Assembly: GCA_020848545.1 (NCBI GenBank)
Contig: JADLHZ010000125.1
Coordinates: 1-64,000 of the forward strand
DNA length: 64,000 bases
Direction of reading: 5' to 3'
From: Deltaproteobacteria bacterium
GTDB taxonomy: Bacteria; Myxococcota; JADLHZ01
The position numbers were made by a program, and so were the translations under genes. This document shows, piece after piece, positions 1 to 64,000 of this stretch (the stretch's first letter is position 1; every line of letters begins with the position of its first letter). The notes beneath the pieces were generated by a model. It made no database searches. It saw only the letters and a program-made list of their open reading frames with translations, and had not been told where the DNA came from.

Positions 1-393
1 GCACGGTCGCTTGCGAGCCATGCCTCGATGCTCGGTACTGCTCCGCGCAACGACGCTCGCCGCCGCGCTGATTCACCGGTCCATTCTTGGCGAGCACGAC
101 AGGGTCAGTTCTGGCGAGCGGCGAAGCGCAAGCACCCTGTTTTCACACCAGACGCGACTCATGCGAACACAGCGCGGTCATGGACACGGTCAGGGTCGCG
201 TGCGCGCCCACGGCGTGGGAGGCCAGGGCCATGGATTGGGTCAGGGCTAAGCAGGTCAGGGCTTAGCAACCACAAAGCACGTCGATCGTTCCTGAAGCGA
301 CCGCGAGCTAACCTTTTTCAACAGCCTGCTAGAAGAACGGACTTACTTCGGTTTCACTTAGAGCGAACCACCACGGCAGCAGAGGGGGTCACG
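1..393. other. Leader region without a convincing gene
   Basis: Reading frames run through this stretch, but their Arg/Ala-rich translations lack any family signature, and the real downstream gene starts at 394 behind a purine-rich ribosome-binding site. The region holds GGTCAGGG-type repeats (see 239-268). No clear promoter was identified. Confidence 0.5.
239..268. repeat. 15-bp direct repeat pair upstream of the first lipoprotein gene
   Basis: Two adjacent copies of ggtcagggctaagca and ggtcagggcttagca differ at one base. The GCTAAGC and GCTTAGC segments also form an inverted repeat. This could be a regulatory site or simple slippage product; the sequence does not decide. Confidence 0.5.
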
Positions 394-2286
394 ATGAGTC
401 ACAGGGCTTACGCCGTAGCTGTGTTGCTCCTTGCTGCGGCGTGTCAGGGGGGCGAGCCGCAAAGCACCGTCTGTAAACGTATGGTCGCGGCGGTCGAAAA
501 TGCTCGCGACAAGCAGTCCCCGTGCGTGACGCCAAGCGAAAATCCCACGGGCATCCGCTTTGCGATCAATTCACTCCCTTACTGCGATGAAGGCGCCGAC
601 GCGTGCAATGCGCAGGAGCGCGCGGCGCTTGGGGCCTATGCCGGCTGTCTGGAGAACATGCCGCAGTGCCAAATGAGCGAGGCCGAGAGCTGGGGCTTGG
701 GAGCGTTTTCGTGCGGCGCGAAGTTCAGCGCACTTTCGACCGCCTGCATCGATGCCTTGAACGGCTCGGCAAGCGCCGGGGAGGCGAGCGGTGACACCGG
801 GACAACTGGAGAAACGGGCGACACCGGTGGCACAGGCGAGCAGCTGACCGTGAGCGCAGGCAACGATCTGACGACGACTGTGTGCACGTCCGTGAACATC
901 GGGCTCAGCCTCCCGTCCTTGTACGAGGGCAAATACACGTGGTCGCTCGCTGACAAACCTGCGAGTAGTGCCGCGGTCGTCGCATCGTCCAGCTCAGGCA
1001 CGGGCTACACGTCATTCCAACCCGACGTGAGCGGCGATTACACGCTGACGGTCACCGTCGAGAGCGGGGGCCGCACCGCGAGCGACTCGCTCACGGTCCA
1101 CGCAGACAGGCGAACGACAACCCCGTTTTCACTCTCGCTCACGCCGTCAAGCGTCGCGAAGGACACACTCTTGATGCCCATTCGCCTCTACAACAACAAC
1201 CTGCCGTGCAACGCGCAGGTTCGGTGGAACGGAAACCTCATGGACTCTGCCCGAGACTCCGTGTTCGGTGACCTCACGGTCACGCTCACGGCAGCCGAAA
1301 CACAGACCCTTGGTTTTGGCACTCTCTCGATCACGACGCGGGACGAGCCCACCGTCACACTCGCCTCGGCCGTCGTGCCGATCTACCTCGCTCTCGACAC
1401 CAACGATCTCCTCTTTGAACCGACGTCGGCGCGCCTGTACGCGACTTTGCCCAGCCTATCGGGACCCTCGGGGAACTCGGTCACACGTCTCGCGCCGGAG
1501 ACGGGCGCGCGCGATAGCTCAACATTCGTGGGCAGCGAGCCCACGTCCATGGCTGCGTCCGCAGATGGCCAGTACATCTACGCGTTGCTCAGCGGCTCGA
1601 AGACGGTGCGCCGCTTCGTCGTCGCTACTGAAGCGGCGGAGTTGGCGTTCCCGATCGGAGCTACCTCTGGCACTGGTGCCGTCACACCGCTGGCGATCGC
1701 GGTGCTTCCGAATGACGCTCACGCGATCGTCGCGCTTCGATCGGATGCGAGCGGACGCAGTGCCGTCGTCGCGGACGATGGCGTCTTGCGCGCGAGCATC
1801 GCGTCCGTCCCCGCTGCGACGATCGCGTTCGGTGCAAGCGCTACCGTGGCCTACGCGGTAAACGACGGGGGGAGCAGTTTCTATCGGCTGCCGATCAGCG
1901 CAGGTGGGATTGCCCTTGGCGACACCACGACGGGATTGCTTCGAACGCGCTACCCGTTCGAATTGCGCCCGCACGGAGCACTCTTCTACACCTTCGGCGG
2001 TCAGCTGCTCGATCCCCTGGGGCCCACGGTCCTCGCGACCCTTCCCAAGACGGGGGTCGTGGCCGTGGACAGCGTACGTCAACGCGTGTTCGTGCTTGAG
2101 ACGACGTCGAACGAGGCCACGTTGTTCGCATTCTCGACGTCGACCTTCGCGCTGCTTGGCACCCAGGCGATCCCTGGCGTGTCTGGAACGGTCACGAGCC
2201 TACTTCGGTGGGGCAACGACGGCTTCGCGTTTCGCACAGACGAGCGTCAGGTTTTTCTCTTCCACAGTTCGCTCGCCGGACCGTAA
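394..2286 (+). CDS. Surface lipoprotein with Ig/PKD-like and propeller-like domains
   Basis: This 630-residue protein begins with a lipoprotein signal peptide (LLAAAC, Cys17), so it should be lipid-anchored in the cell envelope. A Cys-rich segment (about 25-130) is followed by a Gly/Thr linker (about 133-150), a PKD/Ig-like beta domain (about 150-232), and a C-terminal part with repeated motifs such as ADGQYIYALL that resemble beta-propeller blades. The ATG at 394 is chosen because AGAGGGGG lies just upstream and because the signal peptide starts there; the frame is open further upstream but without homology. Its role is not recognisable; a stalk plus display domain is inferred. Confidence 0.8.
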   Translation: MSHRAYAVAVLLLAAACQGGEPQSTVCKRMVAAVENARDKQSPCVTPSENPTGIRFAINSLPYCDEGADACNAQERAALGAYAGCLENMPQCQMSEAESWGLGAFSCGAKFSALSTACIDALNGSASAGEASGDTGTTGETGDTGGTGEQLTVSAGNDLTTTVCTSVNIGLSLPSLYEGKYTWSLADKPASSAAVVASSSSGTGYTSFQPDVSGDYTLTVTVESGGRTASDSLTVHADRRTTTPFSLSLTPSSVAKDTLLMPIRLYNNNLPCNAQVRWNGNLMDSARDSVFGDLTVTLTAAETQTLGFGTLSITTRDEPTVTLASAVVPIYLALDTNDLLFEPTSARLYATLPSLSGPSGNSVTRLAPETGARDSSTFVGSEPTSMAASADGQYIYALLSGSKTVRRFVVATEAAELAFPIGATSGTGAVTPLAIAVLPNDAHAIVALRSDASGRSAVVADDGVLRASIASVPAATIAFGASATVAYAVNDGGSSFYRLPISAGGIALGDTTTGLLRTRYPFELRPHGALFYTFGGQLLDPLGPTVLATLPKTGVVAVDSVRQRVFVLETTSNEATLFAFSTSTFALLGTQAIPGVSGTVTSLLRWGNDGFAFRTDERQVFLFHSSLAGP

Positions 2287-2428
2287 ACCAGCTGATCGGC
2301 GCGCAGCCGGACCTACGACATCGCTTTTCCACAATCGCGAAGTCAGCGCATCGGGCGTCGCCGATCCCGGACCTTGGCGGTCAAAGTCGCCCTCGCACGG
2401 CGCGGGGCCCGCGTGGTATCTCTTCCGC

Positions 2429-2608
2429 GTGAACGATCGCGAACGCGACATCGCCGAGGACGGCACCGATCTCACGCTGATTCGCTGGATGCTCTCGCTC
2501 ACCCCGACCGAGCGCGTGCAGCAGCTCGAAGACACCGTGGCAGGGTTGCTCGCGCTGCGCGGTGCTGCGGCGGACGAAAGCGACGACGACGGCGGCCACA
2601 TGCCGTGA
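2429..2608 (+). CDS. Small hypothetical protein paired with a nucleotidyltransferase
   Basis: This 59-residue protein starts at GTG 2429 and contains the segment TLIRWMLSLTPTERVQQLED. Short proteins of this kind are often seen directly upstream of MNT/AbiEii-like nucleotidyltransferase genes. Its stop overlaps the next start by four bases (GTGA), so translation is probably coupled. It may be the partner or antitoxin-like subunit of the next gene; that is inferred from context only. Confidence 0.6.
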   Translation: MNDRERDIAEDGTDLTLIRWMLSLTPTERVQQLEDTVAGLLALRGAAADESDDDGGHMP

Positions 2609-3087
2609 GCACCGCACCGAAGTTCATTCAGTTGATCGAAGCGCTGCATGACGCGCGGGTGGAGCTCGTCATCGTCGGCGGCGTGGCAGCCGTGGCGCAT
2701 GGCGCGCCGGTGAGCACCTTCGATCTCGACATCGTGCATCGGCGAACGCCGGAGAACATCGAGCGTCTCGTCACGTGTCTGCGGGATCTCGACGCCGTGT
2801 ATCGTGGCCGCGGCAAGCAACGGCTCGGGCCCGAGCGCCATCATCTGGACGGCGCGGGTCACAACCTGCTGCAAACGAAGTGGGGGCCGCTCGACGTGCT
2901 CGGGAGCATCATCGGCGATCGTGACTACGACACGCTGCTGCCGCACAGCGAGTTGCGAGACATTGGCAGAGCGCGCGTGCACGTTCTCGGGCTCGTCGCG
3001 TTGATCGAGATCAAAGAGGCCCTCGGGCGCGACAAGGACAAGGCGATGCTGGCGATCCTTCGCCACACGCTCGCCGAGAAGAAGTGA
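2605..3087 (+). CDS. Nucleotidyltransferase-like protein (MNT/AbiEii-like)
   Basis: This 160-residue protein has the nucleotidyltransferase signature VGGVAAVAHG near residues 20-30, followed by DLD in TFDLDIV, and a later Asp in GPLDVLG, matching the two-plus-one acidic residue layout of the fold. Such small enzymes either act as toxins of nucleotidyltransferase toxin-antitoxin pairs or are uncharacterised standalone proteins. The GTG start at 2605 overlaps the stop of the small upstream gene. The substrate is unknown. Confidence 0.7.
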   Translation: MSTAPKFIQLIEALHDARVELVIVGGVAAVAHGAPVSTFDLDIVHRRTPENIERLVTCLRDLDAVYRGRGKQRLGPERHHLDGAGHNLLQTKWGPLDVLGSIIGDRDYDTLLPHSELRDIGRARVHVLGLVALIEIKEALGRDKDKAMLAILRHTLAEKK

Positions 3088-3257
3088 CGCTCGCGTGAGA
3101 GGGCGCAACACGGTCTTGAGGTCTTGGAGGAGATAGACGTAGTCGACTGTGGACGGATTACGACCAGAAGACGAAGTGAGTCCTTCGAGCGCGCCAACGG
3201 GCTGCGCACGAGCGCCAGTGGCGACCTGCCGACAGCCGCGCGCGCGATAACCCTGGC

Positions 3258-3887
3258 ATGTCGAAACACCCTCTGATCCTCATCGCCCTCGCCGCCTGCG
3301 CGCCCACGTACACGAGCAGCCGCACCGGGAGCTACAGTCCCATCGCGAAGCCGGCGAGCTGCGAGTTCATCGTTGCGACCTCGCTGCCGTCCGCAGACTA
3401 CGTCGAGATCGCCGTTGTCGACGTGAGCCCGAAGGCGCGCAGCAAGTACACGGGCGAAGGCCTCGGCATGGCAAAGACGCTTCAAGACTTCAAGCGCGAG
3501 GCGGCGCCGTACGTCTGCGAAGCCGGCGGCGACTTGCTCCTCGCGGAGATGAACGGCCTCGGCGACTACGTGCGCGGCGTCGTCTTCGCGCGAAAAGATG
3601 CACCGACGGCGGTGGCGACCAAAGATCCCGAGCCGACGGTCGCCGAGCCAATCGCCGCCGACCCGTGCGCCACAGGGACCGCGGATCTGCCCGCGTGTCA
3701 GGCGCTTTGCGAAAAGGATCAACAGACGAAGGCGTGTCACCGCGTGGGCGAATGGTACGAGCTCGGCGCCGGCGTCGAGAAGAACGTCAGCATGGCGATC
3801 CGCTTCTATCAAGTGGCGTGCGAACGCGGCGCGAAGAGCGATTGCGTGCGCGTGAAGATGCTGCGCGAGAAGACCGCTGCGAGGTGA
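3258..3887 (+). CDS. Lipoprotein with DUF4156-like and Sel1-like segments
   Basis: This 209-residue protein has a lipoprotein signal (ALAAC, Cys14). The central region (about 35-110), including YVCEAGGDLLLAE, resembles DUF4156-type envelope lipoproteins. The C-terminal 50 residues form one Sel1-like helical repeat (VGEWYELGAGVEKNVSMAIR). Two Cys-bearing helices flank it. It lies alone, with 170 bp of featureless DNA upstream. Function unknown; a scaffolding or envelope stress role would be speculation. Confidence 0.75.
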   Translation: MSKHPLILIALAACAPTYTSSRTGSYSPIAKPASCEFIVATSLPSADYVEIAVVDVSPKARSKYTGEGLGMAKTLQDFKREAAPYVCEAGGDLLLAEMNGLGDYVRGVVFARKDAPTAVATKDPEPTVAEPIAADPCATGTADLPACQALCEKDQQTKACHRVGEWYELGAGVEKNVSMAIRFYQVACERGAKSDCVRVKMLREKTAAR

Positions 3888-3919
3888 ATCCGCCGCGCAG
3901 TCGTAGTACGCACCCGCGC

Positions 3920-4312
3920 ATGAAACGACGTGCAAGCTGTAGCTGCGGTGCGCTCGCGATCGAATGCGAAGGCGCCCCGATCCGCATTTCGATGTGCCAC
4001 TGTCTCGCGTGCCAGAAACGGACCGGGAGCGTCTTCGGCGTGCAAGCGCGATGGCCGGCGGAGCGCGTGCGCATCGAAGGCACGGCGCAAGAGTGGATGC
4101 GGGTGGGCGACTCTGGCGGGAAGATCACGTTTCGCTTCTGTCCGACGTGCGCGGCGATCGTCTATTACGACATCGATCAGATGCCCGGCGTCATCGCGGT
4201 GCCGGTGGGTGCGTTCGCGGATCCGTCCTTCGGCGCGCCGGTCTTCTCCGTCTACGAGGCGAGGAAGCATCCGTGGGTGCAGCTCCCCGACGGCATCGAG
4301 CACATGGACTGA
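3920..4312 (+). CDS. GFA / CENP-V family zinc-binding protein
   Basis: This 130-residue protein has the family's conserved cysteines: C7 and C9 (CSCG), C26, C28 and C31 (CHCLAC), and C74 and C77 (FCPTC). The family, named after the glutathione-dependent formaldehyde-activating enzyme, binds zinc. Most bacterial members are not biochemically defined, so the formaldehyde role should not be assumed. The ATG at 3920 fits the family length of about 130 residues. The gene ends two bases from the stop of a convergent lipoprotein gene. Confidence 0.85.
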   Translation: MKRRASCSCGALAIECEGAPIRISMCHCLACQKRTGSVFGVQARWPAERVRIEGTAQEWMRVGDSGGKITFRFCPTCAAIVYYDIDQMPGVIAVPVGAFADPSFGAPVFSVYEARKHPWVQLPDGIEHMD

Positions 4313-4313
4313 G

Positions 4314-5933
4314 TCACTGCGAGAGGATCGGCAACGTCGCGGTCCACGGCTCCACGCTCGTGTTGATCAAGATGAGGCTCCGCTGCGGCGTGCCGATGGC
4401 TCCAGCGACGCCGCCGCTCGCGATCACCGCAAAGCCCGACGCGTTCAAGCCGGCGCCGGCGGCCCAGTCGAATGCGCGACCCACCGGCGCGGTGCCGGCG
4501 ACGACTTCGCGGATGCGAAAGCGCGGCGTGAGCCCCGCGGGATCGGTCGCCGGCGGCAACAAGCCTGGCACCGGGCTCGTCGCGCGCGCGTAGGCAGCGC
4601 TCGCGGCGCCGCCGCCCTTGGTCCCGAGCTGCGAGACGGACGACACCGCCGCGCTGATGACGCCCATGACGCAGGTGTCGTCGCCGGCAAAGAGCGTGAA
4701 GCAGGTCTTCACGTCGAGCGAAGGTTCGAGGGCGCTCACCGGCAGCACGAGCCGAGCCGCAGCGGCGACGGCGTCGTCCGGCGCGCGGGGGCTGAGCATG
4801 CGGCGAATGCGCGCGGAGGCGTCGGTGGCGTCGCCGACGACGAGCAGCGTGTCGAAGTCGGCGAGGAAGTCGCAGAGATAAGGCGGCCTGCACGGGCCGG
4901 TGTAGACGCCGGATGCGGTGTCGGGTGTGGTGAAGACGTACGACGCGTAGGCCGCGCTCGACGCATTGACCGAAAGCGTTCGCGCCGAGAGGTCCGGGCC
5001 TTCGTGCAGCGCGCGGGCGAGCGTGGTCGCGCTGATCTTCTGCAAGCTGCCGCCGGGGACGCTTCCGATGCTTTGCGCGCCGAGCGTCACATCGACCGCC
5101 ACGCCCGCCGGGTGCGCGTTCAAGAGATAGACCGACGCCAACGGACGCGTCAGCACGACCGAGCTGTTGCCGGACGAGATCAAAGTCGGTTGCGTCGCGT
5201 CGTGATCGGGCGCTTCGCTGACGCCGGCGCGTGACGGGCTGTCCCACGCGAGCGCAAAGCCGGACGCGCCGGTCGTCGGATAGGCGATGGCGTCGTCGTA
5301 GCCAAAGGGCTGCACGAAGACGGACGTCGCCGTCGCGCAGACCGAGCCGGTGCCGTCGGTGATCGCGATCGCGGCCGGCGTTCCGCCGCTGCCGCCGATG
5401 TCGGCCACGCAATCGCCGTCGAGGTCGATGCCTTGGACGGACTCGATGTCGCTGAAGCCGGCCTTCACGCGATCGCCGAAGTCGCGCTTTGGCGTTTGCC
5501 GCGCGATCGTCATGTTCGTCGAAATACGCGCCGGCGTGGAGTCGATGCGGCCGGTCTTCGCGACGATCGACACCGTCTCGCCGTCGGCGGCCTCGATGTC
5601 GACCGTGTGATCTTCCATCGTTGCGGTCGAGGTCTCGCCGGCCACGTCGTAGCGCGGGGCCCTCACGTGCAGAGCCAAGCGGAAACTGTTCGTTTGCCAG
5701 AGCTTCTGCGTGCGCGTCGCGATGGTCCGCGTCTGCAGCGGCGCCACCACGGTCTCCTCAGTCTCTGCGTCGAGGCGGACGGCGACCGGCGCGAGATAAA
5801 GGTTCACGAAGCGCACGAACATGGTGCGCGGCGTCGTGTCGTCGCAGACGGGCGGCGGGTCGGCCGGCGGCGTGGCCTTCGGCGGAGTACAGCTGATCAG
5901 GGCGAGGACAAGTACCAAACGTGACCGTTTCAC
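4314..5933 (-). CDS. Large hypothetical lipoprotein
   Basis: This 539-residue protein starts at GTG 5933 with AAAGAGG five bases upstream. It carries a lipoprotein signal (ALISC, Cys15) and a Pro-rich spacer. The body is beta-rich with repeated short segments such as FVRFVNLYLAPVAV and VYLLNAHPAGVAV, suggesting tandem beta domains. It vaguely resembles secreted IgGFc-binding-type proteins of Deltaproteobacteria, but I would not name a family. It is predicted to sit on the cell surface or in the periplasm. Confidence 0.7.
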   Translation of the reverse strand: MKRSRLVLVLALISCTPPKATPPADPPPVCDDTTPRTMFVRFVNLYLAPVAVRLDAETEETVVAPLQTRTIATRTQKLWQTNSFRLALHVRAPRYDVAGETSTATMEDHTVDIEAADGETVSIVAKTGRIDSTPARISTNMTIARQTPKRDFGDRVKAGFSDIESVQGIDLDGDCVADIGGSGGTPAAIAITDGTGSVCATATSVFVQPFGYDDAIAYPTTGASGFALAWDSPSRAGVSEAPDHDATQPTLISSGNSSVVLTRPLASVYLLNAHPAGVAVDVTLGAQSIGSVPGGSLQKISATTLARALHEGPDLSARTLSVNASSAAYASYVFTTPDTASGVYTGPCRPPYLCDFLADFDTLLVVGDATDASARIRRMLSPRAPDDAVAAAARLVLPVSALEPSLDVKTCFTLFAGDDTCVMGVISAAVSSVSQLGTKGGGAASAAYARATSPVPGLLPPATDPAGLTPRFRIREVVAGTAPVGRAFDWAAGAGLNASGFAVIASGGVAGAIGTPQRSLILINTSVEPWTATLPILSQ

Positions 5934-6014
5934 AGCGACCTCTTTTTCGAGCGCCTGCCGTGCACGATCTATCTACGTTCTACAAGCGCTCGATCGGCAA
6001 ATCGAAGCGGCGCG

Positions 6015-6034
6015 CCGAAAAGGGACCGGGGAGA
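6015..6034. repeat. Solo copy of the GGGACC repeat
   Basis: The string ccgaaaagggaccggggag here is the same unit that occurs four times in tandem at 8969-9060. It lies between two minus-strand genes. It appears to be a dispersed REP-type unit. Confidence 0.7.
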
Positions 6035-6054
6035 AATGCGCCGTGGCAGCGTTC

Positions 6055-6594
6055 TCAGACGAAGCGGCGGCCGACGTTGCCGACCGTCACGGACGCGACG
6101 AGGTAGAGGCACGGCAGCCAGTAGGGCAGGTAGGCGACGTCCGGGTGCAGATGGCGGAACGCGCCGATCGTGGTCAGCGTGATCTCTGCGCTGGCGCCGC
6201 CGGCGGCCGTGATCGTCGCGAGCACGAGCCCGTGCCGCGTGCGATCGTAGGCGAGCCAGCACCCGACGAAGATCGCGATGAGCACGAGCGCTTTCACCAC
6301 GTTCCCCGCCGGTAAGTAGCCGCTGAGATAATAGGTGATCGCAAAGATCGCGCCGCCGACGCCCACGGCGGTCCACGACGGCACCGGCGCCGGGCGCGGC
6401 CATTTGCGATCGCTCAGCCAGTGCGCGAACGCGATCGCCACCGCGGCGAAGCCGAAGAGCGGCGGCGTCCACACCGCCATCATCCACCACCACGGCGTCG
6501 CATACACCGTCATCCCGGAGTGGGTGTGGATGCCGTCGAGCAACGAGCCGGCGAGGGCGCCGAATGCGAACAAGCCGAGCCAGTGCGCGATCAC
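6055..6594 (-). CDS. Multi-pass membrane protein, possibly INSIG-domain
   Basis: This 179-residue protein has about six hydrophobic segments. The N-terminal part (ALAGSLLDGIHTHSGMTVY, then WMMAVWTPPLFG) resembles bacterial INSIG-domain proteins, which share the fold of the eukaryotic sterol regulators but have unknown function in bacteria. The GTG start at 6594 overlaps the stop of the upstream TPR lipoprotein gene by four bases, indicating translational coupling. The family call is tentative; an uncharacterised integral membrane protein is the safe description. Confidence 0.6.
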   Translation of the reverse strand: MIAHWLGLFAFGALAGSLLDGIHTHSGMTVYATPWWWMMAVWTPPLFGFAAVAIAFAHWLSDRKWPRPAPVPSWTAVGVGGAIFAITYYLSGYLPAGNVVKALVLIAIFVGCWLAYDRTRHGLVLATITAAGGASAEITLTTIGAFRHLHPDVAYLPYWLPCLYLVASVTVGNVGRRFV

Positions 6595-7283
6595 TTCACG
6601 GTCCCGAGCGCCGCGCGCGTGCCGGCGATGATCTGCTCGACCTCGGCGCGATCGACCGCCAGCGGATCGTATTGCAGATACGCTTCGTACGCGAGCACGG
6701 CGTCCGCCGGCCGGCCGTTCGCCGCGTGCGTGATCGCGAGCAAGCGGTGGCCGAGCGCGAACGTGGGCTGATCCTCGACGACCAGCTGCGCGCGCTTCCC
6801 GGCGTCGGCCCACGCGCTCTGCTGCGCCGCCCGCTCCGCGTCCGCATATTGGCGCAGCGCCGGCGCCTTCGCTTCCATGCGCGCGAGCTCGGACCGCACC
6901 CGCTCGCGATCGGCGGCGTGCACCTGGAAGTGCAAGTAGCGCTTGTACGCCGCGTACGCCGGCAGCCACGCCTCGCGCAACCCGTAGGCCACGCCGAGCC
7001 CGTAGTGGGTTTGCGCAAACCAGGCGTTCTCGCGCGCGAGCTGCTCCATCGTGCGAACGGCGTCCATGCTCGCGGCGTCGTCACCGCTGCGCGCTTGGCG
7101 AGCGGCCGCCGCGTACTTCAAGATGACGTCGCTCTGCGCCGCGGCGCTCTTCGCTTCGCCTTCGCTGCAGGCGTTCAGCGCGCTCACGTCGACCACGCGA
7201 AAGCGCGGCCCCGACTGAGCTGGCGCGGCGGCTTTCTCGGCGCAGGCCGCGAGCAGAAGAGAGAGCACGAGCATCGAGCGCAT
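6591..7283 (-). CDS. TPR lipoprotein, paralogue of 9662-10243
   Basis: This 230-residue protein starts with a lipoprotein signal (LLLAAC, Cys14) from the ATG at 7283. It has TPR-like helical pairs, including AYAAYKRYLHFQ and a C-terminal YLQYDPLAVDRAEVEQ. The same order of motifs occurs in the protein at 9662-10243, so the two are paralogues. It is divergent from the Ser/Thr kinase gene at 7359, sharing a 75-bp promoter gap. A protein-protein docking role at the membrane is inferred. Confidence 0.8.
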   Translation of the reverse strand: MRSMLVLSLLLAACAEKAAAPAQSGPRFRVVDVSALNACSEGEAKSAAAQSDVILKYAAAARQARSGDDAASMDAVRTMEQLARENAWFAQTHYGLGVAYGLREAWLPAYAAYKRYLHFQVHAADRERVRSELARMEAKAPALRQYADAERAAQQSAWADAGKRAQLVVEDQPTFALGHRLLAITHAANGRPADAVLAYEAYLQYDPLAVDRAEVEQIIAGTRAALGTVK

Positions 7284-7358
7284 GACGCCGCTGTTCTCGC
7301 AGGCTCGCCGCAAAAGCAAGGTGGTGAGCGCAGGCCTCGACTGCTACGCTTTTTTCGG

Positions 7359-8966
7359 GTGGAGCGCCTCGGCAACTACGACATCCTCGCGCGCGTCGCG
7401 ATGGGCGGCATGGCCGAGATCTTCCGCGCGCGCCAGCGGAGCGAAGCCGGCTTCGAAAAAGACGTCATCATCAAGCGCATCCTGCCGCACTACACGGACG
7501 ACGTGGACTTTCTCAGGATGTTCCAGGACGAGGCCGTCGTCGCGGCGAAGCTCAACCATCCGAACATCGTGCAGGTGTTCGACTTCAAGTGCGTCGACGG
7601 CATCTTCTTCATCGCGATGGAGCTCGTCGAAGGCGTGGACTTGAAGCGCCTGATGCAGCTCGGCGAAAAAGCCGGAAAGCCACTCGGCCCGAACCGCGCG
7701 GTGCAGATCGCGATCGGCATGGCGCGCGGCCTCGGCCATGCGCACGAGCGCGTCGTCGATGGGCAGCCGCTGAAGATCGTCCACCGCGACGTCTCGCCGC
7801 ACAACGTGCTCGTCTCGCAGCAAGGCGACGTGAAGGTGATGGACTTCGGCATCGCCAAGGCGGCAGCGCGCGCGGTGAAGACCGGCACCGGCGTCATCAA
7901 GGGCAAGATCACTTATATGTCGCCCGAGCACGCGATGGGCCTCGAGCTCGATCACCGGACGGACATCTACGCGACCGGCATCGTGCTCTGGGAGATGCTC
8001 ACCGGCCGGCGCATGTTCAACGTGGCCGACAACGAGATGGCGACGCTGCGCGCGGTGCAAAAAGGCGACGCGCCGAAGATCCGCGAGCTCTGCCCGGACA
8101 TTCTGCCGGAGCTCGAAGCGATCGTGAACAAGCTGCTCGCGCTCGATCGCGACGCCCGCTACCAGCGCATGCGCGAGGCCGAGCGCGAGCTCTCGCACGT
8201 GCTCTACAAGCTCGGCGGCGCCGATCGCGAGCCGCTCGAAGACTACTTCGCCGAGGTGGTGCCCGACGACGTGCGCGAGTCCTTGCGCGGCCAGCCGCTG
8301 CGCGAGCCGACGCGCGATCTTTCGCTCGACACGCAGCCCGCCGGCGCTGCGACGGAGATGCTCACGAGCGGCGGCACCGTCGATCTCTCGGACGACTCGG
8401 CGACCAAGAGCGACGTGAGTCGAAAGCCGAAGCCGCCGCCGGAGCCGACGATCATGCTGCCGGGGGGCGTGCCGTTGCCCGCGCGCCGGGGGCGGTGGAT
8501 CGCTCCGGCGATCGGGGTGATCGCGGCGTTGGCGCTCGCGTTCTGGTGGCTCTCGCCGAGCGCTCCGCCGGAGGCGCCGGTGCAGGTGAACCTGAATGAA
8601 GCGCCGCCGCCGAGCTCAGCGCCGGTGGTCGCCCCTGCGGTCGTGCCGCCTCCGCCGCCCGCGCAGGAAACGAAGGCCGCAGAGCCGCGCCCGGTCGTGA
8701 AGAAGCCCGAGCCGGTGAAGAAGGACACGCCGATCGCTGGCGGTCCGAAGAGCTTCCTCGAGATCAACTGCCCCGAAGGCGCCACCGTCCTCGCAGAGAA
8801 GACCGTGCTCGGCGTCCTCACCGCGAAGAACCGTGAGAGCTTCGCGATCCCCGCCGGCACGCACATGATCAGCGTCCGCAGCCCCGACGGCCGGACGATC
8901 GGCGGCCCGACCAAGGTCAGCGTCGAAGCCGGCGAGCTCGACAAGTTCGCGTGCAAGAAGCCCTGA
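7359..8966 (+). CDS. Membrane-anchored Ser/Thr protein kinase
   Basis: This 535-residue protein has an N-terminal Hanks-type kinase domain (about 7-270): Gly-rich loop AMGGMAE, ATP-binding Lys39 (VIIKR), catalytic HRD with Asp144 (HRDVSPHN), metal-binding DFG at Asp162, and SPE in place of APE. All catalytic residues are present. A linker leads to one transmembrane helix (about 380-400), a Pro/Ala-rich spacer, and a C-terminal beta domain like PEGA domains (INCPEGATVL to KFACKKP). The kinase faces the cytoplasm and the tail the periplasm. The GTG at 7359 matches the usual kinase N-terminus. Flanking TPR genes may encode partners. Confidence 0.93.
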   Translation: MERLGNYDILARVAMGGMAEIFRARQRSEAGFEKDVIIKRILPHYTDDVDFLRMFQDEAVVAAKLNHPNIVQVFDFKCVDGIFFIAMELVEGVDLKRLMQLGEKAGKPLGPNRAVQIAIGMARGLGHAHERVVDGQPLKIVHRDVSPHNVLVSQQGDVKVMDFGIAKAAARAVKTGTGVIKGKITYMSPEHAMGLELDHRTDIYATGIVLWEMLTGRRMFNVADNEMATLRAVQKGDAPKIRELCPDILPELEAIVNKLLALDRDARYQRMREAERELSHVLYKLGGADREPLEDYFAEVVPDDVRESLRGQPLREPTRDLSLDTQPAGAATEMLTSGGTVDLSDDSATKSDVSRKPKPPPEPTIMLPGGVPLPARRGRWIAPAIGVIAALALAFWWLSPSAPPEAPVQVNLNEAPPPSSAPVVAPAVVPPPPPAQETKAAEPRPVVKKPEPVKKDTPIAGGPKSFLEINCPEGATVLAEKTVLGVLTAKNRESFAIPAGTHMISVRSPDGRTIGGPTKVSVEAGELDKFACKKP

Positions 8967-8968
8967 CC

Positions 8969-9060
8969 CCGAAAAGGGACCGGGGAAGATTCCGAAAAGG
9001 GACCGGGGAGGATTCCGAAAAGGGACCGGGGAGGATTCCGAAAAGGGACCGGGGAGCAAC
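8969..9060. repeat. Four tandem 23-bp GGGACC repeats at a convergent junction
   Basis: Four copies of a 23-bp unit beginning ccgaaaagggaccgggga start at 8969, 8992, 9015 and 9038, with only one or a few changes in copies one and four. They fill the gap between the kinase stop and the stop of the convergent barrel gene. There are no variable spacers, so this is not a CRISPR array. A solo copy occurs at 6015. Confidence 0.95.
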
Positions 9061-9062
9061 GT

Positions 9063-9665
9063 TCAGAGCCAGAACGCGTAGCCGAGGCCGAAGGATCCAC
9101 CGTGCGACGCCTGCGGCACGTTGCCGACGACGTACGACAGGTAGCGATAGCTGAGATCGAAGATCACCTTGCCCGGCCCCGCGTCGAGCAAGTAGCCGGC
9201 GCCGGCGATGGCGCCAAAGCCGATGACTTGATCCGCGACGCTCACGGTGCCGGCACGCGTGAAGGCGCTGCTCCAGTCGAACGACGGCCCGCCATGCACG
9301 CGCAGATGTCCCGGCCCCAACGCCTCATGATAGGTGAGCTCGAGCGGCACGCCGATCACGAACGCCTGTGTCGCCGTCGTCGCGTCGCTACCGAACGCAC
9401 CGGCGAAGCTCGGCGCGAGCATGAGGCCCAAGCGATGGCCCGCGAATGGAAAGCGCACAGAGAGCTCGACGACGCCGAGCGTGCCGCCGCGCTGCACGCC
9501 CGACTGCACGAAGCCGGCCGCGCGCACGCCGACGTGAAACACGCGCGCATCACGACGCCCGCGCGGCGCCTCGGCCGACACCGCTGCCACCGGATCGACG
9601 ATCGGGGCGAGCAGCGGCACTTCGTCCGGATTCACAGCCGCGAGCACGAGCACGAGCGCGATCAC
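9063..9665 (-). CDS. Outer-membrane beta-barrel-like protein
   Basis: This 200-residue protein has a hydrophobic N-terminus typical of a signal peptide (MIALVLVLAAV) and alternating beta strands rich in Gly and aromatics (VFHVGVRAAGFV, LTYHEALGPGHLRVHGG, VIFDLSYRYLSYVV). It ends near the terminus with an aromatic (GLGYAFWL), as many barrels do. Its ATG overlaps the stop of the upstream TPR gene by four bases, so the two are coupled. No specific channel family is recognised. Confidence 0.7.
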   Translation of the reverse strand: MIALVLVLAAVNPDEVPLLAPIVDPVAAVSAEAPRGRRDARVFHVGVRAAGFVQSGVQRGGTLGVVELSVRFPFAGHRLGLMLAPSFAGAFGSDATTATQAFVIGVPLELTYHEALGPGHLRVHGGPSFDWSSAFTRAGTVSVADQVIGFGAIAGAGYLLDAGPGKVIFDLSYRYLSYVVGNVPQASHGGSFGLGYAFWL

Positions 9666-10243
9666 GTCCCGCTCCGCGCGCGCTCGACGAGCTGCATGAC
9701 CTCGGCGCGATCCGGCGCGTCGGGATCGAGCTCCAAATATTTTCCGTACGCGTCGGCGGCCTTCGCGCGATCACCGAGCACGGTCTGCACGTTGCCGAGT
9801 AGGCGGTACGACAAGGCGAACTTCGGCTTCTTCGCGATGCTCTCCTCCAAGAAGCGCGCGGCCGCCGGCCAGTTCTGCGCCAGGCTCTCCCGCTCGCCGT
9901 CGGCGAAGTCCTTGAGCGCCGGCACCGTGGCTTCGAGCTCGCTCAGGCGCGCTTTGATCTCCGCGCGATCCGGCGCCGCGGCCACCGCGCCGAGGTAGCG
10001 CTTGTACGCCACGTACGCCCAGAGCCACCCGTTGCGTTTGTCCTCGGCTTGCCCGAGCGCGTAGTAGGCCACGGCGAACCACGGATATTTTCCGGTGAGC
10101 GTTTGCAGCTGCTTGATGCCGTCGGCCGTCTGCCCTTGATCGAGCTTCGCCTTCGCGGCGCCGTAGAGATCGCTCGCGCTGTCCATGTCTTCCGCCGTGT
10201 GCCCGCAGTCGGTCGCCGCGAGCGCGAGAATCAAGAGCAGCAT
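9662..10243 (-). CDS. TPR protein, paralogue of 6591-7283
   Basis: This 193-residue protein starts at the ATG at 10243 with a hydrophobic signal (MLLLILALAATDC); the Cys13 context is a poor lipobox, so secretion may be by cleavage instead. TPR-like repeats follow, with AYVAYKRYLGAV, LSYRLLGNVQTV and YLELDPDAPDRAEVMQ aligning with the same places in the 6591-7283 protein. It is translationally coupled to the barrel gene and divergent from the GNAT gene. A periplasmic adaptor for the barrel is an inference from coupling. Confidence 0.8.
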   Translation of the reverse strand: MLLLILALAATDCGHTAEDMDSASDLYGAAKAKLDQGQTADGIKQLQTLTGKYPWFAVAYYALGQAEDKRNGWLWAYVAYKRYLGAVAAAPDRAEIKARLSELEATVPALKDFADGERESLAQNWPAAARFLEESIAKKPKFALSYRLLGNVQTVLGDRAKAADAYGKYLELDPDAPDRAEVMQLVERARSGT

Positions 10244-10307
10244 CGAAAACGTGCATAGCGCATACGATTGACGGCGGCAAAGCTCGATGCATATCACCCA
10301 GGGCCGC

Positions 10308-10793
10308 ATGCGCATCGCAGAGACCACCGATCTCGCCACCGTCGAGCGCCTCGCCCGCACGATCTGGCGCGAGTACTACCCGCGCATCCTCGCGCCAGAG
10401 CAGATCGAGTACATGCTCGACCGGATGTACGCGCAGGCAGCGCTCGCGGCGGACCAAAAGCGCGGCGTGCACTTCGCACTCATCGGCGACGCCGGTTTCC
10501 TCGCGTGCGAGACGACAGGCGCCGTCTGCAAGCTGCACAAGCTCTACCTGCTCGACCGCGCGCGTGGAAAAGGCGTGGGCCAAGCTGCGATCGCTTACGT
10601 AGACGCCTACGCGCAGAAGACCGGCGCGACGTCGGTGCAGCTCAACGTCAACAAACACAATATTCAGGCGCAGAAGAGCTACGCGCGCGCCGGCTACACG
10701 CGTTTGAGAGAAGAAGTGATCGACATCGGAGGCGGCTACGTGATGGACGACTTCGTCTACGAGAAGCGCCTCACCCCTTCGCCAGCGACTTGA
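10308..10793 (+). CDS. GNAT-family N-acetyltransferase
   Basis: This 161-residue protein has the GNAT fold signature: strand KLHKLYLLDRARGKGVGQAA, where RGKGVG is the acetyl-CoA pyrophosphate-binding loop, followed by LNVNKHNIQAQKSYARAGY, the usual N...A...Y segment. The start at 10308 (MRIAETTD) matches family N-termini and has AGGG upstream; an in-frame ATG at 10287 is the alternative. The substrate is unknown. Its 3' end overlaps the convergent PilZ gene by 23 bases. Confidence 0.9.
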   Translation: MRIAETTDLATVERLARTIWREYYPRILAPEQIEYMLDRMYAQAALAADQKRGVHFALIGDAGFLACETTGAVCKLHKLYLLDRARGKGVGQAAIAYVDAYAQKTGATSVQLNVNKHNIQAQKSYARAGYTRLREEVIDIGGGYVMDDFVYEKRLTPSPAT

Positions 10794-11430
10794 TGAACTG
10801 ATCGAGCATGGCCTTCGTCTCGGGCTTCAGCTGATCGAACGCCACGCCGACGGCGAAGTTCTTCTCCTTCAACGCATGCACGTAGGCAACGCGGCCGGGC
10901 AGGGTGAGCGGCGTCGTTCCCGGGATGCGCACGTCGATGCGCACCGGCTCGTCGAGCACGACGGCCACCGGCGTCACGAGGCCGATGCCGCCTTCGGACA
11001 CGTCGCGCATCACGCTCTTCAATTGCTCCTTCGTCGTCAGCTCGATCTCGAGGCGGCGTGCGAAGCGAGGCTTGTCGCGCCGATTTCCGCCGTCGCCGCC
11101 AGCCAAGTGCTCGATGAACGCGTAGAGCTTTTGCCGCGCCTCGAACTCGAGCACGCTGAAGCGCAGGCCGTACCAGAAGCCCTCGCCCTTTGCGCCTTTG
11201 CGCACCACCTCGGCCTTCAGCTGCACGGCGATCGTGTCTTCCGGCAGCCCGAGCCCGAGCATGATCATCTCGCCTGACTCGGCGACGTCGAGATCTGCTT
11301 CGAGCTGGGCGCCGCTGCGCGAAAGATCGAGCAGGCGCCCTTCGTTCAAGCCGACGCCGGACTGCACGACGCACGGCACGACCGTGGAGATGCGGACGTG
11401 GATGCGCTTGTCGCTGGCGTCGTCGCTCAT
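10771..11430 (-). CDS. Double PilZ-domain protein
   Basis: This 219-residue protein contains two PilZ domains, the receptors for cyclic di-GMP. The first (about 8-105) has RxxxR in KRIHVRI and DxSxxG in DLSRSG. The second (about 115-210) has RFARR and DVSEGG. Both motifs needed for binding are intact in both domains. There is no output domain, so it probably acts by protein contact, as in motility or surface regulation. The 3' end overlaps the GNAT gene tail to tail. Confidence 0.9.
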   Translation of the reverse strand: MSDDASDKRIHVRISTVVPCVVQSGVGLNEGRLLDLSRSGAQLEADLDVAESGEMIMLGLGLPEDTIAVQLKAEVVRKGAKGEGFWYGLRFSVLEFEARQKLYAFIEHLAGGDGGNRRDKPRFARRLEIELTTKEQLKSVMRDVSEGGIGLVTPVAVVLDEPVRIDVRIPGTTPLTLPGRVAYVHALKEKNFAVGVAFDQLKPETKAMLDQFIKSLAKG

Positions 11431-11471
11431 GCATGGAATGATAAGCGAACACCTCGGGAACGACGAAATTC

Positions 11472-12659
11472 TCAGCGCCGCGGGAGGCCGTGACTGAGGC
11501 CATGACTGAGGCCATGACTGAGGCCATGGATCAGCGCGCCCATGACGCCAAAGGCCAAGCAGCCGAACCACAGCACCTCGGTCGAGTAGGTCTGCATCAC
11601 GAAGGTGCCGAGGATCGGCGCGATCGCAAAGCCGGCGCCCCAGATCATATGATGGGCGCCTTGGTACACGCCGCGCGCGTGCAGCGGTGAGATCTCTGCG
11701 ACGTACGCCGGCGCCGACGCCGAGAACGCGATCTCGCCGAGCGTCCAGATGACGATGCCGAGCGCGAAGAGCGGCGCGCCGGTGGCAAAGGCGTTCAGCC
11801 CGAAGCCGATCCCGGTGAGCAACGAGCCCGCGACGAGCAAGCTCTTCAGCGGCGTGTCGCGAAAGAGCCGCGTGCTCAGCGGCTGCACGAGGATGATGAG
11901 CACCCCGTTGATGCCGATGAGCGTGCCGTACTCTTCCGACGCAACGCCGGCAGCGTGCATCGCCAGCGGCAGCGTGACTTGGCACTGCATGAACGCGAGC
12001 ACGACGAGGAACTGCCCGGCGACGAAGCGCAAGAACGGCGGATGCTGAAACGGCGCCCACCACGGCGTCGTCTGCGCCGGCGCGTCTGTCGCGGCGGCGG
12101 CCGGCTTGGTCTCGGGCACGAGGAAGAACGCGATCGTCGCGAAGGTGAGCGTGGTCGCCGCGTCGATGATGAAGAGCCAGTGGTAGCCCTTGTGCGCGAG
12201 CCAGCCGGCCGAGCTCGCGGCAATGGCGAAGCCGACGTTCACCGCCCAGTAGAGGGTCGCGTACGCACGCAGGCGATCGGGCTGCGGAACGACGTCGGCG
12301 ATGGCGGCGTTCAACGCGGGCCGGTAGCTGTCGCCGAAGAAGCCGGCGAAGAACGCGGCGACGCGCACGAGCAGCAAGGTGTCCATCGCGCCGAGCACGA
12401 GCAGGCTCGCCGCGCCGGTGACGGTGCCGAAGAGGATCCCGAACCGGCGGCCTTTGCGATCCGCGAGCCAACCGCCGAACGCCGCCGCGGCGAAGGAGCC
12501 GACGCCGTAGGAGGCGACCGCGGTGCCGGCGTCGAGCGCGGAGAAGTGGCGCGCTTCAGTGAGATAGAGCGCGAGGAAGGTGAAGACGAAGCCGCCGAGC
12601 CGATTGACGAGGGCGCCGGTCCAGATGACCCAGTAGGTTCGGGGGAGGCCTAACAACAC
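11472..12659 (-). CDS. MFS transporter with a repeat-encoded C-terminus
   Basis: This 395-residue protein has twelve predicted hydrophobic helices and the MFS loop 2-3 motif GGWLADRKGRR. The family includes drug and solute exporters; the substrate cannot be told. It starts at GTG 12659. The last residues read HGLS repeated three times and then HGLPRR, encoded by a 12-bp tandem repeat (11491-11526), an extension beyond the membrane domain. The 173-bp gap to the upstream gene holds a perfect 29-bp inverted repeat. Confidence 0.9.
   Translation of the reverse strand: MLLGLPRTYWVIWTGALVNRLGGFVFTFLALYLTEARHFSALDAGTAVASYGVGSFAAAAFGGWLADRKGRRFGILFGTVTGAASLLVLGAMDTLLLVRVAAFFAGFFGDSYRPALNAAIADVVPQPDRLRAYATLYWAVNVGFAIAASSAGWLAHKGYHWLFIIDAATTLTFATIAFFLVPETKPAAAATDAPAQTTPWWAPFQHPPFLRFVAGQFLVVLAFMQCQVTLPLAMHAAGVASEEYGTLIGINGVLIILVQPLSTRLFRDTPLKSLLVAGSLLTGIGFGLNAFATGAPLFALGIVIWTLGEIAFSASAPAYVAEISPLHARGVYQGAHHMIWGAGFAIAPILGTFVMQTYSTEVLWFGCLAFGVMGALIHGLSHGLSHGLSHGLPRR
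11491..11526. repeat. In-frame 12-bp tandem repeat in the MFS gene 3' end
   Basis: The unit tgactgaggcca occurs three times in a row, giving Ser-His-Gly-Leu repeats on the coding strand. A length that is a multiple of three keeps the frame, so copy number could vary without breaking the gene. Confidence 0.95.
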
Positions 12660-12684
12660 GGGGTGCCTATATCACCTTGACGTC

Positions 12685-12827
12685 GCCGTTGACGTCGCCG
12701 TCGCCGTCGCCGAAATGTATGAGGTTGCATGCCGCTGAGCTTTGGCGCGAGCTCAGTGCCCGAGCCGAACCGCTTCGCTGTGCGCCGTTCCTACTCGATC
12801 GGCGACGGCGACGGCGACGTCAACGGC
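12685..12827. repeat. Perfect 29-bp inverted repeat with arms of GTCGCC units
   Basis: The arms at 12685-12713 and 12799-12827 are exact reverse complements, separated by 85 bp. The arms contain repeats of the hexamer gtcgcc. A smaller CTGAGCT/AGCTCAG stem lies in the loop. There is no T-tract, so a simple intrinsic terminator is unlikely. It lies between two minus-strand genes, six bases past the stop of the HIT-like gene. Confidence 0.9.
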
Positions 12828-12832
12828 TACGA

Positions 12833-13726
12833 TTATTTGAAGTGCTTGAGACGTTGCCCCAACACCGCCGTCATCGCGGCCCAGAAGCCGTTCATCTCTT
12901 TCTCGAGCTCCTGATCATCCTTCGCCGTATCCCAATCCGCGAGTGGCGGACCGACGTGGACGTGGAGCTGCTTCACCGTCAGATACTGCGGCGGGTTGAT
13001 CCAGATCTCGGCGTCCTGACAACCGGTGGCCTGCGCGAAGCCGGCGCTGACTTCCGCGGCGACCTTGGCGAGCTCATCGAGCGCCTTCTTCTTCATGTCG
13101 ACCGGAAACGACACAGGCTTCTTTGGCACGACGAGCGCCTTCGGTTTGTCCGAGAACGCGTCGACGAGGACCATGACGTTCTTGTTCTCCCACAGCACCT
13201 TCTCTTTGGCGCGCGCCGCTGGATCGCCGAGGGCGACGGGCATGAACGGGTCCTTCTTCTGCGCCACGATCTGGCGATGGCTCGCCACCGAGTCGTCGAT
13301 CGCTTTCTCGCGCGTCTTCGCGTTCTTCAGGATCGCCGGCGCCACGGTCGGGATTGCCGCCGGCATCCGCGCCTCTTCGAACGCCGTCACGATCATGCCG
13401 ACCTCGCGGCGCGAGAGGCGATCGCCTTTTTGTCCTTCGGCGTCGGCCAACGCGGCTTCGACCTCGGGCCAGAACGTGGCGCGTGCGGATTCTTCGACCG
13501 ACGCTTGCACCGTCGCGTTGCGCCAGTCGCCCATGAGGTCCGGGATCTTCGCCTTGGTCGTGGCAAAGCGGGCGCTCACTTCGGCGGCCTTCACGCGATC
13601 GAAGTCGTCGCTCACGCCCGCGGGGGTCACGGACAGCGCGGCCGGGCCTTCGGGCAGCTTCGGCGCGTCGGAGATCGGATCATTCGAGGCAACGAGGCCG
13701 CTCGGGCCGATACGGAGGGTGGTCAT
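12833..13726 (-). CDS. HIT-like domain protein
   Basis: This 297-residue protein ends in a domain (about 160-297) resembling the HIT superfamily of nucleotide hydrolases and transferases: KNVMVLVDAFSDKPKALVVP followed by QLHVHVGPP. The usual third His of the H-x-H-x-H motif is replaced by Gly here, but the central His is kept. The first 150 residues are helical and charged with no family I recognise. Start ATG at 13726. The function is unknown; loss of the third His may mean altered chemistry. Confidence 0.6.
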   Translation of the reverse strand: MTTLRIGPSGLVASNDPISDAPKLPEGPAALSVTPAGVSDDFDRVKAAEVSARFATTKAKIPDLMGDWRNATVQASVEESARATFWPEVEAALADAEGQKGDRLSRREVGMIVTAFEEARMPAAIPTVAPAILKNAKTREKAIDDSVASHRQIVAQKKDPFMPVALGDPAARAKEKVLWENKNVMVLVDAFSDKPKALVVPKKPVSFPVDMKKKALDELAKVAAEVSAGFAQATGCQDAEIWINPPQYLTVKQLHVHVGPPLADWDTAKDDQELEKEMNGFWAAMTAVLGQRLKHFK

Positions 13727-13745
13727 CGTGCGTCGTTATCGGACG

Positions 13746-14393
13746 CTAGAGCGCCAGGGTTTCGCGGAGGAAGCTCGCGAAGGTGCCCCAGCCCGGAAAC
13801 AAGCGCATCTCGGCCCAGGCGATGCGCCGGCGCAGCGCGCGATCGGCCTCGGCGCGCAGCTCACGGAGCAGCCGTCGCGCCTGCGGGAAGCGGCCACTCG
13901 TCGCCAGCATCCGCGCGTATTCGAGAGAGATGTCGGGCCGGTACGGCTGCAGCTGGAACGCTCTATAAATGAGGCGCAATCCGAGCTCGATCACCCGCTG
14001 CGAGCGAAAATGCGCGCTGCCTTCGAAGAGGGCGTTCGCGGCGTCTTTGTTGCGCCCGCGGCTCAGGTGGATGTCGGCGATCTGATCCCACACGCGCGCG
14101 CTCGCCGGGAAGTGCCGCGCCGTTTGCCGGAAGAGCGAGAGCGCCTTCTGATCGTAGCCATCCTTCAAGTACGCGCGGCCGGCGTAGATGTAGCTGTCCC
14201 AGGCGCCGCGCTCGTCGCCGCTCTTCAACAAGAGTGGGGCGACCTTCGCGTGCAGGTCGGCGTTGTCCGGTTCGACTTGCAACACTTCGCGATAGTGACC
14301 GACGGCCGCGCGCAAGCTCCCGCGGGTGCCGGCGTGGCGCGCCGCATCGAGGATGGCGCGGCGATTGTAGTGGGTCTTCTTGCGCAGCCTCAC
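13746..14393 (-). CDS. TPR protein
   Basis: This 215-residue protein is made of helical TPR-type repeats: AVGHYREVLQVEPDNADLHA, AGRAYLKDGYDQKALSLFRQ, WDQIADIHLSRGRNKDAANA, and a C-terminal ARMLATSGRFPQARRLL. There is no signal peptide, so it should be cytoplasmic. It lies 19 bases upstream of the HIT-like gene in the same direction, probably one transcript. TPRs indicate a protein-interaction role; the partner is unknown. Confidence 0.85.
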   Translation of the reverse strand: MRLRKKTHYNRRAILDAARHAGTRGSLRAAVGHYREVLQVEPDNADLHAKVAPLLLKSGDERGAWDSYIYAGRAYLKDGYDQKALSLFRQTARHFPASARVWDQIADIHLSRGRNKDAANALFEGSAHFRSQRVIELGLRLIYRAFQLQPYRPDISLEYARMLATSGRFPQARRLLRELRAEADRALRRRIAWAEMRLFPGWGTFASFLRETLAL

Positions 14394-14427
14394 GCCGAGG
14401 TTATCGCGCTGCGTCAGCGGTTGGTTG

Positions 14428-16362
14428 CTAAGGGGTCAGCGCGAGCGTCGTCACGCTGAGCGGCGGCATCTTGTACTGCACCTTCGAACCGGTGAGCGGC
14501 AGCGGATTCAGCGGCAGCGGCTTCTTGCCTGCCGCGCTCAGCACATACGGCCTCGCCGACTTCAGATCGCCGCGCCCGAGATCGATCGCCGCGTTCAAGT
14601 TCGCGCCGGTCTTGTTGATGAGCACGAGTTGCATGCCCTTCTCGTCCTGCATCGCGTAAACGCTGCTCGCGTCGAGGTCGCTCGTCGTCGCCTGCAAGCC
14701 GGTCGCGCCAACGCGGCCGCCTTTGCCGTCGTAGTCGAGGAACATGTCGAACGCCGAGTACACGTAGCTGTCGCCCTTCTGGTAGCCGTGCGACCAGAGG
14801 TTCGCTGCGTAGACGCCCTCGCGCCCGAAGATGCCGAGCGCGTCAGCCTGCGCGATCGCGCCCGAGATGTGCTGGCCGCCGCCGTAGTTGTACTCGGTGA
14901 TCGCGAGCTTCGTGCCCGGGTAATTCGCGTCGATCTTCTGCTTCAAGCGCGGCAAGAGCTTCACCGGCCCGCCGAGCACCTTCGTGATCCACGTCTTCTC
15001 GGTGTACTTCGGATCCCAGAGCGAGCGCGGCGCCTGCATGCGCAGCTCGGCTTCCTGCTTCGACGGCGTGCGCGACTGCGAGTCCAAGATCTTGCCGCGC
15101 TCGGACTTCACCTCGGTGTACCAATGCAAGTCGAACACGTCGACGAGGCGTTGGCCTTGCTTCTGCTCGGCGGCCTGCCATTGCGCGAGGAGGAACTCCG
15201 TGTAGTCGCGACCGCGCGCGTCCGGCGCTCGCTGCAGGTTGACGAGCTCGGCGAAGCCGTAGGCCACGCCGCCGAAGACGACGGCGCTCTTGTTCTTCTT
15301 CTTGATCATCGCCGCGTAGCGCACGGTCTTGTCGGCGAGCTCTTGGTAGGTCGCCGCGTCGGGGTGCACCAAGGGATGCGTGCTCGCCCACAGGCCGGGC
15401 TCGTTGTCGAGCGAATAGAAGACGGCGAAGACGGTGCCCTTCGTCCTCTCGACGAGATCGACGAAGGGCTCCTGGTACGCCGTCGTGTTCGGCACGAAGC
15501 GATCGTTGTCGGGGCCGGCCGGCAGCGCGACGAGCCCCTTCTTGTCGGCCGCGACCCAGTCGAGCATCGGCACCGTGATGAGCGCGGTCTGCTTGCGCCG
15601 CTGCGTCTCGGCGATGAAGTCCGTCACCGCGCGCCCGGCCTCGTTGCTCTCGCTCAAGTGGCCGTCGTTCGAGTGGGGGCCAAAGTCGATGCCGGAGTTC
15701 GACGCGTTGTTCTTCCAGTTGTACGTCGACCAGCGGTTGCCGCCCAGGCGCACGAAGGGGACGTTGCGGTTCTTCGCCGTGTTGTCGCCATAGATATAAG
15801 GAGAGATCGCTTGCTTCGCCGTCGGATCGATCTTGATCGCCAGCGCCTGCTCAGGCGCATCCGCTGCGTTCTGGCTCTCGGCCCTGGCGTTCTCGAAGCG
15901 GATGTTGTCGATCTTCGCCGTGATCCCGCCGATCTTGCCGGCGTTGAAGAAGACGATGCGCGAGAACTCGCCGCCCGTGTTGTTCAAGTCACCCATCGGC
16001 AGCCGCGCGAGCTTCGCTTGCACGTGCTTACGGATCTTGATGCGCTCGGAGCCGTTGTCCAAGTAGACCGAGAGCGCGTTCAACGACGCGTCGTCGCTGT
16101 CGACCTCGAAGAGGAGCGCGGCGTAGGCGTCGCCAGCGAGCGGCACCGTGCGGCGCTGCGCGTCCTTGTGGTCGAGCGCGCAGCCGCCCCACGGCTCGGT
16201 GAAGACGATCGACAGCGCGGTTCCGCTGCCGGACTGGACGAAGTCGCACTTCGTGTTGTTCCAGGTGCTCACCTGCCAACCCGGTCCGAGCTTGTCGATA
16301 AAGACAGGCGTCAGCTCTGGCGACAGCGTGAACGCGGTTGTCAGGACGGCGACGAGTGTCAC
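14428..16362 (-). CDS. Secreted glycoside hydrolase family 44 protein
   Basis: This 644-residue protein has a signal peptide (VTLVAVLTTAFT), a carbohydrate-binding-like beta domain (about 15-150), then a GH44 catalytic domain starting at ISPYIYGDN with the family hallmark RLGGNRWSTYNW. The proposed acid/base Glu321 (in SLDNEPGLW) and nucleophile Glu490 (in ITEYNYGG) are present. GH44 enzymes are endo-beta-glucanases or xyloglucanases acting outside the cell. It starts at GTG 16362, overlapping the stop of the small lipoprotein gene. Confidence 0.93.
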   Translation of the reverse strand: MTLVAVLTTAFTLSPELTPVFIDKLGPGWQVSTWNNTKCDFVQSGSGTALSIVFTEPWGGCALDHKDAQRRTVPLAGDAYAALLFEVDSDDASLNALSVYLDNGSERIKIRKHVQAKLARLPMGDLNNTGGEFSRIVFFNAGKIGGITAKIDNIRFENARAESQNAADAPEQALAIKIDPTAKQAISPYIYGDNTAKNRNVPFVRLGGNRWSTYNWKNNASNSGIDFGPHSNDGHLSESNEAGRAVTDFIAETQRRKQTALITVPMLDWVAADKKGLVALPAGPDNDRFVPNTTAYQEPFVDLVERTKGTVFAVFYSLDNEPGLWASTHPLVHPDAATYQELADKTVRYAAMIKKKNKSAVVFGGVAYGFAELVNLQRAPDARGRDYTEFLLAQWQAAEQKQGQRLVDVFDLHWYTEVKSERGKILDSQSRTPSKQEAELRMQAPRSLWDPKYTEKTWITKVLGGPVKLLPRLKQKIDANYPGTKLAITEYNYGGGQHISGAIAQADALGIFGREGVYAANLWSHGYQKGDSYVYSAFDMFLDYDGKGGRVGATGLQATTSDLDASSVYAMQDEKGMQLVLINKTGANLNAAIDLGRGDLKSARPYVLSAAGKKPLPLNPLPLTGSKVQYKMPPLSVTTLALTP

Positions 16363-16637
16363 TGAACGCAACGGCCGTTGCCGGTGGCTTGATCGACTTG
16401 GCACGCGAGGCCCTTCTCGCAGCACAGCTTGCTGGTCACGCCGCAGGCTTCGTTGAGCTTCGCGAGCGTCTTCTCCTCGGTGCAAACCCCCGCGGCGTCC
16501 GCCACGCGCGGATCCGGCTGGCAGCACACGAGGCCCGTGTTGCAGATCGCTTTTTGCGCGCTGTAGGTCGAGCAGGCGTCGCCCTTGTTGATGTAGCCGC
16601 ACGCCGAGAAACAAAGGCCAAGCAGAAGGTATTTCAT
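16359..16637 (-). CDS. Small cysteine-rich lipoprotein
   Basis: This 92-residue protein has a lipoprotein signal (LGLCFSAC, Cys13) and about ten further cysteines in repeated CxxxxxLxC / CC patterns (AICNTGLVCCQPDP, LCCEKGLACQVD), typical of small disulfide-rich surface proteins of Myxococcota. Its ATG at 16637 overlaps the amidohydrolase stop and its stop overlaps the GH44 start, so three genes are translationally coupled. The function is unknown. Confidence 0.8.
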   Translation of the reverse strand: MKYLLLGLCFSACGYINKGDACSTYSAQKAICNTGLVCCQPDPRVADAAGVCTEEKTLAKLNEACGVTSKLCCEKGLACQVDQATGNGRCVQ

Positions 16638-18250
16638 AGAGCTCCGTAGACGCGCTTTCCGCCGACGACCGTCGCGACGATCTTCGCCCTTAGCAGCTCT
16701 TGCGGCTTGGCGCCGAGCGGATCGACCGAGAGCACCACGAAGTCCGCGCGTTTTCCGATCTCGAGCGTGCCCAGCTCGCCCTCGGAGAAGCCGGCGTAGG
16801 CCGCGTCGAGCGTGAAGCCGCGCAGCGCTTCTGTGGGCGTCATCGCTTCTTGCACGCGCCAGCCGCCAGCCGGCTTCTGCGCGTGGTCGGTACGCGTGAT
16901 CGCTGCGTAGAGACCGAACAAAGGATCCGGATGCTCGACCGGAAAGTCCGAGCCGAACGCGAGCCGCGCCCCGGCCTTCATCAAGCTGCGCCACGCGTAC
17001 GCGCCGGCGACGCGCTCGTGACCGAGCCGCGCCTCCGCCCAATCCATGTCGCTCGTTGCGTGCGTCGGTTGCATCGAGGCGATGACCTCGAGCTTCTGAA
17101 AGCGCGGCCAGTCGGCGGCATCGACGACCTGCGCGTGCTCGACGCGGTAGCGATCGTCGGCCTTCGCGACCTTTGCGAAGACGTCTAGCGTGGCGCGCAC
17201 CGCCGCGTCGCCGATCGCGTGCACGCAGACCTGAAAGCCCGCCGCCTTCGCCTTCTGCGCCGCTGCGAGCAGCGCCGCGTCGTTGGTGATGCGCAGGCCG
17301 CCGTTCTTCGGATCGTCCGAGTACGGCTTCAACAACGACGCGCCGCGCGAGCCGAGCGCGCCGTCGGCGTAGAGCTTCACCGCCCGCACGGTGAGCATCG
17401 GATCGATCGCCTTTCCGCGCGCGTACTCTTCGGTCGTCAGCGCGTCATCGCTGCCGTCGAGCGCGACGTAGACGCGGAGCTTCAGCAGGTTCTTGCGGCG
17501 CAGGATGCGCAGGACGGCGAGCTCGTCTTTGGTCGTGCCCATGTCGTGCATGCCGGTGAGGCCGACGGCGATCGCCTTTTCCTGCGCCGCGAGGATCTGC
17601 CGCTCGAGATCTTCCTTCGTGCGCTTCGGCATCACCTTCGTGACGAGCTCGAGCGCGTCGTCGAGCAGGATGCCGGTGGCGGCGCCGCGCTCGTCACGCC
17701 CGATGCGGCCGCCGGCGGGATCTTTGGTCTTGTCATCGATGCCGGCGGCCTTCAGCGCCACGGCGTTCAGGAGCGCCGCGTGGCCGTCGACGCGCCGGAG
17801 GATCACCGGGTTGTTCGGCGTCGCCGCGCTCAATGTCTCGTGCGAGGGAAAGCGCTTGTCGGTCCAGTCGTTCTGATCCCAGCCGCGGCCTTCGAGCCAC
17901 TGGCCCTTCTGGATCTTCGGCAGCGCCGCCTGCACGCGCGTGACGATCTCGCCGGCGGACTTGCAGCCGTGCAGGTCCAGGATCTCCATCTCGCCGCCGA
18001 GGCTGCGCAGGTGCGCGTGCGCGTCGATGAGGCCGGGGACGATCGTCTTGCCGCCGGCGTCGATCTTGTCCTTCGCCTCGTACGCCGCGGCGCCTTTGTC
18101 GTCGCCGACGTAGATGATGCGGCCCTCTTTGACGGCGAGCGCGGTCGCCCGCGGTCCGCCCGGGCGTGCTTCCGCGGCGAGAGAGTGAATCTTCGCGTTG
18201 GTGACGACGAGATCGGCGGGCGTGGCGGCGAGAAGAATGAAGAGAAACAT
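16634..18250 (-). CDS. YtcJ-like secreted metal-dependent amidohydrolase
   Basis: This 538-residue protein belongs to the amidohydrolase superfamily. It has the strand-1 metal motif DAHAH (His78, His80), later VCVHAIGD and YRVEHAQV histidines, and FGSDFPVEHPDP near the C-terminus, the YtcJ/formamide-deformylase-like pattern. Its N-terminus MFLFILLAATPA is a signal peptide, so it acts outside the cytoplasm. The substrate is unknown, probably an amide or carbamate bond. It heads a coupled trio with the small lipoprotein and GH44. Confidence 0.9.
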   Translation of the reverse strand: MFLFILLAATPADLVVTNAKIHSLAAEARPGGPRATALAVKEGRIIYVGDDKGAAAYEAKDKIDAGGKTIVPGLIDAHAHLRSLGGEMEILDLHGCKSAGEIVTRVQAALPKIQKGQWLEGRGWDQNDWTDKRFPSHETLSAATPNNPVILRRVDGHAALLNAVALKAAGIDDKTKDPAGGRIGRDERGAATGILLDDALELVTKVMPKRTKEDLERQILAAQEKAIAVGLTGMHDMGTTKDELAVLRILRRKNLLKLRVYVALDGSDDALTTEEYARGKAIDPMLTVRAVKLYADGALGSRGASLLKPYSDDPKNGGLRITNDAALLAAAQKAKAAGFQVCVHAIGDAAVRATLDVFAKVAKADDRYRVEHAQVVDAADWPRFQKLEVIASMQPTHATSDMDWAEARLGHERVAGAYAWRSLMKAGARLAFGSDFPVEHPDPLFGLYAAITRTDHAQKPAGGWRVQEAMTPTEALRGFTLDAAYAGFSEGELGTLEIGKRADFVVLSVDPLGAKPQELLRAKIVATVVGGKRVYGAL

Positions 18251-18300
18251 GCGGCGCCGCTCATCACGCGTTCATGCGGCGCCCGTCAACCATCTGGGAT

Positions 18301-20895
18301 CTAAGGATAGTGGTAGTCGCGGCACGTCCGGTGCTCGAAGCCGAGGAACGGCGCCGGACAGGGCGAAGCGATCGGTGTGGCCACCGTGCAGGCTTCGGCG
18401 TTTGTGCTGGTGCCGGTGCTGTCACCGCGCGAAAACACGCCTTCCGAATTGCTGCCTCTGCACCTCATGCCGCCGGTCTTCGTCAGCGCGCAGAGGACGC
18501 CTCGGCCCGCCGCTACTGCGATGACGTCGGTCAGCTCCGTCGGCGCGGCGTCCGTGCCATCGAAGCACCACGCGCTTCCGGTCGGATCGATCGTGCACCC
18601 GCTCGTCGTGCCCAGGCTCAGCGCGACCATCCCTCTGAGCTCGACCGTGCCGAAAGCGGGGATGACCGGGCCGGGGACGAAGATGCAGTACGGCGGCGCC
18701 GCCGGGCCGTCGCATTTGACCGGCGTCGCTCGCGACACGCCGCCCGTTCCGCTGAAGCTCTCGCCCCAACAATAGACCGCGCCCGCGTCGTCGATCGCGC
18801 ACGAGCGATCGCCGGCAGCGGCGATCTGGCGAATGTTCGCCAACGGGCTCGGGCCGCTCGGGCCACGAACCGCGATCGGCGCTTGATCAGACGTGCTCGC
18901 GACGCCGCACTGACCCTCCATGTTCCGGCCCCAGCAATAAACGTTGCCGTTCGCCAGCAAGGCGCAGGTATGATCGTTGCCGGCGGCAACCTGGACGGCA
19001 CGATCCGGCAGCGGCGCCGCGTTCACCGGCACTGCGTTCAAGAGGGAGGACGGGCTGCTGCGGCCGCCTTGACCGTCGCCATTGTCGCCCCAGCAAACGA
19101 CTTGGTCCGCGAGCGCGATCGTCTCGTCGCGCCACGCGCACGCATGGCCGCCGCCTGAGCTCACGCCGATGACGTGATCGAGCGTCGTCGTAGAGCACAA
19201 GCCCGTCGTCTCGGAGTTGCCGGCGAGGCACACTTCGCCGGGCTTCCTCGGCGCCGTCCACACGCCGTTGCCGCGGCTGCCGTCCGCGTTCGACCCCCAG
19301 CACTTGACGCGGCCGTCGGCGAGTAGCGCGCAGGAAGCGTAGCCCACGCTGACGGCGACGACGCCACTCTGCGGGACGATGCAGCTCGGGCTTCCGTGAT
19401 CGATGCCTTCGTCGCCGCAGACCTTGGCGTTCGGGTCGATGAGGGTGCGCTCAGCGCTCGTTCCGTCGCCGAACGGGTAGCTCACGGTATCCGTTCCCCA
19501 ACACGTCGCGGTGCCATGCGGAAGCAGCGCGCACGCGAGATCGCTGATGCCAGTCACCGACGGCTTGAGCGACAGCTGTCCGCGGGCGCCGCTGCAACCA
19601 CGGCACACGTTCTTCGTCGGCGAGAGCGCTTGGGCGCCCTCGCGCATCAGGCCGCGCGCGAGCAGCGCTCCGTCTCCTCCGTAGGCGTCGCCCGACCCGA
19701 CGGTGATCGTGCCGCTCTGCGTGCCGGCGATGCCGAACGCATCGACGACGGACCACGCAAAGTCGATGAGGCGTGGCGCGATCGTTGGGTTGAGGTTCGA
19801 GAGTCGCAGCGAGAAGCCGGTGTCGTCCTTGGATTCGACGACGATGCCGGTGCTCGGCTGCGTCGTGTCGGTGGCGCTCACCAGCGCACTCTCGATGACG
19901 CTCTCGGGGAAGGTGTCGATCGTCGTCGTGCCGGCGACGGTGAGCAAGCACGCCGCGTCGAGGCCGGTCGCAGCGCCGTTCGGCGCCGGCGGGTTCGGCG
20001 TGCGGATCGTCGCGAGCTTGCCGACGCTCTCGTTGCCGGAGTGGCCGAGCGCGAAGCAACGATAGGTGTGCATGCTCGCCCGCTGCGCGGCGGGATCGGT
20101 GAACGCCGTTTCGCCGGGCGCGAGCGCCGCGATGAGCGTGGCGGGCTGGCGGACGACGAGGTGTGAGAGCGCGGCGCTGCCGGCGCAGGTTCCACTGACG
20201 CGGCCGGTCGCGGTGAGCGCGAGATCGAGCGCGTCCGGATCGTTCGGCCGCGTCGCCGTCGCGATGGCGAGGCCAACGGCGTCTCCGCTCACGTTGTGGA
20301 CGACGACGCGATAGTCGTAGATCGTGTCGGGCGTGAGGCCGGCGTCGGTCGCCGTGCGCGTGCCCGTGCCGATCGACACGACTTGCGCCACCGTCGTAAA
20401 CACCCCGGCGCCGTGCTCGGAGCGCTCGAGCGTTTGCACGTCGTCGGACTCCGAAGCATCGTTCCACGAGAGCGTGATCGACGCTGGCGCCGTTTCGCTC
20501 ACCGACGGGATGATCGCGTGCGCGAGCGTCGTCAGCGCCGCGATTTGGTACGGCGGCGAAGTGCATCCGCCGAGGCTCGCGCTGATCCGATAGATGTAGA
20601 TGGCGTCGCGGAGCACCGTCGCATCGAGCAGCCTGCGATCGGATGCGGGCACGAGCGCGAGCGCTTCCCACTCGTCTGAGCCGCCGGCCAGGCGATCGAT
20701 GTTCACCTGATCGGAGAGATCGGGGAGCGGCCACTCGAGCATGACGCCTGCCGAAGAGACGCTCGCCGTGAGCGTGGTCGCCGCGATGTCGGTACAATCG
20801 CCGATCACCGGCTGCTTGCGCTGCGGCAGGCCGCGAAGGAACGCCGACTGGCAGGCGGCGAGGGTGAGGGCTGCGAGGAGGACGGCCTTCTTCAT
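18301..20895 (-). CDS. RCC1-repeat lipoprotein with fibronectin-like domains
   Basis: This 864-residue protein has a lipoprotein signal (LTLAAC, Cys15). Fibronectin-type-III-like segments (about 30-400, for example SITLSWNDASESDDVQTLERS) precede a C-terminal RCC1-like propeller with repeats such as CALLADGRVKCWGSNADG and CALLANGNVYCWGRNMEG. Each repeat carries a Cys pair, the extracellular bacterial version. It is predicted to be surface-exposed. A binding role is likely; the ligand is unknown. Confidence 0.9.
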   Translation of the reverse strand: MKKAVLLAALTLAACQSAFLRGLPQRKQPVIGDCTDIAATTLTASVSSAGVMLEWPLPDLSDQVNIDRLAGGSDEWEALALVPASDRRLLDATVLRDAIYIYRISASLGGCTSPPYQIAALTTLAHAIIPSVSETAPASITLSWNDASESDDVQTLERSEHGAGVFTTVAQVVSIGTGTRTATDAGLTPDTIYDYRVVVHNVSGDAVGLAIATATRPNDPDALDLALTATGRVSGTCAGSAALSHLVVRQPATLIAALAPGETAFTDPAAQRASMHTYRCFALGHSGNESVGKLATIRTPNPPAPNGAATGLDAACLLTVAGTTTIDTFPESVIESALVSATDTTQPSTGIVVESKDDTGFSLRLSNLNPTIAPRLIDFAWSVVDAFGIAGTQSGTITVGSGDAYGGDGALLARGLMREGAQALSPTKNVCRGCSGARGQLSLKPSVTGISDLACALLPHGTATCWGTDTVSYPFGDGTSAERTLIDPNAKVCGDEGIDHGSPSCIVPQSGVVAVSVGYASCALLADGRVKCWGSNADGSRGNGVWTAPRKPGEVCLAGNSETTGLCSTTTLDHVIGVSSGGGHACAWRDETIALADQVVCWGDNGDGQGGRSSPSSLLNAVPVNAAPLPDRAVQVAAGNDHTCALLANGNVYCWGRNMEGQCGVASTSDQAPIAVRGPSGPSPLANIRQIAAAGDRSCAIDDAGAVYCWGESFSGTGGVSRATPVKCDGPAAPPYCIFVPGPVIPAFGTVELRGMVALSLGTTSGCTIDPTGSAWCFDGTDAAPTELTDVIAVAAGRGVLCALTKTGGMRCRGSNSEGVFSRGDSTGTSTNAEACTVATPIASPCPAPFLGFEHRTCRDYHYP

Positions 20896-20897
20896 GA

Positions 20898-21629
20898 TCA
20901 GAACGCCCCCGCGACCACGACGCCGTTGCCGAGCGGCGCGACGGCGACCGCTGCGCCGCTCGCGAACTTCACCGCCAGCACCGTGCCGGTGACGAGCGCC
21001 GCGGCGCCGACGCCGAGCGTGATCATCGCGGCGGCGTCGAGCGTGGCGAGCTTCGCTTCGCGGACGGCGAGCTGCTTCTCTGTCATGCCGAGGCGGAAGG
21101 GATCATTATTGTAGGCGACCGTGCGCTCGCGCAGATCGGTGGCCTCGCCGGTGCCGTAGATCACCATCGCCACACCGGCGATCGCTGCGGCTGCGCCGAC
21201 CCCGATGACGACGAAGCCGGCGATGCGCGCGGGATGCGTGGGAGCGGCGGGTGTCGCCGGTGTCGTCGCGAGCGCGGCCGGGGGGGGTGGCGTCGGATCT
21301 GGTCGCGGTTCGGGCGCCACCGTGAGCTCGCTGAATGCATCGATGAGCTGCGGCGGATGCTCCTTTGGATCGAGGCGAAAGCCGGGCGCGAGCGCGAGAA
21401 CCTTTCGCTTCCACTCGGCGGCCTTCTGCTTCTGACCGAGGTAGAACGAGCTCGCGAAGCCGAGGAACGCGGCGCGGATGCGATCCTGCGGCGCGAGCGT
21501 GGCATGGTCGAGCGCGGTGATCGCGACCTCGGCTTCTTCGAAGCGCGACGCCTCGAACGCTTGTTCGATCTTCGCGAGCGGCGACGGGGCGGCGTGCGTG
21601 ACGATGGCGATCAACAGAATGGGCATCAT
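20898..21629 (-). CDS. Hypothetical envelope protein with hydrophobic C-terminal segments
   Basis: This 243-residue protein has a signal peptide (MMPILLIAIVTHAA), a TPR-like helical region (about 20-90, FEASRFEEAEVAITAL), a Pro/Ala-rich spacer (about 105-140), and two hydrophobic helices (about 145-165 and 205-230). The layout matches the many Myxococcota proteins of the signal-TPR-spacer-TM type near surface lipoproteins. It lies two bases downstream of nothing essential: its stop is just before the RCC1 gene start, and its start overlaps the 3' end of no gene. Probably co-transcribed with both neighbours. Confidence 0.7.
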   Translation of the reverse strand: MMPILLIAIVTHAAPSPLAKIEQAFEASRFEEAEVAITALDHATLAPQDRIRAAFLGFASSFYLGQKQKAAEWKRKVLALAPGFRLDPKEHPPQLIDAFSELTVAPEPRPDPTPPPPAALATTPATPAAPTHPARIAGFVVIGVGAAAAIAGVAMVIYGTGEATDLRERTVAYNNDPFRLGMTEKQLAVREAKLATLDAAAMITLGVGAAALVTGTVLAVKFASGAAVAVAPLGNGVVVAGAF

Positions 21630-21640
21630 GATGCTCGGGC

Positions 21641-24157
21641 TCAGTAGTAGTTGATGGTGACGCCGGTCGGGGCTGCGATGCCGCCAGGACACTGCGAGAT
21701 CCCGTCGCCGATGCAGTTCGACGACGGAGGCGTCACACCATTGAAAGAGGTCGCGCGGAACCAGAAGTAGTTGCTGCCGCCGGCGGCGCTCCCGCGGGGG
21801 TACGACCCGGCACTGATCACATTGTTACCGGGCACCGACGCGCTGCCGAAGTCGTAGGTCATGTAGCTGCCAGCGAGGAAGAAGAACGGGTACGACGGGT
21901 GATCGTGGATCGACGTAGAGCGTACGGTGAGTGACGAGCGCGGAGTGGTTAGCGGCGCGTAGACGACCGCCCGTAGAGCGTAGACAGCGTTGTTGTAGAG
22001 CTCCGAGTTGCTCAAAGAGAATTGTCGGGACTCCGACTGCGCCCAATAAATGCCGCTCCCGCCGTTGTCGTGAATCTTGGCGTAGTTCACCGACACCGAC
22101 AAGGCGGTGCCGAAACCACCGCCGACGAGCAAGCCGCCGCAAGTGTCGCTGGTGCACCCGGGCGCCTTGCCGTTGTCGTAAACGTCGGCCGCGATCGCAA
22201 GCAGACCGTTCGAGTAGAACCCGACGCCCACAGCCGAGTTGCCCCAGATCTGCACGCTCGCTTGCGATCCGATCGTGACGGTCGACTCGTTTTCGGCGAG
22301 GAACCCTGCGCGATCGCCGGCGGGGCTATTGAGCCCGTTTTCTCGCACTACAGCCTGGAAGGCGGTCACGGTCGAGTTTTGAATGCTGCGGATGCCGGTC
22401 GCGTTGTGGTGAATCGACGTCACGGCAAAGGGCGCTTCACTGTCGGTATACGTTTGCAGCGTCGACGTCATCGTCACCCACACCCCCGTCCCGTTGTCGT
22501 GGATGTCGGCGCCGTACAGCTTGACGACGGCGCTGTTGGCGGTGGCCAGCGCCGCCGTACCATTGGAGCGCAGGTCCATCGCATGCATGTTCACGACAGC
22601 GCTGCTCCACGCGACGATGCCGAAGTAGAAACCGCGCACGGAGAACTTGCGCAACGTGACGTCACCCACGATCGACAAGCCATGCACGCCCGAGCCGTTC
22701 GACGTGCTGCTGACGATCGTGTTGACGCCTTGGCCTTCGATGGTGATGCCGCTCGGCACGTTCTGCGGCGGCGCCCATCCTCCTGCCCACACTTCGCCGC
22801 TGGTCTCGTTGTAGGTGCCGTCGAGCAGCATGATCTTGTCGCCGCCGCCCGCGACCTGGAGCGCTCTTTTCAACGATCGAAACGGCTGCGCGCTGGTGCC
22901 GGCGTACGCGTCATTGCCGGCGGGCGAAGAATAGATGTTGGTCACCGTAAACGCGCTCGCCAGCGTCGCGGTGCCGTAGGAGCTCGTCACCGAGATGTCG
23001 AACGCGATGAGCGGCGCGCCGTGCGGGATGGTCACCGTCAGGTCCGCGTTCGTCGCGCTCGGCGTGCCGGTGATCGCCGTCGTGAAAGTGACGGCGCCGT
23101 TCGAGACGGAGGCCGACGTGATCGACGCGAGGTTCGAGCCGCTGACATTGATGACGACGTTACCGGCGCCTTGGCGCAAGTGCACCTGCCCGGGGTAGGT
23201 CACGATCACCATGCCGGCGAGCGTCGGCTTAGGATCCGGCCGCACCGTGAACGTGCGCACTGCCGGCGCGAGCGCGAGGCCGAGTTGATCGACGGCGCCC
23301 GCGGCGAGCGTCACGGTGATGGCCGTGCTGTACGGCCACGTCGCGTGGCTGCAGCGGATCCGATACGCGTCGGGCCAAGTGAAGGTACACGTGCCGTTCG
23401 AGATCGAGAACGCCGCCTCGACCGACGCTTTGTTCATCGGCTTCGTGAAGGTGAAGGTGATGGTCGCGTTCTCGCTCACGGCGCCTTGGCCCTGAGTTGG
23501 AGAAGTGCTGAAGATCGCGGGGGTGCTTTGATCGAGCACCGTCGTGAACGTCATCGCCACCACGCCCGTGAGCGCGACGCCGTCGCTCGTCTCGGCAGCG
23601 ATCTCGAAGGTGTACGCCGTCTGATACGCGAGCGTGTTCGGCACGAAGGTGAACGTCATCGAGTCGTTCGACGACGTCGTGATCGCTTGCGGCACGCCGT
23701 TCAACGTCGCGGCGACCGACACGACGAGGACCGCGCGCGAGAAGACCACCGTGATCGTCGGCGTCCGAGACACGCCCGTCGCGCCATCGGCGGGGGAGAA
23801 CGACGTGATCGCCAGCGCCGCTGCCGTGCCGGTCCCACCCGTCGGCCCCGAAGCGTCGATGAGCCCGGTCGTCGCCGTGATGCCGGTGATGCCCGCGAGG
23901 GCGGTGGTCCCAGTGATCCCGGTGACGCCGGTGCTCGTCGCCCCCGTCGTGTCTTCGCTCATGTTGTCCACGTCGCAGACGCAGTCGCTGTAGAAGCCCG
24001 ACGCCAAGCACGTGCGGACGCCGGCTTGACCGTCGGAGCACGTGCAGGCGCGGCCTTTGTCCGAAACGCACGCCTCGCCGGCGACGGTGCAGCCGGCGAA
24101 CAGGAGCGCTGTGAGCAAGAGGATTGATTTTACCATGCGGTTAAACATATCGGCCAT
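21641..24157 (-). CDS. Beta-helix lipoprotein with Ig-like domains
   Basis: This 838-residue protein has a lipoprotein signal (LLFAGC; Cys23 counted from 24157, or Cys16 if ATG 24136 is the start). A Cys-rich segment and a Gly/Thr linker (TGVTGITGTT type) lead to Big_5/Ig-like domains (about 110-330; FSPADGATGVSRTPTITVVF, FSTSPTQGQGAVSENATITF), an IPT-like domain, then a DUF1565-type right-handed beta-helix (SSPAGNDAYAGTSAQPFRSL onward). It is predicted to be surface-exposed and might bind or cleave polysaccharide; no catalytic residues could be assigned. Confidence 0.88.
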   Translation of the reverse strand: MADMFNRMVKSILLLTALLFAGCTVAGEACVSDKGRACTCSDGQAGVRTCLASGFYSDCVCDVDNMSEDTTGATSTGVTGITGTTALAGITGITATTGLIDASGPTGGTGTAAALAITSFSPADGATGVSRTPTITVVFSRAVLVVSVAATLNGVPQAITTSSNDSMTFTFVPNTLAYQTAYTFEIAAETSDGVALTGVVAMTFTTVLDQSTPAIFSTSPTQGQGAVSENATITFTFTKPMNKASVEAAFSISNGTCTFTWPDAYRIRCSHATWPYSTAITVTLAAGAVDQLGLALAPAVRTFTVRPDPKPTLAGMVIVTYPGQVHLRQGAGNVVINVSGSNLASITSASVSNGAVTFTTAITGTPSATNADLTVTIPHGAPLIAFDISVTSSYGTATLASAFTVTNIYSSPAGNDAYAGTSAQPFRSLKRALQVAGGGDKIMLLDGTYNETSGEVWAGGWAPPQNVPSGITIEGQGVNTIVSSTSNGSGVHGLSIVGDVTLRKFSVRGFYFGIVAWSSAVVNMHAMDLRSNGTAALATANSAVVKLYGADIHDNGTGVWVTMTSTLQTYTDSEAPFAVTSIHHNATGIRSIQNSTVTAFQAVVRENGLNSPAGDRAGFLAENESTVTIGSQASVQIWGNSAVGVGFYSNGLLAIAADVYDNGKAPGCTSDTCGGLLVGGGFGTALSVSVNYAKIHDNGGSGIYWAQSESRQFSLSNSELYNNAVYALRAVVYAPLTTPRSSLTVRSTSIHDHPSYPFFFLAGSYMTYDFGSASVPGNNVISAGSYPRGSAAGGSNYFWFRATSFNGVTPPSSNCIGDGISQCPGGIAAPTGVTINYY

Positions 24158-24205
24158 GGTGCTCTAAGTGTTGCTGATGTCTGCGTAAAGAGGCTACTGA
24201 TCATC

Positions 24206-24225
24206 GTTTACGTCGTGCCGTAAAC
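24206..24225 (+). promoter_or_regulatory. Inverted repeat operator candidate before the LuxR-type gene
   Basis: GTTTACG and CGTAAAC form a perfect 7-bp inverted repeat with a 6-base spacer, ending directly before the AAGGA ribosome-binding site of the gene at 24236. It lies between divergent genes. It could be an autoregulatory operator or an mRNA hairpin. Confidence 0.55.
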
Positions 24226-24235
24226 AAGGAAACCG

Positions 24236-25225
24236 ATGTCGCCGCCTGACGCCGTCTCCGTGCTCGAAGCTTGCTACGCCGTCGATCTCGCCGAGGACGC
24301 CCGCTGGTTGCAGGGTGTGGTGACCGCGCTGCGCGGAACGATCGCCGGCGCCGGCGGCATCGTGTCTTACCTCTACGCGTCGCCGCGCGGTGAGCAGCTC
24401 CTGCCGTCGACCTTCGTGTTCGACGGCAACGTCGGTCCGGCGAACGAAACGATGATGCGCGGCTTGCTCACGAGCCTCCCCGCCGCGCTGCTGAAGAAGG
24501 TGCTCGACGTCCCGTTCTTGCGCGGGCGCGACGTCGAGTTTCCCGGCCATAACGTCGTGTGGGCGGGGCTCAGGCTCGCAGGCATCGCCGACAACCTCGT
24601 GTTCAATGGTCGCGATCCGTCGGGCTACGGCTGCTTCGCCGGCGTCGCCGTCGCTCACCGCCCGAAGGTGACGAAGCGACAAGCGCAAATGTTCGCGCAG
24701 CTCGCGGCGCACATGGCGAGCGGCTATCGCTTGCGGCGACGATTGCGCACGGCCGACAACGCCACCGACAACGCCACCGAGGCGATCGTCACGCCACAAG
24801 GTCTCGTCACGCACGCCGAGTCGCCGGCGCAAGCGAAGACAGCGCGGCAAGCGTTGGCACACGCGGCGAAGTCGCTCGAACGCGCGCGTGGAAAGCTCAG
24901 GCGCGACGATCCCGAGCGCGCCGTCGACGAATGGCGCGGCCTCATCGCGGCGCGCTGGACGCTGATCGAGCAGTTCGAGAGCGACGGCAAGCGCTTCTTG
25001 GTCGCCAAGCGCAATGACCCGCCGATCGCGTCGATCGAGTCGCTGACGCCGCGCGAGCTGCAGGCCGTCGGCTTCGCGAGCCTCGGCCACGCGAACAAGC
25101 TCATCGCGTACGAGATGGGCATCTCGGCGTCGACCGTAGGCGTGCTGCTCGGCCGCGCGGCGAAGCGCATCGGTGTGCGCACGCGGCACGAGCTCATCCA
25201 GGCGTACTTGCGCGTGCAGAAGTAG
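24236..25225 (+). CDS. LuxR-type HTH transcriptional regulator
   Basis: This 329-residue protein ends in a LuxR-type helix-turn-helix (about 271-325; LTPRELQAVGFASLGHANKL, then EMGISASTVGVLLGRAAKRI). The N-terminal 200 residues could be a GAF-like sensor domain but no ligand motif is clear. No autoinducer-binding signature or luxI neighbour is seen, so quorum sensing is not supported. AAGGA lies just upstream of the ATG. The gene is divergent from the beta-helix lipoprotein gene and may regulate it. Confidence 0.88.
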   Translation: MSPPDAVSVLEACYAVDLAEDARWLQGVVTALRGTIAGAGGIVSYLYASPRGEQLLPSTFVFDGNVGPANETMMRGLLTSLPAALLKKVLDVPFLRGRDVEFPGHNVVWAGLRLAGIADNLVFNGRDPSGYGCFAGVAVAHRPKVTKRQAQMFAQLAAHMASGYRLRRRLRTADNATDNATEAIVTPQGLVTHAESPAQAKTARQALAHAAKSLERARGKLRRDDPERAVDEWRGLIAARWTLIEQFESDGKRFLVAKRNDPPIASIESLTPRELQAVGFASLGHANKLIAYEMGISASTVGVLLGRAAKRIGVRTRHELIQAYLRVQK

Positions 25226-25227
25226 CC

Positions 25228-26085
25228 TCAGCGGATCAGCGCGAGACGCCGCTGCACGCCTTCGACGAAACGTGCGAGCGCCTGCGGCGAATGCTCGAAG
25301 AAGAGCGACGGCTCAGTGAGCTCGAGCTCCATCACCTGCAGCGCGCCGCTCTCGTCGCGAATCAGATCGCAGCGGCCGTAGAGCAACGCGCCGCCGGGGA
25401 GCGCGCGCATCACGTAGCTCATCGCGCGTTCGGCGAGGGCGCGCTCGTCGTCCGCCACCGGCACGGGCTCGGTGCGCTCGTCGTTGCCCGAGAAGCGCGG
25501 CGACTTTCGCACCGCGTGCGTGACCGCGCCCTCGATGTAGACGATGGCGCGCTCGCCGCTCGACTCGACCGCCGGCACGTACGGCTGCAAGAGCATGTCG
25601 CGCTCGGCGAGCTCTTGGGCGAACCACGCGGCGTCTGCGTCGCTCGAGCTCACGCGCTTCGTGTGAAACGAGCCGGCGCCGATCGCGGGCTTGGCGACAG
25701 CGGAGAACCACTGCTTCTTTCGCATCAGATCGCCGAGCGCGGCCCCGGCGCCCTTCGGCACGAGCACCGTTGGCACGGTGGGGATGCCGGCCTCGGCGAG
25801 CTCCTTCAAGTAGCGCTTGTGCGTATTCCAGCGGACGATCGGCGGCGGATTCGCGAGCCGATAGCCGAGCGCGTCGGCCCAGGCGAGGAAGGCGTCGCGA
25901 TCGGCGATGTAGTTCCACGTCGAGCGCAGCACGGTGAGCCGCGCGTCTGTGAAGGGCGCCGACGGATCGTCCCACGCCAGCCACTCGGCGCGGAGCCCGG
26001 CCTTCTGCAGCGCATGGAGCAGGAGCTCGCGATCCGGATCCGGCTCCGGCAGCGCTTTGCAGGTGGCGAGCGCGACGTCGATCAT
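25228..26085 (-). CDS. ATP-grasp domain protein
   Basis: This 285-residue protein resembles RimK/glutathione-synthetase-like ATP-grasp ligases of the uncharacterised Myxococcota type: RSTWNYIADRDAFLAWADAL early, AVAKPAIGAGSFHTKRV as the ATP-binding strand, LQPYVPAVESSGERAIVYI, and GRCDLIRDESGALQVMELEL with the metal-binding acidic and E-x-E residues. It would join a carboxylate to an amine. Its ATG at 26085 overlaps the stop of the hotdog-fold gene by four bases. The substrate is unknown. Confidence 0.85.
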   Translation of the reverse strand: MIDVALATCKALPEPDPDRELLLHALQKAGLRAEWLAWDDPSAPFTDARLTVLRSTWNYIADRDAFLAWADALGYRLANPPPIVRWNTHKRYLKELAEAGIPTVPTVLVPKGAGAALGDLMRKKQWFSAVAKPAIGAGSFHTKRVSSSDADAAWFAQELAERDMLLQPYVPAVESSGERAIVYIEGAVTHAVRKSPRFSGNDERTEPVPVADDERALAERAMSYVMRALPGGALLYGRCDLIRDESGALQVMELELTEPSLFFEHSPQALARFVEGVQRRLALIR

Positions 26086-26558
26086 GCTTTCTTCTTCTTG
26101 AGGCTCAGCATCATCTTGAAGCGCGCGACTGGCTCGGGGCCGATGCTCGGTACCGCTGCGACCACGGTCACCGGCAGGTTCACCCGCTCGCCGCTCTGCA
26201 TCGCTTGCTCGACGCCCGCTTTGATCGCGTCGCCGTCTTCGCACACGAAGTGCACGTCGCCGTCGGGACGTTTGAGGAAGTCGGCCTGCATGTCCTTGAA
26301 CAAGGGGACGACCGGCATGTCGCGCTCGCGCACGATCTGCATCGCGAGCATTCCTCCGGCGCAGTCGGCGCCCGTCGCGAGCACGCCGATGTACATGCCG
26401 CCGACGTGGTTCTTCGTTCTGCGCGAGAGCGCGATCTTCACCTCGCTGCGCGACGCCGACAAGTCGACGACGCTCGGCCGGCAGAACGCGAGGGCGGGGA
26501 TGTAGCGCAGGGCAAAGGCGCGGATGAAGAGCGTGGCGCGGAAGGGAGTGATCTTCAT
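26082..26558 (-). CDS. DUF4442 hotdog-fold protein (thioesterase-like)
   Basis: This 158-residue protein matches DUF4442, a hotdog-fold family related to acyl-CoA thioesterases: LSRRTKNHVGGMYIGVLATGADCAG, followed by the core helix, is its signature. The catalytic residue is not fixed in this family. It is flanked by 4-base overlaps with the phospholipase-like gene upstream and the ATP-grasp gene downstream, so all three products are made together. A lipid-related job is suggested by that context. Confidence 0.8.
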   Translation of the reverse strand: MKITPFRATLFIRAFALRYIPALAFCRPSVVDLSASRSEVKIALSRRTKNHVGGMYIGVLATGADCAGGMLAMQIVRERDMPVVPLFKDMQADFLKRPDGDVHFVCEDGDAIKAGVEQAMQSGERVNLPVTVVAAVPSIGPEPVARFKMMLSLKKKKA

Positions 26559-27517
26559 GGAACCTCGTGTGCTTCGATGTCGCGCGGCCGGCAGTCCCTC
26601 GGCGCGAGCGTTTTGTGACAGTCGACGATCGCAGCCTTCGGCCACGCGAGCACGTAGCCGTCGCGCGGCGCCGGATAGTCGGTAGAGATGATCTGCGCGC
26701 TGCTGGCAAGAGCCGCTGCGCCGCGCGCTTCGCGATCTTCGGGCTCGGCAGGATCGTCTGCGCGCGTTCGCACGATCATGTTCGCGGCGAGCGCCGCCGC
26801 GATCTTCGCTTCGTCGCGCGGCGAGTCGACGCTCGCGATCGCCGCGTACGGCGCGCCGGGCGCGGCTGCGATGAAGAGCGGCCGCGCCGGATCGCTCGTG
26901 TAGAACGCGGCGAAGGCGGGATCGGCGAGCAAGAAGACGAGGACTTTGCCGCGGGTCTCTTCGAGCGTGGGCCATCCGCGGGCGGCGAGCGCGTCTGCGA
27001 GCGTCGCTGCGTCACCGCGCACGAGCGCCTGCGTGATCAGCCGATCGGCGCCGAGGCTGTCGGTCACCGTGGCGTCGAGCAGCGCGAAGTAGTCGGCGAG
27101 CGGCACGCGATCGCCAAAGTCCTTCAGCTCGATCATGATCACGATCGGCGCGTGCATCCGGTGCCCCTTCGACCACGCGCCGATCGCTGCCAGGCACACC
27201 GCCAGCGTCTTACAGGTCGTGCGTTCGTCGAAGATGCGGATGTGGCGGACGTCGAAGTGATCGCCCTCATAATAGATGTCGAGCTCGAACTGGCGCACGC
27301 CCTGGTCTTCGAGCTGCGTCGCCAGCGGCGCGTGGGTGTAGGCGAGCTCCGTCGGCGCGTTCTCGCTCTCCACGTGATAGCTGTTGTGCGATCCCTTCCA
27401 GACGAGCGCGTTCAGCCGGATCTCGCGGTCGCGCGCGTAAGTCGGCTGGCAGGCAGCGAAAACGACGGCGACGGCGGCAACGCGTGACAACACGGATGCG
27501 CGGCATCCTACGTTCAT
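26555..27517 (-). CDS. PI-PLC-like phosphodiesterase lipoprotein
   Basis: This 320-residue protein matches the Ca2+-dependent phosphoinositide phospholipase C-like family: WKGSHNSYH with His44, QLEDQGVRQFELDIYY with the metal-binding acidic residues, and VRHIRIFDE with the second His, all near the N-terminus as in the TIM-barrel fold. A lipoprotein signal (VVFAAC, Cys23) places it in the envelope. The substrate could be a phosphodiester lipid. It starts a coupled operon with the hotdog and ATP-grasp genes and is divergent from 27553. Confidence 0.85.
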   Translation of the reverse strand: MNVGCRASVLSRVAAVAVVFAACQPTYARDREIRLNALVWKGSHNSYHVESENAPTELAYTHAPLATQLEDQGVRQFELDIYYEGDHFDVRHIRIFDERTTCKTLAVCLAAIGAWSKGHRMHAPIVIMIELKDFGDRVPLADYFALLDATVTDSLGADRLITQALVRGDAATLADALAARGWPTLEETRGKVLVFLLADPAFAAFYTSDPARPLFIAAAPGAPYAAIASVDSPRDEAKIAAALAANMIVRTRADDPAEPEDREARGAAALASSAQIISTDYPAPRDGYVLAWPKAAIVDCHKTLAPRDCRPRDIEAHEVP

Positions 27518-27552
27518 GTGGTTTTGGAAAGGGACGGCGCTTTACTGATCAC

Positions 27553-27912
27553 ATGGGTCCGTTCGTTCCATGGGCTTATGTGCGCCGCGACGATTGGGGC
27601 AGCGGCGACGGCGATCCCGATCGCTTCGCGCACCAATCGTTCTGGTGGCTGCTCGGCTTCGGCCTCTTCTTATACGGCCTCTGCGCCATCTTCGTCGTCT
27701 ACGATCTCATCGCCTACCGCGCTCGCGCCAGCGAGCGAGGGCGCTTGCGCCCGACGTTCGCAGGTAGGTCCCGGCGCGCATGCGCCCAACGTCCCCGCTT
27801 GCGGGGAAGGAGCGAGCGCAGCGAGCGGGAGGGGGCAGGACAACAGTTTGGAGCGAAGCGACAGACGAGACGACAACGGAGCGAAGCGAGCGTTGTCGTC
27901 AATCGGCCATGA
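27553..27912 (+). CDS. Small membrane protein with a repeat-derived tail
   Basis: The plausible gene begins at ATG 27553 (MGPFVPWAYVRRDDWG) and has one transmembrane helix (about 31-52, FWWLLGFGLFLYGLCAIFVV). After about residue 60 the sequence enters dispersed repeat 27729-27862 and becomes Arg-rich and low-complexity to residue 119. The native protein was therefore probably shorter and gained this tail. Its 3' end overlaps the universal stress protein gene tail to tail by 14 bases. The function is unknown. Confidence 0.55.
   Translation: MGPFVPWAYVRRDDWGSGDGDPDRFAHQSFWWLLGFGLFLYGLCAIFVVYDLIAYRARASERGRLRPTFAGRSRRACAQRPRLRGRSERSEREGAGQQFGAKRQTRRQRSEASVVVNRP
27729..27862. repeat. Dispersed 135-bp repeat, copy 1
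   Basis: This segment matches the reverse complement of 57888-58022 at roughly 85% across about 130 bp. It contains the hairpin ccccgcttgcgggg and a run of gagcgagcgcagcgagcg. Both copies lie at convergent gene ends. Not matched to any named element. Confidence 0.85.
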
Positions 27913-28342
27913 CGAATTCCATGTCCTTCTCGCGCACGATGATCGTCGTGCAGGGCGCCATCTCGACGACCTTCATCGCGTTCTTCCCCTTGCGAGAAGC
28001 GCCCATGACGATGATGTCGCTCGTGATGTTGCCGGACATGCGCAGGATCTCTTCCCACGGTTTGCCGTTGGCGATGCGGCGGTGCACTTCGCCGACCGAC
28101 GCTTGGCGGCCGGTGCGTTGCTGATAGATGTTCAGCTCGTTGACCATGAGATCTTTCATGCGCTCGAGATCTTCTTCGAGCTTGTCGGCGGCGCCGCGAA
28201 AGTGCATCCGGCGCGACTCTTCGACGACGTAGAACAAGAAGATCTCGGCCTCGCGGTTCTGCACGAACTCGATCGTGAACGCGAGCGCGTGGCGGCAGTT
28301 CTCCGAGAAGTCGACGGGGCAGAGGATCTTGAGGCGAGCCAT
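27899..28342 (-). CDS. Universal stress protein (UspA family)
   Basis: This 147-residue protein has the UspA fold: ILCPVDFSENCRHALAFTIE at the N-terminus and, near the C-terminus, IVMGASRKGKNAMKVVEMAPCTTIIV. The G-2x-G-9x-G ATP-binding pattern is only partly present (GASRKGKN), so ATP binding is uncertain. USPs are cytoplasmic proteins of stress survival. It lies 23 bases downstream of prkA in the same direction and is probably co-transcribed with it. Confidence 0.9.
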   Translation of the reverse strand: MARLKILCPVDFSENCRHALAFTIEFVQNREAEIFLFYVVEESRRMHFRGAADKLEEDLERMKDLMVNELNIYQQRTGRQASVGEVHRRIANGKPWEEILRMSGNITSDIIVMGASRKGKNAMKVVEMAPCTTIIVREKDMEFVMAD

Positions 28343-28365
28343 GGACGGTAGTTCCCTCGTTCAGG

Positions 28366-30594
28366 TCAGTCGTCGGTATAGCGCTTGCTCAGCAGGAATG
28401 CGATTGTTTCTCTCGCACTTTCGACCGTATAGCCGAACTTCTGGGTCATGTTCTTCAGCATCGTCGCGACCTGCTCCGACTCTTTCGGATTGAGCTCGCC
28501 ACGCAGGTCGGAGAAGTACTTCATGAAGTTCTCCTTGTTGCGCTGCACCTGCTTCTTGCGCCGCCCGAAGAAGTCCTCTTCGAGCCGCTTCAGATACTTT
28601 GGAAAGAGGGCGGGGTACGCGGCGAGCTCGCCCGGATGCTCGAGCGACGCCGCGCCGATCTGACCGATCAAGCCCTTTCGGAAGTCGACGCGGTCGTCCT
28701 CCTTCGGCATGATGATGTGCTCGATCTCGCGCATGAAGTCTTCGTCGGGCTCGCTCATCCGGCCGGTGTGCTTGTCGAGCAGGCGCTCTTTCTTCACCCA
28801 GTGCGAGACGTGAAGGACGTAGCGCGTGAACAGCTCCTCGTAGCTGCCTTCTTCGGCCAAGCCCATCGAGGTGCGGACCTCCTCGTCGATGATGTCGAGC
28901 AGCTCGTGCTCGGCGACGCGCACGAACTTGCCGTGATCGTGGTAGCCGTCGACCGCTTCGTCGCGGAGGAACTCGTAGACGCTCGCGAGCTTGGTCAGCT
29001 CGCTGATCTCTTCGAGCACGGCCATCGCGGTGAGGCTCGTGTAGCGCGGGTTGTACGACGCGTTCAGGAGCACGGTACGGATCTCGCGCGCGGACGCGCC
29101 GGTCGCGCCTTCGTAGATCGGAAAGCCGCGCGTCTCGTTGTAGAGATCGGGCAGCGCGCGCTTCAGCTCCTTCGACTGCGCGAGCGTCAGGCGCTTCGGC
29201 AGCTGCGCGCCGTCGTAGGCCCGCAATTTCTCGATCGGTTGCAGCGAGCGCACGATGTCGGTGAGCGCCTTGACGTAGCGGTGCGGATCCGGCCGGCGCA
29301 GGCGCGAGAGCACGGCCCACATCGCCGCGGTCTCGATCGCGTGCGGCGCCACGTGCTTGCCCACGGTCTTCTGCGTGATCACCGGCTTGTAGATCTCGAT
29401 CTCGTCCTTCAGGGTGAGCAAGTACGGCACCGGCACGAGCTCGATGCGGCCCTTGAAGCTCGTGAAGTCCGGATGCTGCTTGAACGCTTCTAGGTACTTC
29501 TCGTTGGTCGAGCTGAAGAAGAGCTGATCCAGATAGACGATCGATCCGCCGAGGCTCACGGTCTGCGTCTCGATGGTGCCGAGCAAGTACTTGAAGGTCT
29601 CGACCGGGCGCTTCAAGAGATCGGCGAACTCCAAGAGGCCGCGGTTCGCGTCGATGAGCGGGCCGCCCACGTTGAACAGGCTCACGTTGGCGAGCGCTTT
29701 TGGCAGCGCCGCGAGCGAGCGGTCGGCGGTGATCTGGTGCATCTCGGCGTCGACCGACATCTGCGGCTCGATGGTGACGGCGGCGGTGCTGTAGCGCTTC
29801 GACGGATAGAAGCGTTCGACCTGCACGTGGTTCAGCACCTGCATGAAGTCGCCGTTGTACGCCTGCAAGAGCGCGTCATACATCGTGCGCGACTTCTTCC
29901 CGAGCTCGCCCAAGCGAATGTAGTCGGAGATCACGAAGTCTTGCCCGAGCGTTTTTTGCAGATCTTCGAGCAAGCGCTGGCGCTCCGGCACCGGGATCAA
30001 GAAGATCGGATGATCGTTGAGCTCGCCAGGCACGCGGGCGTCGATGGTGTCGGCGGGCAGGTGCGCGAAGCTCTCGCCCGGGCCGCCCTTGTCGCCCTCG
30101 GAGCCGAAGCCGAGCGATGTCTTGCCGAGCTTCTCCTTCGGGAAGATCCAATTGAAGCGGTACATCGCGCCTTGCGGCAGCTTCGCGTACGCCTCCATCG
30201 CGCTGACGATGCAGCTGACGAGCGAGCTCTTGGCGCTGCCGTTCGGCCCGTGCAGCAGGATCATCTTGTTGATGCGGCCGACGCGCACGAAGTTCGAGAG
30301 GATCTTGTAGATCGCCATCTGCACGTGCTCTTGCCCGGAGATGCGGCCCTCGCCGTTGCTGAACGGCGCGTCGAAGAGCTTGTAGCGCGTGTAGCTGCCG
30401 TACGGGCGCTGCACGCTCTCGGTGCCGTAGTGATCGAAGACGGCCTTCACGTACTGGGCGGCGTTGCGCAGCTGCTCCTTCGGCTGCTCCTGCATCAGCT
30501 TGAAGTACTCGGGGAAGCTCAGGATCGTGCGGTCGCGGACGAACGCTTCTTTGACGCGCGCTTCGATGTCGCTGAGGGGTGACTTGTTCGCCAT
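28366..30594 (-). CDS. prkA: PrkA-family serine protein kinase
   Basis: This 742-residue protein belongs to the PrkA/YeaG family, AAA+-like with a C-terminal PrkA kinase domain. Walker A is GPNGSAKSS (about 116-124); the family sequence FNWIFPKEKLGKTSLGFG follows. It is about 100 residues longer than E. coli YeaG, as in Deltaproteobacteria. The usual yeaH and spoVR partners are not seen here; a universal stress gene is downstream instead, consistent with a stress or nutrient-limitation role. Start ATG at 30594. Confidence 0.93.
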   Translation of the reverse strand: MANKSPLSDIEARVKEAFVRDRTILSFPEYFKLMQEQPKEQLRNAAQYVKAVFDHYGTESVQRPYGSYTRYKLFDAPFSNGEGRISGQEHVQMAIYKILSNFVRVGRINKMILLHGPNGSAKSSLVSCIVSAMEAYAKLPQGAMYRFNWIFPKEKLGKTSLGFGSEGDKGGPGESFAHLPADTIDARVPGELNDHPIFLIPVPERQRLLEDLQKTLGQDFVISDYIRLGELGKKSRTMYDALLQAYNGDFMQVLNHVQVERFYPSKRYSTAAVTIEPQMSVDAEMHQITADRSLAALPKALANVSLFNVGGPLIDANRGLLEFADLLKRPVETFKYLLGTIETQTVSLGGSIVYLDQLFFSSTNEKYLEAFKQHPDFTSFKGRIELVPVPYLLTLKDEIEIYKPVITQKTVGKHVAPHAIETAAMWAVLSRLRRPDPHRYVKALTDIVRSLQPIEKLRAYDGAQLPKRLTLAQSKELKRALPDLYNETRGFPIYEGATGASAREIRTVLLNASYNPRYTSLTAMAVLEEISELTKLASVYEFLRDEAVDGYHDHGKFVRVAEHELLDIIDEEVRTSMGLAEEGSYEELFTRYVLHVSHWVKKERLLDKHTGRMSEPDEDFMREIEHIIMPKEDDRVDFRKGLIGQIGAASLEHPGELAAYPALFPKYLKRLEEDFFGRRKKQVQRNKENFMKYFSDLRGELNPKESEQVATMLKNMTQKFGYTVESARETIAFLLSKRYTDD

Positions 30595-30652
30595 ACGTCA
30601 TGGAAGCCTAACCTGGGCGCGGGCGCGTCTCAAATGTGGTAGTCAGCACGGC

Positions 30653-32002
30653 ATGGCCGCTTCGGCGTCACCGACTCCAGGTCCTCGCGTCGTGATCATC
30701 GGCGGCGGCTTCGCCGGGCTCGCGTGCGCGCAAGGGCTCGCCGGCGCGAAGGCTCGAGTGACGATCGTCGATCGCACGAACCACCATCTGTTTCAGCCGC
30801 TGCTCTATCAAGTGGCGATGGCGGGGTTGTCGCCGGCCGACATCGCGGTGCCGATCCGCTCCGTGCTCCATGACCAAGACAACGTGCGCGTGCTGCTCGG
30901 CGAAGTCTCCGCGATCGACGTCGCGGCGAAGACGCTCGAGACGAACGCGGGGCCGCTCACGTACGACTACCTCGTGGTCGCCGCCGGCGCGCGCAACAAC
31001 TACTTCGGCCACGACGACTGGGGAAAAGCGGCGCCGGGGCTGAAGACGATCGACGACGCCATCGACATCCGCCGCCGCGTGCTCCTCGCGTTGGAGGCCG
31101 CTGAGCAGACGACCGATGCGGCGCTGCGCCGCGCGCTGTTGACCTTCGTCGTCATCGGCGGCGGCGCCACCGGCGTGGAGCTCGCCGGCGCGTTGTCAGA
31201 GCTGTCGCGCTACATCGTCGCCCGCGACTTTCGGCACGTGCGCCACGGCGAGATCAAGGTGATCTTGCTCGAAGGCGGCCCGAGCATCCTGACGACCTTC
31301 AAGCCCGAGCTGCAGAAGAGCGGCATCCGGCAGCTCGAAGCGCTCGGCGTCGAAGTGCGGATGAACGCCAAGGTGACGGCGATCGATCACGACGGCGTGA
31401 CGATCGACAGCGGCGGCGCGTCCGTGCGCATCGACGCCGAGACCGTGCTCTGGGGCGCGGGTGTCAAAGCGCAGCCGATCTCCGCGGCGCTCGGCGCCCC
31501 GACCGATCGCGGCGGCCGCGTGATCGTCGGCAAGGAGCTGACCATCCCGGGCCACGACGACGTGTTCGTTATCGGCGACATCGCGGCGATCACCGACGCC
31601 GACGGAAAACCAGTGCCGGGCGTGGCGCCGGCGGCGAGCCAGGCCGGGCGCCTCGTGGCCAAAGCGATCAGAGCGACGATCGCGGGAAAGCCGCGGCCCG
31701 TGTTTCGCTACTTGGACAAGGGCAGCCTCGCGACGATCGGACGCTCGGCGGCGGTCGGGCAGTTCGGTAAGCTCGGCTTCTCAGGCTTCATCGCGTGGAT
31801 GCTGTGGATGGCGGTCCACGTGCTCTTCCTCGTCGGCTTCCGCAACCGCTACGTCGTGATGCTCGAGTGGATTTGGCACTACTTGAGCTTTCAGCGCGGC
31901 GCGCGCCTCATCACCGGCGGAATGGTCCCTGGGACCTTTTTTCACCGGGCGGCGCCGGATGCGAGCGTTGCTGAAGAGCGAAAGAAAGTCCCAGGGACCT
32001 AA
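30653..32002 (+). CDS. ndh: Type II NADH dehydrogenase (NDH-2)
   Basis: This 449-residue flavoprotein transfers electrons from NADH to quinone without pumping protons. The FAD motif GGGFAG (about 17-22), family block NHHLFQPLLYQVAMAGLSPADIA split by the flavin site, NADH motif IGGGATGVELAG (about 165-176), and DDVFVIGDIAA are present. A C-terminal membrane-anchoring helical region (about 375-410) ends at GARLITGG, where homologues stop. The final 27 residues here (from MVPGTFF) are encoded by an inserted hairpin repeat (31924-32000) that also supplies the stop codon. Start ATG 30653. Confidence 0.92.
   Translation: MAASASPTPGPRVVIIGGGFAGLACAQGLAGAKARVTIVDRTNHHLFQPLLYQVAMAGLSPADIAVPIRSVLHDQDNVRVLLGEVSAIDVAAKTLETNAGPLTYDYLVVAAGARNNYFGHDDWGKAAPGLKTIDDAIDIRRRVLLALEAAEQTTDAALRRALLTFVVIGGGATGVELAGALSELSRYIVARDFRHVRHGEIKVILLEGGPSILTTFKPELQKSGIRQLEALGVEVRMNAKVTAIDHDGVTIDSGGASVRIDAETVLWGAGVKAQPISAALGAPTDRGGRVIVGKELTIPGHDDVFVIGDIAAITDADGKPVPGVAPAASQAGRLVAKAIRATIAGKPRPVFRYLDKGSLATIGRSAAVGQFGKLGFSGFIAWMLWMAVHVLFLVGFRNRYVVMLEWIWHYLSFQRGARLITGGMVPGTFFHRAAPDASVAEERKKVPGT
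31924..32000. repeat. GGGACC hairpin repeat in the NDH-2 3' end
   Basis: Arms ggtccctgggaccttttt (31924-31942) and its near complement ending agtcccagggacct (31981-32000) form a long hairpin of about 19 pairs with a 38-base loop. Each arm itself contains a GGTCCCTGGGACC-type palindrome. The TAA stop of ndh lies in the right arm. It sits at the convergent junction with a lipoprotein gene. Confidence 0.9.
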
Positions 32003-32020
32003 AAGTGGCCGTGGCCGAAA

Positions 32021-33211
32021 TCAGTCGGGCTTCGTCCCCACGTCGGCGCCGTGGGTCAGCCACTGAAAGTCATCGAGCAGCACGATCGAATCGAAGTTCG
32101 TGTCGCCGGTGTCCCAGATCATCAGCTCGAGCGTGATCACCTCGCCCGGCACGACCGGCGCCGTCGTCTCGAGCCAGCGCGTTCCGCCGCCGTCGTCGAG
32201 CGACAGGCCGGCGATCCCGGTGCCGGTGAGCTCTGTGGTCCCAGCGGGGCACGCTCCGGCGCCGACGCCGGCCTCGCACACTTCGAAGAACGCGTTGTTC
32301 ACGCTCACCGGGTTCTCGAGCGCGTCGAACGAGATGTTGTGATCGGCTGGCAACGCGTTCGCCTTCGTATCGAGCAGCGCCATGAAGAAGTCGTTGTATT
32401 CGCTGCACAGCCACTCCGGCCACTCGGCGGAGTAGAACTTGAAGCGGAACGAGATCGCTTTGGCGTTCGCCGGGACGCGCAGCTTCAAGCGGAGGTTCGC
32501 GCTGTCGTGAATGTCGGTCGCGGTCTCGCAGTCCGCCGTCGTCTGCAGCGAGCCGCCGTGCGCGTTCTCGTACACCGCCGGGATGGCGCTCGTGGTGCCG
32601 ACGTTGACGCTGCCGCTCTTCCAGCCGCTGTCCTTCTCGTCGCGGGCGACGCCGCTCGACAGCGCGGCCATCGTCGCCGACTGGCGCGGCGTCACGTTCG
32701 GGCCGTAGTCGCTGAGCACGCCGTACTGCGTCTTCGCGAGGGTGAGCGCCTTTCCGTCGGCGCCGACGAGCTCGGCCGAGATGAGGCCGGGCTTGCCCGA
32801 CGCTTCGGTCACGTCGGCGCACAGGCCCATCGCGCGGGCCAGGTCCTTCGCCGTCGTGGTCGCGGCCAGCGGCGCCGGATCGCACACGGGCGCCGCGGTG
32901 TCGCTCGTCGCCGGATCGCAGTCGTCGTCGTAGCCGTTGCCGACGATCTCGAACGCTTTCGGATCGCACGCGGGCGCAGGGCCGGTGGTGCCGGTCGAAG
33001 CTGTCGTGCCCGTCGATCCCGTCGTGCCGGTGGATCCTGTGGGCGCCGTGGGCTTCGGCTTCTTGCCGGTGCTCGCGGAGGGGCCGTCAGCGCCGGTCGT
33101 GGCTTCGACGCCGGTAGGCCCGGTCGCCGCCGGCGCCGCGCCGCTCGGCTCTTCGGTCGACGGCGGCAGTTGGCAAGCCGCGATCAAAGTGAGGATCAGC
33201 ACGAGTCGCAT
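32021..33211 (-). CDS. Choice-of-anchor L lipoprotein with metal-binding-like motif
   Basis: This 396-residue protein has a lipoprotein signal (TLIAAC, Cys13), a Gly/Thr/Pro linker of TGSTGTTG type (about 18-75), a MopE-like motif (VGNGYDDDCDP), and a beta domain of the choice-of-anchor L type (RVPANAKAISFRFKFYSAEW, then EYNDFFMALL). Members are surface or secreted proteins of Deltaproteobacteria. Start ATG at 33211 is set by the signal peptide; an open frame extends to 33250. The role is presumably adhesion or binding, which is not proven. Confidence 0.85.
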   Translation of the reverse strand: MRLVLILTLIAACQLPPSTEEPSGAAPAATGPTGVEATTGADGPSASTGKKPKPTAPTGSTGTTGSTGTTASTGTTGPAPACDPKAFEIVGNGYDDDCDPATSDTAAPVCDPAPLAATTTAKDLARAMGLCADVTEASGKPGLISAELVGADGKALTLAKTQYGVLSDYGPNVTPRQSATMAALSSGVARDEKDSGWKSGSVNVGTTSAIPAVYENAHGGSLQTTADCETATDIHDSANLRLKLRVPANAKAISFRFKFYSAEWPEWLCSEYNDFFMALLDTKANALPADHNISFDALENPVSVNNAFFEVCEAGVGAGACPAGTTELTGTGIAGLSLDDGGGTRWLETTAPVVPGEVITLELMIWDTGDTNFDSIVLLDDFQWLTHGADVGTKPD

Positions 33212-33253
33212 CGTCCGGATCGCATAGGGACGCCAGCGCCTGCGGCGCAAGGC

Positions 33254-35158
33254 CTACTTGTTCTCCGCCATCATCGGATCCCAAATCGGCGACAGCACCG
33301 GCCACGATTTGCGCCGCTCCTGCCAGGTGTTCACCTTTGTCTCGTAGGTCTCGAGCAGCGCTTTCGGCAGGTGATCCTTCGGCCCGAACACGATCGTCGC
33401 GTTGCCGTCTTTGTCGAGGATGGCCTTGCCGCTCTCGTCGCGCATGATCGTGTACTCGAGCACGTTGTTCCGGCGATCGTTCTTGTCCGCGATCATCGAG
33501 TCGGTCACGCGCTTGGCCACTGTCTTCGAGCGGATCAGCGCGCCGACTTCGCTGAGCACGTTGCCGCTCAGGAAGTCTTGGTTGTACGTCGACACCCAGC
33601 TGATCGATCCGTCGGCGACGGCGATCTTCGCGTGCTGCTTGCGCTCGCCCGTCGCGACGAAGATCTGCGCCTTGTCGAGCTCCTTCAGCACGTTCGGCCA
33701 AGCGTGCAGGAAGAACGCCTGCGTCACGTCGCTGTCGGTGCTGAGCGGGCTGTTCGTCCCGATGATCACTTTGACGCCGCGGGCCGACGCGCCCTTCAAC
33801 GCGCTCATCATGTCTTCGGTGAGCACCACGTACGGGTTCTTGATGTACAGATTGTCTTCGACGGCGCCGACGACCTTGACGAGCTCCGGCGCGAGTTGAT
33901 TTTCACGGCCGCCGGCGACGCTCGTTTGGTCGAGGATCTTCACCTCGGCCGTATCGAACGGCACCTTGTCGAGCTTCGAGTACGCGCCGCGTAGCTCGAG
34001 GTACTTCACGAGCTCGCGCGCATTCTCCATCAAGCGCTCTTCTTCGGCTTCCGACGCGACCTTTCGGCCGTTGGGGCCGACGATGCCTTCCTCGGTCAAC
34101 CGCTTGCGCGTGGCGACGACGAGCTCCCAAGCATTCGCCTCGTTCGCCTTGTTCATCGCGTCGGAGCTCACGCGGCGCGCGGCTTTCTCGTCCTCAGTGT
34201 ACGGCTGACGGCTCATCCAGATGTCCATCATGACGTAGTAGGAGACGAGCTCCGCGTCGCGCTCGTCCCAGTTGCCGAACGCTTCCGGCAACACCTTCTC
34301 GACGGCGGAGCGATCGAACTCGCGCTCGAAGGCAAAGCGCAGGGCCTTGGCGGGTCCTTCGCCGATCATCTCGACGTCGGAGTCGCTCCACGCGGTCGGC
34401 ATGTCTTCCGGGTTGCTCAAGTATGCGCGGCCGATGTTGCGGCCGCCGGTGATGCTCCACATGTCGTCGACGGTGATGATCTTGTCGTGGTTCGACGCGA
34501 TCGCGGCGAGCTGGAGCTCGACGGCGGCTTCCGAGAGGCGGCCGGTGAAGCTGTCCCACGAGTCGTAGGTGCCGGGCTTGAACATGGCCGAGATGAACGC
34601 ATTGCGCCCTTCGAAGGGCCGGCGCTTCACGGTGTTGTAGAAGCGCACGTCGCCGCCCGCCTCCACGATCTCCTGCGCGTAGTCGTTCTCGAAGCCGCTC
34701 AACAGGAACGCGCCGACTTGCCGCGCTGTCGTCCGCTTGCCGTCTTTGTCCTCGCGGCTGAGGTTGATGCCCATGAAGCCGTCTTCGCTGTGGCTCGCCA
34801 TCGCGTCGGCCATGATGCGCACCTTGAAGTCTTTGATCGTCTTCTGCTTCTTCAAGCACAGGCCCATGAACGCGAGGCCGAAGGGATCTTTTTCGAGGCT
34901 GAAGTACACCGAGCTGATCGACGTCTTCGCCGTCTTCATGCCTCGCATGCGCGCGGCCCACGCGAGCACGTTGTCCGGGTGGTAGCGCACCTCGGCGTCG
35001 CCGCCGCCAACGCCGGTCACTGATTCGAAGGCGTCAGCGAGCGTCAGCTTCTTCGGGGCTTCGCACACGGCCTTTTCCGGCGTCGGAGCGCGACACGTGA
35101 GATCGGTCGGAAGACGGGGCCCTGGCGAGGGCGATGCTTTCACCGGAGGCGATCCCAC
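33254..35158 (-). CDS. Phospholipase D-family protein with two HKD motifs
   Basis: This 634-residue protein has two HxKxxxxD motifs: His224 in HDKIITVD and His509 in HAKIAVAD, the two half-sites of the PLD fold (phospholipase, cardiolipin synthase or nuclease). GGRNIG follows the first motif as is usual. The GTG start at 35158 has AAGGAG upstream. No typical signal peptide is seen, so cytoplasmic or membrane-peripheral location is likely; the Pro/Cys-rich N-terminus is unusual. The substrate is not determined. Confidence 0.88.
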   Translation of the reverse strand: MGSPPVKASPSPGPRLPTDLTCRAPTPEKAVCEAPKKLTLADAFESVTGVGGGDAEVRYHPDNVLAWAARMRGMKTAKTSISSVYFSLEKDPFGLAFMGLCLKKQKTIKDFKVRIMADAMASHSEDGFMGINLSREDKDGKRTTARQVGAFLLSGFENDYAQEIVEAGGDVRFYNTVKRRPFEGRNAFISAMFKPGTYDSWDSFTGRLSEAAVELQLAAIASNHDKIITVDDMWSITGGRNIGRAYLSNPEDMPTAWSDSDVEMIGEGPAKALRFAFEREFDRSAVEKVLPEAFGNWDERDAELVSYYVMMDIWMSRQPYTEDEKAARRVSSDAMNKANEANAWELVVATRKRLTEEGIVGPNGRKVASEAEEERLMENARELVKYLELRGAYSKLDKVPFDTAEVKILDQTSVAGGRENQLAPELVKVVGAVEDNLYIKNPYVVLTEDMMSALKGASARGVKVIIGTNSPLSTDSDVTQAFFLHAWPNVLKELDKAQIFVATGERKQHAKIAVADGSISWVSTYNQDFLSGNVLSEVGALIRSKTVAKRVTDSMIADKNDRRNNVLEYTIMRDESGKAILDKDGNATIVFGPKDHLPKALLETYETKVNTWQERRKSWPVLSPIWDPMMAENK

Positions 35159-35272
35159 GGGGACTCCTTCGGCAAACGAGGCTGGGTGAGATCATTGTCG
35201 CGAACGCGCAAAGGAATGTTGCGCGAAGACGTACGCCTTGCCGCGCGCCGAAACCTCTGCCACACCCGCGGG

Positions 35273-36019
35273 ATGACTCGGATCGCGTGCTCGATCGTGC
35301 TCTTCATAGGTGCCGCCGCGCCGCTCGAGGCCTTCGCGCAGCAGAGTCTATTCAACGTGCCTTCGACGCAAGAGACCGTCGTCGGCAAGCTCTTCGGCCA
35401 GGTGCAGATCGGCGCGGGCGAGACCGGCGGCGAGGTGAATACCACGCTCGAGCTCGGGATCTTTCCCTGGCTCGAGGTCGGCGCCAACCTCCAGCACGTG
35501 CCGATCTATCGCTTGCAAGGCTTCCCCGCGACGGGCTCGCCGACCGCCGCGTTCAACGCCAACGTCTACTTCGAACCGACGTCGTTCATGGCGATCGAGT
35601 GCGGTGTGCAGGCAGGCGTTGGGTGGCGGCAGCCGGCGTCGGTGTTGACCCCGGTCGTCTTCGGCTGGGCGACGATGCGCTTCGACGCGCCGGGCCGCTT
35701 CGGCTCCTACGTCGTCGGGCTCTACTCCGGCACGAGCGGCGCGCTCGGCGGCGGCTTTCCCTTGGGCGGCATGGTCGGCGTCGAGATCCCGCTGTGGCAG
35801 GGGTACATCCATGCGCAGGCGGACTGGATGATCGGCTTGAACGACGTGAGCGTCGCAGTCATCGGCGCGGTCGCCTACATCGGCAAGAGCTTTCAATTGT
35901 CGGCCGGCGCGCAGCTCCCGAGCCCGGGCACTGGCAACGACTACGGCGGCGTGCTCGAGCTCACGTACACACCGACGCACGATCCGGTCGACCCGCCGAG
36001 CTCTACGCCGGTGCGCTAG
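35273..36019 (+). CDS. Outer-membrane beta-barrel protein
   Basis: This 248-residue protein has a signal peptide ending in AFA (MTRIACSIVLFIGAAAPLEAFA, about 1-22), then amphipathic strands with Gly/aromatic girdles (LFGQVQIGAGETGGEVNTTL, LELGIFPWLEVGANLQ, MVGVEIPLWQGYIHAQADWM). The family is not recognised. The start at 35273 is taken from the signal peptide, since upstream codons are Arg-rich. It ends four bases from the convergent phoU stop. Confidence 0.75.
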   Translation: MTRIACSIVLFIGAAAPLEAFAQQSLFNVPSTQETVVGKLFGQVQIGAGETGGEVNTTLELGIFPWLEVGANLQHVPIYRLQGFPATGSPTAAFNANVYFEPTSFMAIECGVQAGVGWRQPASVLTPVVFGWATMRFDAPGRFGSYVVGLYSGTSGALGGGFPLGGMVGVEIPLWQGYIHAQADWMIGLNDVSVAVIGAVAYIGKSFQLSAGAQLPSPGTGNDYGGVLELTYTPTHDPVDPPSSTPVR

Positions 36020-36023
36020 GCTC

Positions 36024-36722
36024 CTAGGGCGTCTTCGAGATCGCGCGCGAGAACGGGTGGCGCACGTCTTTGCCCTTCTTCATGAACACGATCATCTCGG
36101 CCAAGTTCGTCGCGTGATCGCCGATGCGCTCCAGGTACTTCGCGATCGACTGCAGCCGCGTCGCGCGAAAGATATTGCGCGGGTTCTCCATCATGTACGT
36201 CAAGAGCTCGCGGAAGATCTGCGCGTAGTAGGCGTCGACCACGCGATCGCGATCGATGATCAGCTCCTCGGCGCGTTGAATGTTGCCGGTGACGAGCGCG
36301 TCGAGCGCGTCCTTCACCATCGCTTGCGCCGCGTCGGCCATGGCCGGCAGGACCACGAAGGTCTCGGTGAGCGGCGGCTCGCGGTTGAGCTCGAGCACGC
36401 GCTCGCAGATGTTCACCGTGCAGTCGCCCATGCGCTCGAGATCGGTGACGAGCTTCAGCGTGATGGCGATGAAGCGGAGATCAGAAGCCACCGGTTGGCG
36501 GCGCGCCAAGATGCGCAGGCAGAGCTCGTCGGTCTCCATCTCCAGGCGGTTCACCTCGTGATCGAGCTGGATCACCTTGTCGGCGAGGGCGTCGTCCCGC
36601 AGGGTCAACGCGCGCATGCTGCTCGCGATCATCTCTTCGACCTTCGAGCCCATGAGCACGACCTGCTCGCGCAATTTTCTGAGCTCGGCCTCGTACTCGC
36701 GATCGGTGTGCGCTCTGCTCAT
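36024..36722 (-). CDS. phoU: Phosphate transport regulator PhoU
   Basis: This 232-residue protein has the two PhoU helical-bundle repeats with the metal-binding motifs [16 protein letters not shown] and [16 protein letters not shown]. PhoU passes the phosphate state of the Pst transporter to PhoR and restrains uptake. Its ATG at 36722 overlaps the pstB stop by four bases. It closes the pst operon, the usual position. Downstream is a convergent barrel gene. Confidence 0.97.
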
Positions 36723-37495
36723 CCGAACCGTCCTGTGATGTAGTCTTCCGTGCGCGCGTCGTTCGGCTTCGTGAAGATGACGTCGGTCGCGTCGTACTCG
36801 ACGACCTCGCCCAAGTAGAAGAACGCGGTCAAGTCGCTGACGCGGGCCGCTTGCTGCATGTTGTGGGTGACGATCAGGATCGTGTAGCGCTCGCCGAGCT
36901 CGCGAATGAGCTCTTCGACCTTCGCGGTCGCGACGGGGTCGAGCGAGGAGCACGGCTCGTCCATCAAGATCACCTCGGGCTCGAGCGCCAGCGCGCGAGC
37001 GAGGCAGAGCCGTTGCTGCTGGCCGCCGGAGAGGTGGTGGCCCGGCCGATCGAGCTCGTCCTTGACCTCGTCCCACAGGCCGACTTGGCGGAGCGCGCGC
37101 TCGACGAGCTGATCGCGATCGGGGACGGCGATGCCGTTCATGCGCGTGCCGGCGAGGACGTTGTCGTGGATCGACATGTGCGGAAACGGGTTCGGCTTCT
37201 GAAACACCATGCCGATGCGCCGGCGCACGCGTGCGGGATCGAGGCCCGCCGCGTAGATGTCGCTGCCGTCGAGGAGCACTTGGCCGGTGACGCCGGCGCG
37301 TGGCGACAGCTCGTGTAGGCGGTTCAAGCAGCGCACGAAGGTGGACTTGCCGCAGCCGGACGGGCCGATGACTGCCGTGACCCGCCGCGCCAGCACCGAG
37401 AGTGAGATGCCGCGTAGCACTTCGAAGGCGCCGAACCACGCGCGCAGCTTGACGACGTCGAGCTTGATGGCCGTCTTGTCGATGCTCTCGCTCAC
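36719..37495 (-). CDS. pstB: Phosphate ABC transporter ATPase PstB
   Basis: This 258-residue protein is the ATPase subunit for high-affinity phosphate import at the inner membrane. Walker A is GPSGCGKST (44-52), the signature is LSGGQQQRL, and Walker B is [13 protein letters not shown]. It starts at GTG 37495, overlapping the pstA stop (GTGA). The segment [16 protein letters not shown] is typical of PstB. Confidence 0.98.
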
Positions 37496-38322
37496 ACGCG
37501 CTTCCTCTCGGCGCGTATGCGTAGCCAAATCGCCGCGGCGTTCAAGAGGAACACCAAGAAGAGGAGCGTGAGCACGGCGGCCGCAGTGTTGGCGGCAAAG
37601 GCGCTCTCGGGCCGCGACAGCCATTGGAAGAGCTGTAGCGGCAGCGCGGTGATCGGGCTCATCAACGTGCCCGGGACGAACGCGACGAACGCGATCCCGG
37701 TCAGCGCGAGCAACGGCGCCGCCTCGCCGAGGGCGCGGGAGAGCGCGAGCACCACGCCGGTCGCGATGTGCGGCAGCGCCACCGGCAGGACCACGTAGCG
37801 CACGCACTCGAGCTTGGTGGCGCCGAGCGCAAACGCAGACTCGCGCAGCCGCTCGGGGACTTGCCGCAGGGCCTCGCGCGTCGTGACGACGATGAGCGGC
37901 AGCACGAGGAGCGCGAGCGTCGCCGCGCCTGACAAGAGCGAGCGGCCGAGCGCGAGCGTGCGCGCAAAGAGCAGGAGACCGACGAGGCCGTAGACGACGG
38001 ACGGCACGCCGGCGAGCGTGTCGATGTTGGCCGCGACGAGGCGGGTGAGCCGCGTGGGCCGCGCGTACTCCTCCAGATAGATCGCGGCCGCGATCGCCGT
38101 CGGCACCGCGATGGCGCCGCACAGCGTGACGAGCAGCGCGCTCCCGACCAGCGCCGGAAAGAGGCCGGCGTGCTGCGCGAGCGCCGCGGGCGGCGACAGG
38201 AAGAAGGTGAGCGAGAGCCGCGCGGCCGCCACGCGTGAGAGGTCGAAGAAGAGCAAGAGCAAGAGCGCGATCGGCGCCGCGAGCAACACGGCGCCGACGA
38301 CGCGCACCACGCGATCGCTCAC
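37492..38322 (-). CDS. pstA: Phosphate ABC transporter permease PstA
   Basis: This 276-residue inner-membrane permease has about six transmembrane helices. The cytoplasmic EAA loop is [22 protein letters not shown]. It starts at GTG 38322, overlapping the pstC stop by four bases, and ends over the pstB start. An earlier in-frame codon is possible, but the coupled GTG is consistent with the rest of the operon. Together with PstC it forms the channel through which PstS-bound phosphate passes. Confidence 0.96.
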
Positions 38323-39206
38323 GGCATCCTCCGCAGGAAGCGCTCGCGCCAGCGGGCGGAGATCGCGTTCAACGCGAAGGTCAACGCAAAGAGCATGGTG
38401 GCGACGAAGAACATCAGGCGTGAGCCGGTCTCGGTGCCGCCGGTATCGCTGAGCGAGGCTTGAGCGATGAACGCGGCGAGCGTCTGCACCGGCGCGCGCG
38501 GATCGAGCGTCAGCGTCGGTTCGAGGCCGCAGACGATGAGGACGATCATCGTCTCGCCCATCGCACGCGCGACGCCGAGAAAGCACGCCGCGACCACCCC
38601 CGAGACCGCATGCGGCAAGACCGCGCGGCGCACGACGCTGAGGCGGCTCGCGCCGAGCGCAAAGCCGGCCTCGCGCAGCTCGAGCGGAACCGCGTAGATC
38701 GCGTCGTCTGCGAGCGACGCGATGTACGGCACGAGCATCGCCGCGAGCACGATGGCGCCGGCGAGCGCGCTATAGACGCCGATCTCGGCGACGTGCGGCT
38801 GCAAGAACGGGCTCACATAGACGAGCGCGACGAAGCCGTACACCACGGCGGGGACGCCGGCGAGCACGTCGAGCGCTGCCTTCAACACGCGGCGAATGCG
38901 CGGTGGGCAGTACTCGGACAAGTACACGGCGATGATGAGCGCGATGGGCAGCGCGATGGCGAGCCCGAGCGTCGCGACGAGCGCGGTCCCCGCGAGCAGG
39001 GGCCACACGCCGTAGGCCGGCGGATCGAGCATCGGACCAAAGCGCACGGAGAGCAGCAGCTCCTTCAGCGAGACCTTCGCGAAGATCGCCGCGCTCTCGC
39101 CGAGGAGCAAGAGCACGATCGCGAAGGTGGTGCCGAACGAGAGCAGCGCCGCGAGCCCGAGCGCGCGTGCGACAATCTTGTCTCGCGTCTCACGGCGAGC
39201 GGACAT
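38319..39206 (-). CDS. pstC: Phosphate ABC transporter permease PstC
   Basis: This 295-residue permease has about six transmembrane helices and the EAA loop [22 protein letters not shown]. The ATG at 39206 is chosen because GGAGGAG lies six bases upstream; a GTG at 39221 is also in frame. The start overlaps the pstS 3' end by 17 bases, indicating coupling. It partners PstA. Confidence 0.96.
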
Positions 39207-40125
39207 CGGTCGCTCCTCCACCTTGCATCACGCTCAAGGTCGCGTCGTGGAGCGCGCTCGCTGTCCGTGCGTACTCGCTGTCTGCGAGCCGGGTGAGGCC
39301 TACGGCGTCGACCTGCCCGGGCGCGAGCTCGACGAAGCGGCGGACGACGCGCGCGATCTCGGGCGTGCGCAGCCGCTGAGTATCGACGTAGAGCATGAGC
39401 TTGCGCGTGAGCAGCGCATAGCGGCCGTCGCGCAGGGTCTCGACCGACGGGAGCACCGGGCCGGCGCCGAAGTCGACCGCGATGAGCCGCAGCGAGGCCG
39501 CGCTCCGGCGAAAGACCGACCAGCCGAAGAAGCCGAGCGCGCGCCGATCTCCAGCCACGCCGCGAACGAGCACGCTGTCGTCTTCGCTGCCAATGTAGTC
39601 TCCGCGCAGCGCTCGCGGCCTGCCGGTGGCCACGAGCGCGAACTGCGCGAAGGTGCCGCTGAACGGTCCGGCGCCATAGAGCTGCAGGCGCGTGTCCGGC
39701 CACTCGGCGCGCACATCGTGCCAGCGCGTGACGCTCCCCTCGGCGCTCGACCTCCAAATCTCACGCAGCTCGAAGACATGCAGCGCGGTCACGAACGTCG
39801 TCTCGGGATGAACGGCGATCGCGATGGCGTCCGTCGCGATCGGCAGCTCGAGCGGTGCGATCGCGTGCGCGCGACACTGGCCGCGCTCGTCGTCGCTCAT
39901 CGCACGCGAGCTCAGCGCGATCGCGACTTCCCCGCGGCAGAGCCGACCGATCCCTGCTGCGCTGCCCGACGCGCTCGCGACGATCTCGATCGCCGGGGCC
40001 TCGCCGTGCAGGCGCTCGGTCACCGCCTCCGCGAGCGGAAAGAGCGTCGACGAGCCGTCGATCCAGATCGGCGCGCGGGTTTCGCACGCGGCGAGCGCGA
40101 TGGCGATGAGCAGCGCCCGCGTCAT
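39190..40125 (-). CDS. pstS: Phosphate-binding lipoprotein PstS
   Basis: This 311-residue protein is the periplasmic phosphate receptor, anchored by a lipoprotein signal (ALAAC, Cys14). WIDGSSTLFPLAEAVTERL and ASGSAAGIGRLCRGEVAIA are the phosphate-binding loops with the Ser/Thr residues of the family. Its ATG at 40125 overlaps the phoR stop by four bases, an unusual order: the sensor lies directly before the binding protein, so sensing and uptake share one transcript. Confidence 0.95.
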   Translation of the reverse strand: MTRALLIAIALAACETRAPIWIDGSSTLFPLAEAVTERLHGEAPAIEIVASASGSAAGIGRLCRGEVAIALSSRAMSDDERGQCRAHAIAPLELPIATDAIAIAVHPETTFVTALHVFELREIWRSSAEGSVTRWHDVRAEWPDTRLQLYGAGPFSGTFAQFALVATGRPRALRGDYIGSEDDSVLVRGVAGDRRALGFFGWSVFRRSAASLRLIAVDFGAGPVLPSVETLRDGRYALLTRKLMLYVDTQRLRTPEIARVVRRFVELAPGQVDAVGLTRLADSEYARTASALHDATLSVMQGGGATDVRSP

Positions 40126-41906
40126 GCGCGCGCCAAGGTCACGTAGAAGGTGGTGCCGGCGCCGGGTTTGCTGTCGACGCCGATGCTGCCGTCCATCGCT
40201 TCGGCGAGGTGCTTGGCGATCGACAGGCCGAGGCCGGTGCCGCCGGTGTCGCGCGCGCGGCCGGCGTCGACGCGATAGAAGCGCTCGAAGAGGCGTGGCA
40301 GGTGACGTTGCTCGATGCCGGGGCCGGTGTCGCGCACGATGATCCGCACGCTTTGCGCCAAGGGCTCCGCCGCGATCGAGATCTCGGTGCCGGCGGAGCA
40401 ATACTTCACCGCGTTGTCGATGAGGTTCGTCAGCACTTGCTCGAGCGCGCGGCGATCGGCGCGCACGTTCGGGATCTCACCCGGCACGTTCTGCTTCAGG
40501 ACGATCGCCTTCTTGTCGGCGCGCTCCTTGAAGAGGCTCAAACAGTAAGTGGCCACAGCGGCGAGCGGCAGCGGCTCCACGGTCAATTTGTAGGCCTTCG
40601 ACTCGATGCGCGAGAGATCGAGCAAGTCCTCGACGAGGTCGGCCAGGCGCTGCGCGTTGCGATCGACGATGTCCAAGAACTTCAGCGCGTCTTCCGGCCG
40701 CTCGAGCGCGCTCGTGCGCAGCGTCTCGGTCGCCGACTTGATCGCCGTCACCGGTGTGCGCAGCTCGTGCGAGACGTTGGCGACGAAGTCGCGGCGGAGC
40801 GACTCCAAGCGCCGCACGTCGGTCACGTCGACGAACACGGCGACCAGGCTGTGCGGCGTGTCTTCGAGCGGGCTCGTCTGCACGAGCAAGCGGCGCGGCT
40901 TGAGCCCGGCGGTCTCGAGCTCGCCGGCTTGCGGAGCGGCGTCCGCCCGCGTGCGATCGACGAGCGTCGTGAGCTCGCCGTTACGCACCACCTCGATCAG
41001 CGGTTTTCCGGTGACGTCCTGCGCGAGGAGCAGCATCTCGCGCAGCGCACGGTTGACGAACGCGACGTTCGCGTCTTCATCGAGGACGAGCACGCCCTCT
41101 TGCATGCCCTCGAGGATGCGCCGCTGCCGCTCGACTTGATCTTCCAGTGACGAGAGCGTCGCGCGCGCGCTCTTGTGTGCGTCGTCGATGGTGCGGGCGA
41201 GCTCGCCGTCGGTCGAGTCGTCGTTGAACAGAGTGCGTAGCCGATCGGGCGCGTGCTTCACCGCCGCGCGCAGCGTCCGCACGCGCTCGTCGCGGTGGCG
41301 CTGCGTCGCCCAGATCGAGAATGCGACGAGCAAGATCGCGATGACGCCGCTCGCTGCGACGCCGAGCTCGATGCGCCGAGCAGCGTGCTCGATGTCGCTC
41401 GCGTCGCGGGCGAGGCGGACCACTGCGATGCGCGCTTGGCCCGGCTGGCTCGCGGCGTCGGCGGCGCGCGCGGAGGCGGCGAACGGGAGCGCCGCGTAGG
41501 CGAGGCGCATCGGCAGCGTCGTCGAGTAGCGCACCGAGAAGCCGACTTCACCGCTCCGCGCCATCGACACCTCGGGCCGATCGCCGTGGTTTTCGAGGCC
41601 TGCCAGGCTCTTCGCCTCGACGGCGGAGTCGCCGAGCACGGCGCCGTCCTCGGCGATCAGCGTGACCCGCGTCTCGAGCGCTGCGCCGAGCTCGTCGGCG
41701 ACGGCATCCCAGCCGCCTGGTTCGCCGGGCGCGCCGCGCTCGCGCACGAGCGTCTCGACGATGCGCGCCATTTGGGTGAGCTCCTGCTGCAGGCGCGTGG
41801 TCAGCGCTTGCTCAATCGTCGAGGCGAGCCAGCGCGCAGACAGGCCCACGCTCACCACGATGAGCGCGAAGACGGCGACGAAGATGGCGGCGGGCGATCG
41901 CAACAT
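40122..41906 (-). CDS. phoR: Phosphate-regulon sensor kinase PhoR
   Basis: This 594-residue histidine kinase has an N-terminal transmembrane helix, a periplasmic sensor domain, a second helix (about 190-210), a PAS domain (RILEGMQEGVLVLDEDANVAF), HisKA with phospho-accepting His380 in NVSHELRTP, and HATPase_c (NLIDNAVKY, DTGPGIE, GTGLGLSIAKHL). It phosphorylates PhoB when phosphate is scarce. The ATG at 41906 is separated from the phoB stop by a 167-bp palindrome (41920-42086), which may tune its expression. Confidence 0.95.
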   Translation of the reverse strand: MLRSPAAIFVAVFALIVVSVGLSARWLASTIEQALTTRLQQELTQMARIVETLVRERGAPGEPGGWDAVADELGAALETRVTLIAEDGAVLGDSAVEAKSLAGLENHGDRPEVSMARSGEVGFSVRYSTTLPMRLAYAALPFAASARAADAASQPGQARIAVVRLARDASDIEHAARRIELGVAASGVIAILLVAFSIWATQRHRDERVRTLRAAVKHAPDRLRTLFNDDSTDGELARTIDDAHKSARATLSSLEDQVERQRRILEGMQEGVLVLDEDANVAFVNRALREMLLLAQDVTGKPLIEVVRNGELTTLVDRTRADAAPQAGELETAGLKPRRLLVQTSPLEDTPHSLVAVFVDVTDVRRLESLRRDFVANVSHELRTPVTAIKSATETLRTSALERPEDALKFLDIVDRNAQRLADLVEDLLDLSRIESKAYKLTVEPLPLAAVATYCLSLFKERADKKAIVLKQNVPGEIPNVRADRRALEQVLTNLIDNAVKYCSAGTEISIAAEPLAQSVRIIVRDTGPGIEQRHLPRLFERFYRVDAGRARDTGGTGLGLSIAKHLAEAMDGSIGVDSKPGAGTTFYVTLARA

Positions 41907-41919
41907 CGATAGGGCGCCG

Positions 41920-42086
41920 CTAGTGCACTGCCGTCGAGATGACATCAAACGATCTCGAGGCGATTTTGAGCCGAGGTTGTGTCCGAAAAACACAGGCATA
42001 GCGGTGCCTATGTCGAGGCTTTTCGGGCGCAAGATCGGCCAAAAGCGCCCGGGATTCGTTGATGGGATCTCGGCGGCGGTGCACTA
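41920..42086. repeat. 167-bp near-palindrome between phoB and phoR
   Basis: The two halves (ctagtgcac... and ...gtgcactag) can pair at about 80% over roughly 80 bp each way, with an apex at ggcatag/ctatg. It fills nearly the whole gap: its distal end supplies the TAG stop of phoB (42084-42086), and its near end is 14 bases from the phoR ATG. It is MITE-like in form, but no transposase or target duplication was identified. In mRNA it would fold into a long hairpin. Confidence 0.9.
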
Positions 42087-42782
42087 GGCCGTCTCCGGCG
42101 ACTCGGCGAAGCGGTAGCCGACGCCGCGTACGGTCTCGATGTAGTCGGCGGCGGCGGTCAGCTTCTCGCGCAGGCGCTTGACGTGGGTGTCGACCGTGCG
42201 CGTGTTGATGTCGGCGGTGATGCCCCACACGACCTCGAGCAGGCTCGCGCGCGACTGCACGCGGTTCTTCCGTTCCCACAGCGTGTGCAGGAGCTTGAAC
42301 TCGAGCGCGGTGAGCTCCACTTCCTTGCCGGCGACCCACACACGATGCGCCGACGTGTCGATGCGCAGCTTGCCGAATTCGACGATGTCTCCCTGCTTCG
42401 GCGGCTCGGCCTTGCCCCGGCGCAAGATCGCTTGAACGCGCAGGAGGAGCTCGCGCACGCTGAACGGCTTCACGACGTAGTCGTCGGCGCCGAGCTCGAA
42501 GCCGACGACGCGATCGATCTCTTCGCCCTTCGCGGTCAGCATGATCACCGGCACGTGGCGCGTCTTCGGATCGTTCTTGATCGCGCGGCAGACTTCGGTG
42601 CCCGGGATGTCCGGCAGCATCAGATCGAGCAACACGAGATCGATCTTCAGCTCGCGCACGAGCTTGATCGCAGGTTGCCCGTGGCTCGCGACGACCACCT
42701 CGTGGCCGGCCTTCTGCAGGTTGTACTCGAGCACCTGCGAGAGGTCGGCTTCATCTTCGACGACGAGGATCTTGTCGGCCAT
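42084..42782 (-). CDS. phoB: Phosphate-regulon response regulator PhoB
   Basis: This 232-residue OmpR/PhoB-type regulator has a receiver domain with phosphorylation site Asp53 in LVLLDLMLPD, LTAKGEE and the KPF Lys, then a winged helix (about 135-225; RTVDTHVKRLREKL). It activates phosphate-starvation genes. The stop codon lies inside the palindrome 41920-42086. Only nine bases separate it from the Crp/Fnr gene, so they are probably one transcript. Confidence 0.97.
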   Translation of the reverse strand: MADKILVVEDEADLSQVLEYNLQKAGHEVVVASHGQPAIKLVRELKIDLVLLDLMLPDIPGTEVCRAIKNDPKTRHVPVIMLTAKGEEIDRVVGFELGADDYVVKPFSVRELLLRVQAILRRGKAEPPKQGDIVEFGKLRIDTSAHRVWVAGKEVELTALEFKLLHTLWERKNRVQSRASLLEVVWGITADINTRTVDTHVKRLREKLTAAADYIETVRGVGYRFAESPETA

Positions 42783-42791
42783 CGGCCCGCC

Positions 42792-43517
42792 TCACTTCTT
42801 CGCAATCTCTTCGAGCGCCTTCGGGTCGCTCACCGCGTACGAGTCGCCTGACTTGAAGACGAGGTTGCGATCCTTCCACTCTTGCAGCGCGCGGATGATC
42901 GAGCGCCGGTTCACCGCCAGCGCGTCGCCGAGCTCGTCCTGCGTCAACGGCACGCGGATCTTGATCCCCCCGTCGATCGGCAAGCCGAAGAGCTCGAGGT
43001 ACGAGAGCAAGAGACGGGCGAGGCGCTTCTCGGTGGCGTCGTTGGCGAGCGCGCGCTGGTTGTACGCCGCCCGCGCGAGGCGGCGGCCGTCCTCGGCGAC
43101 GAGCAAGGTCATCATCTTGTCCGAGGTCTTCAGCGCTTCGGCGAGCGCGGGCCGAGGCACTTCGAGCACCTGGCAGAACTCGAGCGCGTCGACCGACGCG
43201 AGCGTGGGGATCTGCGCCAGCGTCTCGACGTGGCCGAAGAACGACGGCGCGCGCCGCAGCTCGTTGACGATCTGGCGACCGTCGTCCAGGTTGTGGCTCA
43301 CCTTGACCGCGCCCTTCAGGAGGATCACGAAGCTCGGATCCGGCGAGCCTTCTTTCATGATCACCGTGCCGGCGGCGACGTTCTTCAGTGTCCCGGCGAC
43401 GAGCACCTTCTGCACGACCTCTGCTTCCACGCCGGGCAAGAGATCGGCGCCGTCGATGGTCGCGTGCCGGCGGTCCGGTCGCTTGGGTCCGTCGCCCCCT
43501 TGGTTCGCTTGGGTCAT
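42792..43517 (-). CDS. Crp/Fnr-type transcription factor with noncanonical pocket
   Basis: This 241-residue regulator has an N-terminal cyclic-nucleotide-binding fold (about 30-150) and a C-terminal winged helix (LTQDELGDALAVNRRSIIRAL). The phosphate-binding cassette FGE....R-A is replaced by FFGHVETLAQIPTLASV, so canonical cAMP binding is doubtful. A hairpin covers its ribosome-binding site. The location directly before phoB suggests a link between another signal and phosphate control, which is an inference. Confidence 0.88.
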   Translation of the reverse strand: MTQANQGGDGPKRPDRRHATIDGADLLPGVEAEVVQKVLVAGTLKNVAAGTVIMKEGSPDPSFVILLKGAVKVSHNLDDGRQIVNELRRAPSFFGHVETLAQIPTLASVDALEFCQVLEVPRPALAEALKTSDKMMTLLVAEDGRRLARAAYNQRALANDATEKRLARLLLSYLELFGLPIDGGIKIRVPLTQDELGDALAVNRRSIIRALQEWKDRNLVFKSGDSYAVSDPKALEEIAKK

Positions 43518-43543
43518 GAGATCGCCTCCCGAGGAGGCCTCAT
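43516..43543 (-). promoter_or_regulatory. Hairpin over the ribosome-binding site of the Crp-type gene
   Basis: On the minus strand, GCCTCC pairs with GGAGGC around a TCG loop, and outer ATGAG pairs with CTCAT that includes the AT of the start codon, with a three-base bulge. GGAGG is the ribosome-binding site. The hairpin lies within the 27-base junction between the cyclic-nucleotide-binding gene and the Crp-type gene, so it could limit or couple translation. Confidence 0.6.
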
Positions 43544-43544
43544 C

Positions 43545-43985
43545 TCACTTGAGCTGAGCGTCGATCAACTGTTCCGCGCGTTTGAGCCCGACGAGGCCGA
43601 GCACCTGGCGGATCTTGGGATAGTCTTGGAGGATTTGCAGCACGTCGTTCTTCTCGAACGCGAGGCAGTGCACCTCGCCAATCGCCATGACGCTCGCCGT
43701 CCGTGGCTCGTCGTTCAACACGGCCATCTCGCCGAAGAACTGGCCCGCGGAGAGGCGCGCGACTTCCTTCGGCTCGTCGAGGCCGTCGGTCATCACGCGC
43801 ACCCCGCCGGTGATGATCAAGTAGAAGATGTTGCCGCGCTCGCCTTCCTTGATGATGACGCTGCTCGGTTTGAACTCGGCTGGCTTCGCCACTTTGGCCA
43901 ACCGATCGATGCCGGTGTCGTCCATGAGCGAAAACAACTTCGAGCTGCCCTTGAAGCGGTCGAGGTCGGCGCGGTTGTCGCTCAT
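43545..43985 (-). CDS. Cyclic-nucleotide-binding domain protein
   Basis: This 146-residue single-domain protein has the canonical phosphate-binding cassette FFGEMAVLNDEPRTASV, the Arg included, so binding of cAMP or cGMP is credible. It has no DNA-binding domain. It is in the same direction as the PilZ gene 16 bases upstream and the Crp-type gene downstream. It probably acts as a ligand-sensing module for another protein; the partner is unknown. Confidence 0.88.
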   Translation of the reverse strand: MSDNRADLDRFKGSSKLFSLMDDTGIDRLAKVAKPAEFKPSSVIIKEGERGNIFYLIITGGVRVMTDGLDEPKEVARLSAGQFFGEMAVLNDEPRTASVMAIGEVHCLAFEKNDVLQILQDYPKIRQVLGLVGLKRAEQLIDAQLK

Positions 43986-44001
43986 AGGTCGATCTTAACG
44001 C

Positions 44002-44643
44002 TCAATGCTTGCGTTTGCCGGGTTTGTTCGCGGGCTCGGGCGGCGGGGCTTTGACCGGCGTGCGCGCAGCTTGGGCTGGCGGCGGCTGGAAGATGGGCTT
44101 GTCGCCGCCGGGTCGCGCGGCTGCCTTCGCCGGCGTCTTCTGTTCGAGCATCGACGGCGGCGGCTTCACCGGCGCGACGCGGGTCTCTTCGATGAGCGCG
44201 TGGCGGTGGTCTTCCCAGAGGTTGACCACGAGCGCGAGGTCTTGCTCGGTCACACTCTGATCGAGGTGCGGGAACTGCTCGCGGAAGATCTTCGAGAAGG
44301 CGACGATGCGATCGGTGACGAAGTAGCGCAGCAGCGTTTCGTGGCTCTGCGGCGACAGCGCGCCGAACTTCACGGCGAAGCCGGGCGGATGCTCGCGATC
44401 GCCGAACTCGATGCGGCGGATGACCTCGCCGTTCAGGTTCAGGATCTCGTCGTTGCGCACCTCGAGATCGATCTCGACGGGCATGCCGATGCGCAGCAGG
44501 CCTTCGCTGTTGAGGAAGATACCGCTGATCGAGAGATCGCGGCTCGTGCAGTACATCTCGAAGATAAGGGCTTCTTTTTTGTTCACGAACACGCGCGCGG
44601 GACGCTGCAGCAGGATGCGTTCGTGCTTGATGCGCTCGACCAT
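44002..44643 (-). CDS. PilZ-domain protein with Pro-rich tail
   Basis: This 213-residue protein has a PilZ domain (about 5-110): the first arginine region is RILLQRPARV (spacing not the standard RxxxR) and DxSxxG is intact in RDLSISGIF. The middle is helical, and the C-terminal 60 residues are rich in Pro, Ala and Lys, ending KPGKRKH. Binding of cyclic di-GMP is likely but not assured. It heads the minus-strand run ending in phoU; a 20-bp inverted repeat lies five bases before its start. Confidence 0.85.
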   Translation of the reverse strand: MVERIKHERILLQRPARVFVNKKEALIFEMYCTSRDLSISGIFLNSEGLLRIGMPVEIDLEVRNDEILNLNGEVIRRIEFGDREHPPGFAVKFGALSPQSHETLLRYFVTDRIVAFSKIFREQFPHLDQSVTEQDLALVVNLWEDHRHALIEETRVAPVKPPPSMLEQKTPAKAAARPGGDKPIFQPPPAQAARTPVKAPPPEPANKPGKRKH

Positions 44644-44647
44644 TTGG

Positions 44648-44667
44648 CTAGGTCATAGCCGACCTAG
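44648..44667 (-). promoter_or_regulatory. Inverted repeat operator candidate before the PilZ gene
   Basis: CTAGGTC and GACCTAG are a perfect inverted repeat with a 6-base spacer, between divergent PilZ and lipoprotein genes. The geometry (7-6-7) equals that of the site at 24206, though the sequence differs. It may be an operator for the run leading to the phosphate genes, or a leader hairpin. Confidence 0.55.
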
Positions 44668-44728
44668 AGACGTTCGCAACGAAAGGAGTGGGTGACGGAG
44701 AGGGCGGCGTCCGGTGTTGGGAGGGACC

Positions 44729-45073
44729 ATGAAAGTCATATTGGCCATCGGCCTCTTGGGCGTCGCCGCTTGCGGGTGGGAGCCGCTCGAATGGAAGGAC
44801 ACGGTTCGGGTCGGGGAACGCTTCGAACTCGTCACGCTGCAGGACCTCTTCGGGCGCGGCCTTGCGGTCCCCAGTGGATATTCGCTCACTTGTGATCCCG
44901 CGTTGCTCGCGTGCGGTCCGCCGCGGATCGGTCACCGCGGGCCGACGATGATCGAGCTCGAGGTGTTCCATGCGTGCGACGCGTTGGCGGTCGGGAGGAC
45001 GAAGTGCCGAGTCGCTGCGAGCGGGGGGAGCTTCGAGCGGGAGGTGGAGATCGTGAGTGACGGTGAACGCTGA
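44729..45073 (+). CDS. Small lipoprotein
   Basis: This 114-residue protein has a lipoprotein signal (LLGVAAC, Cys15). The mature part has two Cys-containing short beta segments (LTCDPALLACGPP, HACDALAVGRTKCRVAA). GGGAGGGA precedes the ATG at 44729. Its stop is immediately followed by a 13-bp tandem repeat. No family recognised. Confidence 0.7.
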   Translation: MKVILAIGLLGVAACGWEPLEWKDTVRVGERFELVTLQDLFGRGLAVPSGYSLTCDPALLACGPPRIGHRGPTMIELEVFHACDALAVGRTKCRVAASGGSFEREVEIVSDGER

Positions 45074-45136
45074 ACGTGACCCGTGAACGTGACCCGTGAA
45101 CGTGACCCGTGAACGTGACCCGTGAACGTGACCCGT
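45072..45136. repeat. Five tandem 13-bp repeats
   Basis: The unit gaacgtgacccgt occurs five times in perfect tandem and a sixth time partly. There are no spacers. The array starts in the stop codon of the small lipoprotein gene and ends about 75 bp before the left repeat of the RAYT element. Confidence 0.95.
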
Positions 45137-45210
45137 GAACGTGCTCGGGATCTGTGCTCGTGCTCGTCAACCCTGCTCGGGATGCCTGCTCTTCCACCCA
45201 TTCCGTCCGG

Positions 45211-45478
45211 CGCGGGATTTGGCTGGCTGCTGGCGCGGTCCCTCCCTTTGATCGGGAGTTTCGTTGCGCTCCTGCCGCGTTGCCGTTTCGACGTTGGGTT
45301 GCAACTCTGCGCTGCGATCGCGCTCCTGCGTGCTCCGGCGGGAGCGCGTGTGGTGCTCCGAACGTGCCTTTCGTGGCCGCCTCATGTCGCGCGCGGACGG
45401 GGGCGTGCCTGTGGCGGCTTTTCTCGGCGCGCGCGACGGGAGGGGATGGCTACGGGAGGCGATGGCGACGGGAGGCGA
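45211..45478 (+). repeat. Left inverted repeat of the RAYT element
   Basis: It pairs with 46493-46772. The best block, near 45300-45396, contains cgaacgtgcctttcgtggcc and is matched with few changes in the right arm. Near-tandem gacggga...ggatgg motifs at its inner end recur at the inner end of the right arm. Confidence 0.85.
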
Positions 45479-45628
45479 ATATCTCGTGCCTCAAGCCCCG
45501 CCGGGTTCGCCAGCCCATCGCGACGTGCAGCATCGACCTCGTGCAGCTTCGTGGTGTCCCGCTGGCTCTGCCGGTTCGTGCCCCCCCTCCAAAGAACAAT
45601 GTTCCTTCCCGCAAACTACATCTCGGTA

Positions 45629-45657
45629 TTGACATTGTCAATATATCTGCCTAGAAT
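45629..45657 (+). promoter_or_regulatory. Near-consensus promoter, probably leaderless, for the RAYT gene
   Basis: A perfect -35 TTGACA (45629-45634), a 17-base spacer and -10 TAGAAT (45652-45657) place the expected transcription start within a base or so of the ATG at 45665, which would give an mRNA without a leader. No ribosome-binding site is seen. TTGACATTGTCAA is itself palindromic, so a repressor could cover the -35. Confidence 0.75.
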
Positions 45658-45664
45658 TATTCCT

Positions 45665-46558
45665 ATGAAACGGATTCCCCGCCAGGCGATGTTGCCGTTT
45701 GGACGTTCCGAGCGGTCGGTGAATCGTCAGATCGCCGAGCGCATGGCCGGGAAGAAGGCGCGCGACATCAAGCGGGGGCCGGGCCGACCGCGGAAGCCGG
45801 TGGGGGCGAAGAAGATCGTGCCGCACACGCCGCGCCCATCTCTCGGAACCAACAGCGCGGTGCATGTGACGTTGAAGTTGCGCCGCCACGTACCCAACCT
45901 GCGAAATCGCAAGAAGTACGCGCTCGTGAAGAAGGCGTTTTCGCGCTTTCGCTTCGTGTCTCGTTCGTGTCCGCGCGTTGGGGCGCCCGGCGATGTGGTG
46001 CGGGTGGAGCACGGGTTTCGCTTGGTGCACTACGCGGTGCTCGGCGACCATGTGCACATGTTGTGCGAGGCCGACAGCGCGCGGTGGCTCGCGCGTGGGG
46101 TGCAGAAGCTCGCGATTAGCCTCGCTCGTTTGCTCAACGCCGCAGGGGTGCGCGAGGCGGGTGGGTCACTCGATCCGCGCGCGGGATCGTTTCGCGAGCG
46201 GGCAGGGTGGATCGGGAAGATCTTCGCCGAACGCTATCATCTACACGCGCTCGCCACGCCGACCGAGATCGCCGCGTGCCTCGATTATTTGTTCACGAAC
46301 GCGTCGAAGCACTTCGCAGGTATCAACGCCGTTCGCTGCAAGATCACGCTCGCCACTGGCACTACGCGTTACCTCGACATCGACGGCTTCACCTCGTTCG
46401 CGGAGCTGCACACGAGCGCCGATCCGCCGATGGCGCCGCCTCGCGGCACGCTCCTCCGCAAAGAACTCCGCAAGACCCCCTGGGCCTCAGGTGACGCCGC
46501 TTCCCGTCGCGCCAATCCTTCCCGTCGCCCCAATTCGTATCGTCGCGCGCGTCACTGA
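45665..46558 (+). CDS. REP-associated tyrosine transposase (RAYT)
   Basis: This 297-residue protein belongs to the IS200/IS605-related Y1 transposase family. The HUH motif is HVH (129-131) in GDHVHMLCEA, and the probable catalytic Tyr208 lies in CLDYLFTNASKHFAG, as in RAYTs; FAERYHLHAL is another family block. RAYTs cut and join single-stranded DNA at palindromic REP sequences. The N-terminus has an AT-hook-like GRPRKP (about 40-45) in a Lys/Arg-rich arm. The final 22 residues are encoded inside the right inverted repeat. A strong leaderless promoter precedes it. Confidence 0.92.
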   Translation: MKRIPRQAMLPFGRSERSVNRQIAERMAGKKARDIKRGPGRPRKPVGAKKIVPHTPRPSLGTNSAVHVTLKLRRHVPNLRNRKKYALVKKAFSRFRFVSRSCPRVGAPGDVVRVEHGFRLVHYAVLGDHVHMLCEADSARWLARGVQKLAISLARLLNAAGVREAGGSLDPRAGSFRERAGWIGKIFAERYHLHALATPTEIAACLDYLFTNASKHFAGINAVRCKITLATGTTRYLDIDGFTSFAELHTSADPPMAPPRGTLLRKELRKTPWASGDAASRRANPSRRPNSYRRARH

Positions 46559-46772
46559 GGTCGCCGCACGATCAGCACCCTTCGCGCGCGACATGAGGCG
46601 GCCACGAAAGGCACGTTCGGAGTACCAAGCCCCGCTCCCGCCGGAGCACACGAAAGCGCGATCGCAGCTCGAAGTCGCAACCCAAAGTGGCAGCAGCAAC
46701 GTGGAGCAAACGCCACGAACGGACCAAGCAAAGGGAAAGCCCGCGCCTGCAGCCAACGGAAACCGCGCGGGC
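46493..46772 (-). repeat. Right inverted repeat of the RAYT element
   Basis: It is the complement of the left arm, strongest at 46583-46690. It covers the last 66 bases of the transposase gene, so the protein's Arg/Pro-rich tail (PSRRPNSYRRARH) is repeat-derived. It also occupies the convergent junction with waaA. Confidence 0.85.
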
Positions 46773-46842
46773 AATGCACCACGCAAGGAGCACCACGCAA
46801 GGAGCACCTCGAGCGCCACGCACCACGCCACCCGCAAACGCC

Positions 46843-48069
46843 CTACCGCAGCAACTCCGCCAAATGCGCCGCGTTCCGCTTCGCCGCGCCCTTCACGCTC
46901 ATCACCGCGTCATGCGCCAACGCGCCGAGCTTCTGGATCTCGTCCGGCCGCTCGAGCAGCTCCTGCGTCACCCGAAACAATTGCTCCGGATCCTTCACCT
47001 GTGTGCCGCCGCGGCCGAGCAGCACCTGCACGCTGTCGGCGAAGTTCTGCATGTGCGGCCCGAAGGTGACAGGCTTTCCGTGCGCGGCCGGCTCCAAGAT
47101 GTTCTGCCCGCCGCGGCTGACGAACGAGCCGCCGATGAACACGAGCGTGCCGGCGCCGTACCAGTCGAAGAGCTCGCCGATGGTGTCGATGACGAGCACG
47201 TCGGCGCCGCGCTGCGGGTTCGTGCGCAAGCAGCCGTGGAGCAGCTCACGGACCTTTTTCGCGCGCTCCACGTAGCGGGGCGCGACGATCAGCTTGAGCC
47301 GCGGCCAGCGCGTCTTCAGCCGGCGATAGCCGTCGAGCAGCTTCTCCTCCTCGCCCTCGTGGGTGCTGCCCCACACCCAGACCATGTCGTCCTTCTGCCA
47401 GCCGAGCGCGTCGACGACTTTGCGCAGCGACTCCGGCGCCGGTCCCGGCTCCCGCAGGTTGTCGAACTTCGTGTTGCCGGTGACGTGCACGCGATCGATG
47501 TGCGCGCCGAGCTCGATGGCCCGCGCCGCTTCTTCCTCGTCGCGCATCAGCAGGAGATCGAGATCGTCGAGCACGTTGCCGATCGCGCGAAAGAGCAGCT
47601 TATAGTTGGCGAGGTTCTTCGCCGAGAAGCGCCCGTTGTGCAGGACGACCTTGGCGCCGGCCTTCTTCGCCGCCGAGATGAAGTTCGGCCAGAGCTCCGT
47701 GTATTCGAGCACCAGGATCTTCGGGCGCACTTCCTCGAGCGCGCGGCGTGCCGAGAACGGCATGTCGTAGGGCGCATAGCGGAGCGGCACGTCCTTGAAC
47801 TCGCGCTCGCCCATCGCGCGGCCGCTGTTCGTGATCGTCGACAACATGGGCACGACGCGCGGCTCAAGCTGGCGCAGCGCGGTGATCGTCGGTCGCAGCG
47901 CCAAGAGGTCGCCCGCCGACGCGCCGTGGAACCACACGCGCAGGCCTTCGTCGAGCGCCGGGCCGTGCTCGAGGCCGAGCCGTTGGCGGACGCCGTCGCG
48001 CAATTTGGGATGACCCAAAAAGAGCGGCGCGAGGGCGCCGTGGGCAACGTACGAGAGGGCAGAGTACAA
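46843..48069 (-). CDS. waaA: Kdo transferase WaaA (KdtA)
   Basis: This 408-residue GT30 enzyme adds 3-deoxy-D-manno-octulosonic acid to lipid A precursor at the inner membrane. Family blocks are VWFHGASAGDLLALRPTI, VLEYTELWPNFISAAKKAGAKV, VTGNTKFDN and ILEPAAHGKPVTFGPHMQNF. No ATG or GTG starts it in frame: TTG at 48069 is the best, or CTG at 48078, giving LRFLYSALSY as in homologues. It confirms a Gram-negative lipopolysaccharide envelope. Confidence 0.93.
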   Translation of the reverse strand: MYSALSYVAHGALAPLFLGHPKLRDGVRQRLGLEHGPALDEGLRVWFHGASAGDLLALRPTITALRQLEPRVVPMLSTITNSGRAMGEREFKDVPLRYAPYDMPFSARRALEEVRPKILVLEYTELWPNFISAAKKAGAKVVLHNGRFSAKNLANYKLLFRAIGNVLDDLDLLLMRDEEEAARAIELGAHIDRVHVTGNTKFDNLREPGPAPESLRKVVDALGWQKDDMVWVWGSTHEGEEEKLLDGYRRLKTRWPRLKLIVAPRYVERAKKVRELLHGCLRTNPQRGADVLVIDTIGELFDWYGAGTLVFIGGSFVSRGGQNILEPAAHGKPVTFGPHMQNFADSVQVLLGRGGTQVKDPEQLFRVTQELLERPDEIQKLGALAHDAVMSVKGAAKRNAAHLAELLR

Positions 48070-48184
48070 AAAGCGCAGACCGGCGGCGCCGCTCGACCAG
48101 GGCCTGCGCGCGATGCGCCATGAGCGCGACGACGACCACGCGCAACGGCGTCCAGCGGCTCCCTGGCACGCTGAGAGACAGGCG

Positions 48185-48643
48185 CTAGCGCGCGAACGCG
48201 CCGTAGTACGAGCCCGCGAGCACGTACGTGAGCACGACGCCGAGCACGATGCCGACGACGATGAGGCCGCCGCCGAGGCCCACGGCGAGGCCCACCGTCT
48301 TTCCGACCGACAGCGTCTTCGTCTCGACTTGCGACACCTGCGAGAGATCGATGTTCACCGGCGCGCCGGTTCCGCGCATGCGGCCGACCATCGTCGAGCC
48401 TTCCACGTTGATGCCGGAGTAGCTCGCGCGAATTTGGCCGCCGTCGGTGGCGCGAATCAGCATCGAGGTCTTCGGGCTGAACTCGACCTCGTCACCATCG
48501 GTGGAGGTCAAAGATACCGGCTGTCCGCGGTAGCCGTTCAGCTTGTACAGCTCTTCGGGGGCGATCTGCGCGGTGTTGTAGCAAGCGCCGCTCACGAAGA
48601 AGAGCAAGCTGACGGCGACGAAGGTTGAAACGACTCGCTTCAT
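48185..48643 (-). CDS. Lipoprotein with C-terminal membrane helix
   Basis: This 152-residue protein has a lipoprotein signal (FFVSGAC, Cys21), a beta-rich middle (GQPVSLTSTDGDEVEFSP), and a hydrophobic segment near the end (GLAVGLGGGLIVVGIVLGVVLTYVLAG) that could span the membrane. The ATG at 48643 overlaps the stop of the upstream lipoprotein gene by four bases. The function is unknown; it lies between pyrE and waaA in the same direction. Confidence 0.72.
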   Translation of the reverse strand: MKRVVSTFVAVSLLFFVSGACYNTAQIAPEELYKLNGYRGQPVSLTSTDGDEVEFSPKTSMLIRATDGGQIRASYSGINVEGSTMVGRMRGTGAPVNIDLSQVSQVETKTLSVGKTVGLAVGLGGGLIVVGIVLGVVLTYVLAGSYYGAFAR

Positions 48644-49278
48644 GGTTCGAGCTCCCACTGCATGGCGGCTTCGGCGAACGAGCTGGCGATGCGCATCCGC
48701 AGCCGGTTCCTCCCATCCTTGATCAGCATCGCGCCGTCTAGGGTGCTCAGCGGAAAGCGGACGATGTAGCCGGAGTCGAAGGGCGTGAGGTACGGGTAGA
48801 TGGTCAACATGTTCTCGTCGATCTTCACCTTCTCGATCGCGCGCGCGTCGATGGTGATCTCGGCGTCCTTCGAGCCATCCTGCAAGCGCTGGATGCTCAC
48901 GTGCCAAATGGAGTCCGTCTTGTGCAGGTCGTTCCACTTGAACTGCGCGGTGTAGCACGCGACGAAGAAGTTCAAGGTCTCTTCCGGCGTGCCGGCGTCC
49001 TTCATCTCGCTGCGCGTCACCTGGCCGCCGTAGCCGTACACCTCGGGGAAGCGCGCGGCGTACGCCAGGCGCAGCATCGGCGTGATCATCGTCGCCTTGA
49101 CCGTGATCTTGTGCTCGAACGCCAAGAACGCCTGATCGGTGCGCGTCCAAAGATCGAGGATGGTGCCGTAGTCTCGCGGGCCGATGGTGTCCTTCGGCGT
49201 CAGCGTCGGCTTGAAGTTGCGCGCGCACGCCGGCGCGAGGGTGAGCAGAAGCAGGGCGCAGAGGGGCGCGCGCGTCAC
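48640..49278 (-). CDS. Hypothetical lipoprotein
   Basis: This 212-residue protein has a lipoprotein signal (TLAPAC, Cys18). The mature region is mixed alpha/beta with FLAFEHKITVKATMITPML and a C-terminal beta stretch. No family is recognised. It is coupled by 4-base overlaps to pyrE upstream and to the next lipoprotein downstream, so the two lipoproteins are probably made together. Confidence 0.72.
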   Translation of the reverse strand: MTRAPLCALLLLTLAPACARNFKPTLTPKDTIGPRDYGTILDLWTRTDQAFLAFEHKITVKATMITPMLRLAYAARFPEVYGYGGQVTRSEMKDAGTPEETLNFFVACYTAQFKWNDLHKTDSIWHVSIQRLQDGSKDAEITIDARAIEKVKIDENMLTIYPYLTPFDSGYIVRFPLSTLDGAMLIKDGRNRLRMRIASSFAEAAMQWELEP

Positions 49279-49835
49279 GGAAAATCAGCGCGTTGAAAGA
49301 GCGAGGTCAGCGACAGCCCGCGCGCTTCGATCGCTTCCCGCCCGCCCTCGCTGCGATCGACGAGCGCGAAGCAGTGCTCGACGATGAAGCCGCCTTCTTG
49401 CAAACGATCGACGGCCTTCAGCATCGAGCCGCCCGTCGTGACGACGTCTTCGAAGACCGCGACGTGCAGACCTTTGCCGAGCTTGTCGATGCCTTCCAAG
49501 TAGGCGCCGGTGCCGTGTCCCTTCGGCTCCTTCCGTACGATGATCGCCGGCAGCGGCAAGCCGCGGAGCTGCGACACCACGGCGACGCCGCTGATGATCG
49601 GATCGGCGCCGAGCGTGGGCCCGGCGACAGCGTCGATGCGCACGCCGCGCTGCTTCACCCGCGCGAGCGCGTCGACGAAGAGCTCCGACGCGAGCAGCAA
49701 GCCTTCCGGGTGCAGCGTCGTTTGTTTGCAGTCGACGTAGAAGTCGCTCTCCTTGCCGGAGGCGAGCGTGACCTTGCGCCTGGCGAACGAGCGTTCGGTG
49801 AGGAGCGCGAGGAGGCGCGTGCGTTGTTCGATCAT
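49275..49835 (-). CDS. pyrE: Orotate phosphoribosyltransferase
   Basis: This 186-residue enzyme converts orotate and PRPP to OMP in pyrimidine synthesis. The PRPP-binding motif is VFEDVVTTGGSMLKAV, with the acidic pair EDVVTTGGS, and VRKEPKGHGTGAYLEG is the catalytic loop with Lys and His. The length fits. It lies 15 bases downstream of a bactofilin gene, an unusual pairing of cytoskeleton and nucleotide genes in one run; dut lies just upstream on the other strand. Confidence 0.96.
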   Translation of the reverse strand: MIEQRTRLLALLTERSFARRKVTLASGKESDFYVDCKQTTLHPEGLLLASELFVDALARVKQRGVRIDAVAGPTLGADPIISGVAVVSQLRGLPLPAIIVRKEPKGHGTGAYLEGIDKLGKGLHVAVFEDVVTTGGSMLKAVDRLQEGGFIVEHCFALVDRSEGGREAIEARGLSLTSLFQRADFP

Positions 49836-49850
49836 GGGGGCCCGACCCGA

Positions 49851-50465
49851 CTACTTCTTGACGACGACCTTCTTCTTGCCGCCAGCGACCACGGTGGCCG
49901 CTGGTTTGGGCGGCGGCGCGGGCGCTTTGGCCGCGACCTTCGGCGGCGGCGGTACGGGCGCTTTGGCGGCCGGCACCGGCGTCTTCGCGGCCGCTGCGAC
50001 CACCGGCGCTTTGACGTCCTTCGCCGGCTCAGCGGCCTTAGGACGCGCGAAGCCTGCGCCGATCGCCGGACGCGAGGTGCGCGGCGCGCCGAGCGGACGC
50101 GTCTCGGTGCGTGGCGGCAACGGGCCGGACGGGCGCTGCGCCTCGAGGTCACCCATGTCGATGTGACCGCGGAAGCTCGCGCCCTCGACGATGATGATGC
50201 GCGGCGCTTTGATGTCGCCGACCATGCGGCCTTGCTCGGTGATCTCCACCGAGTCCGAGGCCGTGATGTTGCCGACGACGATGCCGCTGATCACGGCGTT
50301 CTTCACTTGTACGTTGGCTTTCACGATGCCGGACTCCTGCACGTGCAGGGTCTTCGTCAGCGTGATCGAACCTTCGACCTTACCGAGGACGAGCAGGTCC
50401 TCGTCGCCGTTCAAATTGCCGCTGACCAGGATCGTTTCGCCGACCACTGTCTGTGTGTCTGCCAC
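49851..50465 (-). CDS. Bactofilin with basic Pro/Ala-rich tail
   Basis: This 204-residue bactofilin has the polymer-forming beta-helix core (about 10-110): GNLNGDEDLLVLGKVEGSIT, HVQESGIVKANVQVKNAVIS, GVVVGNI-like repeats of six-residue period. The rest (about 115-204) is Pro/Ala/Lys-rich and ends KKKVVVKK, suggesting membrane or partner binding. Bactofilins make cell-shape and scaffolding filaments. It is the third of three bactofilins in one transcript. Confidence 0.95.
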   Translation of the reverse strand: MADTQTVVGETILVSGNLNGDEDLLVLGKVEGSITLTKTLHVQESGIVKANVQVKNAVISGIVVGNITASDSVEITEQGRMVGDIKAPRIIIVEGASFRGHIDMGDLEAQRPSGPLPPRTETRPLGAPRTSRPAIGAGFARPKAAEPAKDVKAPVVAAAAKTPVPAAKAPVPPPPKVAAKAPAPPPKPAATVVAGGKKKVVVKK

Positions 50466-50506
50466 TGTCGTTATCTCCCTTTAGTGCGCGATGCCGAAAA
50501 CAGCGG

Positions 50507-50818
50507 TCAGTCCATGTCGACGTTGCCCTTGAACGAGGCTCCGTCGGCGATGAGGATACGGGGTGCTTTGATGTCGCCGACCATGCGGCAGTTGGCTTTG
50601 AGCTCGACCTTGTCCGTGGCGGTGATGTTGCCCGTGACTTGACCGGCGATCTCGACGTTCTGGGTTTGAATGTCTGCTTCGACGGTGCCCGTGCCTTCGA
50701 CGTAGAGCGATTGCTTCAAGCCGATCTTTCCTTTGACCGTGCCTTGAATGACCAAATCCTCGTCGCCAGTGATTTCGCCGTCGATGACGATGCTGCTGCC
50801 GATGACCGTGTTTGCCAT
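50507..50818 (-). CDS. Minimal bactofilin
   Basis: This 103-residue protein is almost only the bactofilin core: GEITGDEDLVIQGTVKGKIG, LYVEGTGTVEADIQTQNVEI, KVELKANCRMVGDIKAPRIL. It lacks the long tail of its neighbour. The three bactofilins share these repeats and probably arose by duplication; they may co-polymerise. The gap to the upstream bactofilin is 62 bases and holds no clear promoter. Confidence 0.95.
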   Translation of the reverse strand: MANTVIGSSIVIDGEITGDEDLVIQGTVKGKIGLKQSLYVEGTGTVEADIQTQNVEIAGQVTGNITATDKVELKANCRMVGDIKAPRILIADGASFKGNVDMD

Positions 50819-50880
50819 ATGAGTTTTCTTTTCCTGATCCTAAATGACCTAAGTGAGGGTGCGGTTCCTGTTTTTTTGCT

Positions 50881-51222
50881 TCAGATGTTCGGCGGAAGCT
50901 TGACGTCCATTTCGATGTTGCCGCGGAAGCGGGCGCCGTCTTCGATCACGATCTTCGGCGCGCGGATGTCGCCGACGACGACGGAGCTCGATTTGATCTC
51001 GGCGCGCGAGACCGCGTCGACGTTGCCCGAGAGCTGGCCCCAGACAGTGAGCTGCTCGGTCTCGATGTCGGCGACGACGATGCCCGACTGCTCGATGGTG
51101 AGATGCTCTTTCAAATTGATTTTGCCTTCGACGCGGCCCTCGACCACCAAGTCTTCGCTGCCGCTCAACGTGCCCCGAATTTGGATGCCTTTGCCAATCA
51201 TGCCAGGCGAATCGTTTGCCAC
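50881..51222 (-). CDS. Bactofilin, first of the cluster
   Basis: This 113-residue bactofilin starts at GTG 51222 with AAGGAG upstream. Core repeats are GTLSGSEDLVVEGRVEGKIN, IEQSGIVVADIETEQLTVWG, SSVVVGDIRAPKIVIEDGAR. The short tail is DVKLPPNI. It heads the run bactofilin-bactofilin-bactofilin-pyrE-lipoproteins. A promoter candidate and 20-bp direct repeats lie upstream. Confidence 0.95.
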   Translation of the reverse strand: MANDSPGMIGKGIQIRGTLSGSEDLVVEGRVEGKINLKEHLTIEQSGIVVADIETEQLTVWGQLSGNVDAVSRAEIKSSSVVVGDIRAPKIVIEDGARFRGNIEMDVKLPPNI

Positions 51223-51289
51223 CGTCGTCGCTCCTTTTCGCTCGCTGCTTCGTGAATGAAATGTTCGTGATGAATGCTGAGTGTTGGGC

Positions 51290-51317
51290 TTGGTAGCAGA
51301 CTTCGAGCGACTGTCAA
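51290..51317 (-). promoter_or_regulatory. Promoter candidate for the bactofilin run
   Basis: On the minus strand TTGACA (51317-51312) and TACCAA (51295-51290) are separated by 16 bases. The -10 is weak, matching the consensus in three of six places. The position would give a leader of about 60 bases. Direct repeats lie right upstream, where an activator would bind. Confidence 0.5.
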
Positions 51318-51319
51318 TG

Positions 51320-51359
51320 AAATGCGAAATCGCCACAGCAAATGCGAAATCGCCACAGC
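51320..51359. repeat. Perfect 20-bp tandem duplication
   Basis: The 20-mer aaatgcgaaatcgccacagc occurs twice in exact tandem. A 20-bp period is close to two helical turns, so two proteins would sit on one face of the DNA. It lies just upstream of the -35 candidate for the bactofilins and between divergent bactofilin and dut genes. Confidence 0.8.
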
Positions 51360-51424
51360 CGCACCCCGCACCGTGACGCGGCGCACGCCCGATAATGACT
51401 CGGACCGGGTGCGCACTGCTTTTT

Positions 51425-51445
51425 GATTGACGAGTTGCGTCAATC
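51425..51445. promoter_or_regulatory. Inverted repeat operator candidate before dut
   Basis: GATTGACG and CGTCAATC form a perfect 8-bp inverted repeat with a 5-base spacer (21 bp in all), 32 bases before the dut ATG. It may bind a dimeric regulator of dut, the bactofilins, or both. Confidence 0.6.
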
Positions 51446-51477
51446 TGGAGCACAGGCCCGGCGCGGATGATAACGCG

Positions 51478-51927
51478 ATGAGTCATGAGCTTCGGATCGA
51501 ATTTTTGCGGCTGCGCCCAACGGCGCAAACGCCGCAGTACATGACGGCGGGTGCGTCGGGCATGGACGTGCACGCGTGCATGGACACGCCGATCGTGTTG
51601 CGACCGCTCGAGCGCGCGCTGATCCCGACCGGGCTCGCGTTCGCGATCCCGAACGGGCTCGAGCTGCAGGTGCGTCCGCGCTCCGGGCTGGCCGCGAAAA
51701 ATGGCATCACATGCTTGAATTCCCCTGGTACTATCGACGCCGATTACCGGGGGGAATTGAAGGTCTTGCTCGTCAATTTGTCGAACGACGCGTTCACCGT
51801 CACGCCGGGTGATCGCGTCGCTCAGATCGTGTGTGCGCGTGTCGAGCGCGTGGAGCTCGTCGAGCGGGAATCGCTCGGTGAGACCGCGCGCGGCGCCGGA
51901 GGGTTCGGCCACACCGGCCGAGGATGA
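51478..51927 (+). CDS. dut: dUTP diphosphatase
   Basis: This 149-residue trimeric dUTPase hydrolyses dUTP to dUMP and pyrophosphate. All five motifs are present: GASGMDVHA (I), RPRSGLA (II), [11 protein letters not shown] (III, catalytic Asp), GDRVAQIV (IV) and [10 protein letters not shown] (V). The start at 51478 fits family length. It is three bases upstream of the kinase-fusion gene, so the two are probably co-transcribed, an odd pairing. Confidence 0.97.
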
Positions 51928-51930
51928 TCG

Positions 51931-54327
51931 ATGCTGTGTTATCGCTGCGGTAGCCACAACCAAGACGGGAGCGCGCAATGTGAAAATTGCGGCCAAGTCT
52001 TCACGCAGAGCCTGCGTGGCAGCGGTCAGCGCAAGTCCGCGAAGGTGGCGCCGCCAAAGAGCGCGCCGTACATGCCGAAGGATCGCATCGGCGAACACTA
52101 CGAGGTCGTCTCGCTGCTCGGCCATGGTCCGTCGGGCTACGTCTATCGCGTGATCGATGAGACCGCGCCGGCCGGCGCCGATCGTGAAGTCGCGATCAAA
52201 GTGATGCACGGCCGCTTGCTGCAGACCGTCGCCGATCGGCAAGCGTTTCAGAAGGCGCTCACGCGCGCGCGGAAGATGGCACACCCAGGCATCGTCCGCG
52301 TGTATTCGGAAGGCGAAGATCAAGGCCGCCTCTACTTCACGATGCAGCTCCTCGCCGGCTTGCCGCTCTCGCGCATCATCGAGCTGCGCCAAGGCGAGAA
52401 GGCGTTCAGCTTGAAGGAGTGCGAGCCGCTCGTCGCGCAGCTCGTGCAAGCGCTCGACTACTCGCACCGCTTCACCGCGCACGGCGGCTTGAAGCCGTCG
52501 AACATCATGGTGCAGCCGGACGACGTGAAGATCACCGACTTCATGACGATGCGCGGGCTGCCGCGGCGGCCGTACCTCGCTGCGCTCGGATCCGCGCTCA
52601 ACTACGTGGCGCCCGAGCTGCGCGCCGACGGCGCCGATGTGCTGCCTGCGGCCGACGTGTTCTCGCTCGGCGTCATCTTGGCCGAGATGCTCACCGGCAA
52701 GCGGCCGGAGACGACGAAGGGTCGCATCGATCTCGGTGGCGCCGAGCTCTTGCCGCAAGTGCGCGGGTTCTTGCTGAAGGCGATGGAGATGGCGCCGGAC
52801 AAGCGCTGGCGCTCGCCGAACGAGCTCTTGCAAGCGCTGTCGTCGCTCGTCGACGAGCCGATGAGCGAGCCCGTGATCATCACCGCGCCCGTGCCGGTGG
52901 CCGCAGCGAAGCCGCCGCCCTTGCGCGCGCCCGAGCCGCCGCCGCTCGCCCGAGAACCGGTCGTCAACGAAGCGGCCGAGACCGGCGCCGCCGACGCGGG
53001 CGATCTCGCCGATCTCAACGAGACGACGATCTTGCCGGCCGAGCCCGCGGTGCAAGCGAAGCAGCGGCGCGACGAGCCGCCGAGCACGCGACCGATCTCG
53101 CTCGAAGGATCGCTCGACGCCGAGCTCGATCTCGACGGCGACGGTGGCCTCGACGACGAGACGCTCGACAGTCAGCCGCGCTCCGCGTTGATTCGCCGGC
53201 GGGAAGATCGCGTCGGTGATCGCAAGGGCTCGGCGCGCGTCGCCGCGGCGATCCTGATGATCGGCGTCATGCTCGCCGGCGTCGTCGTCTGGGCGCGGAC
53301 GACGCGGCCGGCGTGGTTCGATCGCTTCAACGCGCGGACGATGCAGAGCCTGCAGGCCGCGAGCGCACCGGTCGTCGAGATGTTTTCGTCGGTCACCGGT
53401 ACGACCGGCACGCCGGCCTCGGCGCCGATCGTGCCGTCGTTTGCGGCAGTGCCGAGCGCTCCGGCTCAGGAGGCCGCGCCCGAGCAAGCGACGAGCGCGC
53501 CCGCAACGCCGGTGCTCATGGAACAAAAACCGGAAGCGCCGCCGCCGGCTGAAGACCCGACGCCGACGCGCATGACGCCGCCGCCGTTGCCGGCGCAAGC
53601 GCCGCCCGCCGGCTTGACGCAGGCGCGTCCGGAGCCGCCGCGCCCAGAAACGCGACCGCCGCGCGAGAAGAAAGATCGATCGGGCCTCGCGCACAACGCC
53701 GAGCCGGCGTCCCTGCAGGCGCCCGTGATCACGAGCGAGGCCAAAGACAAGTTCGGCTGCCCGCACGGCATGGTCTTCGTGCCCGGCGGCCGCTTCTCGA
53801 TGGGCAGCTCGCCGTCGGACGAGTTCCACAATTTTTCGGACAAGCTGCTCTCGGCGGTCGACGTGCGACCCTTCTGCGTCGATCGCTACGAGTACCCGAA
53901 CCAAGTCGGCGGCGCGCCGCTCGTCAACGTCAGCTTCAAGCAAGCAAAGCAGTCGTGCGAGGCGGCAGGCAAGCGCCTGTGCGGCGAAGACGAATGGGAG
54001 CGCGCGTGCAAAGGCCCCGCCGGCACGCGCTTCCCCTACGGCAACGAGTTCGAAGAGGGCACGTGCAACGTCGGCAAGGACGATCAACCGAAGGCGCCGC
54101 GCGCGAGCGGAGCGTCGCAGCAATGCCGCTCCGGCTTCGGCGTCGTCGACATGTCTGGCAACGTCGCCGAGTGGACGAGCTCACCGATGGCCGGCGGCGA
54201 TTTCATCTTGAAAGGCGGCGACGCTGCGCATCCGGACTACGCGTCGCGCTGCGCGAACCGCGCCGCGATGTCGAGCGGGAAACGTTCGGCGTCCGTCGGT
54301 TTCCGCTGCTGCGCCGAGCCGGAATAA
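51931..54327 (+). CDS. Pseudokinase / FGE-like fusion protein
   Basis: This 798-residue protein starts with a zinc ribbon (Cys3, 6, 17, 20), followed by a Ser/Thr-kinase-like domain (about 55-310): Gly loop LGHGPSGYVY, Lys90, but the catalytic HRD is HGG (184-186) and DFG is DFM (203-205), so phosphotransfer is doubtful. A transmembrane helix (about 435-456) and Pro-rich stretch lead to a C-terminal formylglycine-generating-enzyme-like domain (about 607-798; MVFVPGGRFSMGS, DMSGNVAEWTSS, SVGFRCC). The N-terminal half faces the cytoplasm and the FGE domain the periplasm. TAA overlaps a structured repeat. Confidence 0.9.
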   Translation: MLCYRCGSHNQDGSAQCENCGQVFTQSLRGSGQRKSAKVAPPKSAPYMPKDRIGEHYEVVSLLGHGPSGYVYRVIDETAPAGADREVAIKVMHGRLLQTVADRQAFQKALTRARKMAHPGIVRVYSEGEDQGRLYFTMQLLAGLPLSRIIELRQGEKAFSLKECEPLVAQLVQALDYSHRFTAHGGLKPSNIMVQPDDVKITDFMTMRGLPRRPYLAALGSALNYVAPELRADGADVLPAADVFSLGVILAEMLTGKRPETTKGRIDLGGAELLPQVRGFLLKAMEMAPDKRWRSPNELLQALSSLVDEPMSEPVIITAPVPVAAAKPPPLRAPEPPPLAREPVVNEAAETGAADAGDLADLNETTILPAEPAVQAKQRRDEPPSTRPISLEGSLDAELDLDGDGGLDDETLDSQPRSALIRRREDRVGDRKGSARVAAAILMIGVMLAGVVVWARTTRPAWFDRFNARTMQSLQAASAPVVEMFSSVTGTTGTPASAPIVPSFAAVPSAPAQEAAPEQATSAPATPVLMEQKPEAPPPAEDPTPTRMTPPPLPAQAPPAGLTQARPEPPRPETRPPREKKDRSGLAHNAEPASLQAPVITSEAKDKFGCPHGMVFVPGGRFSMGSSPSDEFHNFSDKLLSAVDVRPFCVDRYEYPNQVGGAPLVNVSFKQAKQSCEAAGKRLCGEDEWERACKGPAGTRFPYGNEFEEGTCNVGKDDQPKAPRASGASQQCRSGFGVVDMSGNVAEWTSSPMAGGDFILKGGDAAHPDYASRCANRAAMSSGKRSASVGFRCCAEPE

Positions 54328-54445
54328 AATCGCGATACGGGCCCGTCTGCTTCGTTGCTCCGTCGCTGCGCTGCTCGCCGTACAGGAAGTACGCCTCCGC
54401 TGCTCGCTCGGTCGCGCCTCGCATACGAACCCGTCTCGCGATTTT
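54326..54445. repeat. Structured 120-bp repeat, copy 1
   Basis: Outer arms of 21 bases (aaaatcgcgatacgggcccg...) pair at 18 of 21. The inner 78 bp match copy 2 (63220-63339) at about 85%, starting ctgcttcgttgctc. The apex is cgtac-aggaa-gtacg. It lies between convergent genes and covers the end of the kinase fusion gene stop. Confidence 0.9.
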
Positions 54446-54469
54446 CTTCTCGATGCTTCGACGAAAAGC

Positions 54470-55141
54470 TCAAGGCACGTACGGGATCGGATCTTTCGCG
54501 CCGGCTTCGGCGAAGCCCTTCAGCCTGAGATGACACGACTCGCACACGCCGCACGCGCGGTCGTTGCCGGTGTAGCAGCTCCACGTCAGGTGAAAGGGCA
54601 CTGAGAGCTCGAGGCCGCGCTTGACGATCGCGCCCTTCGACAAGCGCACGAGCGGCGCTTCGATCTTCAGATCGGTGTCGGGCTTGGTGCCTTTTTGGAT
54701 CGCGTCGCTCATCGCGGCGATGAACTCTTCGCGGCAGTCGGGATAGCCCGACGAATCCTGCTCGACGGCGCCGAAGAAGATGCGCTTCGCGCTCAAGACT
54801 TCGCCCCACGCGGCGGCGGTGCTGAGAAGCAAGCCATTGCGAAAGGGCACGTACGTCGAAGGAATGCCGCCGCCCGGTGTCGTGCCCGTCGGCACCGGCG
54901 GGCCGTCGCTCAAGAGCGAGGTGCCGCCGATGATCTTCAGGTGCTGAAAGTCGACGACGAGGCGCGCCTTGGCTTCGTAGTGATCGGCGAGCGCATGAAA
55001 CGCGGCGAGCTCTTTTTGCTCGGTGCGCTGGCCATAGTTGCAGTGGAGGAACGCCGGCGTGTAATCGCGCGCGGCGATCGCGGCGCAGACCGCCGAGTCC
55101 ATCCCGCCGGAGACGAGGCAGACGGCGACGGATCGGGTCAT
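54470..55141 (-). CDS. queC: 7-cyano-7-deazaguanine synthase QueC
   Basis: This 223-residue ATP-dependent enzyme makes preQ0, a queuosine precursor. The PP-loop is LVSGGMDSAV (about 9-18), with HCNYGQRT following. The C-terminal zinc cysteines are in CYTGNDRACGVCESC. Its ATG at 55141 overlaps the queE stop by four bases. The start upstream at 55219 lacks homology. Confidence 0.97.
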   Translation of the reverse strand: MTRSVAVCLVSGGMDSAVCAAIAARDYTPAFLHCNYGQRTEQKELAAFHALADHYEAKARLVVDFQHLKIIGGTSLLSDGPPVPTGTTPGGGIPSTYVPFRNGLLLSTAAAWGEVLSAKRIFFGAVEQDSSGYPDCREEFIAAMSDAIQKGTKPDTDLKIEAPLVRLSKGAIVKRGLELSVPFHLTWSCYTGNDRACGVCESCHLRLKGFAEAGAKDPIPYVP

Positions 55142-55779
55142 CGTCCTGGCTCGTTGCCCCAGAGATATTTGTGGAGCTGCAAGTTCAAGCGCGCGTCGAC
55201 CTTGGCCTCGAGCATCCACGCGGCGAGATCTTTCGGCGCGAGGACGCCGTGCACCGGCGAGAACGAGTAGGGGACGTCGCCGCGCGCCAAGTGCTTTTGG
55301 ACGATCGCGAGCGCGTGATCGAAGTCCGCGCGATCTTGCACGACGAACTTCACCTCGTCGTGCTGGGTCAGCGCCTTCCAGTTGCCCTCGTGGAAGCGAT
55401 CGCCTTCGCCGCTCTTTGGCAGCTTGTAGTCGACGACGCGGCAGACCGTCGTTGGCACGTCGGCGATCGGCTGCGCTCCGGAGGTCTCGAGGAGGACTTC
55501 GAAGCCTTCGTCCAAGAAGCGATGGATCAACGGAAACACGTTCGGCTGAAGCAGCGGCTCGCCGCCGGTGATCTCGACGCGCGGCACGCCGTACTCTTTG
55601 ACGCGCGCGACGATGGCGTCGAGCGAGAGCTTCTCACCGCCGTGAAACGAATAGGTCGTGTCGCACCAGGAGCAGCGCAGGTTGCAGCCCGTCAGGCGCA
55701 CGAACGCACACGGCAGTCCGGCGTATCGGGACTCGCCTTGGAGTGAGAGGAAGATCTCGGTGATCTGTAGGGTGTCCAT
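55138..55779 (-). CDS. queE: 7-carboxy-7-deazaguanine synthase QueE
   Basis: This 213-residue radical SAM enzyme makes 7-carboxy-7-deazaguanine from CPH4. The iron-sulfur motif CxxxCxxC is CNLRCSWC. EITGGEPLLQ and KLPKSGEGDRFHEGNW follow the family layout. It is directly upstream of queC, the next step of the pathway; queD and queF are not in the window. Confidence 0.97.
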   Translation of the reverse strand: MDTLQITEIFLSLQGESRYAGLPCAFVRLTGCNLRCSWCDTTYSFHGGEKLSLDAIVARVKEYGVPRVEITGGEPLLQPNVFPLIHRFLDEGFEVLLETSGAQPIADVPTTVCRVVDYKLPKSGEGDRFHEGNWKALTQHDEVKFVVQDRADFDHALAIVQKHLARGDVPYSFSPVHGVLAPKDLAAWMLEAKVDARLNLQLHKYLWGNEPGR

Positions 55780-55817
55780 AAAACCGGCGCTGGCCTAGCA
55801 CACGGCGCGAAAAAAGT

Positions 55818-55891
55818 CGTGGCCGTGGCCGTGGCCGTGAACGTGGCCGGTTGTTCCGGCGCGCTCCCTTTCGGCCACGGCCACGGCCACG
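55818..55891. repeat. 20-bp perfect inverted repeat of GTGGCC units
   Basis: cgtggccgtggccgtggccg (55818-55837) and its exact complement (55872-55891) are separated by 34 bp. The arms are runs of gtggcc, like the gtcgcc arms at 12685-12827. It lies in the 280-bp gap upstream of the glycine-zipper gene. No T-tract. Confidence 0.9.
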
Positions 55892-56059
55892 CTTTGAGAC
55901 ACGCGTCCAACGTTGCTCCATCAATACGCCACCGATCGCATTTCCTCGCGGATACTTCAGATCCCAGGCAGGTTGTCTTAGCCCAACCCTGCCGGGGTGG
56001 GTAGATGTGGGCAACGGTGACCCCGGACAATCTGGGGCACATATAAAGGAGAAAGCCTC

Positions 56060-57886
56060 ATGGTTCCGATCATTGGTGCAGGTTCCCGTCCGACTCCGCA
56101 GTTGATCTTGGCGCAGACGATTCCAGGTGGCTATGACGCCGGCCGCGCGCAGCAGCTGATTCAGCAGCTCGAGCAGGCGCAGGCGTCCGGCGACACCGGC
56201 CGCATGAACAGCATCCGCGACGGCTTCGAGCGTGCGGCGCGCGTGCGGCCGGCCTCGGGGACGGCGATTCCGCAGACCGGCGCCACCACGCAAGGCGTCG
56301 CGCCGGAAGGCGGCACCACGTCGCCGACCCAGTCGTTGGAGAATCTAAACGAAACTACTCGCACGCGTGTCGAATCTGCACACGCGCCAAATCCAGAAAC
56401 GCCGCCGCCGGTGCCGGGCCCGCAACAGCTCTCGTTCGCGTTCGGCGACTCGAACTATACGCCGGCGAAGGGACTGAAGACCAACGACGCGCAGCCGGTC
56501 GCCGGCGCGCGCTTGGGCACGGGCGCCGTCTCGACGCAACCGCCGCAGGCCGAGCCGCAAGGCCCCTACGTTTCGCTCGAGAACTCGCCGGCCCGCATCG
56601 CTCAGCGCGAAGCCTCGATGCTGCAAGCGCAGGGTCACCGCCTCGACGCCGGCCAGACCTGGGACAGCTGGACGAAAGATCGCACGAAGGCGATCGGCGA
56701 TGACTTCCGCGCCCAAGGCGGCGTCTGGCAGATGAACCCGGATCTGCTCGCGCGTGAAGCCGCGGGCCGCGCCGAACGCGCCGGCATCCGCATGACCGCG
56801 CCGCAGATCCAATCGCTCGAGATCGAGATCCACAACCACCTCGTTCAAAACGGCGGCCTCCTGCGCACGGGCGGTCAGCTCGGCATGTTCACCGCCGATC
56901 AGAGTCACCCGCAGCGCATGATGGGCTTCGGCGCCAGCAACCTCGGCGGCTCGATCATCGGCGGTATCGCCGGCTCCGGCCTCGGCACGCTCGCCGGCAT
57001 GGTCGTCGGAGGTCCGATCGGCGCGCTCGCCGGTGGTGCGCTCGGCGGCGGCCTGGGCTCGTTGCTCGGCTCGGTGATGGGCCGGCCGACGATGGTGAAC
57101 CCCGCGCTGCACGCGTACCCATCGATGGCGATGAACCCGTCGATGATGGGCACGGGCGGCCTGCTCGGCACGCTCGGCGGCGGCATGGGCATCATGGGCG
57201 GCATGGGCATGATGGCCGGCGCATTGACCGGCGGCCCGATGGGCGCGCTGAATGCCGCGGGCGCATTTCAATCGATGCAACACGAGTTCGCGTACGCCGG
57301 CATGGCGATGGACAACAAAGTCCGCGGTATGATGCGCAAGAACGCCATCCTCCAGAACGACATGGAAATGATGGCGATGATCAACAACCCGAACATCCCG
57401 ATCGAGAAGCTCGTCGCGATGTGGGCGTTGAAGCAGTGCAAGCGCCACGAAGAAGAGCTGAAGGACAAGATGGCGAAGGCGGAGTTCGCGCGCCAAGTCG
57501 AGAAGGCCGAAGAGAACGCCAAAGAGAAGCGCCAAGGCATGCAGGGCATGGGCAGCAGCCTGGGCAGCGGCCTCGGCAGCATCGTCGGCGGCATTGGTGG
57601 CTTCCTCGTTGGCGGCCCGATCGGCGGCATGATCGGCGGCTCGCTCGGCGGCTCGCTCGGCGGCAGCGGCGGCGGCATGTTGGCCAGCGCGTTCAGCGGC
57701 GGCCAAGGCAGCATCTTGGGCGGCGCCAACGGCCCCGGCGGGCCCGGTCAAACGCAGAGCGCGACGGCGTTGAATCTCGAAGTGCAGATGGCGATGGAAG
57801 AGTGGAAGCGCGGCATCGAGCTCGCGTCGAACATCATGAAGGCGCTCCACGACATGCAAATGACCATCATCAACAACACGCGCTAA
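56060..57886 (+). CDS. Large glycine-zipper protein
   Basis: This 608-residue protein has a strong ribosome-binding site (AAAGGAG) before the ATG. Residues 1-290 are Gln/Pro-rich with a Gln-repeat helix (QQLIQQLEQAQ). Two glycine-zipper segments follow, about 292-345 (GGSIIGGIAGSGLGTLAGMV) and 502-550 (GSIVGGIGGFLVGGPIGGMI), which could pack as membrane helices. A charged coiled-coil-like part (EEELKDKMAKAEFARQVEKA) lies between. No signal peptide. Family not known; a pore, toxin-delivery or scaffold protein would be speculation. Confidence 0.75.
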   Translation: MVPIIGAGSRPTPQLILAQTIPGGYDAGRAQQLIQQLEQAQASGDTGRMNSIRDGFERAARVRPASGTAIPQTGATTQGVAPEGGTTSPTQSLENLNETTRTRVESAHAPNPETPPPVPGPQQLSFAFGDSNYTPAKGLKTNDAQPVAGARLGTGAVSTQPPQAEPQGPYVSLENSPARIAQREASMLQAQGHRLDAGQTWDSWTKDRTKAIGDDFRAQGGVWQMNPDLLAREAAGRAERAGIRMTAPQIQSLEIEIHNHLVQNGGLLRTGGQLGMFTADQSHPQRMMGFGASNLGGSIIGGIAGSGLGTLAGMVVGGPIGALAGGALGGGLGSLLGSVMGRPTMVNPALHAYPSMAMNPSMMGTGGLLGTLGGGMGIMGGMGMMAGALTGGPMGALNAAGAFQSMQHEFAYAGMAMDNKVRGMMRKNAILQNDMEMMAMINNPNIPIEKLVAMWALKQCKRHEEELKDKMAKAEFARQVEKAEENAKEKRQGMQGMGSSLGSGLGSIVGGIGGFLVGGPIGGMIGGSLGGSLGGSGGGMLASAFSGGQGSILGGANGPGGPGQTQSATALNLEVQMAMEEWKRGIELASNIMKALHDMQMTIINNTR

Positions 57887-57887
57887 C

Positions 57888-58022
57888 CCTCGCTTCGCTT
57901 GGGCTGTTGTCTTACCCCCTCCCGCTCGCCGCGCTCGCTCCCTCCCCGCAAGCGGGGACGTTGGGCGCATTCGCGCCTGGATCTGCGAACGCCGGGCTTG
58001 CGCCCTGGCTCGCTGCGCTCGC
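57888..58022. repeat. Dispersed 135-bp repeat, copy 2
   Basis: It is the reverse complement of 27729-27862 at roughly 85% across about 130 bp. It starts two bases past the glycine-zipper stop and fills most of the gap to the convergent Mpo1-like gene. Confidence 0.85.
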
Positions 58023-58088
58023 ACTTCGATCGTGCGCTTCTCGCACACTCGGCGACCTAGCGGCGCCGCTCGCCGATGTGACGATCGA

Positions 58089-58580
58089 TTAATTGAGGGT
58101 GACGGACGGCTCGGCCACGAGCGGCACGACCTTCGGCCGCTGCCCGCGCGCTTGCTGTAGGTCCCACACCGGGCCCGCAAGGAAGCTCAGCGGATCATCG
58201 GCGAACGCCGGTGTGCTCTTCTCGATCGCGTGGCCGACGAAGTTCAACGCCCAGCCGGCGGTGAAGGCGAGGGCGGCGACACCCCACGTCGGGCGCAGCG
58301 GCCGCGACAAGAGCAAGCCAGCGGCGCCGCCGACGATCATCGGGATGCCGATGCGATGCAGCTTCCGATTCATCGCGTTCTGGTGGGTCGCGTCGTAGAA
58401 GCGGATCGCCTCCGACCAGCGCGCTTCCAAGCCGGACGCCACGTCCGGGTGCTTTTGCCGCCACTTCTTCTCGAGGCCCCAGACGCCCTTGCTGAACATC
58501 GAGAGCGCCGCGAGCTTGCTGCCGGTGAGCAAGAGCCCCATGCCGCCGGCGGTGTAAAGAACGTTTCGGTCGAGTGCCAT
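58089..58580 (-). CDS. Mpo1-like (DUF962) membrane protein
   Basis: This 163-residue protein matches the Mpo1/DUF962 family: YDATHQNAMNRKLHRIGIPM, AGWALNFVGHAIEKSTPAF and DDPLSFLAGPVWDL. Yeast Mpo1 is an iron-dependent dioxygenase acting on 2-hydroxy fatty acids, and the conserved His residues (in NRKLH and FVGH) are kept. It has two or three hydrophobic helices. The ATG at 58580 has AAAGGAG upstream. The bacterial substrate is not established. Confidence 0.85.
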   Translation of the reverse strand: MALDRNVLYTAGGMGLLLTGSKLAALSMFSKGVWGLEKKWRQKHPDVASGLEARWSEAIRFYDATHQNAMNRKLHRIGIPMIVGGAAGLLLSRPLRPTWGVAALAFTAGWALNFVGHAIEKSTPAFADDPLSFLAGPVWDLQQARGQRPKVVPLVAEPSVTLN

Positions 58581-58730
58581 CGCAGACTCCTTTTTGCGTG
58601 CTGCCCGCGTCTTTGCCTGACCGGCGATCCTTTGTGAAGGGGAACATTCGCGCGGCGGCGGTTGTTCTCTACGGCAATGCGGCAAGCGCGTGCGTATTTT
58701 GACGAGCGGGTTTCCTCGGCGAGGGCTAAA

Positions 58731-59036
58731 ATGAGAATACCTATGGCCCGGCGGTCGAAAAAAACCAGTTGGCACCCCGTGGTGGAGGAGGTCTTGGGCC
58801 TCCTCACGCGCGCCGAAGGCCCGCCGACCGTCGATGAACAAATGTATTGGGTCGCGCGGATCGCGCAGCTACCGAAGCGGGACCGCGACCAGGTGGAAGC
58901 GCAGCTCTCGTTGATCGCGCAGCGCCTGGTGCAGGCCGGCGCCTCTCCGGAAGCGCGCTTGATCGCGAGCCTCGGGTACTTGGTCGCCGAGCAAGAAGGC
59001 AACGACCACGTCGCCCGGCGCGTCTTTGCCGAATAG
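58731..59036 (+). CDS. Small helical hypothetical protein
   Basis: This 101-residue protein is alpha-helical and charged, with no family recognised (ARIAQLPKRDRDQVEAQLSL, QRLVQAGASPEARLIASLGY). GAGGG lies five bases before ATG 58731; ATG 58743 is a close alternative. It ends seven bases from the convergent HEAT-like gene. Confidence 0.6.
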   Translation: MRIPMARRSKKTSWHPVVEEVLGLLTRAEGPPTVDEQMYWVARIAQLPKRDRDQVEAQLSLIAQRLVQAGASPEARLIASLGYLVAEQEGNDHVARRVFAE

Positions 59037-59042
59037 CAGAGG

Positions 59043-60497
59043 CTACTTCTCCATCCTCTTGATCAACTGCGCGAGATCCTTTTTCGGATCGCCGTGGCTC
59101 TGATACGCCATGTACGTCTGCTGCCCGTCGAAGCGCTTCAACGCTGACAACGCAGGCGCCTTCAGTTCAGGATGCTTCGACACGATCTCGCCGATCGACT
59201 GCAGCGCGCTCGACGCGAAGCGCCGCCGCTTGGCGACCTCGAGCAAGCTGTCGATCGTCGCCGCCGTCGGCGCCGAGTGCCGGCGGGCGATGTAGATCAT
59301 CTCGTGCGTCGCCCACATGGAGTCGCGGCGGGGCGCGCGTGCGAGCAACATGTCGGCGAGCGCCGCGTCGACCGGGCCACTCCGTCCGACGACGTTCTCG
59401 AGCACCTCCTTGTACGTATTGACGGCGCCCTGATCGTAGATCTTCGCCGTTTCCAGGTAACGCCAGGCGACAGCGGCGCGACGCTCGGGCTTCACTTTGT
59501 CGAGCAGGGTCTCCGCACACGCGCCGCGTTTTTGCTCGGTGAGCGCTTGGCTCAACAGGCACTTCGACGTCGCGAGCTCGAGGTTCGGCAGGCCGTTCTC
59601 TTCACGGAGGAGCTGCGAGATTGAACGCGCCGCTTCATCGGGCGTCGCGTCGTCGGAGATGACTTGCATCCACGTGGCGAGCGCTTCCTTACGCGAGATG
59701 CCGACGAAGCTCTTCGAGACGTCGGCGACCGCACGCATCACCTCGGGCTCGACGTCGGTGCGCAGGACATGGAGCAACAAGCGCTGCGTCTCGATGCGCG
59801 TGCGGGCGACAGGCGCCAAGGCTTCGGCGCAGTCTGCGCGCAGCTTCGGCAAGGGATCGCGCAGGACGCAGAGCTCCAGCGCGCTCCGCGCGGCAGGCTG
59901 ATCGAAGGCGTGGCCTTTGAGATCCGCGAACGCCTTCCAGCGCACGTGGTCTTCGTTGCGTACGTTGATGAGGTCCTTCAGCGCGCCGGTCGGGGCGTTC
60001 AGCGATGGCACGTCGATCTCGCCCCACGCGAGCGGCAGGGCGTCGTTGTCGATCAAGGGCGCCGCCGTCGAGCTCGCGCGCAGGTGCGGCTCGAGCGTCG
60101 TCGCCATGCGCTTCGCGGCCCGCACCACGAGCGCCGAGATGATCTTCTGCATTTCTTGCGGCGTCTTGTCTTCGACCTCATCGGTGTCGATGACATAGAC
60201 GCTCGGCGCGTCGCTGCGCTTTTGCGGCGTGAAGGTGATGTAGACCGAGAACTGCCCGGCGTCCTCGATGAAGCGGCCCTCCATCATCAGCGAGAAGTCG
60301 GCCTCGGCGAGCTCGCTGAACTTGCCTTTCTCCAAGCGCATCAGGCCCTTTTGAGTCAGCGGCTCGAGCGACTTCGCCTCGATCACCTTCTCCAAGCTCT
60401 CGGGCTCGATCGGCTGCCATGAGCGCGGCTCGATCTTCACGACGTACTTGACGTCTGGCGCAGCGGCGGCGGCGAGCGTGAACAGGAGCGCGATCAT
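59043..60497 (-). CDS. HEAT-like secreted protein, paralogue A
   Basis: This 484-residue protein has a signal peptide (MIALLFTLAAAAAPD), an N-terminal domain with WQPIEPESLEKVIEAKSL, and helical repeats with PLPKLRADCAEALAPVART and SKSFVGISRKEALATW. The same motif order and cysteines recur in the neighbour 60494-61951, so they are tandem paralogues. HEAT-like solenoids bind proteins. Its ATG at 60497 overlaps the neighbour's stop by four bases, so both are made together. Confidence 0.8.
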   Translation of the reverse strand: MIALLFTLAAAAAPDVKYVVKIEPRSWQPIEPESLEKVIEAKSLEPLTQKGLMRLEKGKFSELAEADFSLMMEGRFIEDAGQFSVYITFTPQKRSDAPSVYVIDTDEVEDKTPQEMQKIISALVVRAAKRMATTLEPHLRASSTAAPLIDNDALPLAWGEIDVPSLNAPTGALKDLINVRNEDHVRWKAFADLKGHAFDQPAARSALELCVLRDPLPKLRADCAEALAPVARTRIETQRLLLHVLRTDVEPEVMRAVADVSKSFVGISRKEALATWMQVISDDATPDEAARSISQLLREENGLPNLELATSKCLLSQALTEQKRGACAETLLDKVKPERRAAVAWRYLETAKIYDQGAVNTYKEVLENVVGRSGPVDAALADMLLARAPRRDSMWATHEMIYIARRHSAPTAATIDSLLEVAKRRRFASSALQSIGEIVSKHPELKAPALSALKRFDGQQTYMAYQSHGDPKKDLAQLIKRMEK

Positions 60498-61951
60498 CGC
60501 TTCTCTCCTTTGCAGCGCTTCACGAGCTGCTCGAGATCGTTCTTCGAGATGCTCTTGTGGTACGACTCCGTCGCCAGCATCTCGCTGACGCCCTCCAAGA
60601 TCAGCGGGCGCACCGCCTCCGACTCATCGGCGAAGCGGCGCAGCGCGCTCATCGCCGCGCGGTTGCCGCCGGTCTGCACGGCTTCCAACATGCGCTTCGT
60701 CAGCTTCTCGTTCGGCTCGGCGTGGGACGCGAGGAGGTCCAGGCTCGACGACGAGAGCGTGCGTTCGTAGCGGCGCCAGAGCACCTCGTCGAGGCCGGCG
60801 ACGAAGCGCGGCGCGTCCTCGAGCAACGCTTCGACCGCGCGTTGCCAGTCCGTGCCAATCGATCCTTCGCGTTCGCCGGCGCCCTCGAAGTAGCGCGGTG
60901 AGTCGGGATCGACCTCGGTGAGCAAAGGCCAAAGGATCGCGAAGCGGCGCTCGTGCGGCACCGGCTTCAAGAGCTCGATGCAGGCGGCCTTACTGCGCTG
61001 GTACTTCGGGCGCTTGCCGGCGGCGATCATGCAGCGCGCGATCGCGAGATCGAGGTTCGGTTGATCGCCGAGCTCGGCGAAGGGCCCGTAGACCTCGGCC
61101 TTGCTGGCGCGCTCGATCCACGCGGCGATGGCGTCGGCTTGCGAGAGGCCGACGAAGTACTGCATCTGATCGCTCGCTTCTTGCACGATCTGCGAGTCTT
61201 GATCCTGGCGGAACACCTCGATCACCACGCGCTGGGTTGGCAGCGACTCGCGCGCGACGGGCCGCAGCGCCACGAGGCAGCCCTTCCTGATCTCGGTGTC
61301 TGGATGCTTCAACGCGCACGCTTCGAGCGCGTTTCGCGGCGGCGCTTTGGCGAGGACGAGCGAGGTCAATTCGCGCAGCGCCGCTTTTCGGACCGCGCCG
61401 TCCTTGCTGTACAGATCGTCGGCCGCGCGCAGCGACACGACCTTCGGTGTGACGACGTCGGCCCACTTCCACGGGATCTGCGGCAGCTCTCCCGTGAGCG
61501 GGGGCGGCGGCGTCGCCTTCTGCACGCGCGTGACGGCGCCTTCGAGCCCTTTCCACAGATCGCCCGCGGCTTGCTTCGCCGAGTCGGTGATGCGCGCGAG
61601 CATCGTCGCCTTCGGCAGGCGGCCGAGCGCCATCGTCTGCGACGCGCGCAGGCTGCCGAGATCGCTGCCCGTCCCTGGCTCGAAGCTCAAGTACACCGTG
61701 TGCGTCTCGGCCTCGTCGATCATGCGGCCGAGCACGCGCAGCAAGTACTTCGGCGGTTTTTGCTTCGCCTCCTTCTCGGTGATCGCGACGAGCTTGATGC
61801 CGCCCGACTTCGTCAGCACCTCGAGCGCGGTCTGCCCGAGCGTGCGCTCGACGTCGTCCGGCTCGATTGGCTGCCAGCCGGTGACCTCTTCTTTGACGAG
61901 GTAGTGCACTTCCAAGGGCGCGGCGAAGAGGAGAGCGAGGATGAAGGACAT
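60494..61951 (-). CDS. HEAT-like secreted protein, paralogue B
   Basis: This 485-residue protein has a signal peptide (MSFILALLFAAP), the N-terminal domain with WQPIEPDDVERTLGQTAL, then solenoid helices with HPDTEIRKGCLVALRPVARE and MQYFVGLSQADAIAAW. It is the paralogue of 59043-60497. Family not recognised; duplication suggests a two-subunit envelope complex. It is divergent from the MerR-like gene. Confidence 0.8.
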   Translation of the reverse strand: MSFILALLFAAPLEVHYLVKEEVTGWQPIEPDDVERTLGQTALEVLTKSGGIKLVAITEKEAKQKPPKYLLRVLGRMIDEAETHTVYLSFEPGTGSDLGSLRASQTMALGRLPKATMLARITDSAKQAAGDLWKGLEGAVTRVQKATPPPPLTGELPQIPWKWADVVTPKVVSLRAADDLYSKDGAVRKAALRELTSLVLAKAPPRNALEACALKHPDTEIRKGCLVALRPVARESLPTQRVVIEVFRQDQDSQIVQEASDQMQYFVGLSQADAIAAWIERASKAEVYGPFAELGDQPNLDLAIARCMIAAGKRPKYQRSKAACIELLKPVPHERRFAILWPLLTEVDPDSPRYFEGAGEREGSIGTDWQRAVEALLEDAPRFVAGLDEVLWRRYERTLSSSSLDLLASHAEPNEKLTKRMLEAVQTGGNRAAMSALRRFADESEAVRPLILEGVSEMLATESYHKSISKNDLEQLVKRCKGEKR

Positions 61952-62011
61952 GGCGCGCGATCCCTAACGCTCGTTCGGCGCGCGTTCAACGTCGTGGTCG
62001 AAGCGCATGCG

Positions 62012-62050
62012 CATTGAATACACAGTCATTGAATATAAATAATTGAATAG
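62012..62050. promoter_or_regulatory. Three ATTGAATA iterons in an AT-rich gap
   Basis: ATTGAATA occurs at 62013, 62028 and 62042, spaced 15 and 14 bases, in an AT-rich stretch between divergent genes. TAGAAT (62048) could be a -10. A regulator, perhaps the MerR-like product of the adjacent gene, may bind. Confidence 0.55.
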
Positions 62051-62058
62051 AATATCTT

Positions 62059-62074
62059 GAAACGAATTCGTTTC
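62059..62074. promoter_or_regulatory. Perfect 16-bp palindrome before the MerR-like gene
   Basis: GAAACGAATTCGTTTC is a perfect palindrome just downstream of the iterons. It is well placed to act as an operator over or near the transcription start of the MerR-like gene. Confidence 0.65.
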
Positions 62075-62117
62075 GGTGGAATATACCAAGAAGAACGGAG
62101 GAGGCTTCGCGCACGGC

Positions 62118-62636
62118 ATGACCGGCAAAAGCGAAAAAACCGAAGCCGAATTCTCCGAGGCAGAGCTCCTCGAGCTGCAGAAGAAGCACAAGGAAGGCAT
62201 CACGAGCGCGGACCTCATCGCGCTGCTCGACAGCAAAGGTTTCCGCTTCAGCGAGTCGACGCTCCGAAAGTACGTGCAGCTCGGGCTCCTTCCGCGCTCG
62301 CGCCGCATCGGCAGGAAGGGCCAGCGCCGTGGATCGATCGGGATTTATCCGCCGAACATCATCCTGCACATCCTCAACATCAAGCGTGGGCTCAAAGAGA
62401 ACCGGACGCTCGACGAGATCGGCTACCGCGCGAGCGTGCTCGCCGAGCTCGAGACCTTGTCGAACGCGTTCGCGAATTTGGCGAGCGGGATGAAGACGCT
62501 GGTCGCGCAAGAGAAGGACCCAAAGGCGGTCGACAAGATCGAGACGCAGCTCAAGCTCGCCGAGCAAGACTTCGAGCGGCTGCACAAACGTTTAACGAGC
62601 GCGATCCACCACGCGCAGCAAGGGGATCGCGAATGA
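62118..62636 (+). CDS. MerR-like helix-turn-helix regulator
   Basis: This 172-residue protein has a MerR-like winged helix (SADLIALLDSKGFRFSESTL, then YVQLGLLPRSRR with the wing RRGSIGIYPP) and a C-terminal helix (KTLVAQEKDPKAVDKIETQL) for dimerisation. The ATG at 62118 gives this start, with GGAGGAGG 13 bases upstream, slightly far; GTG 62076 is an alternative. It has no metal-binding cysteines, so it is not a classic metal sensor. It is followed by the sigma4-like gene. Confidence 0.8.
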   Translation: MTGKSEKTEAEFSEAELLELQKKHKEGITSADLIALLDSKGFRFSESTLRKYVQLGLLPRSRRIGRKGQRRGSIGIYPPNIILHILNIKRGLKENRTLDEIGYRASVLAELETLSNAFANLASGMKTLVAQEKDPKAVDKIETQLKLAEQDFERLHKRLTSAIHHAQQGDRE

Positions 62637-62695
62637 AACAGTCACGAACGCATTCACCGAACACGAGCGCAGCAAAACCCGAAGGAGAGCAACTG

Positions 62696-63217
<522 letters not shown>

Positions 63218-63219
63218 AG

Positions 63220-63339
63220 GGAAGCGCGATGCCGGCGCACCTGCTTCGTTGCTCTGTCGCTCCGCTGCTCGACGTAGCTCCGCTACGCCTGCGCTGCTCA
63301 CTCGGTCGCGCCTCGCATCTGCATCGACCTCGCGCTTCC
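63220..63339. repeat. Structured 120-bp repeat, copy 2
   Basis: The inner 78 bp match copy 1 (54326-54445) at about 85%. The outer arms are different in sequence (ggaagcgcgatgccgg here) but pair with each other at 12 of 16. The apex is cgtag-ctccg-ctacg, with pairing kept. It lies between two plus-strand genes. Confidence 0.9.
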
Positions 63340-63364
63340 GGCTGAACGTTGATATGCGGCAGCG

Positions 63365-64000
63365 ATGTTCGACTTGGGACAAGCCAAGGCCGGCCTCGCC
63401 GCCCGTGACACCCGCGCGATCGCCAAGACGCTCCGCGCGGTCGACGATCGCGAGCCGTGGATTGCGGCGCTGTTCAGCGACCTCCACGGCAAGCTCGCCG
63501 AGCATCGACAAAAAGCGCACGTCATCGGCATCACCGGCAGCCCGGGCGCCGGCAAGTCCACCGTCGTCGACGCGCTGATCGCGCATTACCGCGCGCTCGG
63601 CCAACGCGTCGGCGTCATCGCCGTCGATCCGACCTCACCCTTCACCGGCGGCGCCATCTTGGGCGATCGCATCCGCATGCGCGGCCACAGCCTCGACGAC
63701 GGCGTGTTCATCCGTAGCCTCGCGACGCGCGGCGCGCTCGGGGGCTTGTCGAAGAGCGCGTCAGACAGCGTCAACGTCATGCTCGCCGCGGGCTTCGACG
63801 TCGTGCTGCTCGAGACGGTCGGCGTCGGCCAAGACGAGGTCGACGTCTTCAAAGTCGCGCAGTCGGTCGTCGTCGTCTTGACCCCGGGGATGGGCGACGA
63901 CATCCAGGCGATCAAGGCAGGCATCCTCGAGATCGCCGACGTCTACTTAGTGAACAAGGCCGACCGCGAAGGCGCGCACAAGGTCGTCAGCGATCTGAAG
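63365..64000 (+). CDS. meaB: Methylmalonyl-CoA mutase GTPase chaperone MeaB (partial)
   Basis: The first 212 residues of a MeaB/ArgK-family G3E GTPase lie in the window; the gene runs off the end. Walker A is GITGSPGAGKST, with VIAVDPTSPFTGGAILGDR, IRSLATRGALGGLS and LLETVGVGQDEVDV as family blocks. MeaB protects and reloads the cobalamin cofactor of methylmalonyl-CoA mutase, so propionate-type metabolism is likely. The mutase gene is not in the window. Confidence 0.96.
   Translation, partial: MFDLGQAKAGLAARDTRAIAKTLRAVDDREPWIAALFSDLHGKLAEHRQKAHVIGITGSPGAGKSTVVDALIAHYRALGQRVGVIAVDPTSPFTGGAILGDRIRMRGHSLDDGVFIRSLATRGALGGLSKSASDSVNVMLAAGFDVVLLETVGVGQDEVDVFKVAQSVVVVLTPGMGDDIQAIKAGILEIADVYLVNKADREGAHKVVSDLK

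Follow-up and report, generated by a model that had tools for sequence, protein, structure and literature searches.

Long inverted arms enclose a RAYT-like transposase gene and recur with it across one myxococcotal genome

Among the described systems that are built around RAYT-like genes, those closest to the locus considered here are the TIRtrons or TIRYTs, in which, according to Di Nocera et al. 2013 (PMC3733652), such genes lie between long terminal inverted repeats (TIRs), and which fall mostly in the TnpA_Y1 subclass 2.1 (Quentin et al. 2018, PMC6006769). The former paper gives a GGGGWSAS motif as common to some of these TIRs, not to all, so that it is not strictly defining. Class 2 has the Y motif Y---NP, and its TnpA_REP genes are low in copy number and divergent within genomes (PMC6006769). 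REPs measure 20-40 bp, and a genome holds tens to hundreds of scattered copies of them (PMC2817692, PMC3116915); they are also described between unidirectional and convergent genes, and REPtrons as unable to self-propagate, in PMC3733652. Finally, the IS200/IS605 elements are characterized by short subterminal hairpin ends and near-identical copies (PMC6006769).

The locus and its transposase gene

The window, that is, the whole stretch of 64,000 nucleotides analysed, belongs to a contig (C125) of a genome of 7.99 Mb in 163 contigs. A preliminary description of this DNA had reported a RAYT gene enclosed by imperfect inverted repeats of about 270 bp, the right one of which overlaps the coding end, and both statements are borne out (Table 1). 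In a repeat search of the window, the stronger inverted matches pair 45215-45346 with 46633-46764 at 74% and 45351-45416 with 46562-46627 at 85%, while weaker inner matches extend both arms to approximately the limits given in the table; blastn joins the arms in a single alignment of 216 bp with 76% identity (E ~1e-39), and their length is about 225-270 bp. The conserved core of the left arm covers 45215-45438, its weaker inner extension including a 16-bp tandem repeat, and the core of the right arm, 46541-46764, reaches into the last codons of the transposase gene, which also hold the inner half (46542-46551) of the right-arm dyad. An exact internal block, previously set at 20 bp, does exist, but the longest one measures 40 bp, and its positions are mostly invariant columns across ten family A arms.

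Table 1. Features of the window copy (window coordinates) and of the related contig-end repeats (contig coordinates)
Feature	Position	Strand	Basis
Left (upstream) arm, family A	45211..45478	+	repeat search; family A HMM 45208-45458, 196 bits
40-bp exact block, left copy, CTCCGAACGTGCCTTTCGTGGCCGCCTCATGTCGCGCGCG	45356..45395	+	read from sequence
Left arm inner dyad, GTCGCGCGCG (45386-45395) and CGCGCGCGAC (45428-45437), variable 32-nt loop	45386..45437	+	RNAalifold, A arms
Sigma-70-like promoter TTGACA-17-TAGAAT, 7 nt before ATG	45629..45657	+	upstream-block alignment
RAYT-like Y1 (HUH/Tyr) transposase, 297 aa	45665..46558 (incl. stop)	+	NCBIfam, Pfam, fold match, alignment
Right (downstream) arm, family A, inverted	46498..46772	-	repeat search; family A HMM 46522-46767, 211 bits
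Right arm inner dyad	46542..46592	-	sequence, RNAalifold
40-bp exact block, right copy	46583..46622	-	read from sequence
D-like contig-end repeats (L171-L175)	C125:127682-127808, C75:4254-4419, C46:40699-40797, C34:32-127, C18:63-191		

The neighbours of the unit are a small unassigned ORF (44714-45073, +) on its left and, on its right, a KDO-transferase gene (46843-48069, -). Further upstream, 42792-43985 (-) encodes a pair of neighbouring cyclic-nucleotide-binding proteins, of which one has a Crp-like HTH, and a PilZ protein adjoins this pair at 44002-44643 (-). Short tandem repeats occur at 45071-45143, 45433-45478, 46776-46808 and 8969-9056 of the window, as well as at the C143 contig end, with units such as TGAACGTGACCCG (x5.6), CCGAAAAGGGACCGGGGAGGATT (x3.8) and CCCGAACG (many times); they lie in or beside many of the elements described below and also elsewhere in the window.

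The transposase carries an AT-hook-like KRGPGRPRKP motif, the HUH motif DHVH (H129, H131) and the tyrosines Y191 and Y208, the latter beginning the YLFTNA motif of the window copy. Both histidines and both tyrosines are invariant in 15 aligned copies, as are N212 and A213. NCBIfam NF047646 (REP_Tyr_transpos) is matched at E 3e-7 with 30.4 bits, which is under the curated cut-off of 80, and Pfam Y1_Tnp at E 0.035 by the window copy and 9e-5 by the best copy, all 15 aligned copies matching with E values up to 1. The AlphaFold2 model combines a confident core with weak tails (mean pLDDT 58.9), and the top PDB fold match of this predicted structure is 4er8, a RAYT bound to a REP hairpin, further matches being ISDra2/IS608 TnpA (2xm3 among them). 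For the C-terminal region, which in subclass 2.1 holds a helix-turn-helix domain and where the predicted model is of low confidence, Pfam yields no HTH family. The search for anti-phage defence families gave no match.

In most sister copies the promoter reads TTGACA-16-TATAAT, and the upstream block is conserved in most of them. Because this conserved block ends 7 nt before the ATG, the transposase mRNA is likely to be leaderless, as far as spacing and conservation indicate. The -35 box is located within a small palindrome (window 45628-45643), reading TTGACATTGTCAA here and TTGACAAATCAA in sister copies, and this palindrome may be an operator by which the transposase controls itself.

Copies, arm families and their history

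Protein and profile searches recovered 16 RAYT copies in the genome, and about 17 units of the arm-RAYT-arm type are scattered through it, both counts resting on searches of the genome contigs. When upstream and downstream flanks were compared, both arms were recognized in 13 of the 16 copies and were inverted in all 13, whereas C6a and C135 have a single recognizable arm each and C67 begins at a contig end; four copies (C151, C6a, C6b and C7b) are damaged. Outside the arms, the 1.5-kb flanks of the 13 copies share one weak match only, from which we infer that the arms are the outer limits of the unit (about 1.56 kb in the window copy) and that this unit has been mobile. The suggestion of a distinct RAYT-element layout is thereby supported: the arms are present around most of the close homologues of the transposase, and 13 loci that are otherwise unrelated show the same arrangement, the arms being outermost.

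Searches of the genome with the consensus of the A, B and C arms gave matches almost only at RAYT loci, with two exceptions. One is an A-A arm pair on C27 that keeps a C-terminal RAYT remnant and so represents a unit with an internal deletion; the other is a B arm truncated by the end of contig C143. The possibility that the arms are dispersed repeats of the REP type was rejected, since nearly all matches lie beside RAYTs. The deleted A-A element (L022:3104-3559) is about 0.46 kb long, retains 17 aa of the RAYT, resembles a MITE and is itself situated between convergent genes. Genes called on the basis of GC3 place 9 of 15 elements in the gap between two convergent genes, the ends of which are 0-132 bp away from the arm tips, and no element of the 15 is inside a gene; a hand calculation puts this convergent bias at p ~0.004 under the naive expectation of one quarter. 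Visual inspection of the estimated tips revealed no target duplications.

The arms sort into four related sequence families. Family A comprises the arms of the window copy (A/A), C13, C6b and C44b and one arm of C73; family B those of C142, C151, C135, C6a and C143 and one arm each of C73, C31 and C44a; family C those of C18 and C7 and the remaining arms of C31 and C44a; and family D those of C90 and C7b. Three elements thus combine two families, namely C73 (B/A) and C31 and C44a (both C/B). Arm lengths range from 150 to 280 bp across copies, and the family HMMs cross-match weakly, mostly at E 1e-7 to 1e-3, the four families having a common core that by eye reads TGC-n-CGGC-n-G followed by GCC/GGC-GCCT-nn-ATG; the conserved outer tip, likewise by eye, is TGGCGCGG or CACTTAGCGCG. 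The single-strand folding of the arms is no better than that of shuffles (z-scores -1.1 to 0.3), and Rfam gives no match. Overall, with RNAalifold covariation being slight, a fold that is both strong and conserved, whether of RNA or of DNA, is unsupported. The family A inner dyad alone stands out, as 97% of its cells are paired and it shows a single compensatory change, but its covariation is not significant.

The values obtained within RAYT clades, about 0.35-0.58 for pS and about 0.10-0.25 for dN/dS, mark the copies as old and under purifying selection. The arm cores are 75-85% alike (whole-alignment mean 64-68%), and the arms look constrained because about half of the synonymous sites differ; the divergence between two arms is about the same within an element as between elements. 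None of the A-D copies is recent, given that about half of the synonymous sites have changed between RAYT copies, and these families may no longer be mobile. In the protein tree only the C13/C6b/C44b and C142-C135 groups are well resolved. The 5' half of the C31 gene is nearest to C135 and its 3' end to C44a/C151, and C73 has a B/C-type promoter, its first 100 bp being marginally nearer to the B/C types and the rest like the window copy. Because the mixed arms coincide with this mosaic gene similarity, clear in C31 and slight in C73, recombination between copies appears to be their best explanation. The idea that the transposase swaps arms as modules was also considered and set aside, as homologous recombination between copies suffices.

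A D arm query additionally matches five contig ends that carry a D-like arm, 75% alike to D and 87-100% to one another, each beginning with CTCTCGATACGTCACATCTC at a single sharp junction that follows unrelated flanks. They are probably the collapsed ends of a sister element whose interior is absent from the assembly, and their near identity suggests that this putative sister moved recently.

Across 195 genomes of the phylum, with two candidates scored per genome, there were neither DNA-level copies nor close relatives offering empty sites. Protein relatives that share about 35% identity and are present in several copies occur in the phylum and in Planctomycetota, and the arm-RAYT-arm layout was not found around them: long inverted arms are absent at 25 loci, mostly from Planctomycetota, and at about 45 loci of the phylum, bar a few short matches of 23-76 bp. 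Thus, long arms are not needed by the wider transposase group, and the long-arm layout is known so far only from the present genome. For instance, the Planctomycetota MAG Prado171 (L082-L094, L101-L104) holds a RAYT relative of about 36% identity in 15 or more copies, which have no inverted arms but share a conserved stretch of 60-260 bp upstream.

Mobility and its alternatives

Taken together, these observations lead us to regard the window copy, with a probability of roughly 0.7, as a member of an IS-like mobile family composed of a Y1 HUH transposase, its own promoter and long imperfect inverted ends. By analogy with the way RAYTs deal with REP hairpins, the transposase would recognize motifs in either arm, structured ones or dyads, in single-stranded form and would cut at the conserved outer tips; the entire unit would then move, preferring the space just past the stop codons between convergent genes, and the arms would belong to the element as ends without which it does not transpose, instead of being independent REP-like repeats. 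Arm recognition, tip cleavage, the single-stranded route and any present activity of the unit are thus what we infer from the features described above. More tentatively, at somewhat less than even odds, the elements may constitute a class of self-propagating RAYT transposons with obligate long arms (150-280 bp, of interchangeable families), intermediate between IS200 and REP/RAYT, inserting preferentially at convergent junctions and possibly including a recently active D-like sister.

A rather unlikely alternative is that the copies have been domesticated, the RAYTs serving the host while the arms, having ceased to be transposition ends, persist beside genes in a regulatory or terminator role. 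The low dN/dS of such old copies, with none of the A-D copies recent, and the bias to convergent gene ends would agree with it, as would the low-copy, divergent nature of class 2 TnpA_REP genes noted above (PMC6006769); however, the presence of 16 copies at unrelated loci requires past mobility with the arms as limits, damaged copies exist, and a D-like arm is nearly identical at five contig ends. It is decidedly improbable that the arms belong to some other transposon, a MITE or a DDE element, in which the RAYT is a passenger, for they hardly ever occur without a RAYT and stay with RAYTs down to 47% identity (C90), even though elements of other types typically bear long inverted repeats and the relatives at about 35% identity manage without arms.

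The preliminary description had also raised the idea of two diverged insertions in opposite orientation, here taken as independent solo repeats on either side of the RAYT gene. Such an origin would account for arms that differ within an element about as much as between elements, and for the three elements with arms of different families, but it goes unsupported and must be considered very improbable: solo arms are practically absent, 13 of 13 pairs are inverted, and the mixed arms match the mosaic similarity of the genes as copy recombination would give. As to a chance resemblance, for which the high G+C and the short tandem repeats nearby might speak, it has a negligible probability, the true arm pair scoring 153 bits in the blastn control against a maximum of 26.5 in 100 dinucleotide shuffles and of 25.6 in random stretches of the window, which excludes low complexity as the source of the arm similarity.

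In REP/RAYT systems it is the small repeats that spread, and not the gene for the transposase, whereas here the whole unit has spread, which may bear on how REP-like repeats arose from transposon ends. The ends seen here are long, partly structured and tied to the gene, have diversified into families and appear to have been exchanged between copies; with about 26 paired ends, this one genome offers a natural set from which to read and test what a RAYT-like enzyme recognizes.

Relation to described element types

The layout is a distinct one, although it is not wholly unprecedented, as the TIRtrons/TIRYTs had already been reported in PMC3733652. With these it shares a RAYT-like HUH and Tyr transposase, long flanking inverted repeats unrelated to GTAG REPs and, as that paper also describes, a repeat overlapping the gene end. 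It differs from them in having four homologous arm families in one genome and in that multiple copies exist of the complete unit instead of the TIR; moreover, GGGGWSAS, present in many TIRtron TIRs, is missing from 27 of the 28 present arms, and the Y motif, YLFTNA in the window copy, diverges from the Y---NP of class 2.

REPtrons resemble the unit in the predicted transposase fold (top match 4er8) and in the inverted order of the flanking repeats. In contrast to them, the arms here are 150-280 bp long, locked to the element and found almost only beside RAYTs, the unit is multi-copy, the flanking repeats are not short high-copy palindromes tagged with GT[AG]G, and the score for the NCBIfam REP-associated tyrosine transposase lies below the curated cut-off. 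Similarly, a Y1 HUH transposase, dispersal as a unit and target duplication not being seen recall IS200/IS605, whereas the long, inverted ends and the old copies do not; from a DDE insertion sequence the unit is set apart by its predicted Y1 fold and by the lack of a direct repeat, by eye, at the estimated tips. On the best reading of the features tested, therefore, the unit is a variant of the TIRtron/TIRYT kind, and neither a REPtron nor an IS200/IS605 element, a variant that is new because whole units have spread while the arms have not, the reverse of REP/RAYT.
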